A DNA stretch of 64,000 bases from Syntrophobacterales bacterium (GTDB lineage Bacteria; Desulfobacterota; Syntrophia; Syntrophales; UBA5619). Made by a program: the position numbers and the translations under genes. Positions 1-64,000 of this stretch are shown here, one piece after another. Every line of letters begins with the position of its first letter. Position 1 is the first letter of the stretch. The stretch lies in the NCBI GenBank assembly GCA_019429105.1, contig JAHYJE010000007.1, forward strand, positions 1 through 64,000, read 5' to 3'. A model generated the notes under the pieces. It made no database searches, was not told where the DNA came from, and saw only the letters and a list, made by a program, of their open reading frames with translations.

Positions 1-127
1 AAGCGGGAAAACGAAGTTTAATGTTCATAATCTGGTTCTAACTGCTTGAAAAACCGTATTCCCGATAGAAGCATTGTGTACATTAAGCTCCGCTTTCGGG
101 AATGACAAATAGTTTTGCAATTGGCTC
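1..127 (-). repeat. MITE-like element, copy A (cut by window edge)
   Basis: Reverse-complement copy of the element at 14449-14622; these 127 bases match its first 127 bases exactly, so about 47 bases lie outside the window. The inner end carries the terminal inverted repeat GTTTTGCAATTGGCTC. No coding capacity. It lies 44 bp upstream of the CoA-transferase gene. Confidence 0.9.
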
Positions 128-171
128 AAGTAACAGGAATATAACATAAAAATCAAGCAAGGGGGGTTATC

Positions 172-1389
172 ATGGCCGGAGAACTAAAGGGAATCAGAGT
201 TATTGAAGTGGGGGGCGCCGTTGCCGTACCGATCGTCGGCATGCTGATGGGAAGCTGGGGCGCCGAGGTCATTCACGTTGAACCGCCCGGCAAGGGGGAT
301 AACTGGCGGCACGCCCTGGGACAGGGGATGTCGGGATTTGCGAAACCTCATTCGGTCAATTATTACTGGGAACATACCGATCGCAACAAAAAAAGCCTGG
401 CCCTGAATATGGGAACCCCGGAAGGCCAGGCCGTTTTGCATAAACTGGCGGCTACCGCCGACGTTTTTCTGAACAACCTGCGGCCCTATGAGATGGAGAA
501 GTTTCACCTCACTTATGAGCTTCTCTCGAAAATCAATCCCCGGCTTATCTTTGCGAATCTCACAGGATACGGCCAACGCGGCCCCGAGAAAAACACCGGC
601 GGCTACGACTCCGTCGCCTTCTGGGCGCGCAGCGGCGTCATGGATTTGATGCATGATGCGGGGGTCGCGCCCAATATTTCGCGGCCCGGCTACGGCGACA
701 GCATCACGGCGATGAGCCTGCTGGCCGGCATCATGTCCGCCCTCTATATCCGGGAGAAAACCGGGGTGGCCCAGGAACTGGAGATCTCCCTTTATAATAC
801 CGCCGTCTGGGCGCTGGGATTCGATATCGCCGGCTGCCTGATCACCGGCGAGGATGCGGTGCGGCCCCAGCGCAAAGAGATGGGCAATCCGATTCGCAAT
901 GTCTATGAAACGAGCGATCACCGCTGGATCATGCTGGGCATGACCAACGCCCAGCATTACTGGCCCGGTTTCTGCGCCGCGCTCGACCATCCGGAACTGG
1001 AAAATGATCCCCGTTTTGCCACTTATGATGAGCGGTTCAAACGGGCGGAGGAACTCGTGACTATCCTCGATGGGATATTCCGGAGCAGAACATACCGAGA
1101 ATGGATAGATATTTTAAGCAAGACCAAGCTCGTCTGGTCCCCCGTAACGACGCCGCTGGAAGTCACCCGCGACGGCCAGGCCGCAGCCAATGAATTCTTT
1201 GTGGACTGGGACCATCCGAAATACGGCCCGATCAAGGTATTGAACAATCCGATTAAACTGTCCCAAACCAAAGCCGAGATCACCAGCGCGGCGCCCAGGT
1301 TGGGGGAGCAATCGGAAGAGATATTGAAGGGCCTGGGTTATGCTGACGGCGAAATTCAGACCATGAAGGCCGCGGGAACGATCGGGTAG
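172..1389 (+). CDS. CaiB/BaiF family (class III) CoA-transferase
   Basis: A 405-residue family III CoA-transferase, which moves CoA from an acyl-CoA donor to a carboxylic acid through aspartyl-CoA chemistry in the cytoplasm. The start KGIRVIEVGG and the 'LNMGTPEGQAVLHKL' block are typical. The local context GYGDSIT resembles FldA/HadA-type members and makes Asp176 the likely catalytic residue. ATG follows a GGGGGG ribosome site. It is the first of three same-strand genes, with a PrpD-family and a DapA-family gene after it, which suggests catabolism of an organic acid through a CoA ester. The substrate cannot be read from sequence. Confidence 0.88.
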   Translation: MAGELKGIRVIEVGGAVAVPIVGMLMGSWGAEVIHVEPPGKGDNWRHALGQGMSGFAKPHSVNYYWEHTDRNKKSLALNMGTPEGQAVLHKLAATADVFLNNLRPYEMEKFHLTYELLSKINPRLIFANLTGYGQRGPEKNTGGYDSVAFWARSGVMDLMHDAGVAPNISRPGYGDSITAMSLLAGIMSALYIREKTGVAQELEISLYNTAVWALGFDIAGCLITGEDAVRPQRKEMGNPIRNVYETSDHRWIMLGMTNAQHYWPGFCAALDHPELENDPRFATYDERFKRAEELVTILDGIFRSRTYREWIDILSKTKLVWSPVTTPLEVTRDGQAAANEFFVDWDHPKYGPIKVLNNPIKLSQTKAEITSAAPRLGEQSEEILKGLGYADGEIQTMKAAGTIG

Positions 1390-1462
1390 GCGATTAACAG
1401 GGATGGGGCTTGTGTAAGTGCCTCCGCCGACTTGTTATTTATGGGCAAAAAGGAGGAAAGTC

Positions 1463-2812
1463 ATGTCGGAAGAGATTATTTCCAGCCAATTCGCGAAATT
1501 TTCGTGCAATCTTCGTTTCGAAGAACTGAGCGCGGCGCATATCGCCAACATGAAGGGGTACATCCTGGACTGGCTGGGGTCGGCCCATGCGGGCGGGGAA
1601 CTGCCGTCGGTCAGAATGATCAGGAAGGTTGCCGGCAGCCTCGGCGGCCATCCCGAATCCACGTCTATTCCCGACGCAAAAAAAACGAGCTGTCTATTGG
1701 CGGCTTTGGTCAACGGCGCTTCCTCGCATGTAGTAGAGATGGATGATCTGCATCGGGAATCCATTCTTCATCCGGCCTGCGTCATTCTTCCCGTGGTTCT
1801 TGCCTTGGGAGAACGGCAGCACGCCTCGGGCCGGGGGCTGATCGTCGCGGCTTCCATCGGTTATGAGATCGCGATCAGAGTGGCCCTTGCCGTCGGCACT
1901 GATCATTATAATTATTGGCACACGACTTCGACCTGCGGAACTTACGGGGCCGCAGCGGCGGCGGCCAAATTGCTTTTTCTGAACGAGGAGCAGTTCGTCT
2001 GGGCAATGGGTTCAGCAGGAACGCAAGCGGCGGGGCTCTGGGAGTTTCTTGCGGATAATGCGATGAGCAAACAGCTCCACGCGGGCAAGGCGGCGCAAAA
2101 CGGAATGCTGGCGGCGCTCCTGGCCAGGGAGGGATTCACCGGCGCCCGGAAAATCCTGGAAGGGGGAAAAGGATTTTTTGTTGCCACCTCGAAGAATTTC
2201 GACGCGGACAAGTGCACCGACGGCCTGGGAGAGGTCTTTCACAGCGACCGCAATTCCTTGAAGTATTATGCCTCCTGCGGGCACACCCATTCCGCCATCG
2301 ATGCCGTGCTTCAGGCCACGGGCGGGAAGACCTTCAAGCCCGCGGAAGTAGCGGAAGTCCGCATCCGCGTTTATCAGGCGGCAATCGACCTCCTGGGAGA
2401 AATCGAACCGAAGTCGCCGTACCTGGCAAAATTCAATCTGCCCTTCTGTATCGCGACGGCGCTGGCTTACGGCCACGTCCAACTGGGCGACTTCACCGAA
2501 GAGAGACTGGGCGATGCCGATTTGCGGGCACTGATGGCCAAGGTCAGTTTTACTGTGGATCCCGGGCTGACAAAGGTCTATCCGCGCAAGTGGCCCGCCG
2601 GTGCGACGATCGCGCTTGCCGACGGCCGCCAATTGAGCGCTGAAAACGAGTATCCCAAAGGGGATCCGGAAAACCCTCTGACGGCTTCCGAGCTGATCGT
2701 CAAATTCCAGAGCCTGACTGACAAAATACTCTCCGAAAAACAGGCGGACCGGATTGCCGACAGGGTGATGAACCTGGAAAAGATAGCGGACGCAAACGAA
2801 CTTCTGACATAA
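1463..2812 (+). CDS. MmgE/PrpD family protein (dehydratase/decarboxylase fold)
   Basis: A 449-residue cytoplasmic MmgE/PrpD protein. The family includes 2-methylcitrate dehydratase, cis-aconitate decarboxylase and iminodisuccinate epimerase. The conserved block MDDLHRESILHPACVILP lies near residues 80-100. I start at 1463 rather than the upstream in-frame ATG at 1418, because AGGAGGAAAGTC sits directly before 1463 and the protein then begins like its relatives. It lies 73 bp after the CoA-transferase and 23 bp before the DapA-family gene, so probably one operon. The exact reaction is unknown. Confidence 0.88.
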   Translation: MSEEIISSQFAKFSCNLRFEELSAAHIANMKGYILDWLGSAHAGGELPSVRMIRKVAGSLGGHPESTSIPDAKKTSCLLAALVNGASSHVVEMDDLHRESILHPACVILPVVLALGERQHASGRGLIVAASIGYEIAIRVALAVGTDHYNYWHTTSTCGTYGAAAAAAKLLFLNEEQFVWAMGSAGTQAAGLWEFLADNAMSKQLHAGKAAQNGMLAALLAREGFTGARKILEGGKGFFVATSKNFDADKCTDGLGEVFHSDRNSLKYYASCGHTHSAIDAVLQATGGKTFKPAEVAEVRIRVYQAAIDLLGEIEPKSPYLAKFNLPFCIATALAYGHVQLGDFTEERLGDADLRALMAKVSFTVDPGLTKVYPRKWPAGATIALADGRQLSAENEYPKGDPENPLTASELIVKFQSLTDKILSEKQADRIADRVMNLEKIADANELLT

Positions 2813-2835
2813 CGATATTTGGGAGGATTAACAAC

Positions 2836-3723
2836 ATGGCAAACAAGGAATTTTTCGGAATTTTTCCCTATCTTGTCACGCCCCTGGATGAACAGGGGAG
2901 GCTCAAGGAACAGGTTCTTGCCGATCTCGTCGCTCACCTCATCCGCCAGGGGGTGCATGGCGTCACACCGCTGGGCAGCACCGGCGAGGCGCCTTACCTT
3001 GACTGGGCAACAAGAAAGCGAACCATCGAGGTCGTTATGAGCGCAACGGCAGGGCGAGTCCCCGTCGTCGCGGGAATTTGCAGCAATTCCACTCAGGGGG
3101 CCATCCAGGAAGCGGCAGAAATCGAAAAGCTGGGAGTGGACGGCATTCTCACGATGATGCCCGGTTACTTCCCGCTGGCCGACGCCCAGGTTGTCGGACA
3201 TTTCCGCGCCGTCGCCCGTTCGGTATCCTGCCCCATTGTCCTCTATACGAATCCGAAGTTTCAGACCTGGGACTTTACCGTCGAGGCGCTGCGCCAGCTT
3301 GCCGAAGAGCCAAACATCCAGTACCTGAAGGATGCCTCCGGGAATGTGGGCAAGCTCGTCTCTCTGGCGTCAACCCTGGGCGGCCGGATCAAAATTTTCA
3401 GCGATACTTCTTCCGTTCCCCTGTTCATGTTCCTGATCGGCGGCGTCGGCTGGATGTCCGGCCCCGCCTGCGTGATCCCCAAACAAAGCATTGAGCTGTA
3501 CGAAACGGCACGGCAGAAGCGCTGGGACGAAGCGGCGCTCCTGCAGATCAAGCAATGGCCGCTTAACCTGGCCTTCCAGAAATTCACCCTGTCGGCCTGC
3601 GTAAAGGCGGGTTTGGAGATGCAGGGATTTCCCGTCGGCCCACCCCTGCCGCCGCAAAAGCAGTTGAATGCCGAGGAAAGAAAGGCCCTGGAAAAGATTC
3701 TGCGCGATCTCGGAGCGCTTTAG
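2836..3723 (+). CDS. Dihydrodipicolinate synthase/N-acetylneuraminate lyase family aldolase
   Basis: A 295-residue class I aldolase of the DapA/NanA superfamily. GSTGE at 47-51 is the keto-acid binding loop, Tyr137 in VLYTNP is the catalytic tyrosine, and Lys165 in YLKDASGN is the Schiff-base lysine. GGGAGGATT precedes the ATG. Placement as third gene after a CoA-transferase and a PrpD protein, away from lysine genes, argues for a catabolic aldolase or dehydratase of a 2-oxo acid rather than lysine synthesis; that is inference. Confidence 0.9.
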   Translation: MANKEFFGIFPYLVTPLDEQGRLKEQVLADLVAHLIRQGVHGVTPLGSTGEAPYLDWATRKRTIEVVMSATAGRVPVVAGICSNSTQGAIQEAAEIEKLGVDGILTMMPGYFPLADAQVVGHFRAVARSVSCPIVLYTNPKFQTWDFTVEALRQLAEEPNIQYLKDASGNVGKLVSLASTLGGRIKIFSDTSSVPLFMFLIGGVGWMSGPACVIPKQSIELYETARQKRWDEAALLQIKQWPLNLAFQKFTLSACVKAGLEMQGFPVGPPLPPQKQLNAEERKALEKILRDLGAL

Positions 3724-3766
3724 GGCCAATCGGTCAGTCGCACTCCGGCGGACCGACAACCGCTGG

Positions 3767-4399
3767 TCAATCTATCGAAATCCTCCGGGCATCGCTTTCC
3801 GGGTAAGGGTATTCCATCTGTTTGGCCGCTGCCCGCGCGACGGCTTCTCCAAAATGGCGGGCAACAATTTTCAGCGACATGTCGATGCCGGCGGAGATGC
3901 CGGCGGAGGTGTAAAGGGCGCCATCTTCAACAAAATGCAGATGCCGCTCGACACGGGTTTTCGGAAACAGCTCCTGCATCCAGGCAAGCGAGCGCCAATG
4001 CGTAGTCGCCCGCTTGCCGTCAAGGAGCCCGGCTTTCCCGAGCAACAGGGCGCCGGTGCAGACCGAAGCGAGGGTTTCCACCTGATTGGCGCGCTCGGCA
4101 AGCCAGCCGAGGAGCCGCCCGTTGTTCATTTCCGCCCTCGTCCCCCAGCCGCCGGGAACGACGAGGATATCAAGCGGCGGGCAATCGGCGAGTGCATAGT
4201 CCGGAACGACCTTCATCCCGCCGGCGGCAACCACAATGTCTTTGGTCTCGGCAACCAGAAAAACGTTGAAGGGAGAGGGCTCTTCCCGCCGTTTTAGCTC
4301 GTTCAAGCGGGTCACGGAAAAGACCTCGAAGGGGCCGCAGTAATCAAGCACTTCCACGTCGTTGAAGATAACGATGCCTGTCTGCTTGCGCTTCTCCAT
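3767..4399 (-). CDS. DJ-1/PfpI family protein (isonitrile hydratase-like)
   Basis: A 210-residue class I glutamine-amidotransferase-like protein of the DJ-1/PfpI superfamily, like the N-terminal domain of some AraC regulators and isonitrile hydratase. The nucleophile elbow is ASVCTGALLLGKAG with Cys at residue 114, and VVPGGWGTR forms the oxyanion loop. It begins EKRKQTGIVIFNDVEVLDYCG. An in-frame ATG ten codons upstream (4429) is possible; I prefer 4399, which has GAGGAG upstream at slightly long spacing. It is convergent with the DapA-family gene, 43 bp apart. No helix-turn-helix domain follows. Confidence 0.85.
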   Translation of the reverse strand: MEKRKQTGIVIFNDVEVLDYCGPFEVFSVTRLNELKRREEPSPFNVFLVAETKDIVVAAGGMKVVPDYALADCPPLDILVVPGGWGTRAEMNNGRLLGWLAERANQVETLASVCTGALLLGKAGLLDGKRATTHWRSLAWMQELFPKTRVERHLHFVEDGALYTSAGISAGIDMSLKIVARHFGEAVARAAAKQMEYPYPESDARRISID

Positions 4400-4485
4400 A
4401 GTTAGTGACTTACTCCTCAACTCCTGCATAAAAAAACAAGAAAATTTTCAGGTATTGCAAAAAATGTCTGCAAATTAAAAGGTTA

Positions 4486-4639
4486 GAGCCAATTGCAAAA
4501 CTCCCCATTCTTGTCATTCCCGCAACGATTCTGAGCGGGAATCTGGTTCTAACTGCTTGAAAAAACCATATTCCCGATAGAGACATTATGGACATTAAGC
4601 TGCGCTTTCGGGAATGACAAATGGTTTTGCAATTACCTC
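4486..4639 (-). repeat. MITE-like element, copy B, flanked by GTTA duplication
   Basis: A 154-bp copy in the same orientation as copy A. Ends are GAGCCAATTGCAAAAC and GTTTTGCAATTACCTC, an imperfect 16-bp terminal inverted repeat. GTTA stands on both sides (4482-4485 and 4640-4643), a 4-bp target duplication. It lacks about 20 bp present in the 174-bp copies and has diverged more. No open reading frame inside. Confidence 0.92.
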
Positions 4640-4774
4640 GTTAGACAAAAATTTTCGGACAGCAGCTTGGAGAAATGGGTTGCGGGCGCCAGCCCGCTTT
4701 AGTCTCCCTCAAGGGCTGACCTCCCCGTTGGCCGTTCCCTTTAAAGACGACGGGGCGCTCCCGGTCGCCTGCCG

Positions 4775-5158
4775 TCATTTCCCGGCGTCAATTTCCGCAA
4801 AGACCTCCCGGGCGACTCCCATCGCATCGAGCGCAGCGGGAACACCGCAGTAGATGGCGCTCTGCATGAAAACCTCCATCATTTCCTCTCTGGTCACGCC
4901 GTTATTGAGCGCCCCCCGCACATGCAGTCTGATTTCATGCGGGCGGTTCAGCGCCGTCAGCATGGCAAGATTGAGAAAGCTTCTGGTTTTGCGGTCGAGG
5001 CCGGGCCTGGTCCAGATCTCGCCCCAGCAGTATTCGGTCACCAGCTCCTGCATCGGGCGGGTAAAGTCATTGGCCGAGCGCAGCGACTTTTCTACGTATT
5101 CGTCCCCCAGAACGGCCTTCCTGACGGCCAGCCCCTCTTCATAGCGTTTCTTTTCCAT
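4775..5158 (-). CDS. Carboxymuconolactone decarboxylase (CMD) family protein
   Basis: A 127-residue small helical CMD-family protein. YCWGEIWTRPGLDRKTRSFLN and EIRLHVRGALNNG match the PcaC-type (4-carboxymuconolactone decarboxylase) subgroup, which lacks the CxxC of the AhpD peroxidase type. ATG at 5158 has AGGAG eight bases upstream; a GTG two codons earlier is less well spaced. No protocatechuate-pathway genes are nearby, so the substrate is open. It ends about 135 bp from repeat copy B. Confidence 0.85.
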   Translation of the reverse strand: MEKKRYEEGLAVRKAVLGDEYVEKSLRSANDFTRPMQELVTEYCWGEIWTRPGLDRKTRSFLNLAMLTALNRPHEIRLHVRGALNNGVTREEMMEVFMQSAIYCGVPAALDAMGVAREVFAEIDAGK

Positions 5159-5235
5159 TGTCACGGCTCCTCTTTAATTTGGCTTCATGGCGGCTCTGTC
5201 TCTCCTGAGCCCCACCCCGGATTCAATAACCAGTT

Positions 5236-5886
5236 TTATTCCTGTACCACGGGCGGCAACTTGATGCCCTTGGGGCAGATATTTGCCAGCAGTTCCCGAA
5301 ATGTTTGCAGTCCCTCCCCGGTCAAGCCGGCACTCTTCATTCTCTCGCTCCCCAGGGCATCCCGGGGATCAACGGCCAGCCGCACGTTTTTCACCAGGGC
5401 AGCGGAAGTAACCGGACCGTTCTGAGGAATCGCGGCATCGCACACGCCGCACAGGATGCAGGTTGCGGGAGTCTCAATCCTCGCCGAAACTTCAGGGGAA
5501 ATTAGCCCATCATGGTGCGGTCCGGTAATGACCCAGGGCAGCACCCGCTTCAGCGCCGCGAAGAAAGGCTCCAAGTCCACAACCAGGTCCTTGAGCTGAC
5601 GGAACCCAGGCAGCGGCTTGATTTCAAGCTCGCCCCCGTCGCCTGTCACATCTCTTACCAGCGTCTGGCAGGCCAGACGGGAAATGTTTCCAATCTGCAT
5701 CGCGCAGGAGCCGCAGATGCCGCTGCGGCAGGAGCGTCTAAAGGCAAGCGCCGGATCCTGACGCCTCGCTTTGAGCAACACATCCAGCACGGTCTCGTGC
5801 CGCTCCCAGTCAACGGTGAATGTCTGACGGTAAGCAGCATCATTGGTCTGCGGATCGAACCGCTCAATAATTAACCTGAGTTGCAT
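5236..5886 (-). CDS. sdhB: Succinate dehydrogenase/fumarate reductase iron-sulfur subunit lacking [3Fe-4S] ligands
   Basis: A 216-residue SdhB/FrdB protein passing electrons from the flavoprotein. The plant-type [2Fe-2S] site is complete (Cys53, 58, 61, 73). For the C-terminal clusters, Cys143, 146, 149 and Cys204 are the four [4Fe-4S] ligands, but the three Cys that normally bind [3Fe-4S] are replaced (Ile153, Gln194, Leu200). The quinone-proximal centre is therefore probably absent. ATG at 5886 has AAAGGGGG upstream and lies one base after the sdhA stop. No membrane anchor gene is adjacent, which fits a soluble enzyme with another electron partner. Confidence 0.9.
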   Translation of the reverse strand: MQLRLIIERFDPQTNDAAYRQTFTVDWERHETVLDVLLKARRQDPALAFRRSCRSGICGSCAMQIGNISRLACQTLVRDVTGDGGELEIKPLPGFRQLKDLVVDLEPFFAALKRVLPWVITGPHHDGLISPEVSARIETPATCILCGVCDAAIPQNGPVTSAALVKNVRLAVDPRDALGSERMKSAGLTGEGLQTFRELLANICPKGIKLPPVVQE

Positions 5887-5887
5887 A

Positions 5888-7570
5888 TCAATACCCCCTT
5901 TCCTGGGGCTGGAACCGGGTGAAGGCGACAGTGCCCGCTTCATAAATCGGCCGCCCGTCGTCGCCGCGGCGAATCAGCGTGTGGTGCAGCCAGTCGGGGT
6001 CATTCCGCCGCGGGTAGTCAATCCGGAAATGGGCGCCGCGACTTTCCGTGCGCCTCCAGGCGGCGCCGGCGGTCATTTCGCTGAGCTCCAGCATGAAGCC
6101 CAATTCCATGTGGTCAATGAGCTGCTGGTTAAAGGAATGTTCCCCGGCAGGCACCCGCAGCGCTGCATAGCGGCTGCGCAGGACGGCCAATTCCTCCATT
6201 GCCTGCTTAAGTTCAACCCCGGTGCGGAACACTCCCACTTTATCCGTCATGATGCGACCCATGTCCTCCCGGATGGCAAATACCGAGTCATCTGACTGTC
6301 GGGGTGCGCCGACGCCGAAATTGGCCTGCCAGTTTGACAACGCCCTCTCTAAGGAAACGCGCGGCCTGGGCGGCATGGGCCGCTTAACCATCTCCAACAT
6401 GCGCCTGCCGGCCCGGCGGCCGAACACCACCGTTTCCAGCAGGGAGTTGCCCCCCAGGCGATTGGCCCCGTGGACGCTGACGTTTGCCGTCTCGCCGGCG
6501 GCCAGTAATCCGGGGATGCTGGTTTCGCAGTCCCGGTTAACCCTGATGCCCCCCATGCTGTAATGCTGGGCGGGCTCAATGGGGATCGGGGTTTGGCTCG
6601 AGTCCACTGCGGCGTAAAGATGGGCCAGTTCATTTACCTGGGGCAACAGCCGGTGGATCTTGTCCGCCCCCAGGTGGGTAAGATCGAGATTTATGTAGCC
6701 TTCGCCCAGACCTCGCCCATCCTTGATTTCCTGGAAGATGGAGCGGGACACCACGTCCCGGGGCGCCAGCTCCATCTTCTGGGGGGCGTACCGGGCCATG
6801 AACCTTTCTCCCGCGGCGTTGCGCAGATAACCGCCATCGCCCCGGGCCGCTTCCGAAATCAGGATGTTGGTGCCATAGAGGGTGGTGGGGTGGAACTGTA
6901 CGAACTCCATGTCGGACAGGACGGCCCCCGCCCGGTAGGCAATGGCCGTGCCGTCCCCCGTGTTGGCATGGCCGTTGGTAGTCTTACGGAAAATCCTTCC
7001 ATACCCGCCGGTGGCCAGGAGCGCCACCCGGCAGCGCACTACTTCCAGTCGCCCTGTTGCCAAGTCATAAACCAGAAGTCCCGCCAGACGGCCCTCTTCC
7101 AGCAACAGCTCCACCAGATGCCATTCCGGGTAGATGCGCACCCCGGCGGCCAAGGCGCGCTCATACAGGGTATGCAGCACCGCATGACCGGAGATGTCGG
7201 CAGAGTAGCACGCCCGCGGAAAACTGGCGCCCCCCAGTGAACGTTGGGCCGGGCGGCCCTCCGGGGTTCGGGACCAGGGCACGCCCATCTGTTCCAGCTT
7301 GCGGATTACCTCCGGCCCCTCGGAACAGAGCGTCTCAATGGCGTCCTGATCCCCCAGGTAGTCGCTCCCCTTAACCGTGTCGAACACGTGGTTCTCCACC
7401 GAGTCATCCTCTGCCATTGCGGCGTTAAAGCCGCCCTGGGCAGCCCCGCTGTGCGAGCGGGTAGGATAAATCTTGCTGATTAAGGCCACGTCCGTTCCGG
7501 GCGGCGCCTCCACGGCTGCCATCAACCCTGTCAGCCCCCCGCCAACGATAACAATGTCATGAAAAATCAT
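5888..7570 (-). CDS. sdhA: Succinate dehydrogenase/fumarate reductase flavoprotein subunit
   Basis: A 560-residue FAD subunit interconverting succinate and fumarate. It shows the N-terminal dinucleotide fold [13 protein letters not shown], the covalent FAD histidine His40 in [11 protein letters not shown], substrate motif [18 protein letters not shown], the arginine segment [17 protein letters not shown] and [13 protein letters not shown] at 7570 follows GGAGAAGAAATA; an in-frame start further upstream would add 37 unrelated residues. It precedes sdhB by one base. The catalytic residues look intact, so the oddity lies only in the partner subunit. Confidence 0.93.
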
Positions 7571-7736
7571 TATTTCTTCTCCATGTTTGAGTTTCCCGTA
7601 CTTGCTTTCAGCCGCGACTTCAGACCCGGAGCAGCAGATGCCTCCCCTTATCGTTGAAAGGTTGCTCTTGCGAATCGCCAAGTTTGCCGTTTGCTATTGC
7701 ACCTGCCTGATGAGACATGGCTTTTTGTGCTTGCCG

Positions 7737-7765
7737 ATATAAGTCGCCTTGGACTTGCGTGTCAA
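7737..7765 (-). promoter_or_regulatory. Sigma-70 promoter of the sdhAB operon
   Basis: On the minus strand TTGACA (7760-7765) and TTATAT (7737-7742) are separated by exactly 17 bp. It points at sdhA, with about 160 bases of untranslated leader in which I see no other gene. Confidence 0.65.
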
Positions 7766-7840
7766 GAAAATATTGGCCGCCAGAAAATATAATAGATGAT
7801 GGATTACAAAAATGGCCTGCGCTCCCGGGCAGGTTTCAGC

Positions 7841-8808
7841 TTAAAAATAGTACCCGACCCGCAGTTCCAGCTTGAAGTCGAAGGGTTTTTCGCCATACTC
7901 GCTCCCGACAGCGCCGCGGACAATGCTCGCCTTGAGGCGCAGCTCGAGGTTTGTGATCCCCGCATATGCCACCTCGGGCGAGAGGGTGAAGCTCCGGTCG
8001 TTCAGGTTGAGAATTGTAGTCAGCGCCGGGGTAACGTAGAGGAGATCGAAGGGTTCCTTCTGGGAAACCCGCAGGTAGAGGTAGTCCCTCATTGCATTGG
8101 GGCGGCCGTACTGCCCCTCGAAGAGCTGGACGGCCTTTTTCAGGGCGGCGTCCCCGCCGCCAGCCGCATAGGTTAGGTACGCGTTTTGTGTAAATCCGAA
8201 GAAATCCTCCATTTCGTCCCCGGAAAAGCCCATGCCATTGCGGTAGTATTCCAGGATGTAGGTCGTGTCCCGGGCGGTCAGGTAGCGCGTTCCCAGAAGA
8301 TAACTCGTCGCATCGAACTCCCGGGGCGTTGCCTTGCCGGAGGAATCCACCAGGTTCACCGGAAAATCCTTAAGGTAGGCGATCTCGCCGTGAATCTCCC
8401 AGTTCGTTGTCACGTTCCGGGAAAAATCGGCGCCGAAACGGGTGGTCCGGCTGCCGCCGGTGAGGAACATAAAATCAATGTCCGTGTCGTAGAGAAGGAG
8501 GTAGAGCTTCCCGGCGGCATTAATGTAATTATTCTTCCCGAACTCGGAGTTCACGTGGTCGTAAACCGGCTGGAGCACCGGGGTGAAGGAAACGGTTTTC
8601 AGCGCCCCATCGAAACTCTTCGTATAGTCGGCCGACAGGGCAAAAACCCCCTCCATCCCCACCTCCGGATCGTCCGGATCCTTGGGACGGTCGATGAATC
8701 CCACGGGGTTCCAGGCGTAGCCCTTCCCCCATTTGAAGGTTTTCTTGCCAGCGTCCGTCTTTTGTACCGGAGCAGATTCCGAATCGCGATTTTAAAGAGA
8801 TTGCCCAT
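7841..8808 (-). pseudogene. Deletion fusion: start of ABC permease joined to end of outer-membrane protein gene
   Basis: The first ~19 codons at 8808 read [19 protein letters not shown], the usual start of a LolE/MacB-type permease, overlapping the ATPase gene end. Within about 25 bases the homology changes, out of frame, to the body of an outer-membrane beta-barrel protein: KWGKGYAWNP, FIDRPKDPDDPE, then alternating amphipathic strands and a terminal GYYF. About 300 residues of barrel remain open to 7841, but its signal peptide and N-terminus are gone, as is nearly all of the permease. Relatives usually keep ATPase, permease and this barrel protein as separate genes, so I read one internal deletion. 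Confidence 0.78.
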
Positions 8809-9505
8809 GGCCGTTTCCTCCCTTGTTCTTTGCCCCGTTTAGCTTGCCGTCTTCGAGTGTAAAGATGATTTCCGCCTCGCCCACGATCTTTGGGTCGTGG
8901 GTTGAGAAGATAAAGGTCGTCTTGAACTCGTCCCGCATCTGCTTCATCAGGTTGAGCACCATGTAGGCTGTATCGTGGTCCAGATTGGCCGTCGGTTCGT
9001 CCGCCAGCACCAGCATAGGGTTCGTCACCAGCGCGCGGGCAACGGCCACCCGCTGCTTCTGCCCACCCGAGATCTGGTCGGGCCGCTTGTCCCGCTGATC
9101 GGCCATCCCGACATCCGACAACAGGGCGGTTACCCGCTTCTGACGTTCCTGGGCCGAGACCTTCTGCACCATCAAAAGGGGATATTCAATGTTCTCGTAA
9201 ACCGTCAAAACCGGCAGGAGGTTGAAGTCCTGAAAAATGAAACCGATGGTCTTTCCCCGGAAGGCCGCGCTCGCCTTGCGGTCCAGGGAGGCCACATCGG
9301 TGTCGGCAACTCTCATGTTCCCCGCCGTCGGCTTGCCCAAACAGCCGATGAGGTTCAAAAGGGTCGTCTTCCCGCTTCCCGACGGTCCGACAAAGGAGAC
9401 GAACGAGGCGGGTTCGATCTCGAAACTGACGCCCCGGAGGGCCTGAACCGCCACCTCGCCCACCCGGTATTCCTTGGTTATCTGCTCTGCTGCAATTAAG
9501 GCCAC
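8792..9505 (-). CDS. ABC transporter ATP-binding protein, LolD/MacB type
   Basis: A 237-residue ATPase with Walker [11 protein letters not shown]-loop [10 protein letters not shown], signature [14 protein letters not shown], Walker [13 protein letters not shown] and the H-loop STHD. This subfamily powers lipoprotein release or periplasmic export with a FtsX-like permease. GTG start at 9505 after AAGGAGGGCAGCA. The gene overlaps the start of the permease by 17 bp, but the permease is almost entirely deleted, so this ATPase has no adjacent partner and may be non-functional. Confidence 0.9.
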
Positions 9506-9622
9506 TGCTGCCCTCCTTTTATCACGTCATGAAAAATCGCCAAGCCCCGGGGCGGGGGATTACTCTGCGAACAATATCGCCATCGGCTGGATACTTCTTT
9601 TATTAATAACCGATTTATTGGG

Positions 9623-9651
9623 CGTCCCGGCCAAATCTCACGGCCGGGACG
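9623..9651 (-). terminator. Hairpin downstream of the Spy/ZraP-like gene
   Basis: CGTCCCGGCC and GGCCGGGACG form a 10-bp stem with a 9-base loop, 17 bases past the stop codon at 9668. There is no T-run, so it is either a weak terminator or an mRNA-stabilising hairpin. Confidence 0.45.
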
Positions 9652-9667
9652 GCCGTTCGTCAGTAAG

Positions 9668-10171
9668 TTAACGTATTCCCCAGCCGGGGGCGAAACCACC
9701 CCGCATGCCGGCTCCGCCGCGGGCCATTCCCCGCCCCAGCCCATAAGACTGCACCTTCGCCAACTGCTCAGGCGTCAGAATCTTGCGCGCCTCCAGGCGG
9801 TAGGCGGTCAGCTTGTCCATCAATTGATCGCGGAGGTTCCTTCCCTCCTTCTGCAGGGCGAGTATCTTCTCCTGATCCGGCGTCTTGGCCAGCCAGAGAT
9901 TTCTCAACTCTCCATTTTTGGCGTAGAGCTGGGCCTGGAGGGGCTGGATATCCTTGAGGTGCGCCTCGCGCAGGGCGTTGATCTTCGCGGTCTGCTCAGC
10001 CGTCAGATCGAGCCCTCGCGTCGGATCCATCATCCCGTAACCGCCGGGTCCCCTGTCAAACCCGCCCGCCATCCCCCGATAGGCCATCGCCGGGGAGGCC
10101 ACGACCGCCGCCAGGACGATCACCGCTACTGCTGTTACCACTTTGTGAATGTTAAACTTTGCTTTCATCAT
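9668..10171 (-). CDS. Spy/CpxP/ZraP-like periplasmic protein
   Basis: A 167-residue protein with a Sec signal peptide (cleavage near SPAMA|Y). A helical LTxxQ-type core follows: LDLTAEQTAKINALREAHL and ILTPEQLAKV are the two repeats. Gly/Arg/Met-rich ends (GGYGMM, GRGMARGGAGMRGG) may bind metal. The family includes the chaperone Spy and the zinc-responsive ZraP. AGGAG lies 7 bases before the ATG. A very good sigma-54 promoter is found 40 bp upstream, as for E. coli zraP. It is the only gene of its short transcript. Confidence 0.85.
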   Translation of the reverse strand: MMKAKFNIHKVVTAVAVIVLAAVVASPAMAYRGMAGGFDRGPGGYGMMDPTRGLDLTAEQTAKINALREAHLKDIQPLQAQLYAKNGELRNLWLAKTPDQEKILALQKEGRNLRDQLMDKLTAYRLEARKILTPEQLAKVQSYGLGRGMARGGAGMRGGFAPGWGIR

Positions 10172-10211
10172 TTTTTGTCTCCTTTCAAGAGAATTGTTTG
10201 CTTTCTATAAC

Positions 10212-10226
10212 GCAAGCTATGTGCCA
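10212..10226 (-). promoter_or_regulatory. Sigma-54 (-24/-12) promoter of the Spy/ZraP-like gene
   Basis: Minus strand reads TGGCACATAGCTTGC, which matches the RpoN consensus TGGCAC-N5-TTGC with correct GG-GC spacing. The start site would be near 10200, giving about 30 bases of leader. Upstream, GGATAC (10304-10309) and GTATCC (10326-10331) form an inverted repeat that could be the enhancer for a ZraR-like activator. Confidence 0.75.
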
Positions 10227-10427
10227 ATAGCGTGAATAACACTATATCTACATAATCTTATTAGAATTTATATTATAAATCGGCTTGAACCACTGAATCA
10301 CATGGATACATTATATCCGGCGGCTGTATCCAGTTCGACAAACATCCTGGCAAACAGTATCCACCCCGGAAGAGCGAATCGGCGTTATCCAATTATCGTC
10401 TGGAAGATAAGGATGGGGTTGGATTGA

Positions 10428-10877
10428 TTAACGGAAAAGCGGTGCAACGGAACCCTCGAAGAAGATGGCAAAGGCGGCAATCCCGACCAGAAAGGCCCCC
10501 AGGGCCGGATAGCGGTTCGCCTTCGTGAAGTTGGCAATGAACAGGATCAGGATGCACGAACCGAAGGCCAGGCAGAAGGGACAATAGGTGTCGTTAACGA
10601 CCTGGAAACGGACGAGGATGGTCTCCCCGCCCAGGGCTCCGGAAAGGATCATCATGCGCAAGCATTGGACGAAACCGGTCCAACGGGACGCAAGCGGGAT
10701 AGCCAGCGCCAGAAGACCCGCCATGAAGAGGATCCCGATTATCTTCAGGTCCAATCCCATAAACGTCCCCTGCAGGGAGGAACAAGTGGTTTCGCAGACA
10801 TCGTAAAAAACCATCAGGCCGATGCCGATGACGGGGAAGAGGACATTGATGATTTTCAAAACACGGTATCTCGTCAT
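10428..10877 (-). CDS. Vitamin K epoxide reductase (VKOR)-like membrane protein
   Basis: A 149-residue integral membrane protein with four predicted helices. The loop pair Cys27/Cys32 (VCETTCSSLQG) and the active-site pair CPFC in NDTYCPFCLAFG match bacterial VKOR homologues, which reoxidise DsbA-like thiol oxidases with quinone. The next upstream gene on the same strand, 45 bp away, encodes a secreted thioredoxin-fold CPPC protein, the expected partner. Together they would form a periplasmic disulfide-forming system independent of DsbB. Confidence 0.85.
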   Translation of the reverse strand: MTRYRVLKIINVLFPVIGIGLMVFYDVCETTCSSLQGTFMGLDLKIIGILFMAGLLALAIPLASRWTGFVQCLRMMILSGALGGETILVRFQVVNDTYCPFCLAFGSCILILFIANFTKANRYPALGAFLVGIAAFAIFFEGSVAPLFR

Positions 10878-10922
10878 TCGCCATCCATTCCTTCCGCAGG
10901 GGTCGTCCCGGCAAATGATCCG

Positions 10923-11504
10923 TTATTGCAGGACCTTGAGGGCGTTAATAATATTATCAACACCGATGAACGTCTTCTTCTGGCCGTTCTTGATAATGAC
11001 GCAGGTAGGAGTTGCGTTGATTTTGTCCTCCTGCAACAACTTGTTGTAGCGGTCGAAGGCGAACTTGGGATCCCAGACTGCAAAGGCAATTCCCTTTCCC
11101 TTGAAGAGCGCCTCGATTAGTTCCTGGGTCGCAATCTCCTTGTTGGTGGAAGCTTCCATGAGGATGCTGCGCACCAGCAAGGCATGTTCAGCGCCGTTGT
11201 TTTTCCTAAGGGCGTAAAGAAAATTCCTGGAAAAAAGCGGCGTGAGCCGGTTCAAAGGAACGTCCACCAGGATAAGGCGGATCGCGTTTTTCTTGAGCAG
11301 GTCTTTCAGAATCTGGACAGCGCCTGGTTCCATTCCCCGACAGGGGGGGCAAAAATAATCGGTGTAAAGCCGCACTTCTACAGCCCCCGAGCCGAAAGAG
11401 GGAAAAGTCTGGTTTCGTGCTTCCGCCCATCCGCTCCCCGCCGCGCTCAACCAGATCAGAAGCAGCGAGAGCACCCCTACCACAGACACCCTTTTTAATC
11501 CCAT
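10923..11504 (-). CDS. Secreted DsbA/DsbG-like thiol oxidoreductase
   Basis: A 193-residue thioredoxin-fold protein with an N-terminal signal segment (SLLLIWLSAAGSGWA) and the active site DYFCPPCRG. It ends with the cis-proline region TPTCVIIKNGQKKTFIG. The -CPPC- motif and long helical insertion match the DsbA-like family fed by VKOR. ATG at 11504 after GAGGGG. Probably transcribed with the downstream VKOR gene. Confidence 0.87.
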   Translation of the reverse strand: MGLKRVSVVGVLSLLLIWLSAAGSGWAEARNQTFPSFGSGAVEVRLYTDYFCPPCRGMEPGAVQILKDLLKKNAIRLILVDVPLNRLTPLFSRNFLYALRKNNGAEHALLVRSILMEASTNKEIATQELIEALFKGKGIAFAVWDPKFAFDRYNKLLQEDKINATPTCVIIKNGQKKTFIGVDNIINALKVLQ

Positions 11505-11635
11505 ATTTCCCCTCTTATTTCATAAACCTTACGGATACGGCGCAACAGTCGCAAAAACCGTAAATATCTCTTTTTCATTGAAGGGATTCATACGCACATC
11601 GCAGCATTTTGTCAATCACAGGATAGCCGTGCTCA

Positions 11636-12850
11636 TCATAAAATTGGCTGCGCCTCCCGCCTATATGCCTGCGCCGACATTGCATCAGAAAAATCCGCCA
11701 GGATGTTCATATAATTGATATAGGCGTCGTAGGGCGACGCATAGGGGTTGAAATACTTGTGGACATCCCCGTCGGCAAACCACTTGGTGCACATGTAATA
11801 GAAATGGTCGGAGGTTTGAAGCCTTCGCCAGACGCTTAGAATCACGGCATTTTTTGTTTTTCTGACTTTTCGTTCCAGTCCATATAAGGAATCAATGGCG
11901 TCTTTCTGCAGGGAGTTTCCGCTCCAGGCCGTCAGATCACGCTCGACATCCGCCCACGACACGGGATTCGGCACATCCAGTTGCGCCGCCGAATCGTTAT
12001 CCCGGACGACTTCCCGCGGCGTTTGAAACCGAAAGTCCGGATCTTTCAAGACCTCGCCCGGGAACGCCTTAAGGAAGTCAAATATCCCCGTATCCGCCCA
12101 CTGGTGCTCGCCAAATGTCTCGTAATCCATAAAAAGATTGATCGTCTGGCAGGCGGCATCCGTCCGGTGGAGCCAGCGGGCAAACTTGTCCGCCGTAAGG
12201 GGGTATTCCGGCCACTGTCGATTGGAGAAGCGGAAGGCAATGTCATCGGAAAGCCGGTAATTGCGGAGGAGGAGCTTAAGTTTCGTACACCCTGCGGGCT
12301 GATAGACATGGTTGGGACTCCGCCATTCGAGGACATGGTCCGCACCCTCGGCGAGGATCGCTTTGTAGCGCATCTTCTCGATGACCCTCGCCAGGTCGTT
12401 GCTGTAAATCAGCTCGGTATTTCGGAAGGTCTGGGGCGTCTGACCAAAGAGGGCTTTGATTTTTTCCCCGTGCAGCGCCACCTGCTCCCTGAACTCCCGC
12501 AGGGAATACAGAAAGGCCAGGGAGTGGTAATAGGTCTCTCCCAGGAACTCCACACATCCGGTATCGGCCAGCCGCTTGAAGCTGTCGAGAACCTGCGGAT
12601 TGTACCTCTCCAACTGTTCGAGCATGACACCCGTAATCGAGAAAGAAATCCGGAAATCGCCTCCGTGTTTCCGGATCAGGTCGAGCATGATCCGGTTCGT
12701 CGGCAGGTAACATTTCGCGGCCACCTTGTTCAAAATCTGCCGGTTATTTTCCTCATCCTCGTACGAGAGCCCCTGTTTGAAGTCAAAAACGGTAAAATGG
12801 CGGTGGCGCAATGGCTGATGAACCTGAAAATAACAGCATACCGAAGGCAT
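11636..12850 (-). CDS. Glycoside hydrolase family 57 alpha-amylase-like protein
   Basis: A 404-residue GH57 enzyme with a retaining mechanism on alpha-1,4-glucans. The N-terminal CCYFQVHQPLR motif is the first family signature. FRNTELIYSND gives the nucleophile Glu146, and LFMDYETFGEHQW gives the acid/base Asp242. It has no signal peptide, so it acts in the cytoplasm. It follows a glycogen-synthase-like glycosyltransferase by 12 bp on the same strand, which suggests storage-polysaccharide metabolism. Confidence 0.92.
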   Translation of the reverse strand: MPSVCCYFQVHQPLRHRHFTVFDFKQGLSYEDEENNRQILNKVAAKCYLPTNRIMLDLIRKHGGDFRISFSITGVMLEQLERYNPQVLDSFKRLADTGCVEFLGETYYHSLAFLYSLREFREQVALHGEKIKALFGQTPQTFRNTELIYSNDLARVIEKMRYKAILAEGADHVLEWRSPNHVYQPAGCTKLKLLLRNYRLSDDIAFRFSNRQWPEYPLTADKFARWLHRTDAACQTINLFMDYETFGEHQWADTGIFDFLKAFPGEVLKDPDFRFQTPREVVRDNDSAAQLDVPNPVSWADVERDLTAWSGNSLQKDAIDSLYGLERKVRKTKNAVILSVWRRLQTSDHFYYMCTKWFADGDVHKYFNPYASPYDAYINYMNILADFSDAMSAQAYRREAQPIL

Positions 12851-12862
12851 CTTCCCTCCTCC

Positions 12863-14131
12863 CTATTTGCAGAACCTGCGGTAAACCGACAGGATTTTTT
12901 CCGCGGCCGCGTTCCAGCGAATGTTTTTCAGTTCTTCCCGCGCTCTGGTCGTCATCTCCATTACCAGAGCCGGATGCCTGAGCGCCCCGATCATCTTGTC
13001 GGCCAGTTCATCGACGTCCCAGAAGTTCACTTTCAATGCGTGGTGAAGAATCTCGGAGACCCCCGACTGTTTCGATATGATGACGGGAACATCATAAAGC
13101 ATGGCTTCCAGAGGCGATATCCCAAAGGGTTCGGAGACGCTCGGCATGACATAGAGATCGCTCATGGCATATATTCGCTCCACCTCTTCGCCCTCCAGAA
13201 AGCCGGCAAAATGAAAGTTGCGTCCAATTTTCAACTCGGCCACCCTTTCGATCATCCGGGACATCATGTCTCCGGCGCCGGCCATGATAAAAGTCACGTC
13301 CGGGATCTTCTCCAGCACCCTCGCTGCCGCCTCGATGAAGTAGTCGGGCCCCTTTTGAAACGTGATCCTCCCGAGGAAGAGAACAATCTTGGCGCCGGTC
13401 CGTTTCTCAACACGGGAAAATAAGCGCCCCTCGCCGCGGGAAACGGCGTTGTGGACAACCGTAATCTTGTCGGGGCTTATGCCGTAGCGGTTCACGATGA
13501 CATTCTTCGTGTAATGGCTCACGCTGATAATATGATCGGCATTCTCAAGTCCGCAACGCTCGATGTCGTAAACCTGACGATTGACGTTCTCGCCGCTCCG
13601 GTCGAATTCCAGGGAGTGGATATGGTAGATATAGGGCCTGCCGCTTACATTCCGGGCCTCGATTCCCGCAGTGACGGTCATCCAATCATGCCCGTGGATG
13701 ACATCGAAGCTCTCCTTCCCCGCAAGAACACCTGCCGCTCGCCCATAGTCGCTCACTTCCCGGAAGAGGTCGGGGCCATAATCGCCGGCGAGTTCCCCCG
13801 TGCCCTGACTCGGCTTCAGATCTGCCAGGATGCCCCGTGAAAAGGGCGCGGCCCCCGGTAGGAGAGTTGCGTATGGCCTCAAGGCAGATTCAATTGCCCT
13901 GAATTGTACGGCCTCTGTAAAGATTTTCGTTCCGGAACCGTCGCCCCAAGGGATATCCGACGCCGATACCAGATTCACATGAGATGGACGCTGTTCCCCC
14001 CTTATTTTCGGCAGGACGAAAATAACCTCTGCGCCCAATTGGCTCAGTCCCAGAGTGATCCCCAAACAGGCAGTTCCCAGTCCGCCGCTGATATGGGGAG
14101 GAAATTCCCAGCCTAACATAAAAACGCGCAT
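12863..14131 (-). CDS. GT4 family glycosyltransferase (glycogen synthase-like)
   Basis: A 422-residue two-domain GT-B enzyme. MRVFMLGWEFPPHISGGLGTA is the glycogen-synthase-type N-terminus with the nucleotide-sugar GGLG loop. RPYIYHIHSLEFDRSG and VLFLGRITFQKGPDYFIEAA mark the middle and the C-terminal domain. EPFGISPLEAM near the end is the EX7E donor site. It lies immediately upstream of the GH57 gene. ADP- or UDP-glucose as donor and alpha-glucan as product are inferred. Confidence 0.9.
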   Translation of the reverse strand: MRVFMLGWEFPPHISGGLGTACLGITLGLSQLGAEVIFVLPKIRGEQRPSHVNLVSASDIPWGDGSGTKIFTEAVQFRAIESALRPYATLLPGAAPFSRGILADLKPSQGTGELAGDYGPDLFREVSDYGRAAGVLAGKESFDVIHGHDWMTVTAGIEARNVSGRPYIYHIHSLEFDRSGENVNRQVYDIERCGLENADHIISVSHYTKNVIVNRYGISPDKITVVHNAVSRGEGRLFSRVEKRTGAKIVLFLGRITFQKGPDYFIEAAARVLEKIPDVTFIMAGAGDMMSRMIERVAELKIGRNFHFAGFLEGEEVERIYAMSDLYVMPSVSEPFGISPLEAMLYDVPVIISKQSGVSEILHHALKVNFWDVDELADKMIGALRHPALVMEMTTRAREELKNIRWNAAAEKILSVYRRFCK

Positions 14132-14259
14132 TGGTTCTTTCCTCTCTGGCGATATTCTGCAAACGATCGCCTTTATTGGTTCGTAATCTAGACCGACTGA
14201 CCGCTATTGGACAAGTACTTCGGATCAGTTCGCCATTCCCTTTTACCGTAACATCAGAC

Positions 14260-14274
14260 GCAAAATCAATGCCA
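14260..14274 (-). promoter_or_regulatory. Candidate sigma-54 promoter of the GT4/GH57 pair
   Basis: Minus strand TGGCATTGATTTTGC keeps the GG and GC elements at RpoN spacing, with one weaker position (T instead of C at the sixth base). The start would be near 14248, about 115 bases before the glycosyltransferase ATG. The rest of 14132-14448 shows only an imperfect GTTTCAGA/TCTGAAAC inverted repeat near 14375. Confidence 0.4.
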
Positions 14275-14448
14275 ATAATCACTGTAAGTCTTGCCCGTTT
14301 TTCCTGCCATGGTATTGAGCGGTTACAAAAAAGTTAGAAGGATTATCCAGGAAAAGGGGACGGCATCATGAAACTGTTTCAGACAAAAATAGCCATTCTG
14401 AAACGGAAAATCATTATAATTTATTGCCATTTCTTTTTTTAAATGTGA

Positions 14449-14622
14449 GAGCCAATTGCAAAACTATTTGTCATTCCCGAAAGCGGAGCTTAATGTACAC
14501 AATGCTTCTATCGGGAATACGGTTTTTCAAGCAGTTAGAACCAGATTATGAACATTAAACTTCGTTTTCCCGCTTAAAATCATTGCGGTAATGACAGAAT
14601 GTGAGAGTTTTGCAATTGCCTC
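14449..14622 (+). repeat. MITE-like element, copy C, flanked by GTGA duplication
   Basis: A 174-bp element with terminal inverted repeats GAGCCAATTGCAAAAC and GTTTTGCAATTGCCTC, and sub-terminal inverted TGTCATTCCCG-type arms. GTGA stands directly on both sides (14445-14448, 14623-14626), a 4-bp target duplication. It differs from copy D at one base only. No protein is encoded. Confidence 0.95.
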
Positions 14623-14654
14623 GTGAGTAAATGGAAATCTTTCAGGAGGCTATT

Positions 14655-14774
14655 ATGCTTGATCCGGCTATCATAACCTTTACGTCCGATGAATATATGC
14701 AGATAAAGAGGATCGTCCTTGACAGAGACACGCCCGACACCCTCGCTTTCGAAGATTATCGACAAGCGGTGTGA
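14655..14774 (+). CDS. Small hypothetical protein, 39 residues
   Basis: ATG at 14655 follows a strong CAGGAGGC ribosome site. The short product begins MLDPAIITFTSDEYMQIKR, is acidic and has no membrane segment. I do not recognise a domain. It stands alone between repeat copy C and an ArsR gene. The strong ribosome site is the main support; codon use looks like its neighbours. Confidence 0.45.
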   Translation: MLDPAIITFTSDEYMQIKRIVLDRDTPDTLAFEDYRQAV

Positions 14775-14853
14775 ACTGTTCACAAACAAACCGGGCGTCA
14801 TGAAAAACGCGCTCGACGTCTAAGCGGCGGTCAATACAACGAAAATAATTGCC

Positions 14854-14882
14854 TTGACAAGACGTTGGTTATTTGGCATAAG
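14854..14882 (+). promoter_or_regulatory. Probable promoter of the ArsR-family gene at 14916
   Basis: TTGACA (14854-14859) with CATAAG or ATAAGG 17-18 bp downstream. The -35 is perfect and the -10 is weak. No clear palindromic operator was found. Confidence 0.4.
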
Positions 14883-14915
14883 GGCCACAAGTTAGCGATC
14901 CGACGGGGCGAAAAG

Positions 14916-15233
14916 ATGATAACCTTCTACAAAGCGGAATTAAGGGTAAAAGTTGTCAAGGCGATGGCCCATCCAGTGCGTCTGATGGTCATCGAATTTC
15001 TCCAGGGCAGAGAGCGCTCCTTTTCAGAAATATTCAAACTGTTTCAATTCGATAAATCCACAATCTCCAAACACCTGCTCGTTCTTAAGGAATCAGGGGT
15101 CATTTCTTCACGGAAAACCGGGAGGGAAATGATCTATAAACTCGAAGTCCCGTGTGCTGTGGATTTCTTCCGGTGCGCCAATGTTATCATTAAAGACAGA
15201 GTAAATAAGGAACTGCAGTTTCTGAGCAGATAA
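14916..15233 (+). CDS. ArsR/SmtB-family transcriptional regulator (no CVC motif)
   Basis: A 105-residue winged-helix repressor. AMAHPVRLMVIEFLQG is helix 2, FDKSTISKHLLVLKESGVI is the recognition helix, and RKTGREMIYKLE is the wing. It lacks the ELCVCDL metal site of ArsR proper; its only cysteines are in the C-terminal VPCAVDFFRC, which could form a different sensor site. ATG at 14916 is chosen over an in-frame ATG at 14865, because homology begins there. Its target may be the downstream CW-protein/cytochrome region; this is inference. Confidence 0.85.
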   Translation: MITFYKAELRVKVVKAMAHPVRLMVIEFLQGRERSFSEIFKLFQFDKSTISKHLLVLKESGVISSRKTGREMIYKLEVPCAVDFFRCANVIIKDRVNKELQFLSR

Positions 15234-15336
15234 TTTTTTTTGCTTCATTGTTGGCCGAAATGGCATATTACCATTTATAAAACGATGTAATGATTGGATG
15301 TTAAAAACTTTTGCTGACAAGAAGCTTGAAGGTTAG

Positions 15337-15591
15337 ATGGGGATGGCTGATTTCTGGAGCGGGAAAATCCCCTGCTGGAATTTTTTAGGGTGCACATAAG
15401 GTGTTTATTCGCGCTGTGCAGCCCATAAAGACACGGAACGCCCCTGCTGGGAGGTTGCCGGAACTGAGTGCAGGAACATCCTCAATTTCGATTGGGAATG
15501 TCGGGATTGCAAGGTTATCAAGCTCTACGGTTCCATGGATTGCGACCCTTCACGGGAAGGCAGAATGGGAGATGAAAATGCGAAACTATAA
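15337..15591 (+). pseudogene. Cys/Trp-rich 'CW' domain protein interrupted by an in-frame TAA
   Basis: Reading from ATG 15337 gives MGMADFWSGKIPCWNFLGCT, then TAA at 15397-15399, then in the same frame a continuation GVYSRCAAHKDTERPCWEVA, TECRNILNFDWECRDCKV and a stop at 15591. The spacing of CW and CxxC units is continuous across the stop and resembles Cys/Trp-rich tails I know from deltaproteobacterial regulators. One base change (GAA or AAA to TAA) would explain it. The whole protein would be about 84 residues with ten cysteines, a probable metal-binding module. Confidence 0.6.
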
Positions 15592-15624
15592 CAAGCCATC
15601 CCCGGCACTTAGTCGCATTTTCAT
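15572..15624. promoter_or_regulatory. 12-bp perfect inverted repeat upstream of the cytochrome gene
   Basis: ATGAAAATGCGA (15572-15583) and TCGCATTTTCAT (15613-15624) are perfect inverse copies with a 29-base spacer. There is no T-run, so it does not look like a terminator. It overlaps the end of the CW pseudogene and precedes the cytochrome start by 60 bases; an operator or mRNA structure is possible. Confidence 0.5.
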
Positions 15625-15684
15625 ATAAGCGACCAGGGCATTCATTTTGCTGCTGGCCAGACACATTAAACTAAGGAGGTTCGT

Positions 15685-17874
15685 ATGCGGAAAGTTTTTA
15701 GAAAGGGAACTTTATTTGGTTTCATGATGTTGGTTTTGGCAGGCGCTGTTATCATGGGCGGCACATTGCCGACGATATCGGCTCAAGCCGCCGGGCTTGC
15801 CTCTATCTCAGGTACGGTAAATGATGTCAAGGGCGCCGGCGTGAAGGGCGCTGTCGTAACCGTGGCGGGACAGAAGGCAAAGGCCACCACGGCGGCCAAC
15901 GGCTCATTCAAGCTTACCGGCGTGGCTCCCGGTTCGGCGTTTCTCTACGTAAAAACGCCTTCCGCGGTTTACTTGGACGGCGAAACTCTGAAGGCCGTCC
16001 CGGTAAAAGCCGGCGCCAACGTATCCGGCGTGGCGATAACCCTTTCGGGTCGCCCCAGCGCAACCGCCACCTATGTGGGAGGGAAGAGTTGCGCCGGGTG
16101 CCACGATGAAAAATTATCCAAGGCCCTTGACGGCACGCCCCATGCGTCCATCCACTCGCGCTTCGTGAACGAGGGGACAAGCCACATGATTTACAAGAAC
16201 ATGTGGCCGGAGCCGAACAGCAAATACCTGCCCCGGGATCCCAAGGGCAAGCTGCTCATGGTGCAAGACCCCCTGGACGGCAAGGGCCTGGTCAATCTGG
16301 CTCTCTGCACGAAAGGCGACGAACCCAATCGTCAGTACCTCTTCAAGTTTTACCCCGAGCAGAAAGATAAAGCCTCCCGGGCCGAAGCCGAACTGGATTG
16401 CTCGGATACCGCAGGCGCCGTCTGGATTCCCATTGCCGCCACAATCGGCGGCGAGGGCAACTGGGGCGAAGGGTACACCGACCCCAATCACAAGATTGCC
16501 GACCGTTACCCGAACTTCGGCGAGGGGAAACAGCGCTACATGGCCAGAATCCAGGACGTGCCGTATATCGTGAAGTGGATGAAGGAGAACAACGTCTCCC
16601 GGGAAGGCCAGAAACAGGATTACATCGACTACATGCCGGTCTTCATCATGCAGGACGGCACGCCTGTGGGTTCAAAGGTACTGGCAAAAGGCGAGCTCGG
16701 CGCCCCGATGTTCAGGCAGAAGTCACCGAAGAAATGGGCCACTCCGGACAACACCCTCTCGCGGAACTGCGCCGGATGCCACGCCACCGGAGTCAAGATA
16801 CAAACAAAGGACTTCAAAGACTACAAGACCGTCGTCATCGACTGGGATTACAAGGACCTGAATACAACCTGCGAGCGGTGCCACGGGCCTGGTTCGGATC
16901 ATGCGAAGACATCCGACAAGACGAAGATCATCACGCCCAAATATCTGACGGCAAAAGCGGGCAACGAGCTCTGCGGCCAGTGCCATGGAAACCACGACGG
17001 CAGGAGCATAACCCCGGCGGGGGTGTACAAACCCGCCTATGATGGCAACTACAAGGACACCCTCGGTCATGGATTCTTCGTCCCGGGCGTGTACAACATC
17101 GAGACGTTTTTTGCGAACTACGACAAACCCACACCCAGGCTTGTACCTGACTGGAAGGAAGGCTCATTCGCCTCCTGGCCTGATCAGACCCACGGTCGTT
17201 CGCACTCCATGGAGCTTTCCGAGCTGCACAGATCCGTCCATTATAACAACAAGTCCGAAAAGCTCACATGTTACACCTGTCACGACGCCCATACCCTGGA
17301 TGCAGGGCCGGCATCGCTTAAGATTGGCGGCTACGATTTCACCAACGCGGCATACGGAAACAACACCCTCTGCCTGGCCTGCCACGCGGAAAGCGGCCAG
17401 TTCAAAGATATCTCCAAGACCGATGTGGCGGCACTCCAGCTTGACGCGGGCCGCAAGGTGAAGAAAGACGGAGCAGCCGTCGCGGTGAAAGCCGAAGACG
17501 CCGTAATGGCACGCAACAGGGTCGCCCGATCCGTGGCCAAACACATGCAGACGGGGGCCGCCATGGGCGGGGCTCTCTATACGCCGGATGACCCGCAGAT
17601 GCCGGTGGGCAACTGCGCATCCTGCCACATGGCGAAGATCGGCAAGCTGCAGGATATCAACGTGGATGCCATGTACCACCTGGACTTCGACAAGAACGGG
17701 AAGAGCGCCGTGGCCGAGGGCAACGTCGCGTCCCACGTCTTCGACATCGTCTGGCCTGGTCAGAGCTCGATCCTGAAGAACCCCGATCCGTCGAAGGGCC
17801 ACGACTACGACATCATGCCGAACTCGTGCAGCAAGTGTCATGCCTTTGCCAGGACCAGCGGCGATCTGGATTAA
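15685..17874 (+). CDS. Secreted octaheme c-type cytochrome with N-terminal carboxypeptidase-regulatory-like domain
   Basis: A 729-residue exported cytochrome. A signal peptide ends near SAQAA (35). Residues 38-120 form a transthyretin-like carboxypeptidase-regulatory domain (SISGTVNDVKGAGVKGAVV, NGSFKLTGVAPG). Eight CxxCH heme sites follow at 136, 362, 396, 430, 529, 563, 644 and 715. A 220-residue heme-free stretch between sites 1 and 2 contains conserved-looking aromatic and GEGNWGEGY segments. Location would be periplasmic or outer-surface; likely role is electron transfer or a small-molecule oxidoreductase, unproven. AAGGAGG precedes the ATG. It stands alone, 750 bp before the ars operon. 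Confidence 0.93.
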   Translation: MRKVFRKGTLFGFMMLVLAGAVIMGGTLPTISAQAAGLASISGTVNDVKGAGVKGAVVTVAGQKAKATTAANGSFKLTGVAPGSAFLYVKTPSAVYLDGETLKAVPVKAGANVSGVAITLSGRPSATATYVGGKSCAGCHDEKLSKALDGTPHASIHSRFVNEGTSHMIYKNMWPEPNSKYLPRDPKGKLLMVQDPLDGKGLVNLALCTKGDEPNRQYLFKFYPEQKDKASRAEAELDCSDTAGAVWIPIAATIGGEGNWGEGYTDPNHKIADRYPNFGEGKQRYMARIQDVPYIVKWMKENNVSREGQKQDYIDYMPVFIMQDGTPVGSKVLAKGELGAPMFRQKSPKKWATPDNTLSRNCAGCHATGVKIQTKDFKDYKTVVIDWDYKDLNTTCERCHGPGSDHAKTSDKTKIITPKYLTAKAGNELCGQCHGNHDGRSITPAGVYKPAYDGNYKDTLGHGFFVPGVYNIETFFANYDKPTPRLVPDWKEGSFASWPDQTHGRSHSMELSELHRSVHYNNKSEKLTCYTCHDAHTLDAGPASLKIGGYDFTNAAYGNNTLCLACHAESGQFKDISKTDVAALQLDAGRKVKKDGAAVAVKAEDAVMARNRVARSVAKHMQTGAAMGGALYTPDDPQMPVGNCASCHMAKIGKLQDINVDAMYHLDFDKNGKSAVAEGNVASHVFDIVWPGQSSILKNPDPSKGHDYDIMPNSCSKCHAFARTSGDLD

Positions 17875-17896
17875 CTATTTAATCTTTCTTTATCAG

Positions 17897-17928
17897 TGCC
17901 GGGGACAAAGTTGCAACTGTCCCCGGCA
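17897..17928 (+). terminator. Terminator-like hairpin after the cytochrome gene
   Basis: TGCCGGGGACA and TGTCCCCGGCA form an 11-bp perfect stem with a 10-base loop, 22 bases after the stop. The T-rich tail is poor. A second hairpin (CCGCCGC-AA-GCGGCGG with flanking ACAAC/GTTGT, 17942-17969) follows and may end leftward transcripts. Confidence 0.6.
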
Positions 17929-18059
17929 ACCCTTCCAATTAACAACCCCGCCGCAAGCGGCGGAGTTGTCGCTCCCTCAGGCAATACACAACCTGTACTT
18001 CAAAACAAGAATCGCTTGATTCCGCATGTTTCGCAAATGATTGATTTTGATTGGAATCG

Positions 18060-18167
18060 TTAAACCGCTTTGGGGTTTTTGCTTTTGCGAATCCAGCGGC
18101 CTGCAAGCCAAAACCCGAGGGATAAGGCAACCAGCAGCAGAAAGAACGTTATTTCAGTTGGTTCCAA
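18060..18167 (-). CDS. Possible small single-span membrane protein, 35 residues
   Basis: A TTG-started frame encodes EPTEITFFLLLVALSLGFWL, then AGRWIRKSKNPKAV: one hydrophobic helix followed by a basic tail. The ribosome site (GAG, six bases away) is weak and no ATG/GTG exists in frame. It is opposite the cytochrome. It could equally be the end of a decayed gene. Confidence 0.25.
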   Translation of the reverse strand: MEPTEITFFLLLVALSLGFWLAGRWIRKSKNPKAV

Positions 18168-18341
18168 GATGAACTCGTCTTGTATATCAAGATGAGAAAC
18201 CCCGGGGATGCTCTTTTATTGCGCTACGATTTCAAAGGAATAAAAAAACAATAAAACCGTTTTCTGCCTGGGGTAAGGAAGAAAATGAAGAACTACAAGG
18301 GGGAGGACCCGCGGCCAGCGGTTTGAATTTTTATAACACAC

Positions 18342-18515
18342 GAGCCAATTGCAAAACTATTTGTCATTCCCGAAAGCGGAGCTTAATGTACACAATGCTT
18401 CTATCGGGAATACGGTTTTTCAAGCAGTTAGAACCAGATTATGAACATTAAACTTCGTTTTCCCGCTTAAAATCATTGCGGGAATGACAGAATGTGAGAG
18501 TTTTGCAATTGCCTC
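18342..18515 (+). repeat. MITE-like element, copy D, flanked by ACAC duplication
   Basis: A 174-bp copy almost identical to copy C (one difference, near 18482). The same terminal repeats, with ACAC on both sides (18338-18341 and 18516-18519). It lies 30 bp upstream of the ars promoter. Copies C and D are direct repeats enclosing the small ORF, ArsR, CW pseudogene and cytochrome (about 3.7 kb). Confidence 0.95.
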
Positions 18516-18545
18516 ACACATTTAAAAAACACATTTAAAAAACCC

Positions 18546-18600
18546 TTGACAAGCAACCGAGGCTTGCTTAATATATGCTTTCAAGCGCAGATAAGCATAT
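18546..18600 (+). promoter_or_regulatory. ars operon promoter and ArsR operator
   Basis: TTGACA (18546-18551), a 17-bp spacer and TAATAT (18569-18574) give a near-consensus sigma-70 promoter. ATATGCTT (18573-18580) and AAGCATAT (18593-18600) form a perfect inverted repeat overlapping the -10 and start site, exactly where an ArsR repressor would block transcription. Confidence 0.85.
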
Positions 18601-18628
18601 AATAAACCCGGAGGGGAGGTACCAAAAA

Positions 18629-19051
18629 ATGAAAAAAGAAGCAGAACTCTTCAAGATTTTTGCCGATCCAACGCGTTTGAAGCTGGCCGCGCTCCTGTCA
18701 ATCAAGGAGGAAATTTGTGTCTGCACGCTTGCGCAGGCGCTTAACGAACCGGAGTACAAGATTTCGCGGCACATCGGGATCATGCGGGCGGCTAAACTGG
18801 TGGAAGCCCGGCGCAGGGGAACGTGGATGTACTACAGAATGGTGGCGCCAAGCAGTCACATAGAGGAATGTCTCTCTCATCTGTTCCGCGAATGCCTGAC
18901 GGAGCATCCGGAGGTGATTGCCTGCCTGGGGCGGCTGGATGAGGCGCAGTGCAACGATCCGGGGCGAACGGCAAAGCGCCGAACAGGCAACTGTCTTGCC
19001 GATTCCCCGATAACAGGTGGAACCGGCAAGCGGGAGAACCGCGAACATTAA
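18629..19051 (+). CDS. arsR: Arsenite-responsive repressor ArsR
   Basis: A 140-residue ArsR/SmtB repressor. KIFADPTRLKLAALL is followed by the metalloid site EEICVCTLAQAL (CxC of the ELCVCDL type that binds As(III)/Sb(III)), then a recognition helix EYKISRHIGIMRAAKLV. ATG at 18629 follows GGGGAGG; an earlier in-frame ATG at 18575 lies inside the operator and is rejected. The C-terminal 40 residues add further cysteines. First gene of arsR-acr3-arsD-arsA. Confidence 0.93.
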   Translation: MKKEAELFKIFADPTRLKLAALLSIKEEICVCTLAQALNEPEYKISRHIGIMRAAKLVEARRRGTWMYYRMVAPSSHIEECLSHLFRECLTEHPEVIACLGRLDEAQCNDPGRTAKRRTGNCLADSPITGGTGKRENREH

Positions 19052-19077
19052 TGAAAACCAGAAGGAGGGCATAAGGT

Positions 19078-20172
19078 ATGGCTGGGGAACAAATAGGCAA
19101 ACAACTTTCTTTTCTCGATCGGTTTCTGACATTATGGATCTTTCTCGCCATGTTTGTGGGGGTGGGCTGGGGGTATCTCTTCCCCGGCGTCGTAGGCTTC
19201 TGGAGCCGGTTTCAATCGGGAACGACGAATATTCCCATTGCGATAGGGCTCATCCTGATGATGTACCCGCCCCTTGCAAAGGTAAAATACGAGGAACTCG
19301 GCGAGGTATTCAAGAACTACAGGATCCTGGGCCTGTCGCTGGTTCAGAACTGGGTGGTAGGCCCGGTGCTCATGTTTCTTCTTGCCGTCCTGTTCTTAGG
19401 CGGCTATCCGGAATACATGGTGGGCCTGATCATGATCGGCCTGGCCCGCTGCATCGCCATGGTCATCGTCTGGAACGATCTGGCAAAGGGCGATACGGAG
19501 TACTGCGCGGGGCTTGTCGCCTTCAACGCCATCTTCCAGGTCCTGTTCTTTTCCGTCTATGCCTATATCTTCATCACCGTCCTGCCTCCCCTCCTCGGCC
19601 TCAAGGGGGTGCAGGTGAACGTCACGATCGGCCAGATCGCCGAGAGCGTCTTCATTTATCTCGGCATTCCTTTCATTGCAGGCGTCCTCACCCGTTTCAT
19701 TCTGATCCGTGTCAAGGACAAGAAATGGTATCATGAAAGGTTCATCCCGAAAATCAGTCCGATTACACTGATCGCGCTCCTCTTCACCATTCTTGTCATG
19801 TTCTCTCTCAAGGGCGAGTATATTGTTAAGATCCCTCTCGATGTTGTGCGGATCGCCATCCCGCTCCTCATTTACTTTGTCGTCATGTTCGCGCTATCGT
19901 TCTACATGAGCCACAAGGCCGGGGCCAATTACGGCCAGGCGGCCACCCTCTCCTTTACCGCCTCATCCAACAATTTCGAGCTGGCCATTGCCGTCGCGGT
20001 TGCGGTCTTCGGCATCAACTCGGGCGCCGCCTTCGCGGCCGTCATCGGCCCGCTGGTGGAGGTGCCGGTGCTGATCAACCTGGTGCACCTGTCCCTGTGG
20101 ATAAAAAGGAAATACTTTCCCTATGAGGTCAAGACGCCGAAAGGCGTGTGCTATGTCAGTTGCAAACCATAA
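19078..20172 (+). CDS. acr3: Arsenite efflux permease Acr3
   Basis: A 364-residue inner-membrane exporter with ten predicted helices. [19 protein letters not shown] carries the conserved cysteine essential in Acr3 proteins, and [20 protein letters not shown] is the second family signature. GAAGGAGGGC lies before the ATG. It exports As(III), and antimonite in some members, and here is followed by arsD and arsA, so it may work as an ATP-assisted pump. Confidence 0.95.
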
Positions 20173-20236
20173 AACATGCCACGCACCGCAGCTTGACAAG
20201 AAAAGACCCGGGGTTCGTGAAGAGAGGATTTGGGGA

Positions 20237-20572
20237 ATGAAAAAAAATGAGTTGATTGTCTATGAGGGCGCTATGTGCTGCTCGACAGGTGTCTGCGGAC
20301 CGGAACCGGACCGCACGCTGATCGAGTTTAACGAGACGCTGAAGCGACTGACCGGCGAGTGCGGCGACAGCCTGAAGATTATACGGGCCAGCCTGACTTT
20401 TGACAGTTTCATTTTTATGGCCCACCCGGAAATCGCCCGGCTGGTCAAGGAGGGAGGACCAGGGGTTCTGCCGATCACAACGCTTAACGGCGAAATCATC
20501 GCCGGGCAGAAGTATTTGAACTATGAGACATTGAAAGCGGCAATCGAAGAGAAAAGCAACGATGTCAGGTGA
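20237..20572 (+). CDS. arsD: Arsenic metallochaperone ArsD
   Basis: A 111-residue thioredoxin-like chaperone that hands As(III) to ArsA. The vicinal Cys pair in YEGAMCCSTGVCGPEPD gives the three cysteines needed for As(III) transfer. GVLPITTLNGEIIAGQKYL is the C-terminal family block. The start at 20237 (after GAGGA) is preferred over an in-frame ATG at 20123 inside acr3. Confidence 0.94.
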   Translation: MKKNELIVYEGAMCCSTGVCGPEPDRTLIEFNETLKRLTGECGDSLKIIRASLTFDSFIFMAHPEIARLVKEGGPGVLPITTLNGEIIAGQKYLNYETLKAAIEEKSNDVR

Positions 20573-20652
20573 AAACGAGGCGACATTTACCGCACCCGTG
20601 ATGAACCTAAAGCGGCAAAATGCTGTCGAAACAAGAATGCGGAAGGAGCAAA

Positions 20653-22494
20653 ATGATTAGGGATTTGATCATACCCACTAAAAATACGGTAAAGTTTGTT
20701 TTTTTCAGCGGCAAGGGCGGGGTCGGCAAAAGCACGATGAGTTGCGCTGCGGCGGTCTGGCTGGCCAATGCCGGATACAAGACGCTGCTTGTCACGACCG
20801 ATCCGGCGCCGAATCTGGCGGACATCTTTGGTCAGCAGATCGGCCATCATGTCACGCCGATCCGGAATCTGAAGAATCTCCATGCCATCGAGATCGATCC
20901 CGACAAGGCGTCGGAGGAATACCGGGAGAGGATCGTGGCCCCCCTGCGGGAGCTTCTGGATGAGAAAAACATGAATGTCGTCAGGGAGCAGTTGAAGAGC
21001 CCCTGCGTGGAGGAAGTAGCGGCCTTCGACAAGTTCATCGAATTCATGGACGATCCCGACTATGAAGTGGTCGTGTTCGACACGGCGCCGACGGGGCACA
21101 CCATCCGCCTTCTGGAGCTTCCAAGCGGCTGGACAGAGACCCTGAACGAAAACGCCGCCACCTGCATCGGACCGGGGGCATCCCTCCAGGGCGCGAAGGC
21201 GAAATACGAGAAGGCGATCTCGTACCTCCAGGACCGTAACCGCACCTCCTTCGTTTTTGTCCTGAAACCGGAGAACTCGTCCATTCTCGAGACGAAGCGA
21301 AGCGGGGCGGAGTTATCCAAACTGGGCATTGCCACCACTTTCCTCATCGTAAACGGGCTTTTGCCCGAAGAGGCCTGCACCGATGACTTCTTCCGGAAGA
21401 AAAAGCAGGAAGAGGGGCGAATTGTAGCGCGCATCGAATCCGAGTTCGCCGGTCTGGAGAAGGTCTATTATCCCCTGCGGGATGGGGAGGTCGCGGGGAT
21501 AGAGATGCTCCAGGCCTTAGGTCGCTTCGTCTATGAGGAGAAAGCAGAGCAGCCCAAACCGGCCCAAGCCGAATCAGCGGTTTTTGCCGCCGACGGCACG
21601 CAGGCGTACCGGGAAGAAAACTGCCATGACCTCCTGCGGCCCGTCAACGGACAGCGTTTCATCTTCTTCACGGGAAAGGGCGGCGTGGGCAAGAGCACCA
21701 TCGCCAGCGCCACCGCCCTGTTCATGGCGGATCAGGGATACAAGACCCTCATCGTCACCACCGATCCGGCGTCCCATCTCCACGACATCTTCGGCCAGGA
21801 GGTCAACCATGCGCCCGCAAGGATCTCAGGCGTGGACAACCTCTATGCGGCGCGGATCGATCAGCGCCAAGCCCTGGAGGAGTACAAGGCGCGGATTCTG
21901 GAAGCCATCAAGGAGCAGGGCGAGGAAACGCAGAAATCCGTGGCGGAGGATCTGAACTCGCCCTGCGCCGAGGAGATGGCCGCTTTCGAGAAATTCATGA
22001 GCTATTTTGAGAGCAACGGATACGACGTCACCGTCTTCGATACGGCGCCTACCGGTCACACATTGCGCCTGCTGGAATTACCGACCGACTGGAAAGGGTT
22101 TATCGATCTGGGCACCCTGACCAAGCAGACATCCGAGGCCACGCAGAACAAATACGCCGACGTGATCGAAAAGATGCGCAATCCGGACAAGAGCGCCTTC
22201 GTTTTCGTCATGTATCCCGAATACACCCCGATTGTCGAGGCATGGCGGGCCTCCGAGGACCTGAAGAAGCAGGTGGGCATCGAAACGGCGCTGGTCGCCG
22301 TCAATTACATTTTACCCCGGGATGCGGGGAACAACGCCTTCTTCGACCGGCGGCGGAAACAGCAGGAAAAGTACCTGGCGGAAATCGCAGAGCGTTTCCA
22401 CAAGCCGCTGCTCTTCGCGCCCCTGCTCGATTGCGAACCGAAGGGGAAGGAAACGCTCCGAGAACTGGGCAAGGAGCTGTGCGGCGCTCACTGA
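20653..22494 (+). CDS. arsA: Arsenite-stimulated ATPase ArsA
   Basis: A 613-residue duplicated ATPase. Two GKGGVGKST P-loops lie at about residues 20 and 341, each followed by a DTAPTGHT signal-transduction motif. Cys in SPCVEEVAAF, ATCIGPGAS and SPCAEEMAAF correspond to the three metalloid-binding cysteines of plasmid ArsA. ATG at 20653 after GGAAGGAGC. It energises efflux by Acr3 and receives As(III) from ArsD. Last gene of the operon; a radC fragment abuts its stop. Confidence 0.95.
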   Translation: MIRDLIIPTKNTVKFVFFSGKGGVGKSTMSCAAAVWLANAGYKTLLVTTDPAPNLADIFGQQIGHHVTPIRNLKNLHAIEIDPDKASEEYRERIVAPLRELLDEKNMNVVREQLKSPCVEEVAAFDKFIEFMDDPDYEVVVFDTAPTGHTIRLLELPSGWTETLNENAATCIGPGASLQGAKAKYEKAISYLQDRNRTSFVFVLKPENSSILETKRSGAELSKLGIATTFLIVNGLLPEEACTDDFFRKKKQEEGRIVARIESEFAGLEKVYYPLRDGEVAGIEMLQALGRFVYEEKAEQPKPAQAESAVFAADGTQAYREENCHDLLRPVNGQRFIFFTGKGGVGKSTIASATALFMADQGYKTLIVTTDPASHLHDIFGQEVNHAPARISGVDNLYAARIDQRQALEEYKARILEAIKEQGEETQKSVAEDLNSPCAEEMAAFEKFMSYFESNGYDVTVFDTAPTGHTLRLLELPTDWKGFIDLGTLTKQTSEATQNKYADVIEKMRNPDKSAFVFVMYPEYTPIVEAWRASEDLKKQVGIETALVAVNYILPRDAGNNAFFDRRRKQQEKYLAEIAERFHKPLLFAPLLDCEPKGKETLRELGKELCGAH

Positions 22495-22499
22495 CGAAC

Positions 22500-22771
22500 G
22501 GCAGTAAATGGCCGGCCACGGACGTAGATGATGCGAAGCTCGGCGCGATCAGTCTGCCGGCGCAGAGCCGTTTTCCCAGTTCGAGGGCGGCCTTGATCCG
22601 GGCGACCTTCGCCGGACCGAGGCCGGGTACCTTCCGCAGCTCCTCGCTGTGGGTGCGGTCGATCCCGTCGAGTCCCCGGAATTCCTTCAGGAGCGAAAGG
22701 GCGACCGTCTGCGCCCCTTCGGCCTGATCTTTATTTCTTCCGTAAAATTCCTTAAGATCCGCAACCCATTT
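22500..22771 (-). pseudogene. radC: radC N-terminal fragment
   Basis: Minus-strand frame reads GRNKDQAEGAQTVALSLLKE, FRGLDGIDRTHSEELRKVPG, LGPAKVARIKAALELGKRL, the helix-hairpin-helix N-terminal domain of RadC (UPF0758). The beginning and the whole C-terminal JAB/MPN domain are absent: the frame runs into a stop near 22772 and into the arsA end at the other side. It marks a deletion or insertion scar beside the ars operon. Confidence 0.7.
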
Positions 22772-22829
22772 TTACAACTAACGGGGTTCACGACACTTTC
22801 CCACTCACTTCGGTCTGTGGCAACCTAAC

Positions 22830-23407
22830 ATGCGCCTCATGACCCTGTCCAGTTTCTGGGGAGTGCTATACTGTGACAATGCACCCTGCATGAAGGCAGC
22901 AAACAAGCTTGTCAAAGACGCCATTGTCAAGCGCAAAGACGGTATAGTTGAATTCAACTACGCCAAATTGGCTAAAAGTCCAAAGGCTGGCGAAGCAGCC
23001 AAAAAGGCGTGCCCATACTACGCGATTGTCGAAGATGAAGGCGGATTTTACACCGATGGCACACCGGTTCAGGAATTATATGAACAGCGCGACTTCTATG
23101 AAAATGATAAAAAGCTGACTCGCCGTAAAGGAGCTCTAAAAGGCGCTATCCGCAAATGCACCTTCTGCTCACACCGCCTTGACAGCGGCATGATCCCTGC
23201 CTGCGTATCCACATGCATCGGGCGCGCCATGTATTTTGGCGATCTTAACGATCCCAACAGTCTGGTTTCCGAATTGATCAAAAAAGAAAAACCTGGCGTT
23301 ATCGCACCGACCTTGGAGCCGGAACCAGAATTTACTATATCGGCTATGAGGATCGTAAAAACATTGCTGTCCCCAGCGCTGCCAGTTGCATCGAATGCCA
23401 TAAATAA
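22830..23407 (+). pseudogene. Fe-S electron-transfer subunit of a molybdoenzyme, truncated and frameshifted
   Basis: The remnant carries YCDNAPCMKA, KACPYYAIVED and CTFCSHRLDSGMIPACVSTC, the ferredoxin motifs of NrfC/TtrB/ArrB-type four-cluster subunits. The N-terminal cluster motif is missing, the protein starting abruptly after the radC scar. Near 23330 the frame breaks: the natural ending YYIGYEDRKNIAVPSAASCIECHK lies one frame away and stops at 23407. The C-terminal CxxCH might bind heme. Not functional as it stands. Confidence 0.8.
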
Positions 23408-23422
23408 AGGAGGGATAACCAC

Positions 23423-24893
23423 ATGTACGATACTGAAAAACCATGTAAATTGGGAGAATATTTTGAAAAACTGCCAAAGACAGAGGTATCTCGTCGCGGC
23501 GTCCTTAAGTCGGCTGCCTTTCTTGGTGGCTCTGCCCTATTGATGAATCAGATTGAAAGCGCCTTCAAACTGCTGAATGTCGCTAACGCGGCAACAATAC
23601 CTGCCGGCGACTATCCACTTGCCAAGGCAGGCAGCGTTATCTATTCCTGCTGTCTGCAATGCCACACCGCCTGCCCGATCAAAGTCAAAATACTCAACGG
23701 CGTCGCGGTCAAAATCGATGGCAACCCTTTCAGCGAAAACCTCATTCCGAATATCAATTACAAAACCAATCTTTCCAAGGCGGCAAAAATTGACGCCGGT
23801 CTCTGCCCTAAAGGTCAGGCTGGCATCCAGAGCCTCTATGATCCGTATCGCGTTGTAAAGGTACTCAAGCGTAAAGGACCACGCGGTTCCAATAAATGGG
23901 AAATTGTCTCTTTTGACAAAGCAATAAATGAGATTGTCAATGGCGGCCAGCTTTTCCAGGGAATCGGCGAAAGACTCGAAAGAGGTCGCCGCAGGCAAGA
24001 TGAAAGTTGTTGAATTCATTCTTTATTTTGGCACCGGCTTTGTCGATGCGAACTTCGGTCCTCCCGCAATGTGCCCCAAAGTTACAGAAAACGTATCTGC
24101 CGGCAAGTTGAAGGTTGCCGTTGTTGACCCGCGCATGAGCAAATCAGCTTCACGCGCATTGAAATGGCTGCCGGTAAAACCGACTACTGACGCAGCGCTG
24201 GCCCTTGCCATGATTCAATGGATCATTGCCAACAAGCGCTATGACGCCACATACCTTGCCGCCGCAAACAAAGCAGCAGCCAAAGCGGTCAAGTAAACCA
24301 CCTGGTCCAACAGTTCCCATCTGGTAAAAGTTGAAAAAGGCGTTCCCGGCGTACTGCTGCGCGCTTCTGATGTCGATCTGGGCGATAAGGACAGCTTTGT
24401 TGTCTTGAAGAATGGCGCCCCTGTTGCCGTAAAAGCGGACGACGACAAAAATGCCGTTGTTGGCGATCTTGAATATAGCGGTGAGATCAAGGGGATCCAG
24501 GTTAAAACCGCATTTACTATCCTCGATGTTCCGAACATCGTCTCAAAATTCCGTCGGCCGACTATTACACCTCTTACCGAAGTTGTAACCGTGTATGGCG
24601 AAAAAACCCACTGTTCATTCGAATCGGTTGCCATGGTCGGAAAGATCAAGGCTGTTGAAGGGATGGCGCCAGGCTCAATTGCGGTCTCCTGGTCATTCGG
24701 TCACTGGGGCTACGGAGCATCAGATGCGTCAGTTAATGGCAAGACCATCAAGGGGGACAAACGGCGCACCAGCGGTCTTTGCCCGAATGCTGCCATGAAA
24801 ATTGACCCTGTATTGAAAAACTCCTGCATGACGGACCCGATCGGCGGAAGCGCATCATTCTATGAAACAAGGGTAAATCTGGTAAAAGCATAA
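23423..24893 (+). pseudogene. TAT-exported molybdopterin oxidoreductase large subunit, decayed
   Basis: It begins with a twin-arginine signal (VSRRGVLKSAAFLGGSAL) and the [4Fe-4S] motif SCCLQCHTACPIKVK, NGVAVKIDGNPF, GLCPKGQAG, as in TtrA/ArrA-like enzymes. The frame breaks near 23960, continues at +1 with FGTGFVDANFGPPAMCPKV, meets a TAA at 24294, and reopens with a C-terminal dinucleotide domain ending LKNSCMTDPIGGSASFYETR. At about 490 codons it is far shorter than the usual 800-1000, so large internal parts are deleted. Natural substrate (arsenate, tetrathionate, thiosulfate) cannot be decided. Confidence 0.85.
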
Positions 24894-24908
24894 TTAACTT
24901 GGCAAGCA

Positions 24909-24947
24909 GGCGGGGAGAGTGTTAATTCGCTCTCCCCGCCTTCTTCT
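24909..24947 (+). terminator. Rho-independent terminator
   Basis: GGCGGGGAGAG and CTCTCCCCGCC form an 11-bp perfect stem with a 10-base loop, followed by TTCTTCT. It closes the decayed molybdoenzyme locus 16 bases after its last stop. Confidence 0.85.
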
Positions 24948-25022
24948 GTCTCACGCAACCGATTCAATCCATTGCGCGTCGGGCTGTCGCGACCATGCAC
25001 ACCCCCAGCTTACCTGGTTTCA

Positions 25023-25952
25023 TCAATTGCAGTGATCGCAATGCGCCATCTCCCCCGCCGTGATGGGCAGAATCTGGAGCGTGGCGTGATTGATCCCATA
25101 TTTATGAACGAGCATCTCCTGGACGGCACGGATGATCGCTTCATGATCCGGAGCCGCGTCGCCGGATTTGATATGGGCCGACAGGAGCTTCTTCTCGGAA
25201 CCGCTCGCCCAGATATGGAGATCGTTCACCTCCACCACAGCGGGGATAGCCAGCAGGTCATTTTTTACTTCAAGGAAATCAATGCCCTGTGGCACGGAGT
25301 CCATCAGGGAGTTGACCGCCTGGCAGACTATCTTGTAGATTTCGCGGGCAATAAAGATACAGATCGTCAGCGAGAGGAGCGGATCGACAAAACGCCAGCC
25401 AAAGGCCATGATCAAGAGCGCGCCCACGATCACCGCAAGGGAAAACAGGGCATCCTGTAGAGAATGGAGCCAGGCGCTTTTCATATTGATGTTCCGCGAC
25501 GACATCTTCTGCAGCAGCAGCGTCGCCGCTCCGTTCCCGACAAAGGCCACAACGGCGACCCAGAGCATCACCTGACCTTGAACCTCCGCGGGCGTCGTGA
25601 ACCGCTTGATGGTTTCCCAGAAGACGAAGGCGATCACAACGGACAGACCGATGCTGTTGACGAAGGCGGCGATAAACTCGATCTTCCGGTAGCCGTAGGT
25701 TTTTCTTTCGTTGGGGGGACGACGGGCCACCTTCTCCGCCCAATAACTGAAGAGCATGTGGGCGATATCGCTCAGGTTGTGGACGGCGTCCGAGATCAGG
25801 GCCATGCTCTGGATCAGCAGGCCGAAGACCATCTCGAAGGCAACGATCCCGCCGTTGATCAGGATGGCGAAGATCAGGTTTTTCAGCGAGGCCGGCGTTT
25901 GATGGCTGTGGCCGTGGTCGTGGTCATGTTCGTGTTCGTGGTCGTGTCCCAT
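25023..25952 (-). CDS. Cation diffusion facilitator (Zn/Cd/Co efflux, CzcD-like)
   Basis: A 309-residue CDF antiporter. A His-rich N-terminus (HDHEHEHDHDHGHSH) precedes six helices. The metal site DAVHNLSD in helix 2 and HSLQDALFS in helix 5 supply the HxxxD residues typical of zinc transporters. A cytoplasmic ferredoxin-like domain (VEVNDLHIWASGSEKKLLSAH) ends with HCDHCN, an extra possible metal ligand. AGGAG precedes the ATG. Last gene of the leftward metal cluster. Confidence 0.93.
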   Translation of the reverse strand: MGHDHEHEHDHDHGHSHQTPASLKNLIFAILINGGIVAFEMVFGLLIQSMALISDAVHNLSDIAHMLFSYWAEKVARRPPNERKTYGYRKIEFIAAFVNSIGLSVVIAFVFWETIKRFTTPAEVQGQVMLWVAVVAFVGNGAATLLLQKMSSRNINMKSAWLHSLQDALFSLAVIVGALLIMAFGWRFVDPLLSLTICIFIAREIYKIVCQAVNSLMDSVPQGIDFLEVKNDLLAIPAVVEVNDLHIWASGSEKKLLSAHIKSGDAAPDHEAIIRAVQEMLVHKYGINHATLQILPITAGEMAHCDHCN

Positions 25953-25993
25953 GTTAGTTTATCTCCTTTTTTCTCATACTTTAAAAAAGCGCA

Positions 25994-26221
25994 TCAGCGC
26001 ATTTCAATGGCATGGCCGCAGCAAGCCGTCATACAGAAGCCGCAGCCATTGCACTTGTCATGGTCGAAAACTATCCGGCCTCCAAGCGGCTCCGCCTCGT
26101 CCTCGACGTGTGCAATCGCCCCGTAGAGACAGACCTCAATAGCCTTGCACATCTCCTTGAGGGCGGGACATTTCCGCTTGTCGAGATGGGGTTTCAACAT
26201 ATCTTTCGGGTTTGTCACCAT
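25994..26221 (-). CDS. Small ferredoxin-like [4Fe-4S] protein
   Basis: A 75-residue protein. The C-terminal CNGCGFCMTACCGHAIEM binds a [4Fe-4S] cluster; the N-terminal CPALKEMCKAIEVCLYGAI looks like a modified second cluster site. The middle EPLGGRIVFDHDKC is common in small ferredoxins next to redox or metal genes. The ATG overlaps the stop of a short upstream frame (ATGGTGA), suggesting translational coupling. Between the CDF exporter and the permease cluster on the same strand. Confidence 0.82.
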   Translation of the reverse strand: MVTNPKDMLKPHLDKRKCPALKEMCKAIEVCLYGAIAHVEDEAEPLGGRIVFDHDKCNGCGFCMTACCGHAIEMR

Positions 26222-26319
26222 GGACTCCCCTGTCCTTTTTCAGAAAACTCCCGCATTTTACGTTCCAAGACCTTGGCAATCCTCTTCGCTGCGGTTGGCG
26301 AATTCGGGGGAAACTTAAC
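26215..26319 (-). other. Coding-like 34-codon frame without a usual start, coupled to the ferredoxin gene
   Basis: Frame reads KFPPNSPTAAKRIAKVLER, KMREFSEKGQGSPW and stops at a TGA overlapping the ferredoxin ATG. GGAGGAGTTAAG stands before it, but no ATG, GTG or TTG is placed properly. It may be a small gene whose start codon was lost, or a rare start may be used. Confidence 0.3.
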
Positions 26320-26338
26320 TCCTCCGTTCTCGCCCTGC

Positions 26339-26724
26339 CTATTTCAAACGTTTGTTGCGAACCGCCGAACCGATCTTATCGGACAGGGCGCCGCTAAAGG
26401 GCGATACCACCGGAAACGCCACCGAAAACGCCATCATGTACAGACCGGCCGTTTGGGGAGAAATCACCAGAACCTTCTGATAATAAAAAAGAATCAAGAC
26501 TGTCGGGGTGAACATCGTCACAAAGGAAAGCCAACCTCGCGTGCTTTGCTGTCGCGGGGGATGGAGATGTAGGAGACGATAAACCCGGCGATAAAAACCA
26601 GGAAGGTCAGGTAAAAGACCGACTGCCACCCCCATAGCCCGATTGCGATCCCGCCCAGCGGTGCCCCGGCCTTTTTTGTGGAAAAACCCCCGACGTCAGA
26701 GGGCTTTATTCTCAACAGAAGCAC
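26339..26724 (-). pseudogene. MFS transporter remnant with deletion/frameshift
   Basis: Two frames show pieces of one major-facilitator protein: GAPLGGIAIGLWGWQSVFYL, FLVFIAGFIVSYISIP in one, and SFVTMFTPTVLILFYYQKVL, LYMMAFSVAFPVVSPFSGAL in another. The pieces meet near 26530 out of frame, and everything before and after is missing. Fewer than 130 of the usual ~400+ codons remain. Confidence 0.75.
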
Positions 26725-26828
26725 TTCCTCGGTTTGCCTTCCGCAGGAGGAAGCTCATCCCTGATTCTTCAGGGTGAACGTTAAGCGCCCTCTTGCCATT
26801 CTGTTTTTCACCATTTTTTGTCGCTCTT

Positions 26829-28001
26829 TTATGCGATGAAATTGCCATAAATCATCCCTGCTGCAGTGGACATTACCACAACGATGGCGCAGTAGGTAAG
26901 GGTCTTTTTCCAGCCCATAATCCCCGTCAGCGTCAGCATTGCCGGCAGCGACAAGGCCGGGCCTGCCAGCAGCAGAGCCAAAGCGGGTCCCTTTCCCATC
27001 CCGGCGCCGAGCAGCCCCTGGAGGATCGGCACCTCCGTCAGCGTCGCAAAATACATGAGCGCCCCCGAAAGCGCGGCGAAGAGATTCGCCCAGAGGGAGT
27101 TGCCGCCCACCAGGCCGGCAATGACCGACTCCGGAATCAGGGCCTGGTAGCCGGGACGGCCCAGGAGAAAACCCGCCACAAGAACCCCGCCCAGGAGGAG
27201 CGGCAGTATCTGCTTCATGAAGCCCCAGCTTGACTCGACCCAGGAGGTCAGTTCGCCCTTGAAGAACCATGCCTTCAGGATTATGGCCAGAACGATCAGC
27301 AGCGCCGCTGTAACATACCACTTGGCGGCGAAGAGAATCTTCCAGACAGCCGCATCACCGGCCGAAGGCCTTGCGAAGGAAGCAAAGATGAGGATCAGCA
27401 CCATCGTCAGCAAATAGAGGGCATCCTGCCAGAGCTTGCGAGTTTTTTTGTCCTCGTCCGGAAGGTAGATCTGCCCGGCCATCCGGTTAGCGTCATCCTT
27501 GCGGAAAATGAACGCCATCAAAAGACCGGTCACGACGGAAAAAACAACCGCGCCAACCGCCCGGGCCAGGCCCAACTGCCAGCCCAGCACCTTCGACGTC
27601 AGGACAATCGCCAGGACGTTGATTGCCGGTCCCGAATAAAGAAAGGCCGTAGCGGGGCCGATTCCCGCCCCTCGCATATAGATTCCCGCGAAAAGCGGCA
27701 GCACCGTGCAGGAGCAGACGGCCAGAACCGCCCCCGAAACCGAGGCGACCGAATAGGAGAGAAACTTGCTGGCCTGGGCGCCTAAGTACTTTAGCACCGA
27801 GGCCTGGGAAATGAAGACCGCGATCGCCCCGGCGATAAAAAAAGCGGGGATAAGGCAGGTCAGGACATGCTGCCGGGCGTAATCCTGGAGCATCATGAAG
27901 GCCTCCAGACCCGACCTGCGTATTACCTCATGATTCCAAGGAATGAAATAGGCCGCCAGAAAACCGGCCACGATGATCAATAGTTTTGTTCGTTCTTTCA
28001 T
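26829..28001 (-). CDS. DUF318/ArsP-like permease (UPF0718 family)
   Basis: A 390-residue inner-membrane permease with eight or more helices. AVCSCTVLPLFAGIYMRGAG has the CSC motif and YSGPAINVLAIVL the following signature of this family, and the second half repeats the pattern (FATLTEVPILQGLL, LLAGPALSLPAML). Characterised members include ArsP, an exporter of trivalent organoarsenicals; others are linked to unknown metals. An ArsR gene with operator lies 160 bp upstream on the same strand, so expression is probably metalloid-induced. Confidence 0.88.
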   Translation of the reverse strand: MKERTKLLIIVAGFLAAYFIPWNHEVIRRSGLEAFMMLQDYARQHVLTCLIPAFFIAGAIAVFISQASVLKYLGAQASKFLSYSVASVSGAVLAVCSCTVLPLFAGIYMRGAGIGPATAFLYSGPAINVLAIVLTSKVLGWQLGLARAVGAVVFSVVTGLLMAFIFRKDDANRMAGQIYLPDEDKKTRKLWQDALYLLTMVLILIFASFARPSAGDAAVWKILFAAKWYVTAALLIVLAIILKAWFFKGELTSWVESSWGFMKQILPLLLGGVLVAGFLLGRPGYQALIPESVIAGLVGGNSLWANLFAALSGALMYFATLTEVPILQGLLGAGMGKGPALALLLAGPALSLPAMLTLTGIMGWKKTLTYCAIVVVMSTAAGMIYGNFIA

Positions 28002-28163
28002 AACAACCTTTTTCCCTTCCTCCTTGGTTCAGGGACCATACCCTGATATTGCTTATACGACGCACCCGCACCTAAAATACCATCCCGGGATAAATTCCGC
28101 AGCAGAGCCCTAAAACAACCCGGGGAAACCGCAATGCCATTAGGCCACGGGAAATTTTCCGAA

Positions 28164-28514
28164 TCACTCGCGGATACGGCACAGCTCTGACCGGCAGAGA
28201 CCCTCACTCCGGGCGAAGAGCTCCATGATCTTCGGGTCGTCCTCAAGCCAGTGCCGAAGGTTCCCCAAAAGCGAAGCCGCATAGGGGCTGCGGCTGCCGT
28301 CGCTCAGCGAGTAGTTCGCCCAGAGACCTTCCTTTTTCCTCACTACAAGCCCCGCAACTTCCAGTATCTTCAAATGCTTGGAAACGGTAGGCTGGGCAAT
28401 GCCGAGGGCCGCCTGGATTTCGCAAACGCACATCTCGCGCTTCTGAAGCAGCTTCAGCAGCTTCACCCGATTGGGATCGGAAAGCGCTTTCATGACCATG
28501 ATAAATTCTTCCAT
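28164..28514 (-). CDS. ArsR-family repressor with CVC metal site (permease regulator)
   Basis: A 116-residue ArsR. ALSDPNRVKLLKLLQKREM is followed by CVCEIQAALGIAQPTVSKHL, which joins the CxC site with the recognition helix. C-terminal CRSELC may add ligands. It is nearly identical to the protein at 42770-43120. First gene of the leftward transcript to the permease, behind a consensus promoter/operator. Probable sensor of arsenite or related soft metals. Confidence 0.92.
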   Translation of the reverse strand: MEEFIMVMKALSDPNRVKLLKLLQKREMCVCEIQAALGIAQPTVSKHLKILEVAGLVVRKKEGLWANYSLSDGSRSPYAASLLGNLRHWLEDDPKIMELFARSEGLCRSELCRIRE

Positions 28515-28521
28515 AACATCC

Positions 28522-28570
28522 CCTCAATATTTCTGTTGAGGAATATAGTTGCCATCAAAGCCGTTGTCAA
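28522..28570 (-). promoter_or_regulatory. Promoter and operator of arsR-permease transcript
   Basis: Minus strand TTGACA (28565-28570), 17-bp spacer, TATATT (28542-28547). Directly downstream CCTCAACAGAAATATTGAGG (28522-28541) has 6-bp inverted arms CCTCAA/TTGAGG, a likely ArsR operator over the start site. Confidence 0.8.
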
Positions 28571-28646
28571 GCAACTTTTTTCCCCTCTAACAACCCCGTA
28601 ATTGGCGAGCGGTCATCCCTATTTTCTTCTTTCTGAAACCTCAGAC

Positions 28647-28676
28647 AAAAAAAGATGAATCATTATATTCATCTTT
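28647..28676 (-). terminator. Terminator for the HIBADH-family gene
   Basis: On the minus strand AAAGATGAAT, a six-base loop and ATTCATCTTT form a perfect 10-bp stem that runs into TTTTTTTGT. It lies about 150 bases after the stop at 28828; the DNA in between (28677-28827) holds nothing I recognise. Confidence 0.7.
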
Positions 28677-28827
28677 GGCTATATTTCCAATATGTAATCT
28701 TTTCAGGGATATGAATTTGGGCAGGGCTTTGGGAAAACAGGCTATTCAGGCGGAAAAAAATTTTAAAACGGTCCATCCATTGTGAACAGCAAGCTTGACT
28801 TTATAAACATTAAACGTCTCTCCCCTG

Positions 28828-29721
28828 CTACGCCTCCAGCACCCGCAACAGCGAGGAGGTGTCGTCGTATCCCCAGCCCTTTTCCATCAGAACCCTTAGT
28901 TGCCTGGCTACCAGGGTTACCACGGGCAGATCAATGCCGGCATCGTCGGCTATTTCCTTGACAATGCGGAAATCCTTCTCATGCAGGCGCGCCTCGATCC
29001 CGGCGGAAAAATCCCGTTTCGCCATCTTGGGGCCCATCATGTCCAGCATCCGGCTTCCGGCAAAACCCGGGGCAATGGCGGCAAGAATTTTTTCCAAATC
29101 GCCCCCCTTTTCCCGGGCAAAATGCATCGCTTCGGCTATTCCCTGGATGTTGACAACCTGGACAATCTGATTGCAGGCCTTGGCAAGCTGGCCGCTGCCA
29201 GCCGGGCCGACATGGGTAATCGCCTTTCCCAGAAGCTCCAGAAGCGGCCTGGCTTTTTCCAGCGCTTCCGGCTCGCCTCCGACCATAATGGCAAGCGATC
29301 CTTCGCGGGCCGCCCTGACGCCGCCGGAAACGGGGGCATCGATAAAAGCGATCCCCTTTTCCGCAAGCGACAGGGCGATATTGCGCGCGGCGACAGCGGA
29401 AATGGTGCTGAAAACGATGCAAAGCGCTCCGGGGATCGCGCCCTCGATGGCGCCGTTCGGCCCGAGCAGGACGGCTTCGACGTCACTTGTATTGGTCACC
29501 ATGACACAGACAAAATCGGCTCCCCGGGAGGCAACAGCGGGGCTTGCGACAACTGTTGCCCCCAGCGCGGCAAGCGGCGCCGCTGCTTCCTGCCGCCGCG
29601 CATAGACGCGTAACCGGTGGCCTGCCATGAGCAGACGCTCCGCCATCGGCGCTCCCATGTTCCCCAACCCGATAAAGGCAATTGTTTTTGAGTCAAAGCT
29701 GTCTGTTCTTGTCTCGGCCAT
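28828..29721 (-). CDS. 3-hydroxyisobutyrate dehydrogenase family oxidoreductase
   Basis: A 297-residue NAD(P)-dependent beta-hydroxyacid dehydrogenase. FIGLGNMGAPMAERLLMAGH is the Rossmann motif with the family signature, DAPVSGGVRAAREGSLAIM the substrate loop, and GSGQLAKACNQIV carries the catalytic lysine. It resembles tartronate-semialdehyde reductase and 3-hydroxyisobutyrate dehydrogenase. GGAGGGAACGAAGAG precedes the ATG. It stands alone between a metal cluster and the trp operon; substrate uncertain. Confidence 0.9.
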   Translation of the reverse strand: MAETRTDSFDSKTIAFIGLGNMGAPMAERLLMAGHRLRVYARRQEAAAPLAALGATVVASPAVASRGADFVCVMVTNTSDVEAVLLGPNGAIEGAIPGALCIVFSTISAVAARNIALSLAEKGIAFIDAPVSGGVRAAREGSLAIMVGGEPEALEKARPLLELLGKAITHVGPAGSGQLAKACNQIVQVVNIQGIAEAMHFAREKGGDLEKILAAIAPGFAGSRMLDMMGPKMAKRDFSAGIEARLHEKDFRIVKEIADDAGIDLPVVTLVARQLRVLMEKGWGYDDTSSLLRVLEA

Positions 29722-29863
29722 CTCTTCGTTCCCTCCTGTAATTTCCCACGCCAGTTTTTATCGCCTGTCCAACCAGGCTTAGACGGGGCAACGATACGAA
29801 GAACGTTTCCGTGTGTCAACATTTTTTCCGTAAAATGTGAGCGGTTTTCATTAAAAAATTTTG

Positions 29864-29892
29864 TTGACAGGGCGTTTTCACTCTGGTAGGAA
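29864..29892 (+). promoter_or_regulatory. Candidate trp operon promoter
   Basis: TTGACA (29864-29869), 17-bp spacer, TAGGAA (29887-29892). The -35 is perfect, the -10 weak. It lies 20-25 bases before the leader peptide ATG. I found no clear TrpR operator. The rest of 29722-29863 shows nothing definite. Confidence 0.5.
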
Positions 29893-29913
29893 GGAAGTCG
29901 TTTTTTAAGATTA

Positions 29914-30009
29914 ATGAAAAGTGTGGATGAAATGACCGTGAATAATGCCTGCAAAAACTGGCGCTGGTGGAGCAAATACGAAGGGGAGAGGTTTGCCGAC
30001 CGCGCTTGA
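29914..30009 (+). CDS. trpL: trp operon leader peptide
   Basis: A 31-residue leader with Trp codons at positions 16, 18 and 19 (KNWRWWSKYEG, codons 29959-29970) ending at TGA 30007-30009. An internal ATG at 29932 could be the true start. Downstream, AGGTTTGCC (29989-29997) can pair with GGCAGCCT (30039-30046), the 5' arm of the terminator, with one bulged base; that would be the antiterminator formed when the ribosome stalls on the Trp codons. It sits 133 bases before trpE, as expected for classic ribosome-mediated attenuation. Confidence 0.85.
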   Translation: MKSVDEMTVNNACKNWRWWSKYEGERFADRA

Positions 30010-30034
30010 CCATCATTGATGTAAAAAAATACAG

Positions 30035-30069
30035 CCGTGGCAGCCTCTTTAGGCAGCCACGGTTTTTTT
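30035..30069 (+). terminator. trp attenuator terminator
   Basis: CCGTGGCAGCCT, loop CTTT, AGGCAGCCACGG (one A/A mismatch) followed by TTTTTTT. It lies 26 bases after the leader stop codon. Confidence 0.9.
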
Positions 30070-30070
30070 G

Positions 30071-30124
30071 TTTTCAGGATTAAAAAAGGCCGTGACGATT
30101 CGCGGCCTTTTTTAATCCTGAAAA
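30071..30124 (+). terminator. Second, 22-bp perfect hairpin between attenuator and trpE
   Basis: Arms 30071-30092 and 30103-30124 are perfect 22-base inverse copies with a 10-base loop. The core AAAAAAGGCCG...CGGCCTTTTTT is itself a bidirectional terminator. It begins one base after the first terminator's T-run and ends 5 bases before GGAG of trpE, so it may add a second termination step or affect trpE translation. Confidence 0.85.
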
Positions 30125-30142
30125 TTTATGGAGAATTTGATC

Positions 30143-31630
30143 ATGCATGTACCGGATTTTGAAACCTTCAAAAAACTGGCGAACGAGGGAAACCTGATCC
30201 CCGTTTTCCGCGAACTGCTCGCAGATGCGGAAACACCCGTGACGCTGCTGCTCAAACTGGCTGATCGGCCCCGGGTGTTTCTGCTGGAAAGCGTGGAAGG
30301 AGGTGAAAAATGGGGGCGTTACAGCTTTCTCGGAACTGATCCGAAGATCACCGTGAGGATTCGTAAAGATCATGTGATTATTGAGGAAAATGGAGAATCC
30401 CGGCGAATTCCTCATAAGGGAGACCCGCTCGGAGTTCTGGAGGAGCTGCTGGGGCGCCGGCGCCCGGTGTCCTTGGGGGAACTGCCCCGTTTTTACGGCG
30501 GCGCCGTCGGTTTTTTCGGTTACGACACCGTTCGTTATTTTGAGCGGCTTCCCGAGCACCGAATTCCCGGCAGCGATCAAGACGATGCCGTCTTTCTCAT
30601 AACCGATACCATGGTCATTTTCGACAATGTCCGGCACACGATAAAAATCGTCTCCTCGGCTGCGATCGACGAAGACACGAACCTGCAAACGGCATACTCG
30701 GACGCGGTGCGGAAAATCGATGAGCTGCTGGAAATTCTGCGCTCTCCCGCCGTTCCCGTAATCAGCAGTTCCCAACCCCCCATACCGGAGGAATCGTTTC
30801 ACCCGGAGATAGAAAAACAGGAGTATCTGGCGATGGTTGACCAGGCGCGAGAGTACATCATGGCCGGAGACGTCATCCAGGTTGTCCTGGCGCAACGATT
30901 CCACCGACCGACAACCGCGTCCCCCGCTGCTCTCTACCGGGCCCTGCGCTTTGTAAACCCCTCCCCCTACCTTTTCTTTCTGAAGATAGACGACACGCAT
31001 CTCATTGGTTCCTCCCCGGAGGTGATGGTCCGGCTCGAGGAGGGCATAGCCGAGCTCAAGCCGATTGCGGGGACCCGACGCCGGGGGAAAACCGAGCAGG
31101 AAGACCGGGAGCTTGCCGACGAACTACTGCAGGATCCGAAGGAACGGGCCGAGCATGTCATGCTGGTGGACCTGGGGCGCAACGACCTGGGACGCGTTGC
31201 TTGCACCGGCAGCGTTCAGGTCAATCGGCTGATGGCGGTGGAGCGCTATTCCCACGTCATGCACCTTGTTTCGCTCTTGCAGGCGCAAATGCAGGAGGGG
31301 AAGAACGCCTATGATCTGCTGCGGGCGACCTTTCCCGCCGGGACACTGAGCGGCGCCCCGAAGGTACGGGCGATGGAGATCATTGCGGAGCTGGAACCAT
31401 CCCCGCGCGGGGCTTATGGCGGGGCGGTGGGTTATTTCAGCTATGGAGGAAACGCAGATTTCTGCATCACGATTCGCACGCTGCTGCTTCGCAAGGGCGA
31501 GGTCTTTATCCAGGTTGGGGCGGGAATCGTCGCCGATTCCGATCCGGAAAGCGAATATCAGGAAACGCTGGGCAAGGCGGAGGGGGTTTTCCAGGCGGTG
31601 CGCCTTGCGGAAAACGGCCTGGAGCTGTAG
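30143..31630 (+). CDS. trpE: Anthranilate synthase component I
   Basis: A 495-residue chorismate-using subunit, first step of tryptophan synthesis. The feedback-binding segment LLESVEGGEKWGRYSFLG, the catalytic IAGTRRRGKTEQED, VDLGRNDLGRVA and FPAGTLSGAPKVRAMEII are all present. I start at ATG 30143 with GGAG nine bases upstream; the ATG at 30128 overlaps that ribosome site. It is first of trpEGDCFBA behind the leader attenuator. It works with TrpG, which provides ammonia. Confidence 0.96.
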   Translation: MHVPDFETFKKLANEGNLIPVFRELLADAETPVTLLLKLADRPRVFLLESVEGGEKWGRYSFLGTDPKITVRIRKDHVIIEENGESRRIPHKGDPLGVLEELLGRRRPVSLGELPRFYGGAVGFFGYDTVRYFERLPEHRIPGSDQDDAVFLITDTMVIFDNVRHTIKIVSSAAIDEDTNLQTAYSDAVRKIDELLEILRSPAVPVISSSQPPIPEESFHPEIEKQEYLAMVDQAREYIMAGDVIQVVLAQRFHRPTTASPAALYRALRFVNPSPYLFFLKIDDTHLIGSSPEVMVRLEEGIAELKPIAGTRRRGKTEQEDRELADELLQDPKERAEHVMLVDLGRNDLGRVACTGSVQVNRLMAVERYSHVMHLVSLLQAQMQEGKNAYDLLRATFPAGTLSGAPKVRAMEIIAELEPSPRGAYGGAVGYFSYGGNADFCITIRTLLLRKGEVFIQVGAGIVADSDPESEYQETLGKAEGVFQAVRLAENGLEL

Positions 31631-31702
31631 CGTACCGACATACGCAGACAGTTGCGGCAAACCGGCGGACGGATGCCAAGGCATAAGCAAAGGAGGGGAA
31701 AA

Positions 31703-32275
31703 ATGATTTTGATGATCGATAATTATGACTCGTTCACCTACAATCTGGTGCAGTACATAAGCCAACTGGGCGGCGAGGTGGAGGTGCAGCGCAATGATGC
31801 GATCACGCTTGCGCAAATCGAGGCGCTGCAGCCGGAGGCGATCGTCGTCTCGCCGGGCCCCTGCACGCCCGACCAGGCGGGAATCAGCGTCGCGGTGATC
31901 CGCCGTTTTCACCAGGAGCTGCCGATCCTCGGAGTCTGCCTTGGACATCAGGCAATCGGCCAGGCCTTCGGGGGGCGCGTCATCCGGGCCAAGCGAGTCA
32001 TGCATGGAAAAACCTCGCCGATCGCCAATGACGGCAGGACGATCTTTGCCGGCCTTGCCAACCCGTTTACCGCCGGCCGCTATCATTCGCTGATTGTCGA
32101 GCGGAACTCGCTGCCCGACTGCCTCGAAATCAGCGCGGAAACCGCCGAAGGGGAAATCATGGGGTTGCGGCACCGGTCGCTGCCGATTGAGGGAATCCAG
32201 TTTCATCCCGAATCGATTCTGACGCCGTCCGGCAAAAGGCTCATCCGCAATTTCCTGACAATGGTGAAACATTAA
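31703..32275 (+). CDS. trpG: Anthranilate synthase component II (glutamine amidotransferase)
   Basis: A 190-residue class I amidotransferase. [14 protein letters not shown] begins it, [15 protein letters not shown] holds the catalytic Cys, and [11 protein letters not shown] the His and Glu. ATG at 31703 follows AGGAGGGG. It may also serve para-aminobenzoate synthesis, since no pabA is in the window. Confidence 0.95.
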
Positions 32276-32335
32276 CGACGGCCTGCCATCGCAAAGGGGA
32301 ATGAAAATTGAGGGGCGAACCCATCCCCACCCTTT

Positions 32336-32356
32336 CCCTCCCCTTGAAGGGGAGGG
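32336..32356. repeat. Palindromic repeat between trpG and trpD
   Basis: CCCTCCCCTT and AAGGGGAGGG are perfect 10-bp arms around a single G, preceded by CCCATCCCCACCC. The same type of palindrome is widely dispersed in some bacterial genomes. It lies in the 145-bp trpG-trpD gap, otherwise tight in this operon, so it was probably inserted. Only one copy is in this window. Confidence 0.6.
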
Positions 32357-32420
32357 AAGTTGGATGCAATATTTTCAACAAGTTGAGTTATATTTTCAGA
32401 TGAAAATGGGGGAGAGAGAT

Positions 32421-33431
32421 ATGATCAAGGAAACAATAGCGAAACTGGTTGTCGGCGAAAATCTGCGGGAAGAGGAGATGCTCTCGGCCATGGGGGAGAT
32501 TATGGAAGGGGCGGCCACTCCCGCCCAGATCGCCGCCTTCATGACGGCGCTTCGGATCAAGGGCGAAACTGTCGAGGAACTGACCGGGGCCGCCCGGACC
32601 ATGCGGCGAATGGCGACGAGGATCGATGCCCGTTCGTCAGTGGTCGTCGATACCTGCGGCACCGGCGGCGACGGTATGAATACCTTCAATATCTCGACGA
32701 CAACGGCCTTCGTTGTCGCAGCAGCAGGGTTGACCGTCGCCAAGCACGGCAACCGGGCCGTCTCGAGCCGCTGCGGCAGCGCCGATGTCCTCGAAGCACT
32801 GGGCGTCAACATCAACGTCGGGCCGGAAATCATGGAGGAGTGCCTCCAGCAGATCGGGCTCGCCTTTCTCTTCGCCCCGCAACTCCACGGCGCGATGAAA
32901 TACGCGCTCGGCCCCCGCCGGGAAATCGGCATCCGCACCATTTTCAATATGCTGGGACCGCTGACCAACCCCGCCGGGGCGACGGCGCAGCTCATCGGCG
33001 TGTATGATCCGAAGCTTACGGAGATGTTTGCCGGGGTATTGAAAAATCTCGGGACAAAACGGGCGTTTATCGTGCACGGCGGCGGCCTTGACGAGGCGAC
33101 CGTCACCGGGGAGACGAGGGTCTCGGAATTGAACGAAGGGCTTATTTCCACTTACAATATCGATCCGCTGGATTTACTGGGGGAGATTTATCCGGATAAA
33201 GATCTTGCCGGCGGGGATGCCGAAAAAAACGCCGGGATCACGCTGGATATCCTCACTGGAAGAGCCTCCGGGGCGTCCCGGCAGATTGTCGTTCTAAATG
33301 CGGCGCTCGCCATCGTCGCCGGGGGCAAGGCAAACACCATCGCCGGGGGGATTGCGGCGGCGCAAGAGTGCATCAACAGCGGCGCCGCCCTGGAGAAGCT
33401 GCACGAGCTGAAAGAGAGGAGCAACAATTGA
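32421..33431 (+). CDS. trpD: Anthranilate phosphoribosyltransferase
   Basis: A 336-residue enzyme joining anthranilate to PRPP. DTCGTGGDGMNTFNIST is the PRPP-binding loop, KHGNRAVSSRCGSADVLEALG the anthranilate/Mg region, GPLTNPAGA a further family block. ATG at 32421 follows GGGGGAGAG; an upstream in-frame ATG would translate the palindromic repeat. It ends in TGA overlapping the TTG start of trpC. Confidence 0.96.
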   Translation: MIKETIAKLVVGENLREEEMLSAMGEIMEGAATPAQIAAFMTALRIKGETVEELTGAARTMRRMATRIDARSSVVVDTCGTGGDGMNTFNISTTTAFVVAAAGLTVAKHGNRAVSSRCGSADVLEALGVNINVGPEIMEECLQQIGLAFLFAPQLHGAMKYALGPRREIGIRTIFNMLGPLTNPAGATAQLIGVYDPKLTEMFAGVLKNLGTKRAFIVHGGGLDEATVTGETRVSELNEGLISTYNIDPLDLLGEIYPDKDLAGGDAEKNAGITLDILTGRASGASRQIVVLNAALAIVAGGKANTIAGGIAAAQECINSGAALEKLHELKERSNN

Positions 33432-34207
33432 TCCTGGCCGAAATTGTTGCGAAAAAGCGGAACGAAGTCGCCACGCGCCAGAAGAAAACACCCTTCAGGG
33501 CATTGGCAGAGAAGATTGCCCGGCTGCCTCCGACAAGAGATTTTTCCACGGCGCTGAAGCGGGAAATCGCGATCATCGCCGAGCTCAAGCGGCGCTCTCC
33601 CTCTCATGGCCTGCTCCGCAAGGAGTTTGATCCGGCAAAAATCGCCCTTCTCTATGAGAAAAACGGGGCGGCGGCTATCTCGGTTTTGACGGACGAGACC
33701 TTTTTTGGGGGAAGCGACAATGACATCGCTGCCGTCAAAAACGCCGTTTTGCTCCCAGTCCTCCGGAAGGAGTTCATTATCGATCCCTATCAGATCGCGG
33801 AAACCAGGGCGATCGGGGCTGACGCCCTCCTCCTGATCGCGTCCCTCCTTGGCGAAAGGGAACTCCGCGACTACCGCAAGCAAGCGGAATCACTTGGCCT
33901 CGCAGCGCTGGTGGAGGTCCACAGCCAGGAAGAACTCTGGGCCGCGCTTGCCTCCGGCGCCCGCATTATCGGCGTCAACAATCGAAATTTGGATACATTG
34001 GCAACAGACCTTTGCGTTTCGCGGGAGCTGGGACCGCTGCTCCCTCCCGGACTGACAAAAGTCAGCGAAAGCGGTATAGAAACAGAAACCGACATCGCCG
34101 CGCTGCGCGCGGCCGGGTTCAACGCGTTTCTGATCGGCGGGGCGCTCCTTTCCTCTCCGGACCCTGGGGCGAAGCTGAGAAATTTGACAAAAATGAGGGG
34201 AACATGA
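33428..34207 (+). CDS. trpC: Indole-3-glycerol-phosphate synthase
   Basis: A 259-residue TIM-barrel enzyme. IIAELKRRSPSHG carries the catalytic lysine and substrate motif, ISVLTDETFFGGSDND, VLRKEFIIDPYQI and GVNNRNLDTL follow. The start is TTG at 33428, which overlaps the trpD stop (TTGA) and has GAGGAG upstream; a longer frame from 33368 would lie inside trpD. It overlaps trpF by ATGA. Confidence 0.95.
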   Translation: MILAEIVAKKRNEVATRQKKTPFRALAEKIARLPPTRDFSTALKREIAIIAELKRRSPSHGLLRKEFDPAKIALLYEKNGAAAISVLTDETFFGGSDNDIAAVKNAVLLPVLRKEFIIDPYQIAETRAIGADALLLIASLLGERELRDYRKQAESLGLAALVEVHSQEELWAALASGARIIGVNNRNLDTLATDLCVSRELGPLLPPGLTKVSESGIETETDIAALRAAGFNAFLIGGALLSSPDPGAKLRNLTKMRGT

Positions 34208-34899
34208 CTGAAATCAAGATCTGCGGAATCACCAACAGCGAGGACGCCCTCGCAGCAGCAGCTTTGGGGGCAAATGCACTTGGGTTTATCTTTCAAGCGA
34301 CAAGTCCCCGATATATATCTCCGATAGAGGCAAAGGAAATAATAGAGCTGCTGCCGCCCGCCATAACCAGGGTCGGGGTTTTCGTCAACAGCGGTGGGGA
34401 CGAGGTAAAAAAGACAGCCGACATCTGCGGGCTGGACATAATCCAGTTGCATGGAGACGAGTCCCCGGAATACTGCCGCCGTTTCCCGCCGAAGTCGCTA
34501 GTAAAGGCCGTTTTTCTCAGCAGTAATGATGACCTTGCCTGCCTCGGCAGCTACCATGTCCGGGCCTTCCTCGCGGACTCCCGCCATGACGGCCGGTACG
34601 GCGGAACCGGCAGGAAGGCCAACTGGGAGCTTGCCGCCCGGGCCGCTGAGAAATATCCGCTGATCCTCGCCGGGGGACTAAGCGAGACAAATATCGCCGC
34701 CGCCCTGACAAAGGTGAAGCCGGCAGCCGTCGATATCAACAGCGGCATTGAGAAAGCGCCGGGGATAAAGGATCATGAACGAATGAGGCAGCTCATCGCG
34801 GTCGTGAAAAATCATGACCGGGCCTCATCAGGCGGCGGCTCTACCGCTGCAAACGGCATTTTCGCGCACAGAGGCCTTACTTCGCCTGCCATTTCCTGA
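34204..34899 (+). CDS. trpF: Phosphoribosylanthranilate isomerase
   Basis: A 231-residue TIM-barrel isomerase. KICGITNSEDALAA bears the catalytic Cys, IIQLHGDESPEYC and FLADSRHD (general acid Asp) are typical, and LAGGLSETNI and AVDINSGIEKAPGIKD bind phosphate. The ATG overlaps the trpC stop. The C-terminus is 25-30 residues longer than usual (SSGGGSTAANGIF), without known function. Confidence 0.94.
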   Translation: MTEIKICGITNSEDALAAAALGANALGFIFQATSPRYISPIEAKEIIELLPPAITRVGVFVNSGGDEVKKTADICGLDIIQLHGDESPEYCRRFPPKSLVKAVFLSSNDDLACLGSYHVRAFLADSRHDGRYGGTGRKANWELAARAAEKYPLILAGGLSETNIAAALTKVKPAAVDINSGIEKAPGIKDHERMRQLIAVVKNHDRASSGGGSTAANGIFAHRGLTSPAIS

Positions 34900-34991
34900 C
34901 GGAAGCGCCGTTTGGGACTTCCGCAGGGTACGAAACTTCTTCGCGCAAAGAGCGAGGAAAAACAATTTTTATTGGAAGGAATTAAACGATC

Positions 34992-36188
34992 ATGCAAACC
35001 AGACTGCCGGATAAAAACGGCCATTTCGGAATTTTCGGGGGGCGCTACGCGGCCGAAACGCTGATGCCCGCCCTGCTGGAGCTGGATATTGCCTACAAGG
35101 CGGCCAGACAGGACAAGAGCTTCCAAAAGGAGTTCAGCTTTTATCTTCATGAGTACGCGGGACGCAAGACGCCGCTCTACGAGGCACGGCGCTTCTCCGA
35201 GGCCCTCGGCGGGGCAAAGATCTACCTGAAGCGGGAGGACATGAACCACACCGGCTCGCACAAGATAAACAACACGCTGGGACAGACGCTTTTGGCCCGG
35301 CGGATGGGCAAGAAAAAGGTGATCGCGGAAACCGGGGCAGGTCAGCACGGCGTTGCAACCGCGACCGCCGCCGCCCTGCTGGGCATGGAATGCCGGATTT
35401 TCATGGGGACGGAGGACATCCGCAGGCAGGCGCACAACGTCTTCCGGATGAAAATCCTTGGGGCCGAAGTCGTACCGGTTTCAGCCGGAACCGCAACCCT
35501 CAAGGACGCGATGAACGAGGCCATGCGCGCCTGGGTCGCCTCGGTGCGCGACACGTTCTATGTGATCGGCACAACGGCCGGACCGCATCCCTACCCGGCA
35601 ATGGTGCGCGATTTTCAGAGCGTCATCGGCAGGGAGGCGAAAAAACAGATCCTGCAAAAGGAGGGTCGGTTGCCCGATCTGCTTGTCGCCTGCATCGGAG
35701 GGGGCAGCAACGCCCTGGGGCTTTTTTATCCGTTTCTCGGCGATGGCGCGGTCGCGATGACCGGCGTGGAAGCGGGAGGAAAGGGTCTGACAACGGGGTT
35801 TCATGCCGCGAGCATTACCGCCGGGCAAATCGGGGTTCTGCATGGCAACAAAACCTACCTTCTCCAGAGCGACTCCGGTCAGGTTCTTGACGCCTATTCG
35901 ATCGCCGCCGGGCTTGACTATCCCGGGGTCGGGCCGGAGCATGCCTGGCTTGCCGATAAGGGCCGGGTAAACTATCTGACCGTCACCGACGAAGAGGCCG
36001 TGGCTGCCTTCATGCTGCTGTCGCAGTTGGAGGGGATCATCCCCGCGCTGGAGAGCTCGCACGCCCTCGCCCATGCAATCAAAATCGCCCCCGGCATGGC
36101 CAGGGAGAAAATAATCATCGTCAATCTCTCTGGCCGCGGAGACAAGGATGCGCAGACGATCTCCGAAAGCAAGGAGGGAAAAAAGTAA
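34992..36188 (+). CDS. trpB: Tryptophan synthase beta chain
   Basis: A 398-residue PLP enzyme condensing indole and serine. [18 protein letters not shown] contains the PLP lysine, [19 protein letters not shown] the substrate loop, and [13 protein letters not shown] the phosphate-binding glycines. It is the standard TrpB1 type. GGAAGG lies upstream after a 92-bp gap from trpF. It shares one base with the trpA start (TAATG). Confidence 0.97.
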
Positions 36189-37051
36189 TGGGAAGAATTG
36201 AAGAAAAATTTGTCGCCCTAAAAAAAGAGGGGAAAAAGGCCTTCATTGCTTACATTACCGCGGGCGATCCCGATTTGCGGACAACCGGGATGCTGATTCC
36301 TGCATTGGAGCAGGCCGGGGTGGATATCATCGAAATCGGCATGCCCTTTTCCGATCCCGCCGCGGACGGCCCGGTAATCCAGGCGGCCTCTGAACGGGCG
36401 CTGAAAAAGGGGATAAGGCTGGATGACATCTTTAAAATGATTGCCGCCGTCCGTAAAAAGAGTCGGCTGCCGATCGTTCTTTTCGGTTATTACAATCCTG
36501 TTCTGCACTATGGAAACGCTGCCTTCGCCGCCGCAGCAGGGGCTTCCGGGGTGGACGGAATTCTCGTTGTCGATCTTCCCCCCGAGGAAGCCGATGAACT
36601 GCGGCGCTACACGGACCCGGTCGGGCTTTCATTCATCACCCTCATCGCCCCGACGACCGGACTGGCGCGAGTCCGAAAAATGGTTGGCCGGGCGTCGGGA
36701 TTTCTGTACTACATTTCCGCAACCGGCGTCACCGGAACGGCCAAGCCGGTGCTTGAAGATATACGCAAGGACATGAAAAACCTGCGGACAATTACCTCGC
36801 TCCCAACCGTCGTTGGCTTCGGGATCTCAACGCCCGAGCAGGCGGCCGGCATCGCGGCTTTGGCCGACGGCGTGGTGGTCGGCAGCGCCTTGGTAAAGCT
36901 GATCGGCGCAAATGGCAAGAGCAACGAGCTGCTTGCGGACATCGCTTCCTTCGCGGCAGGAATTCGTCAGGCGCTCGACTTCGCACCGCTGAATCAGGCC
37001 GAATCTCCGGTAAAGGGCGAGAAAAGAAGCTCCGGGAAGAAAAAATCTTGA
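36188..37051 (+). CDS. trpA: Tryptophan synthase alpha chain
   Basis: A 287-residue TIM barrel releasing indole to TrpB. FIAYITAGDPDLRTT, DIIEIGMPFSDPAADGPVIQ (catalytic Glu) and GILVVDLPPEEADEL (catalytic Asp) are conserved, as is GFGISTPEQA. The ATG overlaps the trpB stop. A basic tail KGEKRSSGKKKS is unusual. Last gene of the trp operon; no strong terminator is seen before the next gene 95 bp on. Confidence 0.96.
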   Translation: MGRIEEKFVALKKEGKKAFIAYITAGDPDLRTTGMLIPALEQAGVDIIEIGMPFSDPAADGPVIQAASERALKKGIRLDDIFKMIAAVRKKSRLPIVLFGYYNPVLHYGNAAFAAAAGASGVDGILVVDLPPEEADELRRYTDPVGLSFITLIAPTTGLARVRKMVGRASGFLYYISATGVTGTAKPVLEDIRKDMKNLRTITSLPTVVGFGISTPEQAAGIAALADGVVVGSALVKLIGANGKSNELLADIASFAAGIRQALDFAPLNQAESPVKGEKRSSGKKKS

Positions 37052-37145
37052 CTTTTCCTCGCTGCAAACAATAGAAACGACCTCGAACAGTGGGTAATAA
37101 TTTTAGGGAGAAATAACAAGCCAGCATCCATAAGGAGGTATTTTT

Positions 37146-38123
37146 ATGTTAAAGACGCGTATTACCGAGATGTTCGGCATTGAGCGCCCGATTGTCCAGG
37201 GCGGAATGATGTGGATATCAAGGGCGGAGCTTGCCGCGGGCGTCGCCAACGCCGGGGGCATCGGCTTCATGACCGCCCTGACTTTTGCGAACCCTGAAGA
37301 CCTGCGCGCGGAAATCCGCAAGTGCCAAAACCTGACCGACAAGCCTTTCGGCGTCAACCTGACCTTTCTGCCGACCCTGCGCCCCCCGGACTACCCCGCC
37401 TATATCAAGGTATGCGCCGAGGAGGGGATAAAATTCTTAGAGACCGCCGGCAGAAACCCTGAACCCTATATGGAACAGATCAAGGCCGCCGGGATCAAGG
37501 TGATCCACAAATGCACCTCGGTCCGTCATGCGATCAAGGCGGAGAAAATCGGCTGCGACGCGATCAGTATCGACGGCTTCGAGGCGGCCGGTCACCCGGG
37601 CGAGGACGATGTAACCTCTTTGATACTCATTCCGCTGACACGAGACGCTATAAAAATCCCGTTCATCGCCTCCGGCGGTTTTGCCGATGGCAGGGGTCTG
37701 GTGGCGGCATTGGCGCTGGGCGCCGATGGCATGAACATGGGGACGCGCTTTGCGGCCACCAAGGAAACGCCGATGCATATCAACCTCAAACAGGCCATTG
37801 TTGACCACAGTGAACTCGATACAAAGCTGATCATGAGAACGCTGAAAAACACCGAACGGGTGCTCAACAACGAGATGTCCAGAAAGGTGCTGGAGATCGA
37901 AGGCCGGCCCGGAGATACGAAAATTGAGGATCTCATCCCCTACGTGTCGGGGTTGGTGGGGAAACAGATGCTCGCAGAGGGAGACATCGAGAAGGGCAAT
38001 TTCGCGATCGGCCTCAGCATGGGGCTGGTAAAAGACATCCCCTCCTGCAAGGAACTTTTGGACGGCATTATGGCCGAAGCCGAGGCCATTATCAAAAAGC
38101 GCCTGCCCGGACTTGTTTGTTGA
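37146..38123 (+). CDS. Nitronate monooxygenase/2-nitropropane dioxygenase family flavoprotein
   Basis: A 325-residue FMN TIM barrel. ERPIVQGGMMWISRAELAAG begins it, and GFEAAGHPGEDD with ASGGFADGRGLVAALALGADG forms the FMN site. The family holds nitronate monooxygenases, FabK-type enoyl-ACP reductases and enzymes of unknown use. ATAAGGAGG precedes the ATG. It could be read through from trpA and precedes pyrE by 58 bp. Physiological substrate unknown. Confidence 0.88.
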   Translation: MLKTRITEMFGIERPIVQGGMMWISRAELAAGVANAGGIGFMTALTFANPEDLRAEIRKCQNLTDKPFGVNLTFLPTLRPPDYPAYIKVCAEEGIKFLETAGRNPEPYMEQIKAAGIKVIHKCTSVRHAIKAEKIGCDAISIDGFEAAGHPGEDDVTSLILIPLTRDAIKIPFIASGGFADGRGLVAALALGADGMNMGTRFAATKETPMHINLKQAIVDHSELDTKLIMRTLKNTERVLNNEMSRKVLEIEGRPGDTKIEDLIPYVSGLVGKQMLAEGDIEKGNFAIGLSMGLVKDIPSCKELLDGIMAEAEAIIKKRLPGLVC

Positions 38124-38181
38124 GAAGGCATTCGCGGCAATTGTGGGAGTGGTCTTCAAGAACGTGACAACGGAGAAAAAA

Positions 38182-38781
38182 ATGGACATCCAGAAAATGA
38201 AGGAGCGACTGATCGAGATTGTTCTTGAAAGGACGTTCAAATACAGCGAAAATCCGCCCTTTACCCTTGCATCGGGGCACAAGAGCAACTACTACTTCAA
38301 CTGCAAACCGACGACGCTTGACCCGGAGGGGATGAACCTGATCGGGGAGATTCTCTATTCCATGCTGACTACGGTGGATGTAACCGCGGCGGGCGGCCTC
38401 ACCCTGGGCGCCGATCCGCTTGCCAACGCCCTGGCCGTTATCTCTTTTCAGAAGGGAAGGCCGATTAAATCCTTTATCGTCCGCAAGGATGTGAAGGATC
38501 ACGGCGTTAAAAACGCGATCGAGGGCAACGTCGCTGTCGGCGAGAAGGTTGTGGTGCTGGACGACGTGATTACAACCGGCGGCTCGACGATAACGGCAAT
38601 TAAACAGGCGCGGGAGGCGGGGCTGGTCATAAAAAACGCTATCGTCCTGATCGATCGGGAAGAGGAAAACGGTCGTCAGAACATCGAGGCCCAGGGGGTA
38701 GTGGTGGACGCCGTTTTGACGAGAACGGAGATTATGAGTCGGTACAAGGGCGGAAATATAGGTTCCCTGAAAACCGTTTAG
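38182..38781 (+). CDS. pyrE: Orotate phosphoribosyltransferase
   Basis: A 199-residue enzyme of UMP synthesis. LASGHKSNYYFNCKPTTL is the orotate-binding N-terminus, FIVRKDVKDHGVKNAIEG the flexible loop, and VVVLDDVITTGGSTITAI the PRPP motif. ATG at 38182 with CGGAGAA upstream is preferred to 38113, which overlaps the previous gene. It converges with ribF, whose stop overlaps by 4 bp. Confidence 0.93.
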   Translation: MDIQKMKERLIEIVLERTFKYSENPPFTLASGHKSNYYFNCKPTTLDPEGMNLIGEILYSMLTTVDVTAAGGLTLGADPLANALAVISFQKGRPIKSFIVRKDVKDHGVKNAIEGNVAVGEKVVVLDDVITTGGSTITAIKQAREAGLVIKNAIVLIDREEENGRQNIEAQGVVVDAVLTRTEIMSRYKGGNIGSLKTV

Positions 38782-39707
38782 GGGGTAGACAGCAGAGCCC
38801 GCGCCTGGATTACGTCCCTCTTGATCTGCGCGATCAGTTTTGCGGGGCTTTCGAATCGGATCTCGGCGCGCAGCCGCTCGAAAAAAAGAACATCCAGAAT
38901 TTCGCCGTAGATGTCCTGGTTAAAATCGAAGATATGGACTTCCACGGAGAGTTTGCCGCCGGCAAAGGTCGGATTGAATCCGACATTCACAACGCCGTCA
39001 TGGCTTTTACCCTTTAAAAGGCAGCGAACGGCGTAAACGCCGTGGGGGGGAAGCAGTTCCTTGTTGGCTTCGACGTTTGCCGTGGGGAAGCCCAGCTCAA
39101 CCCCGCGCTGGTCGCCGGCAACCACCCTTCCGGAGATGTTGTAGGGGCGACCGAGGAGCGCCGCGGCAAAACGGACATCGCCCTGGAGAATGGCCTCCCG
39201 GATTTTTGTACTGCTGACAATTTCACTGCCTGCACAAAACGCGTTCATGGCCTCTACCGCGAATCCCAGTCTCCTGCCTTCCGCAGCCAGAAAAGCCTCA
39301 TTCCCCTCCCTGGCATGACCAAAGGTGTAGTCGTGGCCAATTATGATCTTTCTGATGCGCAATTTTTCCCAGAGGATCTCCCGCACGAACTCCCCCGCCG
39401 TGGTTTGAGAATATTCAAGCGAAAACGGGATAATAAGGAAAGCTCCTATGCCGATCTCACGGAGCAGACTGATCTTTTCCTCGGCGGAGGAGATGAGATA
39501 GAAAGGACGTCTGTCCGGGTGGAGAACCATCTTCGGATGAGGGTCAAAACTGATGAGGACCGTCTTGCACCCTTCCCTGCCGGCCTCTTCCGCCATCCTT
39601 TGAAAAATGTATCGGTGCCCCAGATGAATCCCGTCGAAATTGCCAATGGTCGCAAAAACCCCCTGCAAATCAGCGGGGATGTTTTCACTGCCGCGAATAA
39701 TATCCAT
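38778..39707 (-). CDS. ribF: Bifunctional riboflavin kinase/FAD synthetase
   Basis: A 309-residue enzyme making FMN and FAD. Residues 1-180 form the adenylyltransferase (IGNFDGIHLGHRYIF, SFDPHPKMVL, IIGHDYTFGHAREGN, SSTKIREAI). The C-terminal kinase has GRVVAGDQRGVELGFPTANV and GVVNVGFNPTF. Length is usual. Convergent with pyrE. Confidence 0.95.
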   Translation of the reverse strand: MDIIRGSENIPADLQGVFATIGNFDGIHLGHRYIFQRMAEEAGREGCKTVLISFDPHPKMVLHPDRRPFYLISSAEEKISLLREIGIGAFLIIPFSLEYSQTTAGEFVREILWEKLRIRKIIIGHDYTFGHAREGNEAFLAAEGRRLGFAVEAMNAFCAGSEIVSSTKIREAILQGDVRFAAALLGRPYNISGRVVAGDQRGVELGFPTANVEANKELLPPHGVYAVRCLLKGKSHDGVVNVGFNPTFAGGKLSVEVHIFDFNQDIYGEILDVLFFERLRAEIRFESPAKLIAQIKRDVIQARALLSTP

Positions 39708-39901
39708 ATAAAAAGTGAGCCTCCCTCAAAGTTTGCGTACATTAGCACCAATCACAGATATTTCAAGGAAAATCGCCTTATTTAATATATATCCGCTCCT
39801 AACGAAACGGGCGCCGGTATTTTCTTGCCATCGGGAAGAACAGCCGGCGCTTTGCCCGATCATTAAAAAGGGAAGTATCCAACGCGCGCCGTCTTTTTAA
39901 C

Positions 39902-39929
39902 TTGACAACGGCCAAGGCGTCATTGTAAA
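39902..39929 (+). promoter_or_regulatory. Promoter of tRNA-Leu
   Basis: TTGACA (39902-39907) and TGTAAA (39924-39929), 16 bp apart, 30 bases before the tRNA. Region 39708-39901 otherwise shows nothing I can name. Confidence 0.55.
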
Positions 39930-39958
39930 AAGCGCATCGTTTCGTACACGGAAACAAT

Positions 39959-40045
39959 GCCGAAGTGGCGGAATTGGTAGACGCGCTAGGTTCAGGGTCT
40001 AGTGGGCGTACGCCTGTCCGGGTTCAAATCCCGGCTTCGGCACCA
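39959..40045 (+). tRNA. tRNA-Leu (anticodon CAG)
   Basis: Acceptor arms GCCGAAG/CTTCGGC, discriminator A and encoded CCA. Anticodon loop TTCAGGG between CTAGG and TCTAG gives CAG, reading CUG. The long variable arm (TGGGCGTACGCCT) is typical of tRNA-Leu, and GGTTCAAATC is the T loop. Confidence 0.96.
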
Positions 40046-40065
40046 TTTTTAGATTTTTTTAGTTG

Positions 40066-40104
40066 AAATGGGAGGTTAGATATCGGGTCTAACCTCCCAT
40101 TTTT
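40066..40104 (+). terminator. Rho-independent terminator after tRNA-Leu
   Basis: AAATGGGAGGTTAGA and TCTAACCTCCCATTT form a 15-bp perfect stem with a 7-base loop, followed by TTG. It lies 20 bases after the tRNA. Confidence 0.9.
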
Positions 40105-40175
40105 GTCTGGGGTGCTTTATTGTAAGAACGCAAAAAGGTTGAGGTTATTTACTGCCCATAATTGACGGAACGGCC

Positions 40176-40580
40176 ATGACGGAACAACGGATTTACTATG
40201 AAGACACGGATGCCGGCGGAGTGGTTTATTACGCCAATTACCTGCGTTATCTTGAGCAGGGGCGATCGGAATTCCTGCGGGAACGAGGTTTTTCCGTTCT
40301 GGCACTCCAAAAACAGGGATATCTGATAGTCGTAATGCGGTTGGAGATCGACTATCTCGCGCCGGCCATACTGGATGATCTCATCCGGATTGAAACCGCT
40401 GTGCAGGAAATCGCCGGCGCAACCTGCACCCTGAAGCAAAAGGTGGTGCGTGTTGCAGACGGGAAAACGCTCGTAGATGCAAGAGTAACGCTGGCCTGCC
40501 TCGGACCCGGGCAAAAGGCGCGCCGGTTTCCCAAAGAGCTGCTGCGGGCATTAAAATCAGACGAGGTGCCATTGGCATAA
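40176..40580 (+). CDS. ybgC: YbgC-like acyl-CoA thioesterase (hot-dog fold)
   Basis: A 134-residue 4-hydroxybenzoyl-CoA-thioesterase-family protein. YYEDTDAGGVVYYANYLRYLEQGR has the catalytic Asp and the signature of the Tol-Pal-associated YbgC group. It hydrolyses short or branched acyl-CoA in the cytoplasm. No tol-pal genes are adjacent. The ribosome site is weak; the ATG is set by homology. Confidence 0.9.
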   Translation: MTEQRIYYEDTDAGGVVYYANYLRYLEQGRSEFLRERGFSVLALQKQGYLIVVMRLEIDYLAPAILDDLIRIETAVQEIAGATCTLKQKVVRVADGKTLVDARVTLACLGPGQKARRFPKELLRALKSDEVPLA

Positions 40581-40669
40581 ATCAACCATTCTTTATCTTG
40601 CATCTGCCGGGAAAAAGTTTTACCAATCAGCCAACCGTGACAATACAAAAAAACTTGGGAGGCGCCATT

Positions 40670-41239
40670 ATGAGCAAAAAAGTTCTGGTACTTTTGGGAA
40701 GTCCTCGGAAAAAAGGCAACAGCGCCATTTTGGCGGATCAGATCATCAGGGGAGCAAAGGCAGGAAAGGCGAAGATAGTAGAAACCATTTACCTGCAGGG
40801 GAAAAACATCGCTCCCTGCAGAGCCTGCATGAGTTGCCAGAAGAAAGGCAGCAAGGGCTGCGCCATTCAGGATGATATGCAGGATATCTATTTGAAGCTT
40901 ATTGAAGCTGACGCCTGGGTCATCGCCAGCCCTGTTTACTGGTTCACAATGTCGGCGCAGACCAAAATCTTTATGGACAGGTGTTTTGCACTTCCTGCCT
41001 ATAACAGCGATCCCTTCCGGGGGAAAAGGATTGCCATCGCCATGACTTACGGCGACGAAGATCCGGTGAAATCCGGCTGCATCAATGCCTTGAGAGCTTT
41101 CCAGGACGCCTATGGCTATACGGAATCCCCGATTATCGGGATGGTCTATGGCAGCGCCATGGATGCCGGAGAGATTCGCTCCAACGAAAAAGTGATGCAA
41201 GAGGCGTTTGCTCTGGGGAAGAAACTGGCCGCAGAATGA
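40670..41239 (+). CDS. Flavodoxin-like NAD(P)H-dependent FMN reductase / iron-sulfur flavoprotein
   Basis: A 189-residue flavodoxin-fold protein. VLLGSPRKKGNSAILADQII binds FMN phosphate, and ASPVYWFTMSAQTKIFMDR lies near the isoalloxazine. The compact motif APCRACMSCQKKGSKGC (CxxCxxC plus Cys) is that of archaeal-type iron-sulfur flavoproteins and could hold a [4Fe-4S] cluster. ATG at 40670 follows GGGAGG. Function in electron transfer is likely, the partner unknown. Confidence 0.88.
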   Translation: MSKKVLVLLGSPRKKGNSAILADQIIRGAKAGKAKIVETIYLQGKNIAPCRACMSCQKKGSKGCAIQDDMQDIYLKLIEADAWVIASPVYWFTMSAQTKIFMDRCFALPAYNSDPFRGKRIAIAMTYGDEDPVKSGCINALRAFQDAYGYTESPIIGMVYGSAMDAGEIRSNEKVMQEAFALGKKLAAE

Positions 41240-41349
41240 ATTTTAAGGGCAATGCCCGACATTGAAGCTCCAAAAAGGACGGCCGCCGCAAAAATTTTCG
41301 GCTTGAAGGTGTAATATTTTTGAAAGCACGGCCAGTTACAGGAGGCGTT

Positions 41350-42426
41350 ATGCCCAGAGTCATGATCCATCCCTCGGCCTACGACACGGTTAAACTTGCC
41401 GTTGACAGGGCTTTTTCGCTCTTTCCCCTGGCGCTGCAGGGCAAGAAGGTACTGATCAAGCCTAACGTGCTAAGGGGGTCGGCGGTGGAAGAGGGAGTGG
41501 TTACCAATCCAGCCGTACTGAGGGCCGTTGTGGAAAAAGTGGAAGGCATGGGGCCGGCCGCTCTTGTGGTCGGAGATAATCCCGGTATTTTCGGATATGG
41601 CGCCAACGAAGCCTGTTTCAGGCAAACCGGGTTGATGGCTGCCGCCAAGGGATACTATCAAAATATCGGCAACGACGCCCGCAAGGTGGCTTTCAACCAA
41701 AGCTTTATGCCCGAGGTCAGCGTCTCCCAGGCGGTGCTCGATGCCGACGTGATCATCAGCCTGCCCAAATTCAAAACCCATGGGTTGACGGTGATGACGG
41801 GCGCGATAAAAAACAGCTACGGCTTCCTGCCCGGCGCTCAAAAAGCCATGTTGCACAGGGCCTCCGGCAACCCGAAGCGTTTTCAGGAGTTGGTTGTCGA
41901 AGTTTTCCGGCTGCGCGTGCCCGATTTGTTCATCATGGATGCGGTGGTCGGCATGGAGGGCAACGGCCCCGCTTCGCCCGACCTGCGCGACATCGGTCTG
42001 ATCCTGGCCTCCGACAATGCGGTCGCCCTGGATGCAGTGGTCGCCTATATGATGGGTTGCGAGCCGGCGCAGCTCCCCTTTCTTCAGTGGGCAAAAAAAC
42101 TCGGTCTGGGAGATTTTGACATCGAACAAATTCAGATCGACGGCAAGTTGCAGCGCATACCCGACTTCAAGTTGCCGCCGCTCAGCGGCAGCGCCATTGC
42201 CAGCAATGTTACCGTCCAGGATTTCTTGCACAGCCGGACGACGCTGCGCCCCCAGGCCGATCCGGCGCTGTGTACAGCGTGCGGCGCCTGCACAGCGCAA
42301 TGTCCGGTCGGCGCATTGTCCATGAATAAAGACTTTCCGGAAGTTTCAGCCGAAAAATGCATCGTCTGCTTTTGTTGTCAGGAGATTTGTCCGGAAAAGG
42401 CCATGTCGCTGTGCCCGCCCCTGTAA
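41350..42426 (+). CDS. DUF362 domain protein with C-terminal two-[4Fe-4S] ferredoxin
   Basis: A 358-residue protein. Residues 1-270 are DUF362 (VLIKPNVLRGS, VVGDNPGIFG, ISLPKFKTHGLTVMTGAIKN, NAVALDAVVAYMMG). The tail holds two cluster motifs CTACGACTAQCPVGAL and CIVCFCCQEICPEKAM. Such proteins are common in anaerobes, with unknown reaction. AGGAGG precedes ATG 41350. A second, TAT-exported DUF362 protein lies at 54189. Confidence 0.88.
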   Translation: MPRVMIHPSAYDTVKLAVDRAFSLFPLALQGKKVLIKPNVLRGSAVEEGVVTNPAVLRAVVEKVEGMGPAALVVGDNPGIFGYGANEACFRQTGLMAAAKGYYQNIGNDARKVAFNQSFMPEVSVSQAVLDADVIISLPKFKTHGLTVMTGAIKNSYGFLPGAQKAMLHRASGNPKRFQELVVEVFRLRVPDLFIMDAVVGMEGNGPASPDLRDIGLILASDNAVALDAVVAYMMGCEPAQLPFLQWAKKLGLGDFDIEQIQIDGKLQRIPDFKLPPLSGSAIASNVTVQDFLHSRTTLRPQADPALCTACGACTAQCPVGALSMNKDFPEVSAEKCIVCFCCQEICPEKAMSLCPPL

Positions 42427-42457
42427 ATCCGGATATGCTCCGTCCGGAAAGAATTTC

Positions 42458-42486
42458 TTGACAAGATACCTTCACGAATATATAGC
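42458..42486 (+). promoter_or_regulatory. Orphan promoter with ArsR-like operator
   Basis: TTGACA (42458-42463), 17-bp spacer, TATAGC (42481-42486), followed by ATATAGCCGCAAGGAAATATAC-like inverted half-sites. No intact gene follows before a thioredoxin remnant at 42617, so it appears to be the promoter of a decayed operon copy. Confidence 0.5.
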
Positions 42487-42616
42487 CGCAAGGAAATATA
42501 CAGTCGTTCCCGGGGAGTAACTCCTGGGCGCCTGCGGTAAATGACGCGTCCGCCCCGGGTGCAGCGCAGGACACGGAGGAATTGATCATAACAGCCTATC
42601 TCGACAAAAAAATAGG

Positions 42617-42706
42617 GACGCTGCCGGCAAGGAAATCTTCCGCAATCAGGGTTTCATGAGCGAGGAGAAAATCAAGGAGCAGCTCGCAAAGATGGGGGTT
42701 GTCTGA
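42617..42706 (+). pseudogene. C-terminal remnant of a thioredoxin-like gene
   Basis: Thirty codons read DAAGKEIFRNQGFMSEEKIK, EQLAKMGVV and stop. This matches the end of the intact thioredoxin 43193-43585 (KKGREVFRHEGFFSEEDIVR). The active-site half is absent. It indicates an older copy of the thioredoxin gene upstream of the present operon. Confidence 0.7.
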
Positions 42707-42734
42707 TCCACCACTGGCGGCAAGTGATCGGAAA

Positions 42735-42756
42735 CATATTTATTTTAAGTAATATG
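42735..42756 (+). promoter_or_regulatory. Probable ArsR operator
   Basis: CATATT (42735-42740) and AATATG (42751-42756) form a 6-bp inverted repeat 14 bases before the arsR ATG; its position suggests autoregulation. A convincing -35/-10 pair was not found. Confidence 0.5.
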
Positions 42757-42769
42757 ACAGGAGAATTTT

Positions 42770-43120
42770 ATGGAAGAGTTTATCAAGGTCATGAAAGCGC
42801 TTTCCGATCCTAATCGGGTAAAGCTGCTGAAACTGCTTCAGAAGCGGGAGATGTGCGTCTGTGAAATTCAGGCGGCGCTCGAGATCGCCCAGCCCACGGT
42901 CTCCAAACATCTCAAAGTCTTGGAGAAGGCGGGCCTCGTAGGCCGCAAGAAAGACGGCCTCTGGGTGAACTACTTCCTGGCCGACGGCACCCGGAGCCCG
43001 TATGCGGCAAGCCTTCTGGGGAACCTGCGCCATTGGCTGGATAACAATCCGCAGATTCAGGAGCTTACGGAAAGGAGCGCCGGGATCAGTCGTAATTATC
43101 TCTGCGGCGGCCGCGAATGA
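42770..43120 (+). CDS. ArsR-family repressor with CVC metal site (paralogue)
   Basis: A 116-residue ArsR; about four fifths of its residues match the regulator at 28164-28514, including REMCVCEIQAAL and AQPTVSKHLK. The C-termini diverge (ISRNYLCGGRE versus LCRSELCRIRE). ATG after AGGAG. First gene of arsR-thioredoxin-ccdA. It probably senses a thiophilic metalloid and controls the redox pair behind it. Confidence 0.92.
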   Translation: MEEFIKVMKALSDPNRVKLLKLLQKREMCVCEIQAALEIAQPTVSKHLKVLEKAGLVGRKKDGLWVNYFLADGTRSPYAASLLGNLRHWLDNNPQIQELTERSAGISRNYLCGGRE

Positions 43121-43192
43121 AAAGCTCATCCCTGGCATTTTTTTAAGGAAAGGCAGCGAACCATGAAGGAGGATATGGTCAGGAGTATTTTC

Positions 43193-43585
43193 ATGAAAAG
43201 AAATTGTCCCAAAGTTATTGTGGTTATTTTGTGTTTGTCGTTTCTGCTCTTTTTGGCGCCGGGAAATCTCGTTTACGCTGCGGAACAGGTTCCCGTCAAG
43301 GGAATGGTCACAATGATCGATCTGGGCGCTGGCGAGTGCGTTCCCTGCAAGCTGATGGCGCCAATCATGGTAAAGGTGGAAAAGGCTTATGCAGGGAAAG
43401 CCGCCATTGTTTTCATAGACGTCTGGAAGGACCCGGCCCCGGCCAAGCGCTTTGGCATCCGGTACATACCAACGCAGATCTTTTTTGATAAAAAAGGCAG
43501 GGAGGTTTTCCGGCATGAGGGATTTTTCAGTGAGGAAGATATCGTCCGCCAGTTCAGAAAAATGGGTATAAAATTGGAGGGATGA
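43193..43585 (+). CDS. Periplasmic thioredoxin-like protein
   Basis: A 130-residue exported thioredoxin. The signal peptide KVIVVILCLSFLLFLAPGNLVYA is followed by IDLGAGECVPCKLMAPIM with the CVPC active site, and IRYIPTQIFFDKKGREVF with the cis-proline. ATG 43193 with AGGAG seven bases upstream is preferred to 43163. Its end overlaps the ccdA start (ATGA). CcdA would keep it reduced. Confidence 0.9.
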   Translation: MKRNCPKVIVVILCLSFLLFLAPGNLVYAAEQVPVKGMVTMIDLGAGECVPCKLMAPIMVKVEKAYAGKAAIVFIDVWKDPAPAKRFGIRYIPTQIFFDKKGREVFRHEGFFSEEDIVRQFRKMGIKLEG

Positions 43586-44295
43586 ACATGCTGACGCCAT
43601 TTTTTCTCACTATCAACGACTGGATCACCAGCGCGACCTACCTTGCGGCCCTGGGCTGTCTTCTCTGGGGAATGGTCAGCGTTCTTTTCAGCCCCTGCCA
43701 TCTCGCCTCCATTCCGCTGGTCGTGGCCTACGTGGCCGGGCAGGATCAGGTCCTCAAACCCCGGCAGGCCGCCCATTACGCCATTCTTTTTACCGCGGGG
43801 CTCTTCATCACGATCGCCCTGATCGGCATTGTCTGCGCGCTTCTGGGCCGGATGCTGGGGGATGTGGGCAGCTACTGGCAGATCGTGGTCGGTCTCGTTC
43901 TGATCTGGGTCGCCCTGGGGATGCTCGGGGTAGAGAAGTGCAACTTCTCCGGCAGTCGGCTGCAAAGGCTGAACGTCAAGGGCCTGCGCGGCGCTTTTCT
44001 TCTGGGGCTTGCCTACGGGGTGCTTTCCGGCTCTTGCACCTTCGGCTTCATCGCCCCGATCCTGGCTATCATCACGGTGCAGCAGCAGGTGCTGACGGGG
44101 ATCTTTTTGATCCTGCTTTTCGCCTTGGGCCACTGCCTTCCCATTGTGGTCGCCGGCAGCTCGACGGCGCTGGTGCGGCGCCTGACCGAAAGCCAGAGCT
44201 GGATCGGCTCGGGAGACTGGTTTCGCAAGAGCGCCGGGGTCGTCATCGGCCTTTTGGGAATCTACTTCATCGGGAGCCCCTTCCTAATTGGATGA
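43582..44295 (+). CDS. ccdA: CcdA/DsbD-type transmembrane thiol transporter
   Basis: A 237-residue protein with six helices. The redox cysteines are in SVLFSPCHLASIPLV (helix 1) and LSGSCTFGFIAPIL (helix 4), the standard CcdA pair. It carries reducing equivalents from cytoplasmic thioredoxin across the membrane. Translationally coupled to the thioredoxin gene. Linked to ArsR control, the pair may protect or repair periplasmic thiols during metalloid stress; that is inference. Confidence 0.92.
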   Translation: MNMLTPFFLTINDWITSATYLAALGCLLWGMVSVLFSPCHLASIPLVVAYVAGQDQVLKPRQAAHYAILFTAGLFITIALIGIVCALLGRMLGDVGSYWQIVVGLVLIWVALGMLGVEKCNFSGSRLQRLNVKGLRGAFLLGLAYGVLSGSCTFGFIAPILAIITVQQQVLTGIFLILLFALGHCLPIVVAGSSTALVRRLTESQSWIGSGDWFRKSAGVVIGLLGIYFIGSPFLIG

Positions 44296-44414
44296 TTCTG
44301 CGCGATGAAGCAAGTATTTAATTTATTACGGTGAATTTTAGTTTTATTTGCATTTTTTTAAAAACTGTGTAGTATGCGCCCGTTTCTTACAGCGAGTGAT
44401 GAAGGAGAGGGCTA

Positions 44415-44690
44415 ATGCAGGACTACTGGATAAAAATCAGCGAATCGGAAGATGAGGGAATAAAATATCATCATTTTTTAATAACCGCACAAAATCAGGC
44501 CGAGGCAAGAAAATTCGCAATGGCGTTTATCGAGCGTTTCATCGACGACGATGAGAATCCGGAGGCCATTGAGAACGGTTATTCATTTTACAACAATGCG
44601 GTATTTGTTCGTCTGGTTTCGGTAAAAGAGACAACAAAAGAGGCCTTCAAAAATTTTCTTCTGAAACTCCATACCATCAACATGGGATGA
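44415..44690 (+). CDS. Hypothetical protein, 91 residues
   Basis: Begins MQDYWIKISESEDEGIKYHH, is acidic and soluble, with IERFIDDDENPEAIENGYSF in the middle. I do not recognise the family. GAAGGAGAG precedes the ATG, and codon use looks normal. It converges with tyrA, 3 bp apart. Confidence 0.7.
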   Translation: MQDYWIKISESEDEGIKYHHFLITAQNQAEARKFAMAFIERFIDDDENPEAIENGYSFYNNAVFVRLVSVKETTKEAFKNFLLKLHTINMG

Positions 44691-44693
44691 TGC

Positions 44694-45449
44694 TTATTTT
44701 CGCAGCAGTTCCGCCAGCGCCCCAGTGTTTCGCTCGGCGATCAGTCCTTTTACCAGGGAAAGGTTTTTCTCGTAACATTCGACAACCTGCATGATATGGG
44801 GATTTTTTGTAAGAATTGACGCGTACAAGTCAGCATTGGCCCCAAATACCCTGGCGCCCAGCGCTTGTTTTGCCCGGAATATCGGGGTCGAAAATGCCCC
44901 CAGTTCTGATTGCTTTCTGCCTGAATCCCGCAGGGCAAGCTCCATCAGGATCGTATTGAAATGGGTCAGCCCCTGGATAAGGGACATCATTCGGTCGTGC
45001 TCCGCGGGGCTTGTTATGGTCACCCGGGTGCCGCGCGCCTCAAAAAGCCCACTCAAAAAAGATAGCCAGCTCTCCCCCCGGCCGGGGCAGAGGATGATGT
45101 TGTTGCCATGCAGCGAGGAAACGTCTGGCCCAAAGAGGGGGTGGCAACCTATTACTTCGGCGCTGGTTGCGGCGAGCATTGCCCTTACCGATTCTTCCTT
45201 CAGAGAGGTAAGATCCATCAGGAGCGAGTCAGCGGCAAGATGCGGCCCGATTTTCCTGATAACAGCGATTGTGGCGGCAATGGGGACGGCCACGACAACG
45301 ATGCGGCAGAGGGCGGCGAGTTCAGCTGCCGGCAAACCCGTTTTTCTCCCCGCTACATGAACGGCGTATCCTTCCCGGACAAGAAAATCGGCGAACCACT
45401 GACCGATCCCTCCGGTTCCTCCAATAATCCCGATCGCAAAGTCACTCAT
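44694..45449 (-). CDS. tyrA: Prephenate/arogenate dehydrogenase
   Basis: A 251-residue NAD(P)-dependent enzyme of tyrosine synthesis. IGIIGGTGGIGQWFADFL is the nucleotide site, LMDLTSLKEESV and VIGCHPLFGPDVSSLHG (active-site His) are typical TyrA motifs, and IQGLTHFNTILM follows. No chorismate mutase or ACT domain is fused. It is the last of seven coupled aro genes and overlaps aroC by 8 bp. Confidence 0.93.
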   Translation of the reverse strand: MSDFAIGIIGGTGGIGQWFADFLVREGYAVHVAGRKTGLPAAELAALCRIVVVAVPIAATIAVIRKIGPHLAADSLLMDLTSLKEESVRAMLAATSAEVIGCHPLFGPDVSSLHGNNIILCPGRGESWLSFLSGLFEARGTRVTITSPAEHDRMMSLIQGLTHFNTILMELALRDSGRKQSELGAFSTPIFRAKQALGARVFGANADLYASILTKNPHIMQVVECYEKNLSLVKGLIAERNTGALAELLRK

Positions 45450-46515
45450 CAGTCACCCCGCCCCCTTGGATCGCCCGCTGCCGAAGCAGGTGATCGGCAA
45501 GCGCCAGGCAGACCATCGCCTCGCAAACCGGAATGATCCGGGGAATAGCCGCCGCATCGTGTCTGCCTCCGATTTCGACAGTAACGGGGTTGCCGTGAAT
45601 GTCTATGGTATCCTGCGCAAGCGCGATCGAGGGAATCGGTTTGCAGGCAGCGCGGATGACTATTTCGTTGCCATTGGCAATGCCCGCCAGGATGCCGCCG
45701 GCATTGTTAGTCCGGAAGCCCTCCTTTCCCATCTGGTCATTGCAGGTGGAACCGGTCATTCTTGCCGCCGCAAAGCCGGCCCCGATCTCCACGCCCTTGA
45801 CCGAGCCTATCCCCATCAAGGCGCCGGCCAGATCGGCATCTAACTTGGAAAAGACCGGCGCCCCAAGGCCGGCGGGACATCCGCGGACGATAACCTCAAC
45901 AATCCCGCCCACGGTATCCCCCGCCTTTCTCGCCTCCGCGAGGCGGGCGATCATCCTTTTTTCCGCTTTCGGATCGGGACAGTAAAGCGGCCCGGCGGGG
46001 CGCGCCGCAGGGACGGGCCCGGCGGCGGATATTCCGCCCAACTCCCGGGTAAAGGCAAACACCTCCATTCCGGCCGCAGAGATTATTTTTCGCGCGACGG
46101 CGCCCGCCGCAACCCGGCCGGCAGTCTCGCGGGCGGAAGCGCGCCCGCCGCCCCGGTGATCGCGAATCCCGTACTTGGCCTGGTAGCTGAAATCGCCGTG
46201 ACCCGGCCGAAAAAGATTCCGCAACCCTTCATAGGCGCCTTCATCGACATCCCGATTGCTGATTAAAAGAGAAATAGGCGTTCCCGTTGTCTTTCCTTCA
46301 AAAACCCCCGACAGAATCTGCACAATGTCTTCCTCGCGTCTGGGACTTGTCGAGGGCAGCCCGCCGGGCTTGCGTCGCTCCAAATCCTGCTGGATATCGG
46401 CAACGGTCAGCGGAATCCGGGGAGGACAGCCGTCGATCACCGCCCCGATCGCCGGACCGTGCGATTCCCCCCATGTTGTTACCCTGAACAATGTGCCAAA
46501 TGTGTTGCCGGCCAT
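45442..46515 (-). CDS. aroC: Chorismate synthase
   Basis: A 357-residue FMN-dependent enzyme forming chorismate from EPSP. GNTFGTLFRVTTWGESHGPAIG is the first signature (within residues 3-24), GDFSYQAKYGIRDHRGGGRASARET the second, and RHDAAAIPRIIPVCEAM the third. ATG at 46515 is set by homology; TTG/GTG codons lie just upstream. Fifty-odd codons of aroK separate it from aroA. Confidence 0.95.
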   Translation of the reverse strand: MAGNTFGTLFRVTTWGESHGPAIGAVIDGCPPRIPLTVADIQQDLERRKPGGLPSTSPRREEDIVQILSGVFEGKTTGTPISLLISNRDVDEGAYEGLRNLFRPGHGDFSYQAKYGIRDHRGGGRASARETAGRVAAGAVARKIISAAGMEVFAFTRELGGISAAGPVPAARPAGPLYCPDPKAEKRMIARLAEARKAGDTVGGIVEVIVRGCPAGLGAPVFSKLDADLAGALMGIGSVKGVEIGAGFAAARMTGSTCNDQMGKEGFRTNNAGGILAGIANGNEIVIRAACKPIPSIALAQDTIDIHGNPVTVEIGGRHDAAAIPRIIPVCEAMVCLALADHLLRQRAIQGGGVTDE

Positions 46516-46584
46516 GATCACCAAACCCTTTCTTCATAAAAACTACTTTTATCCTTCTTTCTGACGGCGCGCTGCCAGGGGTCT

Positions 46585-47136
46585 TTACCCCTGATCCCCC
46601 GGAGGAAAAGGGCCGAATATTTCAGGAAAGGCGCCACCAATGATGGCTGCAACCTCCTTTTCGGCAAGCGCATCTGTGTCAACTACCAGATCAGCGCTTT
46701 GGCGATAGAGGGGCTCCCGCTGCGCCAAAGTTTTTCTCACTTCCTCGGAGAGCGATTCCCCCGACAAAGACGGGCGATTTTCGCCGCTGGCCGCATCGCC
46801 TTCCATCCGCCCGCTGACAGTATCGGCAGAGGCGACCAGCCAGATTATCCTGCCGTTTTTTTTGAGGCATTGCATATTCGCCGGATCAAGCACGGCGCCT
46901 CCGCCGGTGGCGATAACCACACCTTCCGCCCCGGACACCTCCTCGATCACGGAGCGTTCTTTTTCTCGAAACGCCGTCCAGCCGTCGGCGGCGACGATCA
47001 TGGCGATATTCTTTCCGGCGCGGCCGCAGACCAGCTCATCCGTGTCAAAAAAAGGGCGACCGCTCATCTCTGACAAAAGCCGGCCGATTGTAGTTTTTCC
47101 GGTACAGCGGTACCCGATGAGAATTATGTTCATCAA
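46585..47136 (-). CDS. aroK: Shikimate kinase
   Basis: A 183-residue P-loop kinase. LIGYRCTGKTTIGRLL is Walker A, FFDTDELV binds shikimate and Mg, GWTAFREKER and VIATGGGAVLD complete the shikimate site, and LAQREPLYRQSADL the lid end. The ATG overlaps the aroA stop (ATGA). The stop precedes the aroC start by 69 bp. Confidence 0.94.
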   Translation of the reverse strand: MMNIILIGYRCTGKTTIGRLLSEMSGRPFFDTDELVCGRAGKNIAMIVAADGWTAFREKERSVIEEVSGAEGVVIATGGGAVLDPANMQCLKKNGRIIWLVASADTVSGRMEGDAASGENRPSLSGESLSEEVRKTLAQREPLYRQSADLVVDTDALAEKEVAAIIGGAFPEIFGPFPPGDQG

Positions 47137-48395
47137 TACAGACTCTCCAGAGTTTTCCAGAATCCGGGAAAGGATTTCCCGACGCAGGCCTCATCCTCGA
47201 TCTCCATCCCCGGCGCGCTCAGGCCCAGAATCGCGAAGCTCATCGCAATGCGGTGGTCGTTGTAAGTTTTTATCCGCGCGCCGTGGGGAATTCCCCCTTC
47301 GATAATCAGACCGTCGGGCAATTCCTCGGCAACGATTCCGGTTTTGCGGAGCTCCGCGGCCAAGGCGGCAATCCGATCGCTTTCCTTCAGCCGCAGATGG
47401 GCAACATTGCGGATGATGCTCCGGCCTTGGCGCGCCGCACAGAGCACCGCAAGCGAGGGAACAATATCCGGCATTTTGGCCATATCAAATACCATCTCCC
47501 CGTTCGGCATTTTTCCCCCAAGCACTTCAATCGCTTGCTGTTCGCGGCTGACCGCGCAGCCGAGGTTCTCCAAAACATCCAGAAAGCCGATATCGCCCTG
47601 GCGCGTTTGCGGATCGATGTTCTCCACCCGGAAGCGGCCCTTCAGCAGAGCGGCTGCGAGAAAGAAGTAGGAGGCGCTCGAGGCGTCGCCCTCGATCGTA
47701 AATTCCCGCCCCTGATAGAATTGCCCGCTGGGGACAATGTAACGGTTATTGCCGGCTAATGCAACCCTGACGCCAAACGCAGCCATTGTCTCGATCGTCA
47801 GGGCAATGTAGGGCAAAGAGGGAATCCGCCCCTCCAGGACAATCGTTATCGCCCCGGCAGCGTATGGGGCGGCAATCAGCAGCGAGGACACGTACTGGCT
47901 GCTTCCGATATCGCACAGTACAACTGTGCCGCCCCGCAGCCCGTATCCGCCGATCGTTACCGGCGGATAACCTTTTTCTCCTTCAGTATGGCTCTCTACG
48001 CCAAGAACGGCAAGGGCATCCAGCAGCGGTTTCAAGGGCCGTTCACAGAGGCGGTTGTCGCCGGTCAGCAAAAATGGTCCCTTTCCCAGGGAAACAATCC
48101 CCGCAAGCAGACGCAGCGCTGTGCCGTTATTGCCCAGCGATATCGCCCTGCCGGTTTTCGGGATCGCCCCGCCCGCCCCTTGTATTAACAAATCAGCGCC
48201 GCTCTGCCTTATTTCTACGCCAAGCTTCCGGAACGCCTCGGCAAGAATGAGCGTGTCGTCGGCGACCAGGATATTTTTCAGCCGCGACTCTCCCCGGGCC
48301 AGAGCGGCGATCGCCATCGCCCGCTGCGTCAGGCTTTTCGAACCCGGCAAGCCTACAACCGCCTTGAGATTTGCCAGTGGTTTAATGGCGATCAT
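47133..48395 (-). CDS. aroA: 3-phosphoshikimate 1-carboxyvinyltransferase (EPSP synthase)
   Basis: A 420-residue two-domain enzyme. GLPGSKSLTQRAMAIAALARG has the phosphoshikimate lysine, LGNNGTALRLLAGI the PEP loop, and LRLKESDRIAALAAEL with DHRIAMSFAILGL the C-terminal signature. Asn in NNGTALR and the overall form suggest a class I or I-like enzyme. Overlaps pheA by one base and aroK by four. Confidence 0.95.
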   Translation of the reverse strand: MIAIKPLANLKAVVGLPGSKSLTQRAMAIAALARGESRLKNILVADDTLILAEAFRKLGVEIRQSGADLLIQGAGGAIPKTGRAISLGNNGTALRLLAGIVSLGKGPFLLTGDNRLCERPLKPLLDALAVLGVESHTEGEKGYPPVTIGGYGLRGGTVVLCDIGSSQYVSSLLIAAPYAAGAITIVLEGRIPSLPYIALTIETMAAFGVRVALAGNNRYIVPSGQFYQGREFTIEGDASSASYFFLAAALLKGRFRVENIDPQTRQGDIGFLDVLENLGCAVSREQQAIEVLGGKMPNGEMVFDMAKMPDIVPSLAVLCAARQGRSIIRNVAHLRLKESDRIAALAAELRKTGIVAEELPDGLIIEGGIPHGARIKTYNDHRIAMSFAILGLSAPGMEIEDEACVGKSFPGFWKTLESLY

Positions 48396-49495
48396 TACGA
48401 CGGCTCCCCTTCAGCGCCCCACGGATAGGAACCAAGTATCTTGAGAAAGGCAGTCCTTCCCCTGAGTTCCTCCAGGCACCGCCGCGTCTTTTCCTCTTCG
48501 CCATGGCCGGTGAAATCGGCAAAGAAGAGGTATTCCCAAAGCCGCTCCTTCATGGGCCAGGATTCGATTCTGGTCAGACTTATTCCCGCCTCGGCAAAGG
48601 GAGCAAGGGCATGCTGCAGGGCCCCGGCCGCATGAGCCGTTCCAAAAAGGATCGAGGTCTTGCTTTTTTCCGTGTCCCCCCCCTCCTGCCGGGCCGGTTT
48701 TTTCCCGATGACAAAAAAACGGGTCGTGTTGAGAGGGCTGTCTTCAATGCCCTCGGCCATAATTTTGAGGTTGTAGAAATCAGCGGCCAGGCTGCTTCCG
48801 ACGGCAGCCCCGGAGGGATCGGCAAGCGCCCTGCGGGCCGCCCCCGCCGTGCTTTCCACCTCGATGAGGGAAGCGACCGGCAGGTATCTGCGGAGCCACT
48901 GCTGGGATTGCGCCAGGGCCTGGGGGTGCGAATAAACCTTTTGGACATCCCCCCTCTCGTTGCAATTGGACAGCAGACAAAGCCGTATCCGTAAAAAAAC
49001 CTCCGCCCGGATGACAAGCGGGGTCGCGATCAGACGATCCAACGTCGCCTTAACCGAGCCTTCCGTTGAATTTTCTATGGGAACAATCCCCCAATCATTT
49101 TCCTTCTTTTCGACACTGTTGAAAACATCGGCAATTGCGGACTTGGGCGCGGCCGTGATGCTGTTTCCGAAATGAGCCAGTGCTGCCTGATGGCTGAAAG
49201 AGGCCTCCGGTCCCAGGTAGGCGACGCTAACCGGCGCCTGCAGGGCCCGCGAAGAGGAGATAATCTCCCGAAAAATATTTTTCAGGGAGCAGTCGGGTAA
49301 AACTCCTGCAGTATTTCCCGCGATATTGCGGTAAATATTCTCCTCCTGGGACGGGTCGTAGATTTCGCGGCCAGCCTCTTTTTTGATTCTGCCGATCTGG
49401 AGCGACAAGGAGGCGCGCTCATTGAGAAACCTGATGATTTCGCGATCAACCCCGGTAATTCTTTCCCTTAACTCTTGGAGGGCATTTTCGCTCAT
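48395..49495 (-). CDS. pheA: Bifunctional chorismate mutase/prephenate dehydratase (P-protein)
   Basis: A 366-residue enzyme making phenylpyruvate. Residues 1-85 are an AroQ-type mutase (RERITGVDREIIRFLNERA), 90-265 the dehydratase (AYLGPEASFSHQAA, PIENSTEGSV, catalytic TTRF at 257-260), 283-360 an ACT domain. In the ACT domain the usual ESRP phenylalanine-binding motif reads ESWP (311-314), while GAL is kept; feedback control may differ. Coupled to aroB by ATGA. Confidence 0.94.
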   Translation of the reverse strand: MSENALQELRERITGVDREIIRFLNERASLSLQIGRIKKEAGREIYDPSQEENIYRNIAGNTAGVLPDCSLKNIFREIISSSRALQAPVSVAYLGPEASFSHQAALAHFGNSITAAPKSAIADVFNSVEKKENDWGIVPIENSTEGSVKATLDRLIATPLVIRAEVFLRIRLCLLSNCNERGDVQKVYSHPQALAQSQQWLRRYLPVASLIEVESTAGAARRALADPSGAAVGSSLAADFYNLKIMAEGIEDSPLNTTRFFVIGKKPARQEGGDTEKSKTSILFGTAHAAGALQHALAPFAEAGISLTRIESWPMKERLWEYLFFADFTGHGEEEKTRRCLEELRGRTAFLKILGSYPWGAEGEPS

Positions 49496-50607
49496 AAGCT
49501 AAGTTCCTCCAGCGTTTCTCTCAGGATTTCTTCGCGGATGCCTCCCTGGATGAATGGTTTGCCCAATCTGCGGATCATGACAAAATTGATTATTTTTTTC
49601 CCCCCTTCATGGACATTGAGCTCCGCTTTTTTGTCCAGGGACAACCGTGCCAGAATGGCATCGATATCAATACCCGCTGGAATCTTGTATTGAAACCCGA
49701 CTGCGCGGAGCGCGGATTTGATCCTTTCCCCGTCGCCTGCCGGCAGACCGTGGAGTTTTTCGGAAAGGCGCGCCGCAGCCGCCATGCCGATCGCCACCGC
49801 TTCACCGTGGGATAGCTTGTAGCCGGATGTCGCCTCCACTGCGTGGCCAATGGTGTGCCCAAAATTGAGAATCCGCCGCAGCCCCCCTTCCCGCTCATCG
49901 AGCTCCACAATGCTCTTCTTGATCCGGCAGGCTTCAATAACTATTTTTGTCAAAAACAAAGGGTCCCGCAGGCCGTTTTTACCGGCGGCTTTTTCGATAT
50001 CCTTGAGCAGGGAGGGCCTTTCTATGGCGCCGTATTTGATCACCTCGGCAAAACCGCTCCGGAAAATCGCGTCGGGAAGAGTTTTTAAAAACTCTGTATC
50101 AATAAAGACCCCTTGTGGTTGATAGAAGGTCCCCAGGATATTTTTCCCGGAAACGGCGTCAACTCCGGTTTTTCCGCCGATGCTGCTGTCCACTTGGGCA
50201 AGCAGGGTGGTTGGCATCTGGACAAAGGGAATGCCCCTCATATAGAGCGAAGCGACAAAACCGGTCAGATCGCCGATCACGCCTCCGCCGAGGGCAACGA
50301 GCAGCGTTTGCCGGTCCGCCCCGAGGGAGATCAGGCGCTCGGCAACCTCAAGCACGGAAGCCAGCGTCTTTGTTTCTTCGCCCGGCGGCAGTACGATCCG
50401 CTCTATCCGGAGCCCGGCTTTTTCCAGGGCCTTTTGCACCCGCTCTCCATGCAGGACGTCAATCGTGCTGTCCGTGACGACCACACAGTGGCTTACGGTT
50501 CCGCTTTTGCCCAGCGCCATCCCTGCCCAGTCCAGAATCCCCTCGCCGATATTAATCTGATAGGAGTCGTCACGGTTCTTTTTAAGCGTTAATCCAAGCT
50601 TTCTCAT
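49492..50607 (-). CDS. aroB: 3-dehydroquinate synthase
   Basis: A 371-residue NAD- and metal-dependent cyclase. VALGGGVIGDLTGFVASLYMRG is the NAD loop, QVDSSIGGKTGVD and LNFGHTIGHAVEA carry substrate- and metal-binding residues, and KYGAIERPSLL the metal glutamate region. ATG overlaps the aroF stop. Second gene of the aro operon. Confidence 0.96.
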   Translation of the reverse strand: MRKLGLTLKKNRDDSYQINIGEGILDWAGMALGKSGTVSHCVVVTDSTIDVLHGERVQKALEKAGLRIERIVLPPGEETKTLASVLEVAERLISLGADRQTLLVALGGGVIGDLTGFVASLYMRGIPFVQMPTTLLAQVDSSIGGKTGVDAVSGKNILGTFYQPQGVFIDTEFLKTLPDAIFRSGFAEVIKYGAIERPSLLKDIEKAAGKNGLRDPLFLTKIVIEACRIKKSIVELDEREGGLRRILNFGHTIGHAVEATSGYKLSHGEAVAIGMAAAARLSEKLHGLPAGDGERIKSALRAVGFQYKIPAGIDIDAILARLSLDKKAELNVHEGGKKIINFVMIRRLGKPFIQGGIREEILRETLEELSL

Positions 50608-51632
50608 GACAGCTTCCCGATTTTGTTCTGCATGGCGTCCTGCATAATCCTTACCTCGTCCATCAGGCGGTAAAAAACCTCGGGGCGCAATGACTGCGGC
50701 CCGTCGGAAAGGGCCTTTTCCGGTTCCGGATGGATCTCGATGATCGCCCCATGGGCCCCGACGGCAACCGCCGCGCGGGTAAGCGGAATGATGTATTTCG
50801 CATGGCCGGCGGCATGGCTGGGGTCAATGATAACCGGCAGGTGAGTCAACTCCTTGATTACTGGAACGGCGCTTATATCGAGGGTGTTTCTGGTTGCAGT
50901 CTCGAAAGTGCGGATTCCCCGCTCGCAGAGTATCACCTGGTTGTTTCCCCCGGAGAGGATGTATTCGGCGGACATCAGCAGCTCCTCGATTGTCGTCATC
51001 ATTCCCCGCTTGAGCAGCACCGGCTTGCGGGACAGACCAACCCTTTTCAGCAGGGCAAAATTCTGAACATTGCGGGCGCCGATCTGAAAGATATCGCTGT
51101 AATCCTCGATCAGATCAATATCCTTCGTATCCATGACCTCGGTTACGACCGGCATGCCCATTTTCTCGCCCACATTTTTCAGTATCTTCAGCCCTTCTTC
51201 CCCCATCCCCTGAAAGCTGTAGGGCGAGGTGCGCGGTTTGAAGGCGCCGCCCCGCAGAATCTGGGCGCCGGCCTTTTTGGCGATGTACCCGCATTCCATC
51301 ATCTGTTCCGCGTTTTCGATCGAACAGGGCCCGGCTATTACGGTAAACTGCGGCCCCCCGATTTCCACATTGCCGACCCGGACAATCGTCTCTTTTTCCT
51401 GGAATTCCCTCCCCGCGAGCTTATACGGTTTGAGGATCGGTACGACCTTTTCCACCCCGCGCAAGAAAGCGACGGATTTCAGCAGCACCCTGCCCTGATC
51501 GTTTCCCACGGCGCCGATGATTGTCCGTTCCACCCCCTCGGAAATGTGGGGTCTGTAGCCAGCCGATTCAATCCAGGCCATTACCTCGTGGATATCTTCT
51601 TTTGTTGAGTTTTTTTTCATCAGGATAATCAT
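50604..51632 (-). CDS. aroF: 3-deoxy-7-phosphoheptulonate (DAHP) synthase, type I-beta
   Basis: A 342-residue enzyme opening the shikimate pathway. An N-terminal ferredoxin-like regulatory domain (residues 1-70) precedes the barrel with VIAGPCSIENAEQM, ILRGGAFKPRTSPYSFQG, VLLKRGMMTTIEE and PVIIDPSHAAGH. This is the Thermotoga/Bacillus-type architecture. ATG at 51632 with AAGGGGGC is used; the frame continues upstream to 51878 only because it crosses the non-coding leader. First gene of a seven-gene operon behind the aromatic leader peptide. Confidence 0.95.
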   Translation of the reverse strand: MIILMKKNSTKEDIHEVMAWIESAGYRPHISEGVERTIIGAVGNDQGRVLLKSVAFLRGVEKVVPILKPYKLAGREFQEKETIVRVGNVEIGGPQFTVIAGPCSIENAEQMMECGYIAKKAGAQILRGGAFKPRTSPYSFQGMGEEGLKILKNVGEKMGMPVVTEVMDTKDIDLIEDYSDIFQIGARNVQNFALLKRVGLSRKPVLLKRGMMTTIEELLMSAEYILSGGNNQVILCERGIRTFETATRNTLDISAVPVIKELTHLPVIIDPSHAAGHAKYIIPLTRAAVAVGAHGAIIEIHPEPEKALSDGPQSLRPEVFYRLMDEVRIMQDAMQNKIGKLS

Positions 51633-51648
51633 CTTTTGCCCCCTTAAT

Positions 51649-51687
51649 AAAAAAGGCCGTGGCGAGCTTCTCGCTCTTCCCACAGCC
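51649..51687 (-). terminator. Second terminator in the aro leader
   Basis: Minus strand GGCTGTGG and CCACGGCC (one G-T pair) with an inner GAGC/GCTC stem, followed by TTTTTTATT. It ends 17 bases before the aroF ATG. Confidence 0.85.
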
Positions 51688-51693
51688 TGAAAC

Positions 51694-51734
51694 AAAAAAG
51701 CCATGGGCAGCGTCTTTCCGTCTGTCCATGGCTT
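51694..51734 (-). terminator. First terminator (attenuator) in the aro leader
   Basis: Minus strand AGCCATGGACAG and CTGCCCATGGCT (one A/C mismatch) followed by TTTTTTG. It begins 21 bases after the leader peptide stop. Its 5' arm GGACAGAC (51720-51727) can instead pair with GTCTGCCC inside the leader frame. Confidence 0.9.
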
Positions 51735-51754
51735 GGTTAAGTTAAGTTGATTCC

Positions 51755-51841
51755 TTACTTCTCCCTGAGCGCCGGGCAGACCGATCCGATAAAGTAATAA
51801 AACCAATACCAGCTTTCGGAAAAAACATTCGCTCTGCCCAT
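51755..51841 (-). CDS. Aromatic leader peptide of the aro operon (WYWFYYF)
   Basis: A 28-residue frame, ATG at 51841 and TAA at 51755-51757. Codons 11-17 (51811 down to 51791) read Trp-Tyr-Trp-Phe-Tyr-Tyr-Phe: seven aromatic residues in a row. GTCTGCCC at codons 21-23 (51774-51781) can pair with seven of eight bases of GGACAGAC in the terminator's 5' arm. A ribosome stalled on the aromatic codons would leave this pairing free and prevent termination; one reaching the stop would cover it. Upstream GGGCGGGATG may be a weak ribosome site. I know no named gene for it. Confidence 0.85.
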   Translation of the reverse strand: MGRANVFSESWYWFYYFIGSVCPALREK

Positions 51842-51895
51842 TTAACTTACATCCCGCCCAAATATTTATGAACCCCAAACCTCATTTTCGGCGCT

Positions 51896-51924
51896 TACTG
51901 ACCACATGTTTTTTTTCTTGTCAA
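51896..51924 (-). promoter_or_regulatory. Candidate aro operon promoter
   Basis: Minus strand TTGACA (51919-51924), 17-bp spacer, TCAGTA (51896-51901). The -35 is perfect, the -10 poor. Transcription would begin about 45 bases before the leader ATG. The remaining gap to 52093 shows no other feature. Confidence 0.45.
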
Positions 51925-52093
51925 GAAAAATTTTACAACACGTTCCATTTTATCTCTTGCATCTGCTCGGCCAACTGCTGTATCTCAATAGTCAATTTGG
52001 TGATCAAAATTAAATGCAGCGCAGGGCCCTGGATGGATGCTGGCTTAAGCTGCTGCAATATTGCGAAGCTCAAGATAATATGGGGCTCTGACC

Positions 52094-52555
52094 ATGAACA
52101 CTGATTTCATAATAATGGCGATCGCGGTGGTAATTGTTATTGTTCTTGCATTCTGGCGCTTCTCCAGCGGCAATTACGGCAGCCTTGCTCCGAACAGCGA
52201 GGTCGCCGCCGCTTACACGACATATCATATCGACCCTGACCGCAATTACTACGTAAGCGGACCCGCTGCTTTTCCCAACGCTATCCTCGGACTGGACAAA
52301 TCTCTGACGCTGGATTCCGATTTGTGGAAGCGCATCGAACCGACACCGGACAAAATGAAAGATCTGGTAGAGAATATGACCATGCGGGCTGCGGAAACAT
52401 TCCAGTCGCTTCAAGGATATGATGTCATCGATGAAAAAGGGCGCAAAACGGGAAATTGGTTTTCCCTTCCCGGGATAGACATCATGATCAGGAGAACGGG
52501 CGAAAACAGTTTCAGCATTTCGACGCCGGCGATCGAGACCGGCCAGGACAGATAA
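52094..52555 (+). CDS. Hypothetical membrane-anchored protein, 153 residues
   Basis: An N-terminal helix IIMAIAVVIVIVLAFWRF anchors a soluble domain of about 130 residues with YTTYHIDPDRNYYVSGPAAF and MTMRAAETFQSLQGYDVI. I do not recognise the family. The ribosome site is modest (GGGG ten bases before ATG). It stands alone between the aro leader and a convergent TPR-like gene. Confidence 0.7.
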   Translation: MNTDFIIMAIAVVIVIVLAFWRFSSGNYGSLAPNSEVAAAYTTYHIDPDRNYYVSGPAAFPNAILGLDKSLTLDSDLWKRIEPTPDKMKDLVENMTMRAAETFQSLQGYDVIDEKGRKTGNWFSLPGIDIMIRRTGENSFSISTPAIETGQDR

Positions 52556-52645
52556 CCGGTGCAGCCATACAGGCAGAACCATTCCGCCCTTTCATAACTG
52601 CGATACCCCTCAGAAATTTGCGCATGCGCTTTAAGATTCAACCCG

Positions 52646-53614
52646 TCAAATACGCCGTCGTTTTTCCAGCGCCTTCATATATTCGGCGAAAAGGTCGGGG
52701 GCGGTGGACTTCATCTCCCGCCGAATCTCAATAAAATTGATCCCGCTAACGCTGCGGAGGAAAGGCTCGTTGTCGCAAAGGACGATGCCTTTCGTGAAGA
52801 TGCGGGCGGCAATAACGGGTTCGGAACTGCGGCGAAAGGCCTTCTGCAACTCCCGGTATCTTTCGGTGAAAGCGCTTAATTCATCAAGTATTCTGATCAT
52901 TTTTGGCTTGAAGATTCCCCGGATGTACGCGCAGGCGGGAAGCCATTCGCAGGCCAGAGCCGGCGGCCAGCCATACTCTTCGGGTAAAAGCTGCAAGAGT
53001 TGTTTCAGCTCCTCGTCGCGCAGATGTTGCCAGTCAATGGCGCAGGGAGCAATCAGGCAGGCCTCGAAATAAAGCTGGCGTGCGGTCTCCCGGTTGCCGC
53101 GTTCCCACCAGGCGTCGCCAAGATAACCAAAAAGGGGTGCGCTTTCCCGAATCGAAAGCAGGCAGGTTTGCAGGGAGTGGATCGCCCGTTCATACTCGCC
53201 GGTCTGAATGTAAATGTAACCGACCGGGATGTCCCCGGCCAACTGGAAATCGTCCGGCAATGAGGCCTCTTCGACAGCAGCAGCAATCAACCGGAAGAAA
53301 CGGCGCCGTAGTTTTTCCGGCATCCGGGCGTTGTACGCCAGCGCACCGCAGAATAACTCGAAGGAGCGCCAGAGTTGAAACAGCAAACCGGGCAGTTCCG
53401 GGCCGGCGGACGGCAGCAAGCTCAACTGCCCCTGCAAAAACCGGACGATCCGCAACTTCTCTTCCACATCCTCTCTGCTTGCGGGATAGAGATTGCGGTA
53501 GTCGGTCAATAAAACCTGCGCCTCGTCGAGACGCAGTTCGTTGAAAGCGTTTGCGGCGTCGTTCAGCAAAACAAATTCATCCAGAAAAAGCGGCATCTGT
53601 TCCATATTTGGCAA
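52646..53614 (-). CDS. Hypothetical TPR-like helical repeat protein
   Basis: A 322-residue helical protein. GYIYIQTGEYERAIHSLQTC and GYLGDAWWERGNRETARQLYFEA are tetratricopeptide-like units; other helices are less regular. No signal peptide, so cytoplasmic. The start is TTG at 53614 or ATG at 53605 (MEQMPLFLDEF); neither has an ideal ribosome site. Possibly a protein-interaction adaptor; function unknown. Confidence 0.7.
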   Translation of the reverse strand: MPNMEQMPLFLDEFVLLNDAANAFNELRLDEAQVLLTDYRNLYPASREDVEEKLRIVRFLQGQLSLLPSAGPELPGLLFQLWRSFELFCGALAYNARMPEKLRRRFFRLIAAAVEEASLPDDFQLAGDIPVGYIYIQTGEYERAIHSLQTCLLSIRESAPLFGYLGDAWWERGNRETARQLYFEACLIAPCAIDWQHLRDEELKQLLQLLPEEYGWPPALACEWLPACAYIRGIFKPKMIRILDELSAFTERYRELQKAFRRSSEPVIAARIFTKGIVLCDNEPFLRSVSGINFIEIRREMKSTAPDLFAEYMKALEKRRRI

Positions 53615-53739
53615 TCATCCCTGTAATTTTAAAACCCTCTTTTTTCGATAATCCAATCGCAAAACACATTGCGCAAATCAGGGTAAAATTCTTCCGTCCG
53701 ATAGCATCTTCTCGGAAATTAGCAAACAAAAAACCGCCT

Positions 53740-54045
53740 CATTCCACGGTAATTTTGTTCTCGTCCCTCTTTACCCACCTGATGCTGGCAACCCCTCCGG
53801 CTTTCATCACAACGCTGGCCGGGCTTGCGATGTTGCGCGTACTGCAGACGGCGTTTTCGACCGCGTTTCAAGACCGATTTACCTTTGGTGCACTTCTGAC
53901 CTTCATCGTTACCGTTGCCAATGTTGCGATATTCAACATCGGTGCGCCCTTCTGGGGTCTGGTTTTCGGATTCTCCCTGTCTTGGCTGATCGAAAGGGAT
54001 GATTTCCACGGCGGTAAGGCGAGAAACTCCCCTCCCGGCAGTTGA
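53740..54045 (+). pseudogene. benE: C-terminal remnant of a BenE-type transporter
   Basis: About 100 codons read FTHLMLATPPAFITTLAGLA, FTFGALLTFIVTVANVAIFN, IGAPFWGLVFGFSLSWLIER, the last helices of the benzoate/H+ symporter family. The N-terminal three quarters are missing; the open frame upstream of 53740 overlaps another gene and lacks homology. Evidence of lost aromatic-acid uptake or of a transfer scar. Confidence 0.7.
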
Positions 54046-54188
54046 CAAAACCGCTGACACCGCGCAGGCCCCCTATTTTCGCTGCAATAGATGCCTTCCC
54101 CGCACTTTTTCGCCGGAATCGTTCTTCGGGATTCTTTAAATGGCCTTATTAATGGATTGTCCCTTGCGTGGCGTCCAGGCGATTACGA

Positions 54189-55388
54189 TCAGGCCGGAAC
54201 TGCCGTCATCCTGCTCAGGCGATTCTTCAGGGCTTCCGGAAAAGCGCCGTTAGCCGACTTCAGCAGAATGGCTGGAACGCCCCCGAAGAGTTCGTAGCTG
54301 CGGGCCAGCACCCGGTCATCCCAGATGGCGTTGATGCTGTCTTTGTTCATTGTTTCCGACGTCAGAGCCGCTTGCCATCCGCCCAGCCAGCCGGTCACAA
54401 CGCGATTGGCGAGTTGGGGAATCAGCCTGTTGGTATCCATCAAGCCATTCTTTTCCGAAGCGGGCATAAGGCGCCGGCTTTCCAGAAGCCAGGCCAGCGA
54501 AACCATGTCGTGGGCCACCACCGAGTCAGAGGCGATTATCAGACCATAATCCGGTTCAAAGACATAACCTTTGTCCGGACCATAGGTGGCAAGCACCTTG
54601 TCTGCCGCCGAAATCACGAGGCGCTGTTTATCCCTCAGGGTCGCAACCGTATTGCCTTCGGCTGTTTTCTCCTGCAGAGTGGCCGCGTCCCGGTGATATT
54701 CCAGGCGCGTGTCATGTCGCCAGTAACCCACGGCGGCTTTCAGCCCCAATGAGCTCCCCGCCAATACATGCCTGGAGCAGCGGGGCATCAGGACGATGTG
54801 CTGAATCTCCTTGAGAATATTGGGCATCATGAGGCCGCGCTTCCAGTGTGAACCGGCAGACGGAAAATCCTCATAAAAGGCCTCCCACCCGCTTTCCTCG
54901 AAGCAGTGCAGCTCTCCGCCAGAGGTCTGAACAGCCTTCGCCAACCCTGACGCAATCATCAAAGCGCGAGAGCTTCCGGAAAGAGATTTCGGAGAAAATC
55001 GCAGGTCCCGGACCCCGGACATGTCGCCCACAATTACCCTGCGCGCCCCTTTTTCCTTAAGGAGTCCGATCATGGAGGCAATGGCGGCAGGGCTTGTGGT
55101 GGCGGGATAGGGGCTGTCTGAATTGTTTACCGGTTTGATGAAGACGGCATCACCCCTGGACAGCCAGGAAAAGTCGGTGGACATCTCGGCGGCATTGCGG
55201 ACCGCTGTTTTTATATCCTGCTCGGAAGCGCCCTTGCCCACACCTGCCAGAAATACCCTGGTCGGAGCGCCAGAGGCAAATTGTTCGGTCTTCATGGGAT
55301 TCGGAGCTGCCCCGACGCCTTCGGCAAACGGACATAATGCAATTGCCGATGCCCCTGCCGCCGCTTTCAGAAAGTCTCTTCGTTCCAT
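54189..55388 (-). CDS. TAT-exported DUF362 protein
   Basis: A 399-residue protein with a twin-arginine signal (ERRDFLKAAAGASAIAL). The DUF362 body has AVFIKPVNNSDSPYPATTSP, RVIVGDMSGVRDLRFS, LMPRCSRHVLAGSSLGLKAAVG and DYGLIIASDSVVAHDMVSLA. Unlike the copy at 41350 it has no ferredoxin tail. Periplasmic location is likely, reaction unknown. The 143 bp before it (54046-54188) hold nothing I recognise. Confidence 0.88.
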   Translation of the reverse strand: MERRDFLKAAAGASAIALCPFAEGVGAAPNPMKTEQFASGAPTRVFLAGVGKGASEQDIKTAVRNAAEMSTDFSWLSRGDAVFIKPVNNSDSPYPATTSPAAIASMIGLLKEKGARRVIVGDMSGVRDLRFSPKSLSGSSRALMIASGLAKAVQTSGGELHCFEESGWEAFYEDFPSAGSHWKRGLMMPNILKEIQHIVLMPRCSRHVLAGSSLGLKAAVGYWRHDTRLEYHRDAATLQEKTAEGNTVATLRDKQRLVISAADKVLATYGPDKGYVFEPDYGLIIASDSVVAHDMVSLAWLLESRRLMPASEKNGLMDTNRLIPQLANRVVTGWLGGWQAALTSETMNKDSINAIWDDRVLARSYELFGGVPAILLKSANGAFPEALKNRLSRMTAVPA

Positions 55389-55461
55389 ATTTATTTACCT
55401 CTTTGTTTTTTTGCGTTGATGAAGCAGGGTTCGTCCAATCTCTTAAAGAACCAGTCGCCGG

Positions 55462-57609
55462 CTAGCTTTCCAGGACAAAAAGCGCGTCGGCGACAAGCGG
55501 CTCAGCCCCTGCCAAAATAAGCGGATTGAGGTCTATCTCGGCGATCTCCGGGTGGAGAACGGCTATATTCCCCAACGTTTGCAGAATGGCGGCAAGCGCG
55601 GGTGCGTTTACCGCCGGCATCCCGCGAATTTCGCCGAGCAGCGCTTTGGCCTTGATGTCTTCAAGCATCTCCGCCGCCTCGGTAATCCCGAACGGCGCCG
55701 CGCGGAAGGTGGCGTCTTGCAGCGCCTCGGTAAATATCCCCCCCAGGCCGAACAGCACGCAGGGGCCAAAACCAGGGAATCTCGTCATGCCCGCGACAAA
55801 CTCGCGGCGCCCGATGACCATTTGCTGGATTAAAATCGGTATTTCTCCACCTGCGGCGGTTCGCACCGCACAAAAGGCCCTCAGCAGGGCCTCTTTTGTC
55901 TGAATGTTCAGTTCAATCAGTCCCTTACCGGATTTGTGCATAATATTTGGGGAACACGCCTTGAGGGCAAGGGGAAACCCTATTTCCTCCGCCGCTTTTA
56001 TGGCCTCTGCCTCAGAATCGGCTAATTGCTCCCGCGTGACGGGAACACCGTACGCGGCAAGGAGTCTTTTGGCCTGATGCTCGTCGAGGGCCTGCTGCCC
56101 GGCGGCAAGGGCGGTTTTCATTATTCTCAGCCCCTCCGCGGCAACTTCCGGCAGGATCGGCTTCACTATCGGCTTTCTCTCTTGTATCCGCAGGCGGCAA
56201 AGCAGCGAGGCCATTCCCCGCGCCGCCTTCTCCGGAGAATCAAAGACGGGGATATCGCCATCCATGTATCTGGACGTATTGTCGTCGCCACGACCGAAAA
56301 AGGAGCTGATCACCATCGGCAGGTTATGTTTCCAGGGGAGAGCCAAAGCCTCGGTCATGTCGTGAGACAGCTGCCGGGAAGCCTCATCTTCCGTCATTCC
56401 CCCCGTCATCTCCTTCATGTGGTCGTAAACCATTTTTATAAAACCGGAACCCACTGCTCCGTGCAGGACAAGACCGTCAATCTCGCCGCTTTCCATAATC
56501 ATTTCCGGAATTACGGTGGTCAGAACCTTCATCTCCCGGTGGTAGGTCAGATCAACCGGATTGGCGCTGGATGCATGGGGAGGAATCAACTCCCTGATTT
56601 TTGCCTGCAACCCGTCGGAAAAACGGGGCACAATCATTCCTCCCTGATCGGCGTTGTGGGAGATCGCCGTGCCCGGTCCTCCGGAATTGGTAACAACCGC
56701 AAGCCGGCGACCGCGCAGCGGCGGTTGGGTCGCGTGCGTCCAGCCGTGGGCGTAGAGTTCTTCAATGGAATCGCAACGAATGATCCCGGCCTGCTTAAAA
56801 ATGCCCTCGTAGAGAAGATCCGGCCCGGCCAGCGAACCGGTGTGACTCAGACCCGCACGGGCGCCGGAGGCGGAACCTCCCACGTACTGGGCAAGCACTG
56901 GCTTGTGGGGAGTAATTCTCTGCGCTGCTTCAATAAAACGTCGGCCGTCGCGTATCCCTTCTATATACATGACAATCGCCTTCGTCTGCTCGTCCTGGCC
57001 GAGGTATTCAAGGGCGTCAGCCATATCGATGTTGGCCTCGTTGCCGCAACTGATTGCCTTGCTGAAGCGGATTCCCCGTTCCCGAAGATACCAGAGCGTC
57101 TGGGTGACGTAGGTGCCGCTCTGGGAAACCATGCCGAGCGCTCCCGGTCTTCTGTCCATCTTACCGATAGTCAGGTTTAAGGGAAGCGCCGTGTTGACGA
57201 TCCCCATGCAGTTCGGACCGAGAAAGCGAAGCCCGTAAGTTTTCGCAATTTCCTGCAGGCGTTCCTCCAGAGCCCTGCCTTTCGGGCCGATTTCCTTGAA
57301 CCCCGCGCTGATGATTATTGCCCGCTTCGTGCCAAGCTTCGCGAAATCTTCAAGCATGGGGATTACCAACGCGGTGGGAACGATCAGAAGAAGCAGATCC
57401 GGCGCCTCCGGAAGGGCGGACGCGGATGGGTACGCCTTGTGACCCAGGACTGTTTTCTCAGTCGGATGAATCGGATAAAATTGTCCCGGAAAACCATCTT
57501 TCAATATGGAAAGAGCCTGCAGAGTTCCCATTTTTTCCGGATTGTTGCTGGCGCCGGCGACCGCGATGGATTTGGGGCTAAGAAGCAGATGCAATGGATT
57601 TTCGGCCAT
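55462..57609 (-). CDS. ADP-forming acyl-CoA (acetyl-CoA) synthetase, fused alpha-beta
   Basis: A 715-residue enzyme converting acyl-CoA, ADP and phosphate to acid and ATP, or the reverse. CoA-binding domain (SIAVAGASNNPEKMG), ligase domain with the phospho-His His256 in GLSHTGSLAGPD, and a C-terminal ATP-grasp domain (AYGVPVTREQLADSEAEAI, FPLALKACSPNIMHKSGKG). In anaerobes it can yield ATP by substrate-level phosphorylation from fermentation acyl-CoA. Its promoter and a palindromic operator lie at 57666-57714. Confidence 0.93.
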   Translation of the reverse strand: MAENPLHLLLSPKSIAVAGASNNPEKMGTLQALSILKDGFPGQFYPIHPTEKTVLGHKAYPSASALPEAPDLLLLIVPTALVIPMLEDFAKLGTKRAIIISAGFKEIGPKGRALEERLQEIAKTYGLRFLGPNCMGIVNTALPLNLTIGKMDRRPGALGMVSQSGTYVTQTLWYLRERGIRFSKAISCGNEANIDMADALEYLGQDEQTKAIVMYIEGIRDGRRFIEAAQRITPHKPVLAQYVGGSASGARAGLSHTGSLAGPDLLYEGIFKQAGIIRCDSIEELYAHGWTHATQPPLRGRRLAVVTNSGGPGTAISHNADQGGMIVPRFSDGLQAKIRELIPPHASSANPVDLTYHREMKVLTTVIPEMIMESGEIDGLVLHGAVGSGFIKMVYDHMKEMTGGMTEDEASRQLSHDMTEALALPWKHNLPMVISSFFGRGDDNTSRYMDGDIPVFDSPEKAARGMASLLCRLRIQERKPIVKPILPEVAAEGLRIMKTALAAGQQALDEHQAKRLLAAYGVPVTREQLADSEAEAIKAAEEIGFPLALKACSPNIMHKSGKGLIELNIQTKEALLRAFCAVRTAAGGEIPILIQQMVIGRREFVAGMTRFPGFGPCVLFGLGGIFTEALQDATFRAAPFGITEAAEMLEDIKAKALLGEIRGMPAVNAPALAAILQTLGNIAVLHPEIAEIDLNPLILAGAEPLVADALFVLES

Positions 57610-57665
57610 GACTTTTCTCCCGTGTTTTTATGAATGGCCACAAGTCTCAAACGTGACAGGTAAAG

Positions 57666-57714
57666 ACTATAGGGGATAAGGTCGGGGCTGTCAAGAAAAA
57701 CGAGCGCTCGCTCG
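57666..57714 (-). promoter_or_regulatory. Promoter and palindromic operator of the acyl-CoA synthetase gene
   Basis: Minus strand TTGACA (57689-57694), 17-bp spacer, TATAGT (57666-57671). Just upstream CGAGCG-CT-CGCTCG (57701-57714) is a perfect inverted repeat of the sort bound by TetR-family regulators. It lies between this gene and divergent trxB. Confidence 0.7.
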
Positions 57715-57807
57715 CAAAAAATTACTTTACAAAGTATGCGGTTAAGGTTTAGTAAGCAAATGTCAATTTCAAGCGAATTAATCAAATTAATATATCAGGA
57801 GGCAAAA

Positions 57808-58761
57808 ATGAACGCGAACGAAAAGCAATACGATGTTGCAATCGTTGGGGGCGGACCGGCCGGGTTCACCGCGGGGATTTACGCGGTGCGGGCGGCACTC
57901 AGCGCAATCCTGTTTGAGGGGGCCTCGACTGCAAGCCAGATCACGATGACGGACGCGATCGAAAACTATCCCGGCCGGGGCGGTGCTAATGGCCTTGAAT
58001 TAGTCGAAGACTTTAAAAAGCAGGCGGTGAGTTTCGGTCTCGAAACCGCAGCCGATGATGTTGCGGAGATAAAGAAAGCTACAGTGGACGGCAAGGAAGG
58101 ATGGGAAGTGGTTGCGGAAGGCAAGAGCTATAAGGCGCTTACCGTGATTTTTGCGGCGGGGGCAAACTGGCGCCGCCTCGGCGTGGCCGGCGAGGAACGG
58201 TTCATCGGCAGGGGCGTTTCGTTCTGCGCTACCTGCGATGCCCCCCTGTTCAAAAACAGGGACGTTGCCGTTGTCGGTGGCGGGGATACGGCGATCCAGG
58301 AGGCGATCTATCTTACCAAGTTTGCCCGCAAGGTCACGGTTATTCACCGCCGGAATCGCCTGCGCGCGACGGCAATCCTGCAGCAGCGCGCTTTGGCCAA
58401 CGACAAGATAGAATTTCTCTGGGATTCCGTTGTCGATAAGGTGGACGGCCTCGATCTTCTGCAATGGGTCAAGGCGCATAACCTGAAGACAAACGAGGAT
58501 GTCAGACTTTCGGTAAGCGGGCTCTTCATCTTTGTCGGGTTGAATCCCAACACGGAGATGCTGCGGGCCTTGGTTGCTCTGGACGAACGCGGTTATGTCA
58601 AGGTTGACGCCAACATGAAAACATCGGCCCAGGGGCTGTTCGCCGCCGGCGATTGCATCGCCAAACAACTCCGCCAGGTGGTGACCGCCTGCGGGGATGG
58701 AGCGAACGCCGCTTACTCCGCCCAGCTTTACGTGGAAGATCTAAAGGGAGAGGCCTACTAA
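57808..58761 (+). CDS. trxB: Thioredoxin reductase
   Basis: A 317-residue FAD/NADPH enzyme. VAIVGGGPAGFTAGIYAVRA binds FAD, GVSFCATCDAPLF holds the redox CATC, VAVVGGGDTAIQEAIYL binds NADPH, and GLFAAGDCIAKQLRQVVTACGDG ends it. ATG at 57808 after CAGGAGG; the upstream ATG at 57736 adds unrelated residues. Followed directly by lgt. Confidence 0.94.
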   Translation: MNANEKQYDVAIVGGGPAGFTAGIYAVRAALSAILFEGASTASQITMTDAIENYPGRGGANGLELVEDFKKQAVSFGLETAADDVAEIKKATVDGKEGWEVVAEGKSYKALTVIFAAGANWRRLGVAGEERFIGRGVSFCATCDAPLFKNRDVAVVGGGDTAIQEAIYLTKFARKVTVIHRRNRLRATAILQQRALANDKIEFLWDSVVDKVDGLDLLQWVKAHNLKTNEDVRLSVSGLFIFVGLNPNTEMLRALVALDERGYVKVDANMKTSAQGLFAAGDCIAKQLRQVVTACGDGANAAYSAQLYVEDLKGEAY

Positions 58762-59607
58762 GTGGAGAATTTGATAGCCCTCTGGAGGGATCTCCCCTCT
58801 CATATAACCCCCTGGCTCTTGCAGATAGGGGCGTTTCAGTTGCGCTGGTACAGCCTGATGTATCTGGCCGCCTTTTTGAGCGTTTATCTGCTGATAATGC
58901 GCCGGATCAAAGTGGATGGACTGCCCTATACCGCCGAGCTGGTTCAGGATTTCTTTACCTGGGCGATCTTCGGGGTGATTGTCGGCGGTCGCCTCGGTTA
59001 TGTGCTGTTCTACAATCTGGATTATTATCTCCAGCGCCCTCTGGAGATAATCCTTCCCTTTCAATTCGAGGACGGGATTCGTTTTACTGGAATAAGCGGG
59101 ATGTCATATCACGGCGGCGCCATCGCCGTTCTGCTGGCCGGCATAATCTTCTGTTGGAAAAGGGGTATCGAATTCTGGCGTTTTGCCGATCTTTTCGCCT
59201 CGGCGATTCCCCTCGGCTACACGTTCGGACGAATCGGCAATTTCATCAATGGCGAATTATACGGAAGACCGACGGATGTCCCTTGGGGGATGCTTTTCCC
59301 CCTTGACCCGCGACACCTGCTGCGCCATCCCTCGCAGCTCTACGAGGCGTTTTTCGAGGGGATTGTCCTTTTCGTCATCCTCTGGGCGATCCGCAAGAAA
59401 TTTTCTTTTACCGGTGCGATCGTTGCCTGCTACATAGCAGGATACGGCTTCATTCGCTTCTTTATAGAGTTTTTCCGCGAACCGGATAGTCAACTCGGTT
59501 TTGTGTATGGCCCGTTCAGCATGGGACAAATCCTGTGCATAGCGATGATCATGACCGGGACGGCGATTTACCGGTTTCGCAAAAAACAGTCGGGGAAAAG
59601 TCCATAA
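58762..59607 (+). CDS. lgt: Prolipoprotein diacylglyceryl transferase
   Basis: A 281-residue inner-membrane enzyme with seven helices that attaches diacylglycerol to lipoprotein cysteine. GISGMSYHGGAIAVLLAG carries the essential His region and GRIGNFINGELYGRPTDVPWGM the Lgt signature. The start is GTG at 58762, directly after the trxB stop, with AGGGAGAGG upstream, so the pair is probably coupled. Confidence 0.94.
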   Translation: MENLIALWRDLPSHITPWLLQIGAFQLRWYSLMYLAAFLSVYLLIMRRIKVDGLPYTAELVQDFFTWAIFGVIVGGRLGYVLFYNLDYYLQRPLEIILPFQFEDGIRFTGISGMSYHGGAIAVLLAGIIFCWKRGIEFWRFADLFASAIPLGYTFGRIGNFINGELYGRPTDVPWGMLFPLDPRHLLRHPSQLYEAFFEGIVLFVILWAIRKKFSFTGAIVACYIAGYGFIRFFIEFFREPDSQLGFVYGPFSMGQILCIAMIMTGTAIYRFRKKQSGKSP

Positions 59608-59661
59608 CGCAAAGACCTTATTTCAATGTCCATTAATTAAGATTCTCATGGAGGAAAGCCA

Positions 59662-61473
59662 ATGACAATGTTCAAGGAAACATCGATGGGCGCTGTATTC
59701 CAGAACCGCGTTGCACAATACGGCGACGAAACCCTTATTCTCTGGAAGAACAAGGGCAAATGGGAAGAACTCTCCTGGAAAAAGCTTAACGAATTGGTGC
59801 GCGTTCTGGGGCTGTTTCTAATTAACCGGGGAATCCAGCCCGGGGACAAGGTAGCGCTGTTCTCGCCAAACCGTTATGAGTGGTGGGTGGCGGATCTTGC
59901 CATTATCTCCGTCGGCGCCGTAAACGTCCCGATCTACGCAACCAATTCGGCGGAAGAGGCGCGGTACATTATCGAAAATTCCGACGCCCGGCTCTGCTTT
60001 GTCGGGACCAGAGAGCAGGCGGAAAAGATCCTCAAGGTCAAACCAGTGCTTCCGACCCTGAGCGAGATTGTACTGTTTGAGGAAGGAACAAGCCTCCCCG
60101 AAGGCGTTATCGCCCTGCAGGACGCCTATAGCGAAGGCAGGGGCTACCCGGCAAAGGATGATTTTGACAAAAGGCTGCCGCCCATCGGCTTCGACGATCT
60201 GGCAACGATCATCTATACCTCCGGCACGACCGGCCCCCCCAAGGGCGTCATGCTTACCCACCACAATTTCGTTGCCAATGTAAACCAGCTTCGGGCGGTA
60301 GATCCCGAGTTTCTGAGACCCGGCCACACCTTTCTCTCTTTTCTGCCCCTCGCCCATTCCCTCGAACGAACCGTCGGCTACTATAGCCCGATTTTCCTTG
60401 GCGGACACAAGGTCGCCTTCGCCGAAAGCACGGAAAAACTGCTGGAAAACTTTCAGGAAATCAGGCCCACGTTCCTGGTCAGCGTGCCGCGCATTTACGA
60501 AAAGGTGCACTCCGGAATAGTCGCAAAGGTAGCTTCCGCTTCCCCCGTCAAGAAAGCCCTCTTCAACTGGGCAATGGGGATCGCCAAGGAGAACCTGCCT
60601 TACGTCTGTGAAAACAAGCCCCGCACCGGCCTGTTTGCCATCAAGTACAACCTTGCCGACAAGATCATCTTCAGCAAGCTTCGCGTTGCCCTGGGGATGG
60701 ACCGGCTCGAGGCGGCAGTTTCCGGAGGCGGCCCCCTGTCCGTAGCCGATGCAGAGTTCTTTCTGGGAATGGGGATCAAGGTGCTCGAAGGCTTCGGCCT
60801 CACCGAGACGGCCCCGGTTACCAACGGAAACATGCCCAAACATATCAAACCGGGAACGGTCGGCCCCGCGTTGCAGGACACGATCATCAAGATCGCTGAG
60901 GACGGGGAAATCATCATCAAGGGCCCCCAGGTCATGAAGGGATACTACAAAAACGAGGCGGCGACGAAGGCCGCCTTCACCGAGGACGGTTTTTTCCGTA
61001 CCGGCGACATCGGCCAGATCGACGCGGACGGGTATCTCAAGATCACCGGCCGGATCAAGGATCTCATAATCACCTCGGGCGGCAAGAACATCTCCCCGCA
61101 GAACATTGAAAATGCCCTCGCGGCTTCTCCGTTAATCGAGCAGGCGGTGGTCATCGGCGACAACCGCAAGTACCTGTCGGCGCTGATTGTCCCAACGTTT
61201 GCTACCCTGGAGCTCTGGGCCGGGGAAAACAATATCGCCTTTGCGAACCGCGCTGAATTGATCGGCAAACCGGAGGTCAAAAGTCTCTACGAAAAGGAGC
61301 TGGCGGAGCGAATGAAGGATTACGCGCGGGTTGAGCAGATCCGAAAATTCACGCTGCTGGAAGCCGAGTGGTCTCAGAATACCGGCGAACTCACGCCGAC
61401 GTTGAAGATGAAGCGACAGGTCATCAACCAGAAATACGGGCCGCTCATCGAAGCGATGTACCCGCCTGAATAG
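59662..61473 (+). CDS. AMP-forming long-chain acyl-CoA synthetase
   Basis: A 603-residue ANL-superfamily ligase. IIYTSGTTGPPKGVMLTHHN is the P-loop, VLEGFGLTETAPVTNGN the A5 motif, FFRTGDIGQIDADGYLKITG the hinge and TSGGKNISPQNIENAL the C-terminal lysine region. Length and motifs match FadD15-like fatty-acid ligases. GGAGGAAAG precedes ATG 59662. It could feed fatty acids into beta-oxidation or lipid synthesis. Confidence 0.92.
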   Translation: MTMFKETSMGAVFQNRVAQYGDETLILWKNKGKWEELSWKKLNELVRVLGLFLINRGIQPGDKVALFSPNRYEWWVADLAIISVGAVNVPIYATNSAEEARYIIENSDARLCFVGTREQAEKILKVKPVLPTLSEIVLFEEGTSLPEGVIALQDAYSEGRGYPAKDDFDKRLPPIGFDDLATIIYTSGTTGPPKGVMLTHHNFVANVNQLRAVDPEFLRPGHTFLSFLPLAHSLERTVGYYSPIFLGGHKVAFAESTEKLLENFQEIRPTFLVSVPRIYEKVHSGIVAKVASASPVKKALFNWAMGIAKENLPYVCENKPRTGLFAIKYNLADKIIFSKLRVALGMDRLEAAVSGGGPLSVADAEFFLGMGIKVLEGFGLTETAPVTNGNMPKHIKPGTVGPALQDTIIKIAEDGEIIIKGPQVMKGYYKNEAATKAAFTEDGFFRTGDIGQIDADGYLKITGRIKDLIITSGGKNISPQNIENALAASPLIEQAVVIGDNRKYLSALIVPTFATLELWAGENNIAFANRAELIGKPEVKSLYEKELAERMKDYARVEQIRKFTLLEAEWSQNTGELTPTLKMKRQVINQKYGPLIEAMYPPE

Positions 61474-61530
61474 ACGGGGAGACCTGGACAAGAGAGGGCA
61501 AGAGACGCGGCAACGAAAAACGGGGCGGGG

Positions 61531-61944
61531 TCAGGCGCATTTTGCGCCGTGCTCCGCCTCCACCTTGATCGATACCCCGCCCCGCACCGCAAACTCCGCC
61601 GTTATCTTGCACCAGCGCGGCGAAAGGACTTCGAGCAGATCGTCAAGTATCGCATTGGCCACGTGTTCATGAAATACCCCCTGATCGCGAAAAGACCACA
61701 GGTATAGCTTCAACGACTTGGACTCCAGTATCTTTTGGTCGGGGATGTATTGAATCGTCAGAGCCGCAAAGTCCGGCTGCCCGGTTGCCGGGCACAGGCA
61801 GGTGAATTCATCTGAGCGCATGGTAATCAGATAATCGCGCCCCTGGTTGTGATTGGGAAACGTCTCTAATTTCCGGACGGGTTTTTTGTCCCCTCCCAGC
61901 AGGGTCAGCCCTTCCAGATCAGTTTTTTCGGTGATCGTTGACAT
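61531..61944 (-). CDS. queF: NADPH-dependent 7-cyano-7-deazaguanine reductase
   Basis: A 137-residue unimodular QueF, making preQ1 for queuosine. EFTCLCPATGQPDFA contains the catalytic Cys and Asp, and ESKSLKLYLWSFRDQG is the NADPH-binding QueF motif. FHEHVANAILDDLLEVL completes the site. Convergent with the acyl-CoA ligase. The 211 bp to the tRNA-Gln hold no gene I can support. Confidence 0.94.
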   Translation of the reverse strand: MSTITEKTDLEGLTLLGGDKKPVRKLETFPNHNQGRDYLITMRSDEFTCLCPATGQPDFAALTIQYIPDQKILESKSLKLYLWSFRDQGVFHEHVANAILDDLLEVLSPRWCKITAEFAVRGGVSIKVEAEHGAKCA

Positions 61945-62155
61945 TTATTTCCCTTCTTCATGAATATATTCGGCTCAATAAAAACGAGCCGTGTTTCGAC
62001 ACGAGCATCCCCAAAAATAAAGAAGCTTCTGAACGGATTTTACCGCGTCGTTTGACCTTCTATATGAAACTGTTTGATCTTGTCCATATTTTTCTGGAAA
62101 CAACTTTTTTATTGATAATCCTTCCTTCCTATGGTAAATGGCGAGCCCTGTTCAG

Positions 62156-62229
62156 TGGGGGATCGTTCAATGGTAGGACAACGGACTCTGACTCCGTGAA
62201 TCGTGGTTCGAATCCACGTCTCCCAGCCA
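62156..62229 (+). tRNA. tRNA-Gln (anticodon CTG)
   Basis: Acceptor TGGGGGA/TCTCCCA, discriminator G, encoded CCA. Anticodon loop CTCTGAC between ACGGA and TCCGT gives CTG, reading CAG. T loop GGTTCGAATCC. An integrase remnant lies 115 bp downstream. Confidence 0.95.
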
Positions 62230-62234
62230 TAAAT

Positions 62235-62260
62235 AAAGGGCTCCCGCGAGGGGGCCCTTT
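62235..62260 (+). terminator. Terminator-like hairpin after tRNA-Gln
   Basis: AAAGGGCTCCC and GGGGGCCCTTT pair around GCGA (one mismatch), then TCTGTT. Starts five bases after the tRNA. Confidence 0.7.
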
Positions 62261-62343
62261 CTGTTGGTCTCTACAAGTCTCTACGATGGTTTTGCATTGT
62301 ATGCCCGGCCAAGAGGATCGCGGACGGCATGGGCAAGCTGCGC

Positions 62344-62730
62344 CTAGATCAACTCCGGCCTGACATGGAAGACTTCATCAAGGATGGTTCGCACCCTTGC
62401 CCGGAAGCCGTGTCCCGTCATGCGCTCGTTGTCATATCCGGAGTCCGCAATGTAACGTTGATGGTATTCTCGCTCATCGGTCGCGCCGTCGATCTGATAG
62501 AGGGGAAAACATATTTACCGTTGCCGGTGAGCGGATATATTTCCCGGAGTATTTCAAGGGCCTGTTTCGATAACGGAACGATGTGCGCTTGCTTCGTTTT
62601 CATCTTCTCTGTCGGGATGTTCCAGACGGCTTCATCAAGATTGATCTCCGACAATTCAGCGCGTCTCAATTCGCCAGGTCTGACAAAGTTACCCCAATAG
62701 TTACCTCCAAAAAACTTGGATTCAGGGAAA
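62344..62730 (-). pseudogene. Tyrosine recombinase (P4-type integrase) remnant
   Basis: Minus strand reads FVRPGELRRAELSEINLDEA, NIPTEKMKTKQAHIVPLSKQ, then after a frameshift near 62445 GYDNERMTGHGFRARVRTIL with the catalytic HGFR region, and a stop at 62344. The N-terminal DNA-binding half and the last tyrosine region are absent or altered. It sits beside tRNA-Gln, a usual integration target, and points to a lost genomic island. Confidence 0.8.
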
Positions 62731-62829
62731 CAACATAACATCATCCTGGACATAGACAAGAAAAACCCGCTATTTCTAACGGGTTCTTTCTCTTCTTTGG
62801 ACTGTAGAAAACAACATGAAACATGCTAT

Positions 62830-62923
62830 TGGCGGAGAGAGGGGGATTCGAACCCCCGTGAGAGCTTTTGGCCCCCAAATCGATTTCGAGTCGATCCCGT
62901 TACGACCACTTCGGTACCTCTCC
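62830..62923 (-). tRNA. tRNA-Ser (anticodon CGA)
   Basis: On the minus strand: acceptor GGAGAGG/TCTCTCC, discriminator G, encoded CCA. Anticodon loop CTCGAAA between ATCGA and TCGAT gives CGA, reading UCG. A long variable arm typical of tRNA-Ser and a GGTTCGAATCC T loop are present. Confidence 0.95.
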
Positions 62924-63029
62924 GGTTCAGCAAGCCTTCCCGACCAAAGGGAAGGCTTTTATTAAGAATAATAATGGCAAGCGCTTTATTTATAGGACCG
63001 CGCATTGCCCGCTTCCTTCGGTAAGCTTT

Positions 63030-63488
63030 TTAACGCGGGGAGGATAACCTTTTCCGGCGAAAAAATCCACTTAAAATTTCTCCGCACGCTTCGTGTAAAA
63101 CACCACCCTGAACGGCGACTGCGTGGTTGAGGCGCCGGTCGTCAAAAACATGATACAGGCTTTGGGCGGCGCCGTTTTTGGGATCGGCTGCCCCGAAGAC
63201 AAGTCGCGCTATCCGGGTTTGAATGATGGCCCCGGCGCACATCAGGCAGGGTTCCAGCGTAACGTAAAGGGTGGCGTCGGCGAGGCGGTAATTGCCGATT
63301 AGCGACGCGGCCGCGCGGATGGCGAGAATCTCGGCGTGGGCTGAGGGGTCGTGCAGGGCAATCGGACTGTTGCAGGCGGCGGCAAGCAATTCGTCATTCA
63401 TTACAATAACCGCGCCGACCGGCACTTCGCCGTTGGCCAGGGCCAGCTCAGCCTGGGCGAAAGCCGCCTGCATCCATTTTTCATCCAT
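63030..63488 (-). CDS. tadA: tRNA-specific adenosine deaminase
   Basis: A 152-residue zinc deaminase converting A34 to inosine in tRNA-Arg(ACG). DPSAHAEILAIRAA gives the zinc His and catalytic Glu, TLEPCLMCAGAIIQTRI the two zinc Cys. FGAADPKNGAAQSLYHVF and the basic tail FFRRKRLSS are typical of TadA. I start at 63488 (MDEKWMQAAF); an ATG at 63527 adds 13 unrelated residues. Confidence 0.92.
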   Translation of the reverse strand: MDEKWMQAAFAQAELALANGEVPVGAVIVMNDELLAAACNSPIALHDPSAHAEILAIRAAASLIGNYRLADATLYVTLEPCLMCAGAIIQTRIARLVFGAADPKNGAAQSLYHVFDDRRLNHAVAVQGGVLHEACGEILSGFFRRKRLSSPR

Positions 63489-63686
63489 CTCCGGACTGCC
63501 CTGGCAATTTTTTAATGCTTTTATCATTTTCGCGAGGAGTGACTCTTTTTCGAATTAATTTTTCTCTGTTAACGTTTACACCTTTGACTTTTTACCGGAA
63601 TGTAACCATAATACAAGGCAGAACGACAATTTACAGGCGGAAATCGGCTGCTTCATTTATAATTGCCCAACGGCTTGCGGTACACG

Positions 63687-64000
63687 ATGAAAAAGAAATT
63701 CCTGATTCTTTTTATTCTGTTTTCACTGACAATTCACGCACTGGTGATCTTGCTTTCGCTCCGCCTCAAGCTGCCGGCAGTGACGCATCACGATCCGGTT
63801 ATAAAGGTAGAGTTGAAAACGCCTCAGGAGGTGGAAAAACCCCGCGCCAGACATTCGAAAACGCCGACACGAACTTTTGCCGACGCTGGCACGGAAGCCG
63901 ATCTCGCCAGTGAGGCGTCGGTGGGGCTCGAAAACCCCGGCGGCGTTTATGAACCTTATCTGCTGAAGATCCGCCGCCGGATCGAGAATCTTTGGTCATA
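63687..64000 (+). CDS. TonB/TolA-like periplasm-spanning protein (partial, runs off window)
   Basis: A frame of at least 104 codons open to the window end. Positively charged start and one helix (KKKFLILFILFSLTIHALVI), then a proline/lysine linker (VELKTPQEVEKPRARHSKTP), then GGVYEPYLLKIRRRIENLW, which is the start of a TonB C-terminal domain. It would link an ExbBD-type motor to outer-membrane receptors. The ribosome site is weak. Confidence 0.8.
   Translation, partial: MKKKFLILFILFSLTIHALVILLSLRLKLPAVTHHDPVIKVELKTPQEVEKPRARHSKTPTRTFADAGTEADLASEASVGLENPGGVYEPYLLKIRRRIENLWS

Follow-up and report, generated by a model that had tools for sequence, protein, structure and literature searches.

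The attenuators of trp, pheA and pheST in E. coli and its relatives share with the locus described here a leader ORF carrying codons for the end product, RNA segments 1 to 4 making up protector, antiterminator and terminator, and a position before a biosynthetic operon, and thrL and ilvL provide precedent for a single leader that reads several amino acids of a common pathway. The thrL and ilvL leaders serve other amino acids and do not stand at the entry of the aromatic pathway, and to our knowledge neither contains a double-terminator relay. Unlike the trp, pheA and pheST attenuators, our locus has codons for three aromatic amino acids, stands at the pathway entry, possesses two extra segments and a second terminator and belongs to another lineage. 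The nearest precedent for a six-segment relay is the his attenuator of E. coli and Salmonella, in which six segments are likewise used in two registers and the full alternative is BC:DE. In that system, however, only EF is followed by a U run and one amino acid is read, whereas here both 3:4 and 5:6 are terminators. The his stems AB, CD and EF, and an alternative including DE, are set out in PMC10989985.

There is also precedent for an aromatic-codon leader before a DAHP synthase operon. In C. glutamicum the aroR leader, with Phe-Tyr-Phe, precedes the operon of the DAHP synthase gene aroF and acts through ribosome-stalling attenuation; AroR contains both Phe and Tyr codons, and transcription responds to limitation for Phe but not for Tyr (PMC11802643). 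The resemblance to our locus is put forward as a functional one: aroR is confined to Phe-Tyr-Phe and belongs to another phylum, and no double terminator is described for it in PMC11802643. A comparative study of Actinobacteria reported trp attenuators but found no conservation of structure in the operons for phenylalanine or tyrosine (PMC1262725), and the main text of a wide-ranging survey of premature terminators makes no mention of the present element (PMC2965389). The Salmonella mgtCBR leader, like ours, holds more than one attenuation element; its tandem attenuators reportedly involve two separate ORFs (PMC3641672), whereas here one ORF appears to control two terminators through a relay. 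In the open-access literature we found no account of the element, nor of attenuation of these genes, in Desulfobacterota.

The locus lies in a contig of a Syntrophobacterales bacterium, of which we analysed a stretch of 64,000 nucleotides (the window). An earlier note on this DNA had proposed that an unannotated 28-codon frame with Trp-Tyr-Trp-Phe-Tyr-Tyr-Phe at codons 11-17, followed by a terminator, controls a seven-gene aro operon. The frame is present at 51755-51841 on the minus strand, the terminator stem begins about 20 bases downstream of its stop (51734-51694), and GTCTGCCC (codons 21-23) is complementary to GGACAGAC of the terminator 5' arm, as had been claimed. The attenuator proves to be larger than was recognized, comprising six segments and two terminators; segment 1 and terminator 2 had been overlooked. 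The features are as follows.

51919..51924, minus strand: conserved TTGACA, the likely -35 element of the leader promoter (aligned in relatives)
51755..51841, minus strand: leader peptide ORF, 28 amino acids, MGRANVFSESWYWFYYFIGSVCPALREK (ORF translation, conserved in relatives; translation itself not shown)
51791..51811, minus strand: aromatic codon run W-Y-W-F-Y-Y-F, codons 11-17 (translation, codon statistics)
51833..51841, minus strand: segment 1, ATGGGCAGA, start codon region, pairs with 2 (window fold, swap test)
51774..51782, minus strand: segment 2, GGTCTGCCC, pairs with 1 or 3 (swap test, pair counts)
51694..51734, minus strand: terminator 1, AAGCCATGGACAGACGGAAAGACGCTGCCCATGGCTTTTTT, the 3:4 hairpin and U run (fold, covariation)
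51720..51732, minus strand: segment 3, GCCATGGACAGAC, 5' arm of terminator 1, pairs with 2 or 4
51700..51710, minus strand: segment 4, CTGCCCATGGC, 3' arm of terminator 1, pairs with 3 or 5
51649..51688, minus strand: terminator 2, the 5:6 hairpin and U run, conserved (alignment, covariation)
51672..51688, minus strand: segment 5, AGGCTGTGGGAAGAGCG, 5' arm of terminator 2, pairs with 4 or 6
51655..51667, minus strand: segment 6, GCTCGCCACGGCC, 3' arm of terminator 2
50604..51632, minus strand: aroF, DAHP synthase (family model PRK08673, 507 bits)
44694..50607, minus strand: aroB, pheA, aroA, aroK, aroC and tyrA (NCBIfam)

The operon, aroF-aroB-pheA-aroA-aroK-aroC-tyrA, follows the leader ORF and the terminators on the minus strand. 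The family models agree with the seven gene assignments made earlier: NCBIfam confirmed aroB, chorismate mutase-prephenate dehydratase (pheA), aroA and aroC, while the aroK product matched the shikimate kinase model with a score just under its cut-off and the tyrA product had a TyrA-type dehydrogenase as its best match, though under the cut-offs. A genome search found one DAHP synthase of the AroF kind in the source genome, the sole other match being distant (35% identity) and probably a KDO8P synthase. Eight of 21 genomes of the same family (G001, G004, G007, G008, G011, G013, G017 and G018) have no DAHP synthase of the AroF kind at E <= 1e-60, which may reflect either missing sequence or loss of the pathway. 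A promoter scan gave nothing above chance; it did not pick TTGACA at 51919..51924, and no -10 element was assigned.

Two other explanations for the DNA upstream of aroF can be dealt with briefly. The frame of aroF is open from a TTG at 51878, and the mechanical ORF list accordingly contains a 424-residue frame, so that the region could in principle encode the start of a longer AroF. We give this essentially no credence, as the leader lies in another frame; the extension was rejected because its frame is closed in relatives (342-343-residue frames in L008, L010, L011 and L013) and because AroF has its own ribosome-binding site and begins at a conserved MII. A T-box or known riboswitch was likewise rejected, there being no Rfam match of this kind; in the window the gathering score is attained by tRNAs alone. 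None of the Rfam leader families (Trp_leader, Phe_leader, His_leader and others) gave a gathering-score match in the window, and at E <= 5 the leader region returned only a chance match to a miRNA.

Aromatic codons make up 5.6% of the codons of the aro operon, so seven in succession would be expected by chance with a p of about 2e-9 per position. The leader was found in all 12 same-family aroF orthologs that have upstream DNA, not counting the window itself (examples are NWYWFYYFYAPVCPMLRRT and YGFWFYYFYAPVCPLLRRT). Among aroF upstream regions of Syntrophales, membership being judged from named records, 70 of 77 contain an ORF with at least 5 of 7 residues aromatic (antisense 11, shuffled 0-5) and 64 of 77 one with at least 6 of 7 (antisense 0, shuffled 0). 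At least four of the seven failing regions retain a leader that is frame-broken, weaker, without its start region or cut by unknown bases. The cluster contains Trp, Phe and Tyr together in 117 of 125 distinct aligned leaders, and Trp codons are absent from it in seven. The element also occurs beyond Syntrophales (L080-L085, L198, L202-L204, L211 and L218). The earlier note would have counted its proposal refuted if neither peptide nor alternative pairing were kept in relatives. The proposal passes this check: relatives in the order and beyond retain, with covariation, the cluster of aromatic codons, the antiterminator pairing 2:3 and the terminator. In a close relative of the window species (L021, L038 and L039) the cluster is degraded to RYRFYCF and both terminators are kept.

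Past the cluster, the leader peptides have a conserved VCPxLRR. Given this conservation of the peptide, VCPxLRR included, one could envisage that WYWFYYF...VCP arrests in the exit tunnel on a free aromatic compound, in the manner of TnaC and tryptophan, rather than that the ribosome stalls for want of a charged tRNA. We regard this as very improbable. The order of W, F and Y within the cluster varies freely among leaders and the last residues vary as well. Moreover, the VCP stretch coincides with segment 2 (consensus GGTCTGCCCAT), which lies inside the leader ORF just past the aromatic cluster and is read as VCP in 111 leaders, as GLP in two and as RSAH in one; in the sister species L003 there is a frame change upstream of it. 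Retention of segment 2 in three frames, together with the frame change in L003, shows that selection acts on the RNA; segment 2 thus explains VCP, and frame changes that preserve the RNA make an arrest motif at the level of the peptide unlikely.

Our preferred reading is that translation of the leader controls the operon through alternative RNA pairings. The alignment reveals six segments in two registers: OFF, with 1:2, 3:4 and 5:6 paired, and ON, with 2:3 and 4:5 paired. Segment 1 (consensus ATGG[GA][CT]AGA) spans or abuts the start codon of the leader, and terminator 2 sits between terminator 1 and the aroF ribosome-binding site, immediately before the latter. Segments 1, 3 and 5 resemble one another, as do segments 2 and 4, and it is this likeness that makes a stem possible for each pair of neighbours.

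Covariation of all five neighbour pairings was observed in a swap test, in which the duplex energy of a segment with its own partner is compared with that obtained with partners from other leaders. With 22 leaders of less than 75% identity, z was -4.4 for 1:2, -4.0 for 2:3, -6.3 for 3:4, -5.9 for 4:5 and -7.1 for 5:6, and for each none of 5000 permutations was as good; the non-neighbour controls gave -0.1 (1:4), -0.6 (2:5), -0.4 (3:6), -0.2 (2:6) and +0.7 (1:6). With 58 representatives of less than 85% identity the corresponding values were -6.5, -5.4, -10.4, -8.2 and -12.2, against +1.0, -1.5, -1.3, -0.3 and -1.1 for the controls. That neighbours and non-neighbours behave so differently speaks against common descent or nucleotide composition as the source of the signal. 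Pair counts in 51 leaders gave 90.4% of cells paired for 2:3, with 5 of 11 pairs changed on both sides, and 93.5% for the terminators, with 13 of 23 pairs changed on both sides.

Fixed-column counting is uninformative on its own for 4:5. Its core columns and those of the control pairing 3:6 are both highly paired because the core, CCATGG, is self-complementary, and 3:6 scores almost as well. The case for 4:5 therefore rests on the swap test and on a flank test, without correction for the tree beyond thinning by identity. When the CCATGG core was left out, the swap test for 4:5 still gave z of -5.1 (57 leaders) and -2.6 (21 leaders), with controls near zero. The direction of the terminator-2 arms bears on the same question: reversing them would leave terminator 2 equally stable but would weaken or abolish 4:5, and the direction that favours 4:5 is found in 114 of 114 aro leaders and in 60 of 60 trp leaders, which are not independent owing to shared ancestry.

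These results bear on a simpler scheme, namely that the locus is a single classic attenuator in which only terminator 1 is regulated and 5:6 serves as a backstop terminator or as a processing or stability element, with no relay through 4:5. Segments 1-4 and terminator 1 already constitute a complete attenuator, some members of the phylum with aromatic leaders have a single terminator, and pairing of the 4:5 core is the default outcome of two hairpins that each contain the self-complementary CCATGG. We consider this scheme unlikely, though it cannot be dismissed. The 4:5 pairing covaries as strongly as the terminators whereas 3:6 does not, its signal extends outside the core, and both the aro and the trp leaders of Syntrophales hold the second terminator in the direction that permits 4:5. 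In addition, a strong terminator standing before aroF without any control would shut off the operon, and some means of release would therefore be needed.

Returning to the relay, the pairing energies constrain how it could work. The duplex energies in the window are -20.1 for 3:4 and -21.1 for 5:6, as against -15.8 for 2:3 and -15.9 for 4:5. When the RNA is folded from segment 2 to just short of segment 4, 2:3 is the minimum-energy structure, at -21.7 kcal/mol for the folded stretch; as soon as segment 4 is included, terminator 1 becomes more stable than 2:3. Both terminators would outcompete the ON pairings at equilibrium and the switch must therefore be kinetic, as is usual for known attenuators. 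The leading edge of a ribosome lies about 12 bases ahead of the A site, so whenever a cluster codon occupies the A site the edge would be at or before the start of segment 2, leaving segment 2 free to pair. By the same geometry, a ribosome that had reached the stop codon would cover segment 2 in its 3' portion. The footprint of the stalled ribosome does not extend over segment 1, which is upstream of it, and 1:2 could thus in principle compete during the stall.

The scenario we favour is as follows. When aromatic tRNAs are charged, the ribosome would reach the stop codon and cover segment 2, allowing 3:4 to form, and any polymerase that escaped terminator 1 would meet terminator 2 (5:6). Should charging of Trp, Tyr or Phe tRNA fall short, the ribosome would be expected to stall at codons 11-17 with its edge just before segment 2; 2:3 would then form as soon as segment 3 was made, and segment 4 would remain single-stranded. 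The free segment 4 could capture segment 5 before segment 6 was made and so disable terminator 2 too, in which case a single stall would disable both terminators and the seven aro genes would be transcribed. If the leader were not translated, 1:2 would be predicted to form, hiding the start codon, and both terminators would form. What this scenario infers is the stall itself, the order in which the RNA folds, termination at each of the two sites and a separate response to each of the three amino acids; that all three aromatic amino acids are functionally sensed, and not merely encoded, is likewise an inference.

The sequence features of a ribosome-dependent attenuator are present, namely a run of end-product codons, terminators before the first gene, an antiterminator on the terminator 5' arm and a protector (1:2), so that sequence and covariation support the interpretation. 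In the absence of expression data, we hold it very probable that ribosome-mediated transcription attenuation by leader translation controls the aro operon; the two-terminator relay through 4:5, for which expression data are equally lacking, we consider likely, with less assurance. If correct, these proposals would extend the known designs of attenuation in two ways, by a tri-aromatic sensor that stands where the shikimate pathway begins and by a relay acting on two terminators, the latter predicting less leak than one terminator while still depending on one sensing event. In many relatives (for example L004-L014, though not universally) an AGGAGG is found just 5' of the leader stop. It is weaker in the window (51755-51770, minus strand) and could slow the ribosome over segment 2; no role has been assigned to it.

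The same build was observed at the trp operon of the window, where trpE, on the plus strand near 30.2 kb, is preceded by a leader and two tandem terminators.

29914..30009, plus strand: Trp leader ORF (...NWRWWSKYEGERFADRA) of the trp operon, with W-R-W-W codons
30034..30113, plus strand: tandem terminators of the trp leader, at about 30034-30069 and 30082-30113

A Trp-rich ORF was found upstream of trpE in 68 of 71 regions of Syntrophales; a few of the 68 are weak, and most have three or four Trp codons together. These leaders are nearly always followed by the terminators GCCGTGG.../...CCACGGC and GGCCGTGA.../...TCACGGCC. In one relative (genome G015) trpE is directly preceded by a second, paralogous DAHP synthase gene (L017), which has a Trp-only WWW leader and tandem terminators; the leader of the main DAHP synthase copy, by contrast, is tri-aromatic.

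A covariance model built from the aro leaders (R1) found only two significant places in the source genome, one at the aro leader (2.5e-25) and one at the trp leader (2.9e-8). Across the phylum it matched 234 of 395 genomes and 157 of 246 genera (E <= 0.01) and so detects the element in more than half of the sampled genomes. Part of this breadth may reflect generic tandem terminators or trp leaders. The strongest matches outside Syntrophales that were examined have aromatic leaders, most of which contain the VCP/GLP segment, and have two terminators.

By comparison of coordinates, 27 of the R1 matches immediately precede the gene for ADH synthase. This enzyme, of archaeal type and non-homologous to DAHP synthase, catalyses the entry step of the aromatic pathway; its assignment was confirmed at five loci (TIGR01949). 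An aromatic leader was present at all 38 ADH-synthase loci examined, with two terminators in some families and one in others, but this is not a census because the set includes R1 matches and close relatives. Leaders at ADH-synthase loci include L323, L325, L327, L328, L332 and L333-L362. The architecture is not confined to this aro operon: the trp operon of the window is built likewise, and the element occurs throughout the phylum before two different entry enzymes. We lean towards, without being confident of, a phylum-wide class of leaders whose six-segment relay lets a single stalled ribosome inactivate two terminators in succession, serving both trp (with Trp codons) and aromatic entry (with Trp, Tyr and Phe codons) and kept at the latter whether the entry enzyme is DAHP synthase or ADH synthase. 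That the leader stands before two unrelated entry enzymes shows that regulation follows the metabolic step and not the protein family.

Outside the phylum, a different conserved aromatic leader, FNFYWGFYFFSAGYFAWKKNRY-like, precedes DAHP synthase in Clostridia (L108, L109, L115 and L116) and Calditrichales (L101). The source genome itself contains three further candidate leaders, each with a run of Val/Ile or Leu codons and one terminator, at L231 (contig C3, about 22.8 kb), L233 (C8, about 75.2 kb) and L230 (C30, about 4.8 kb), which precede acetolactate synthase, 2-isopropylmalate synthase and an unidentified protein starting MYEVIWHGRGGQG.
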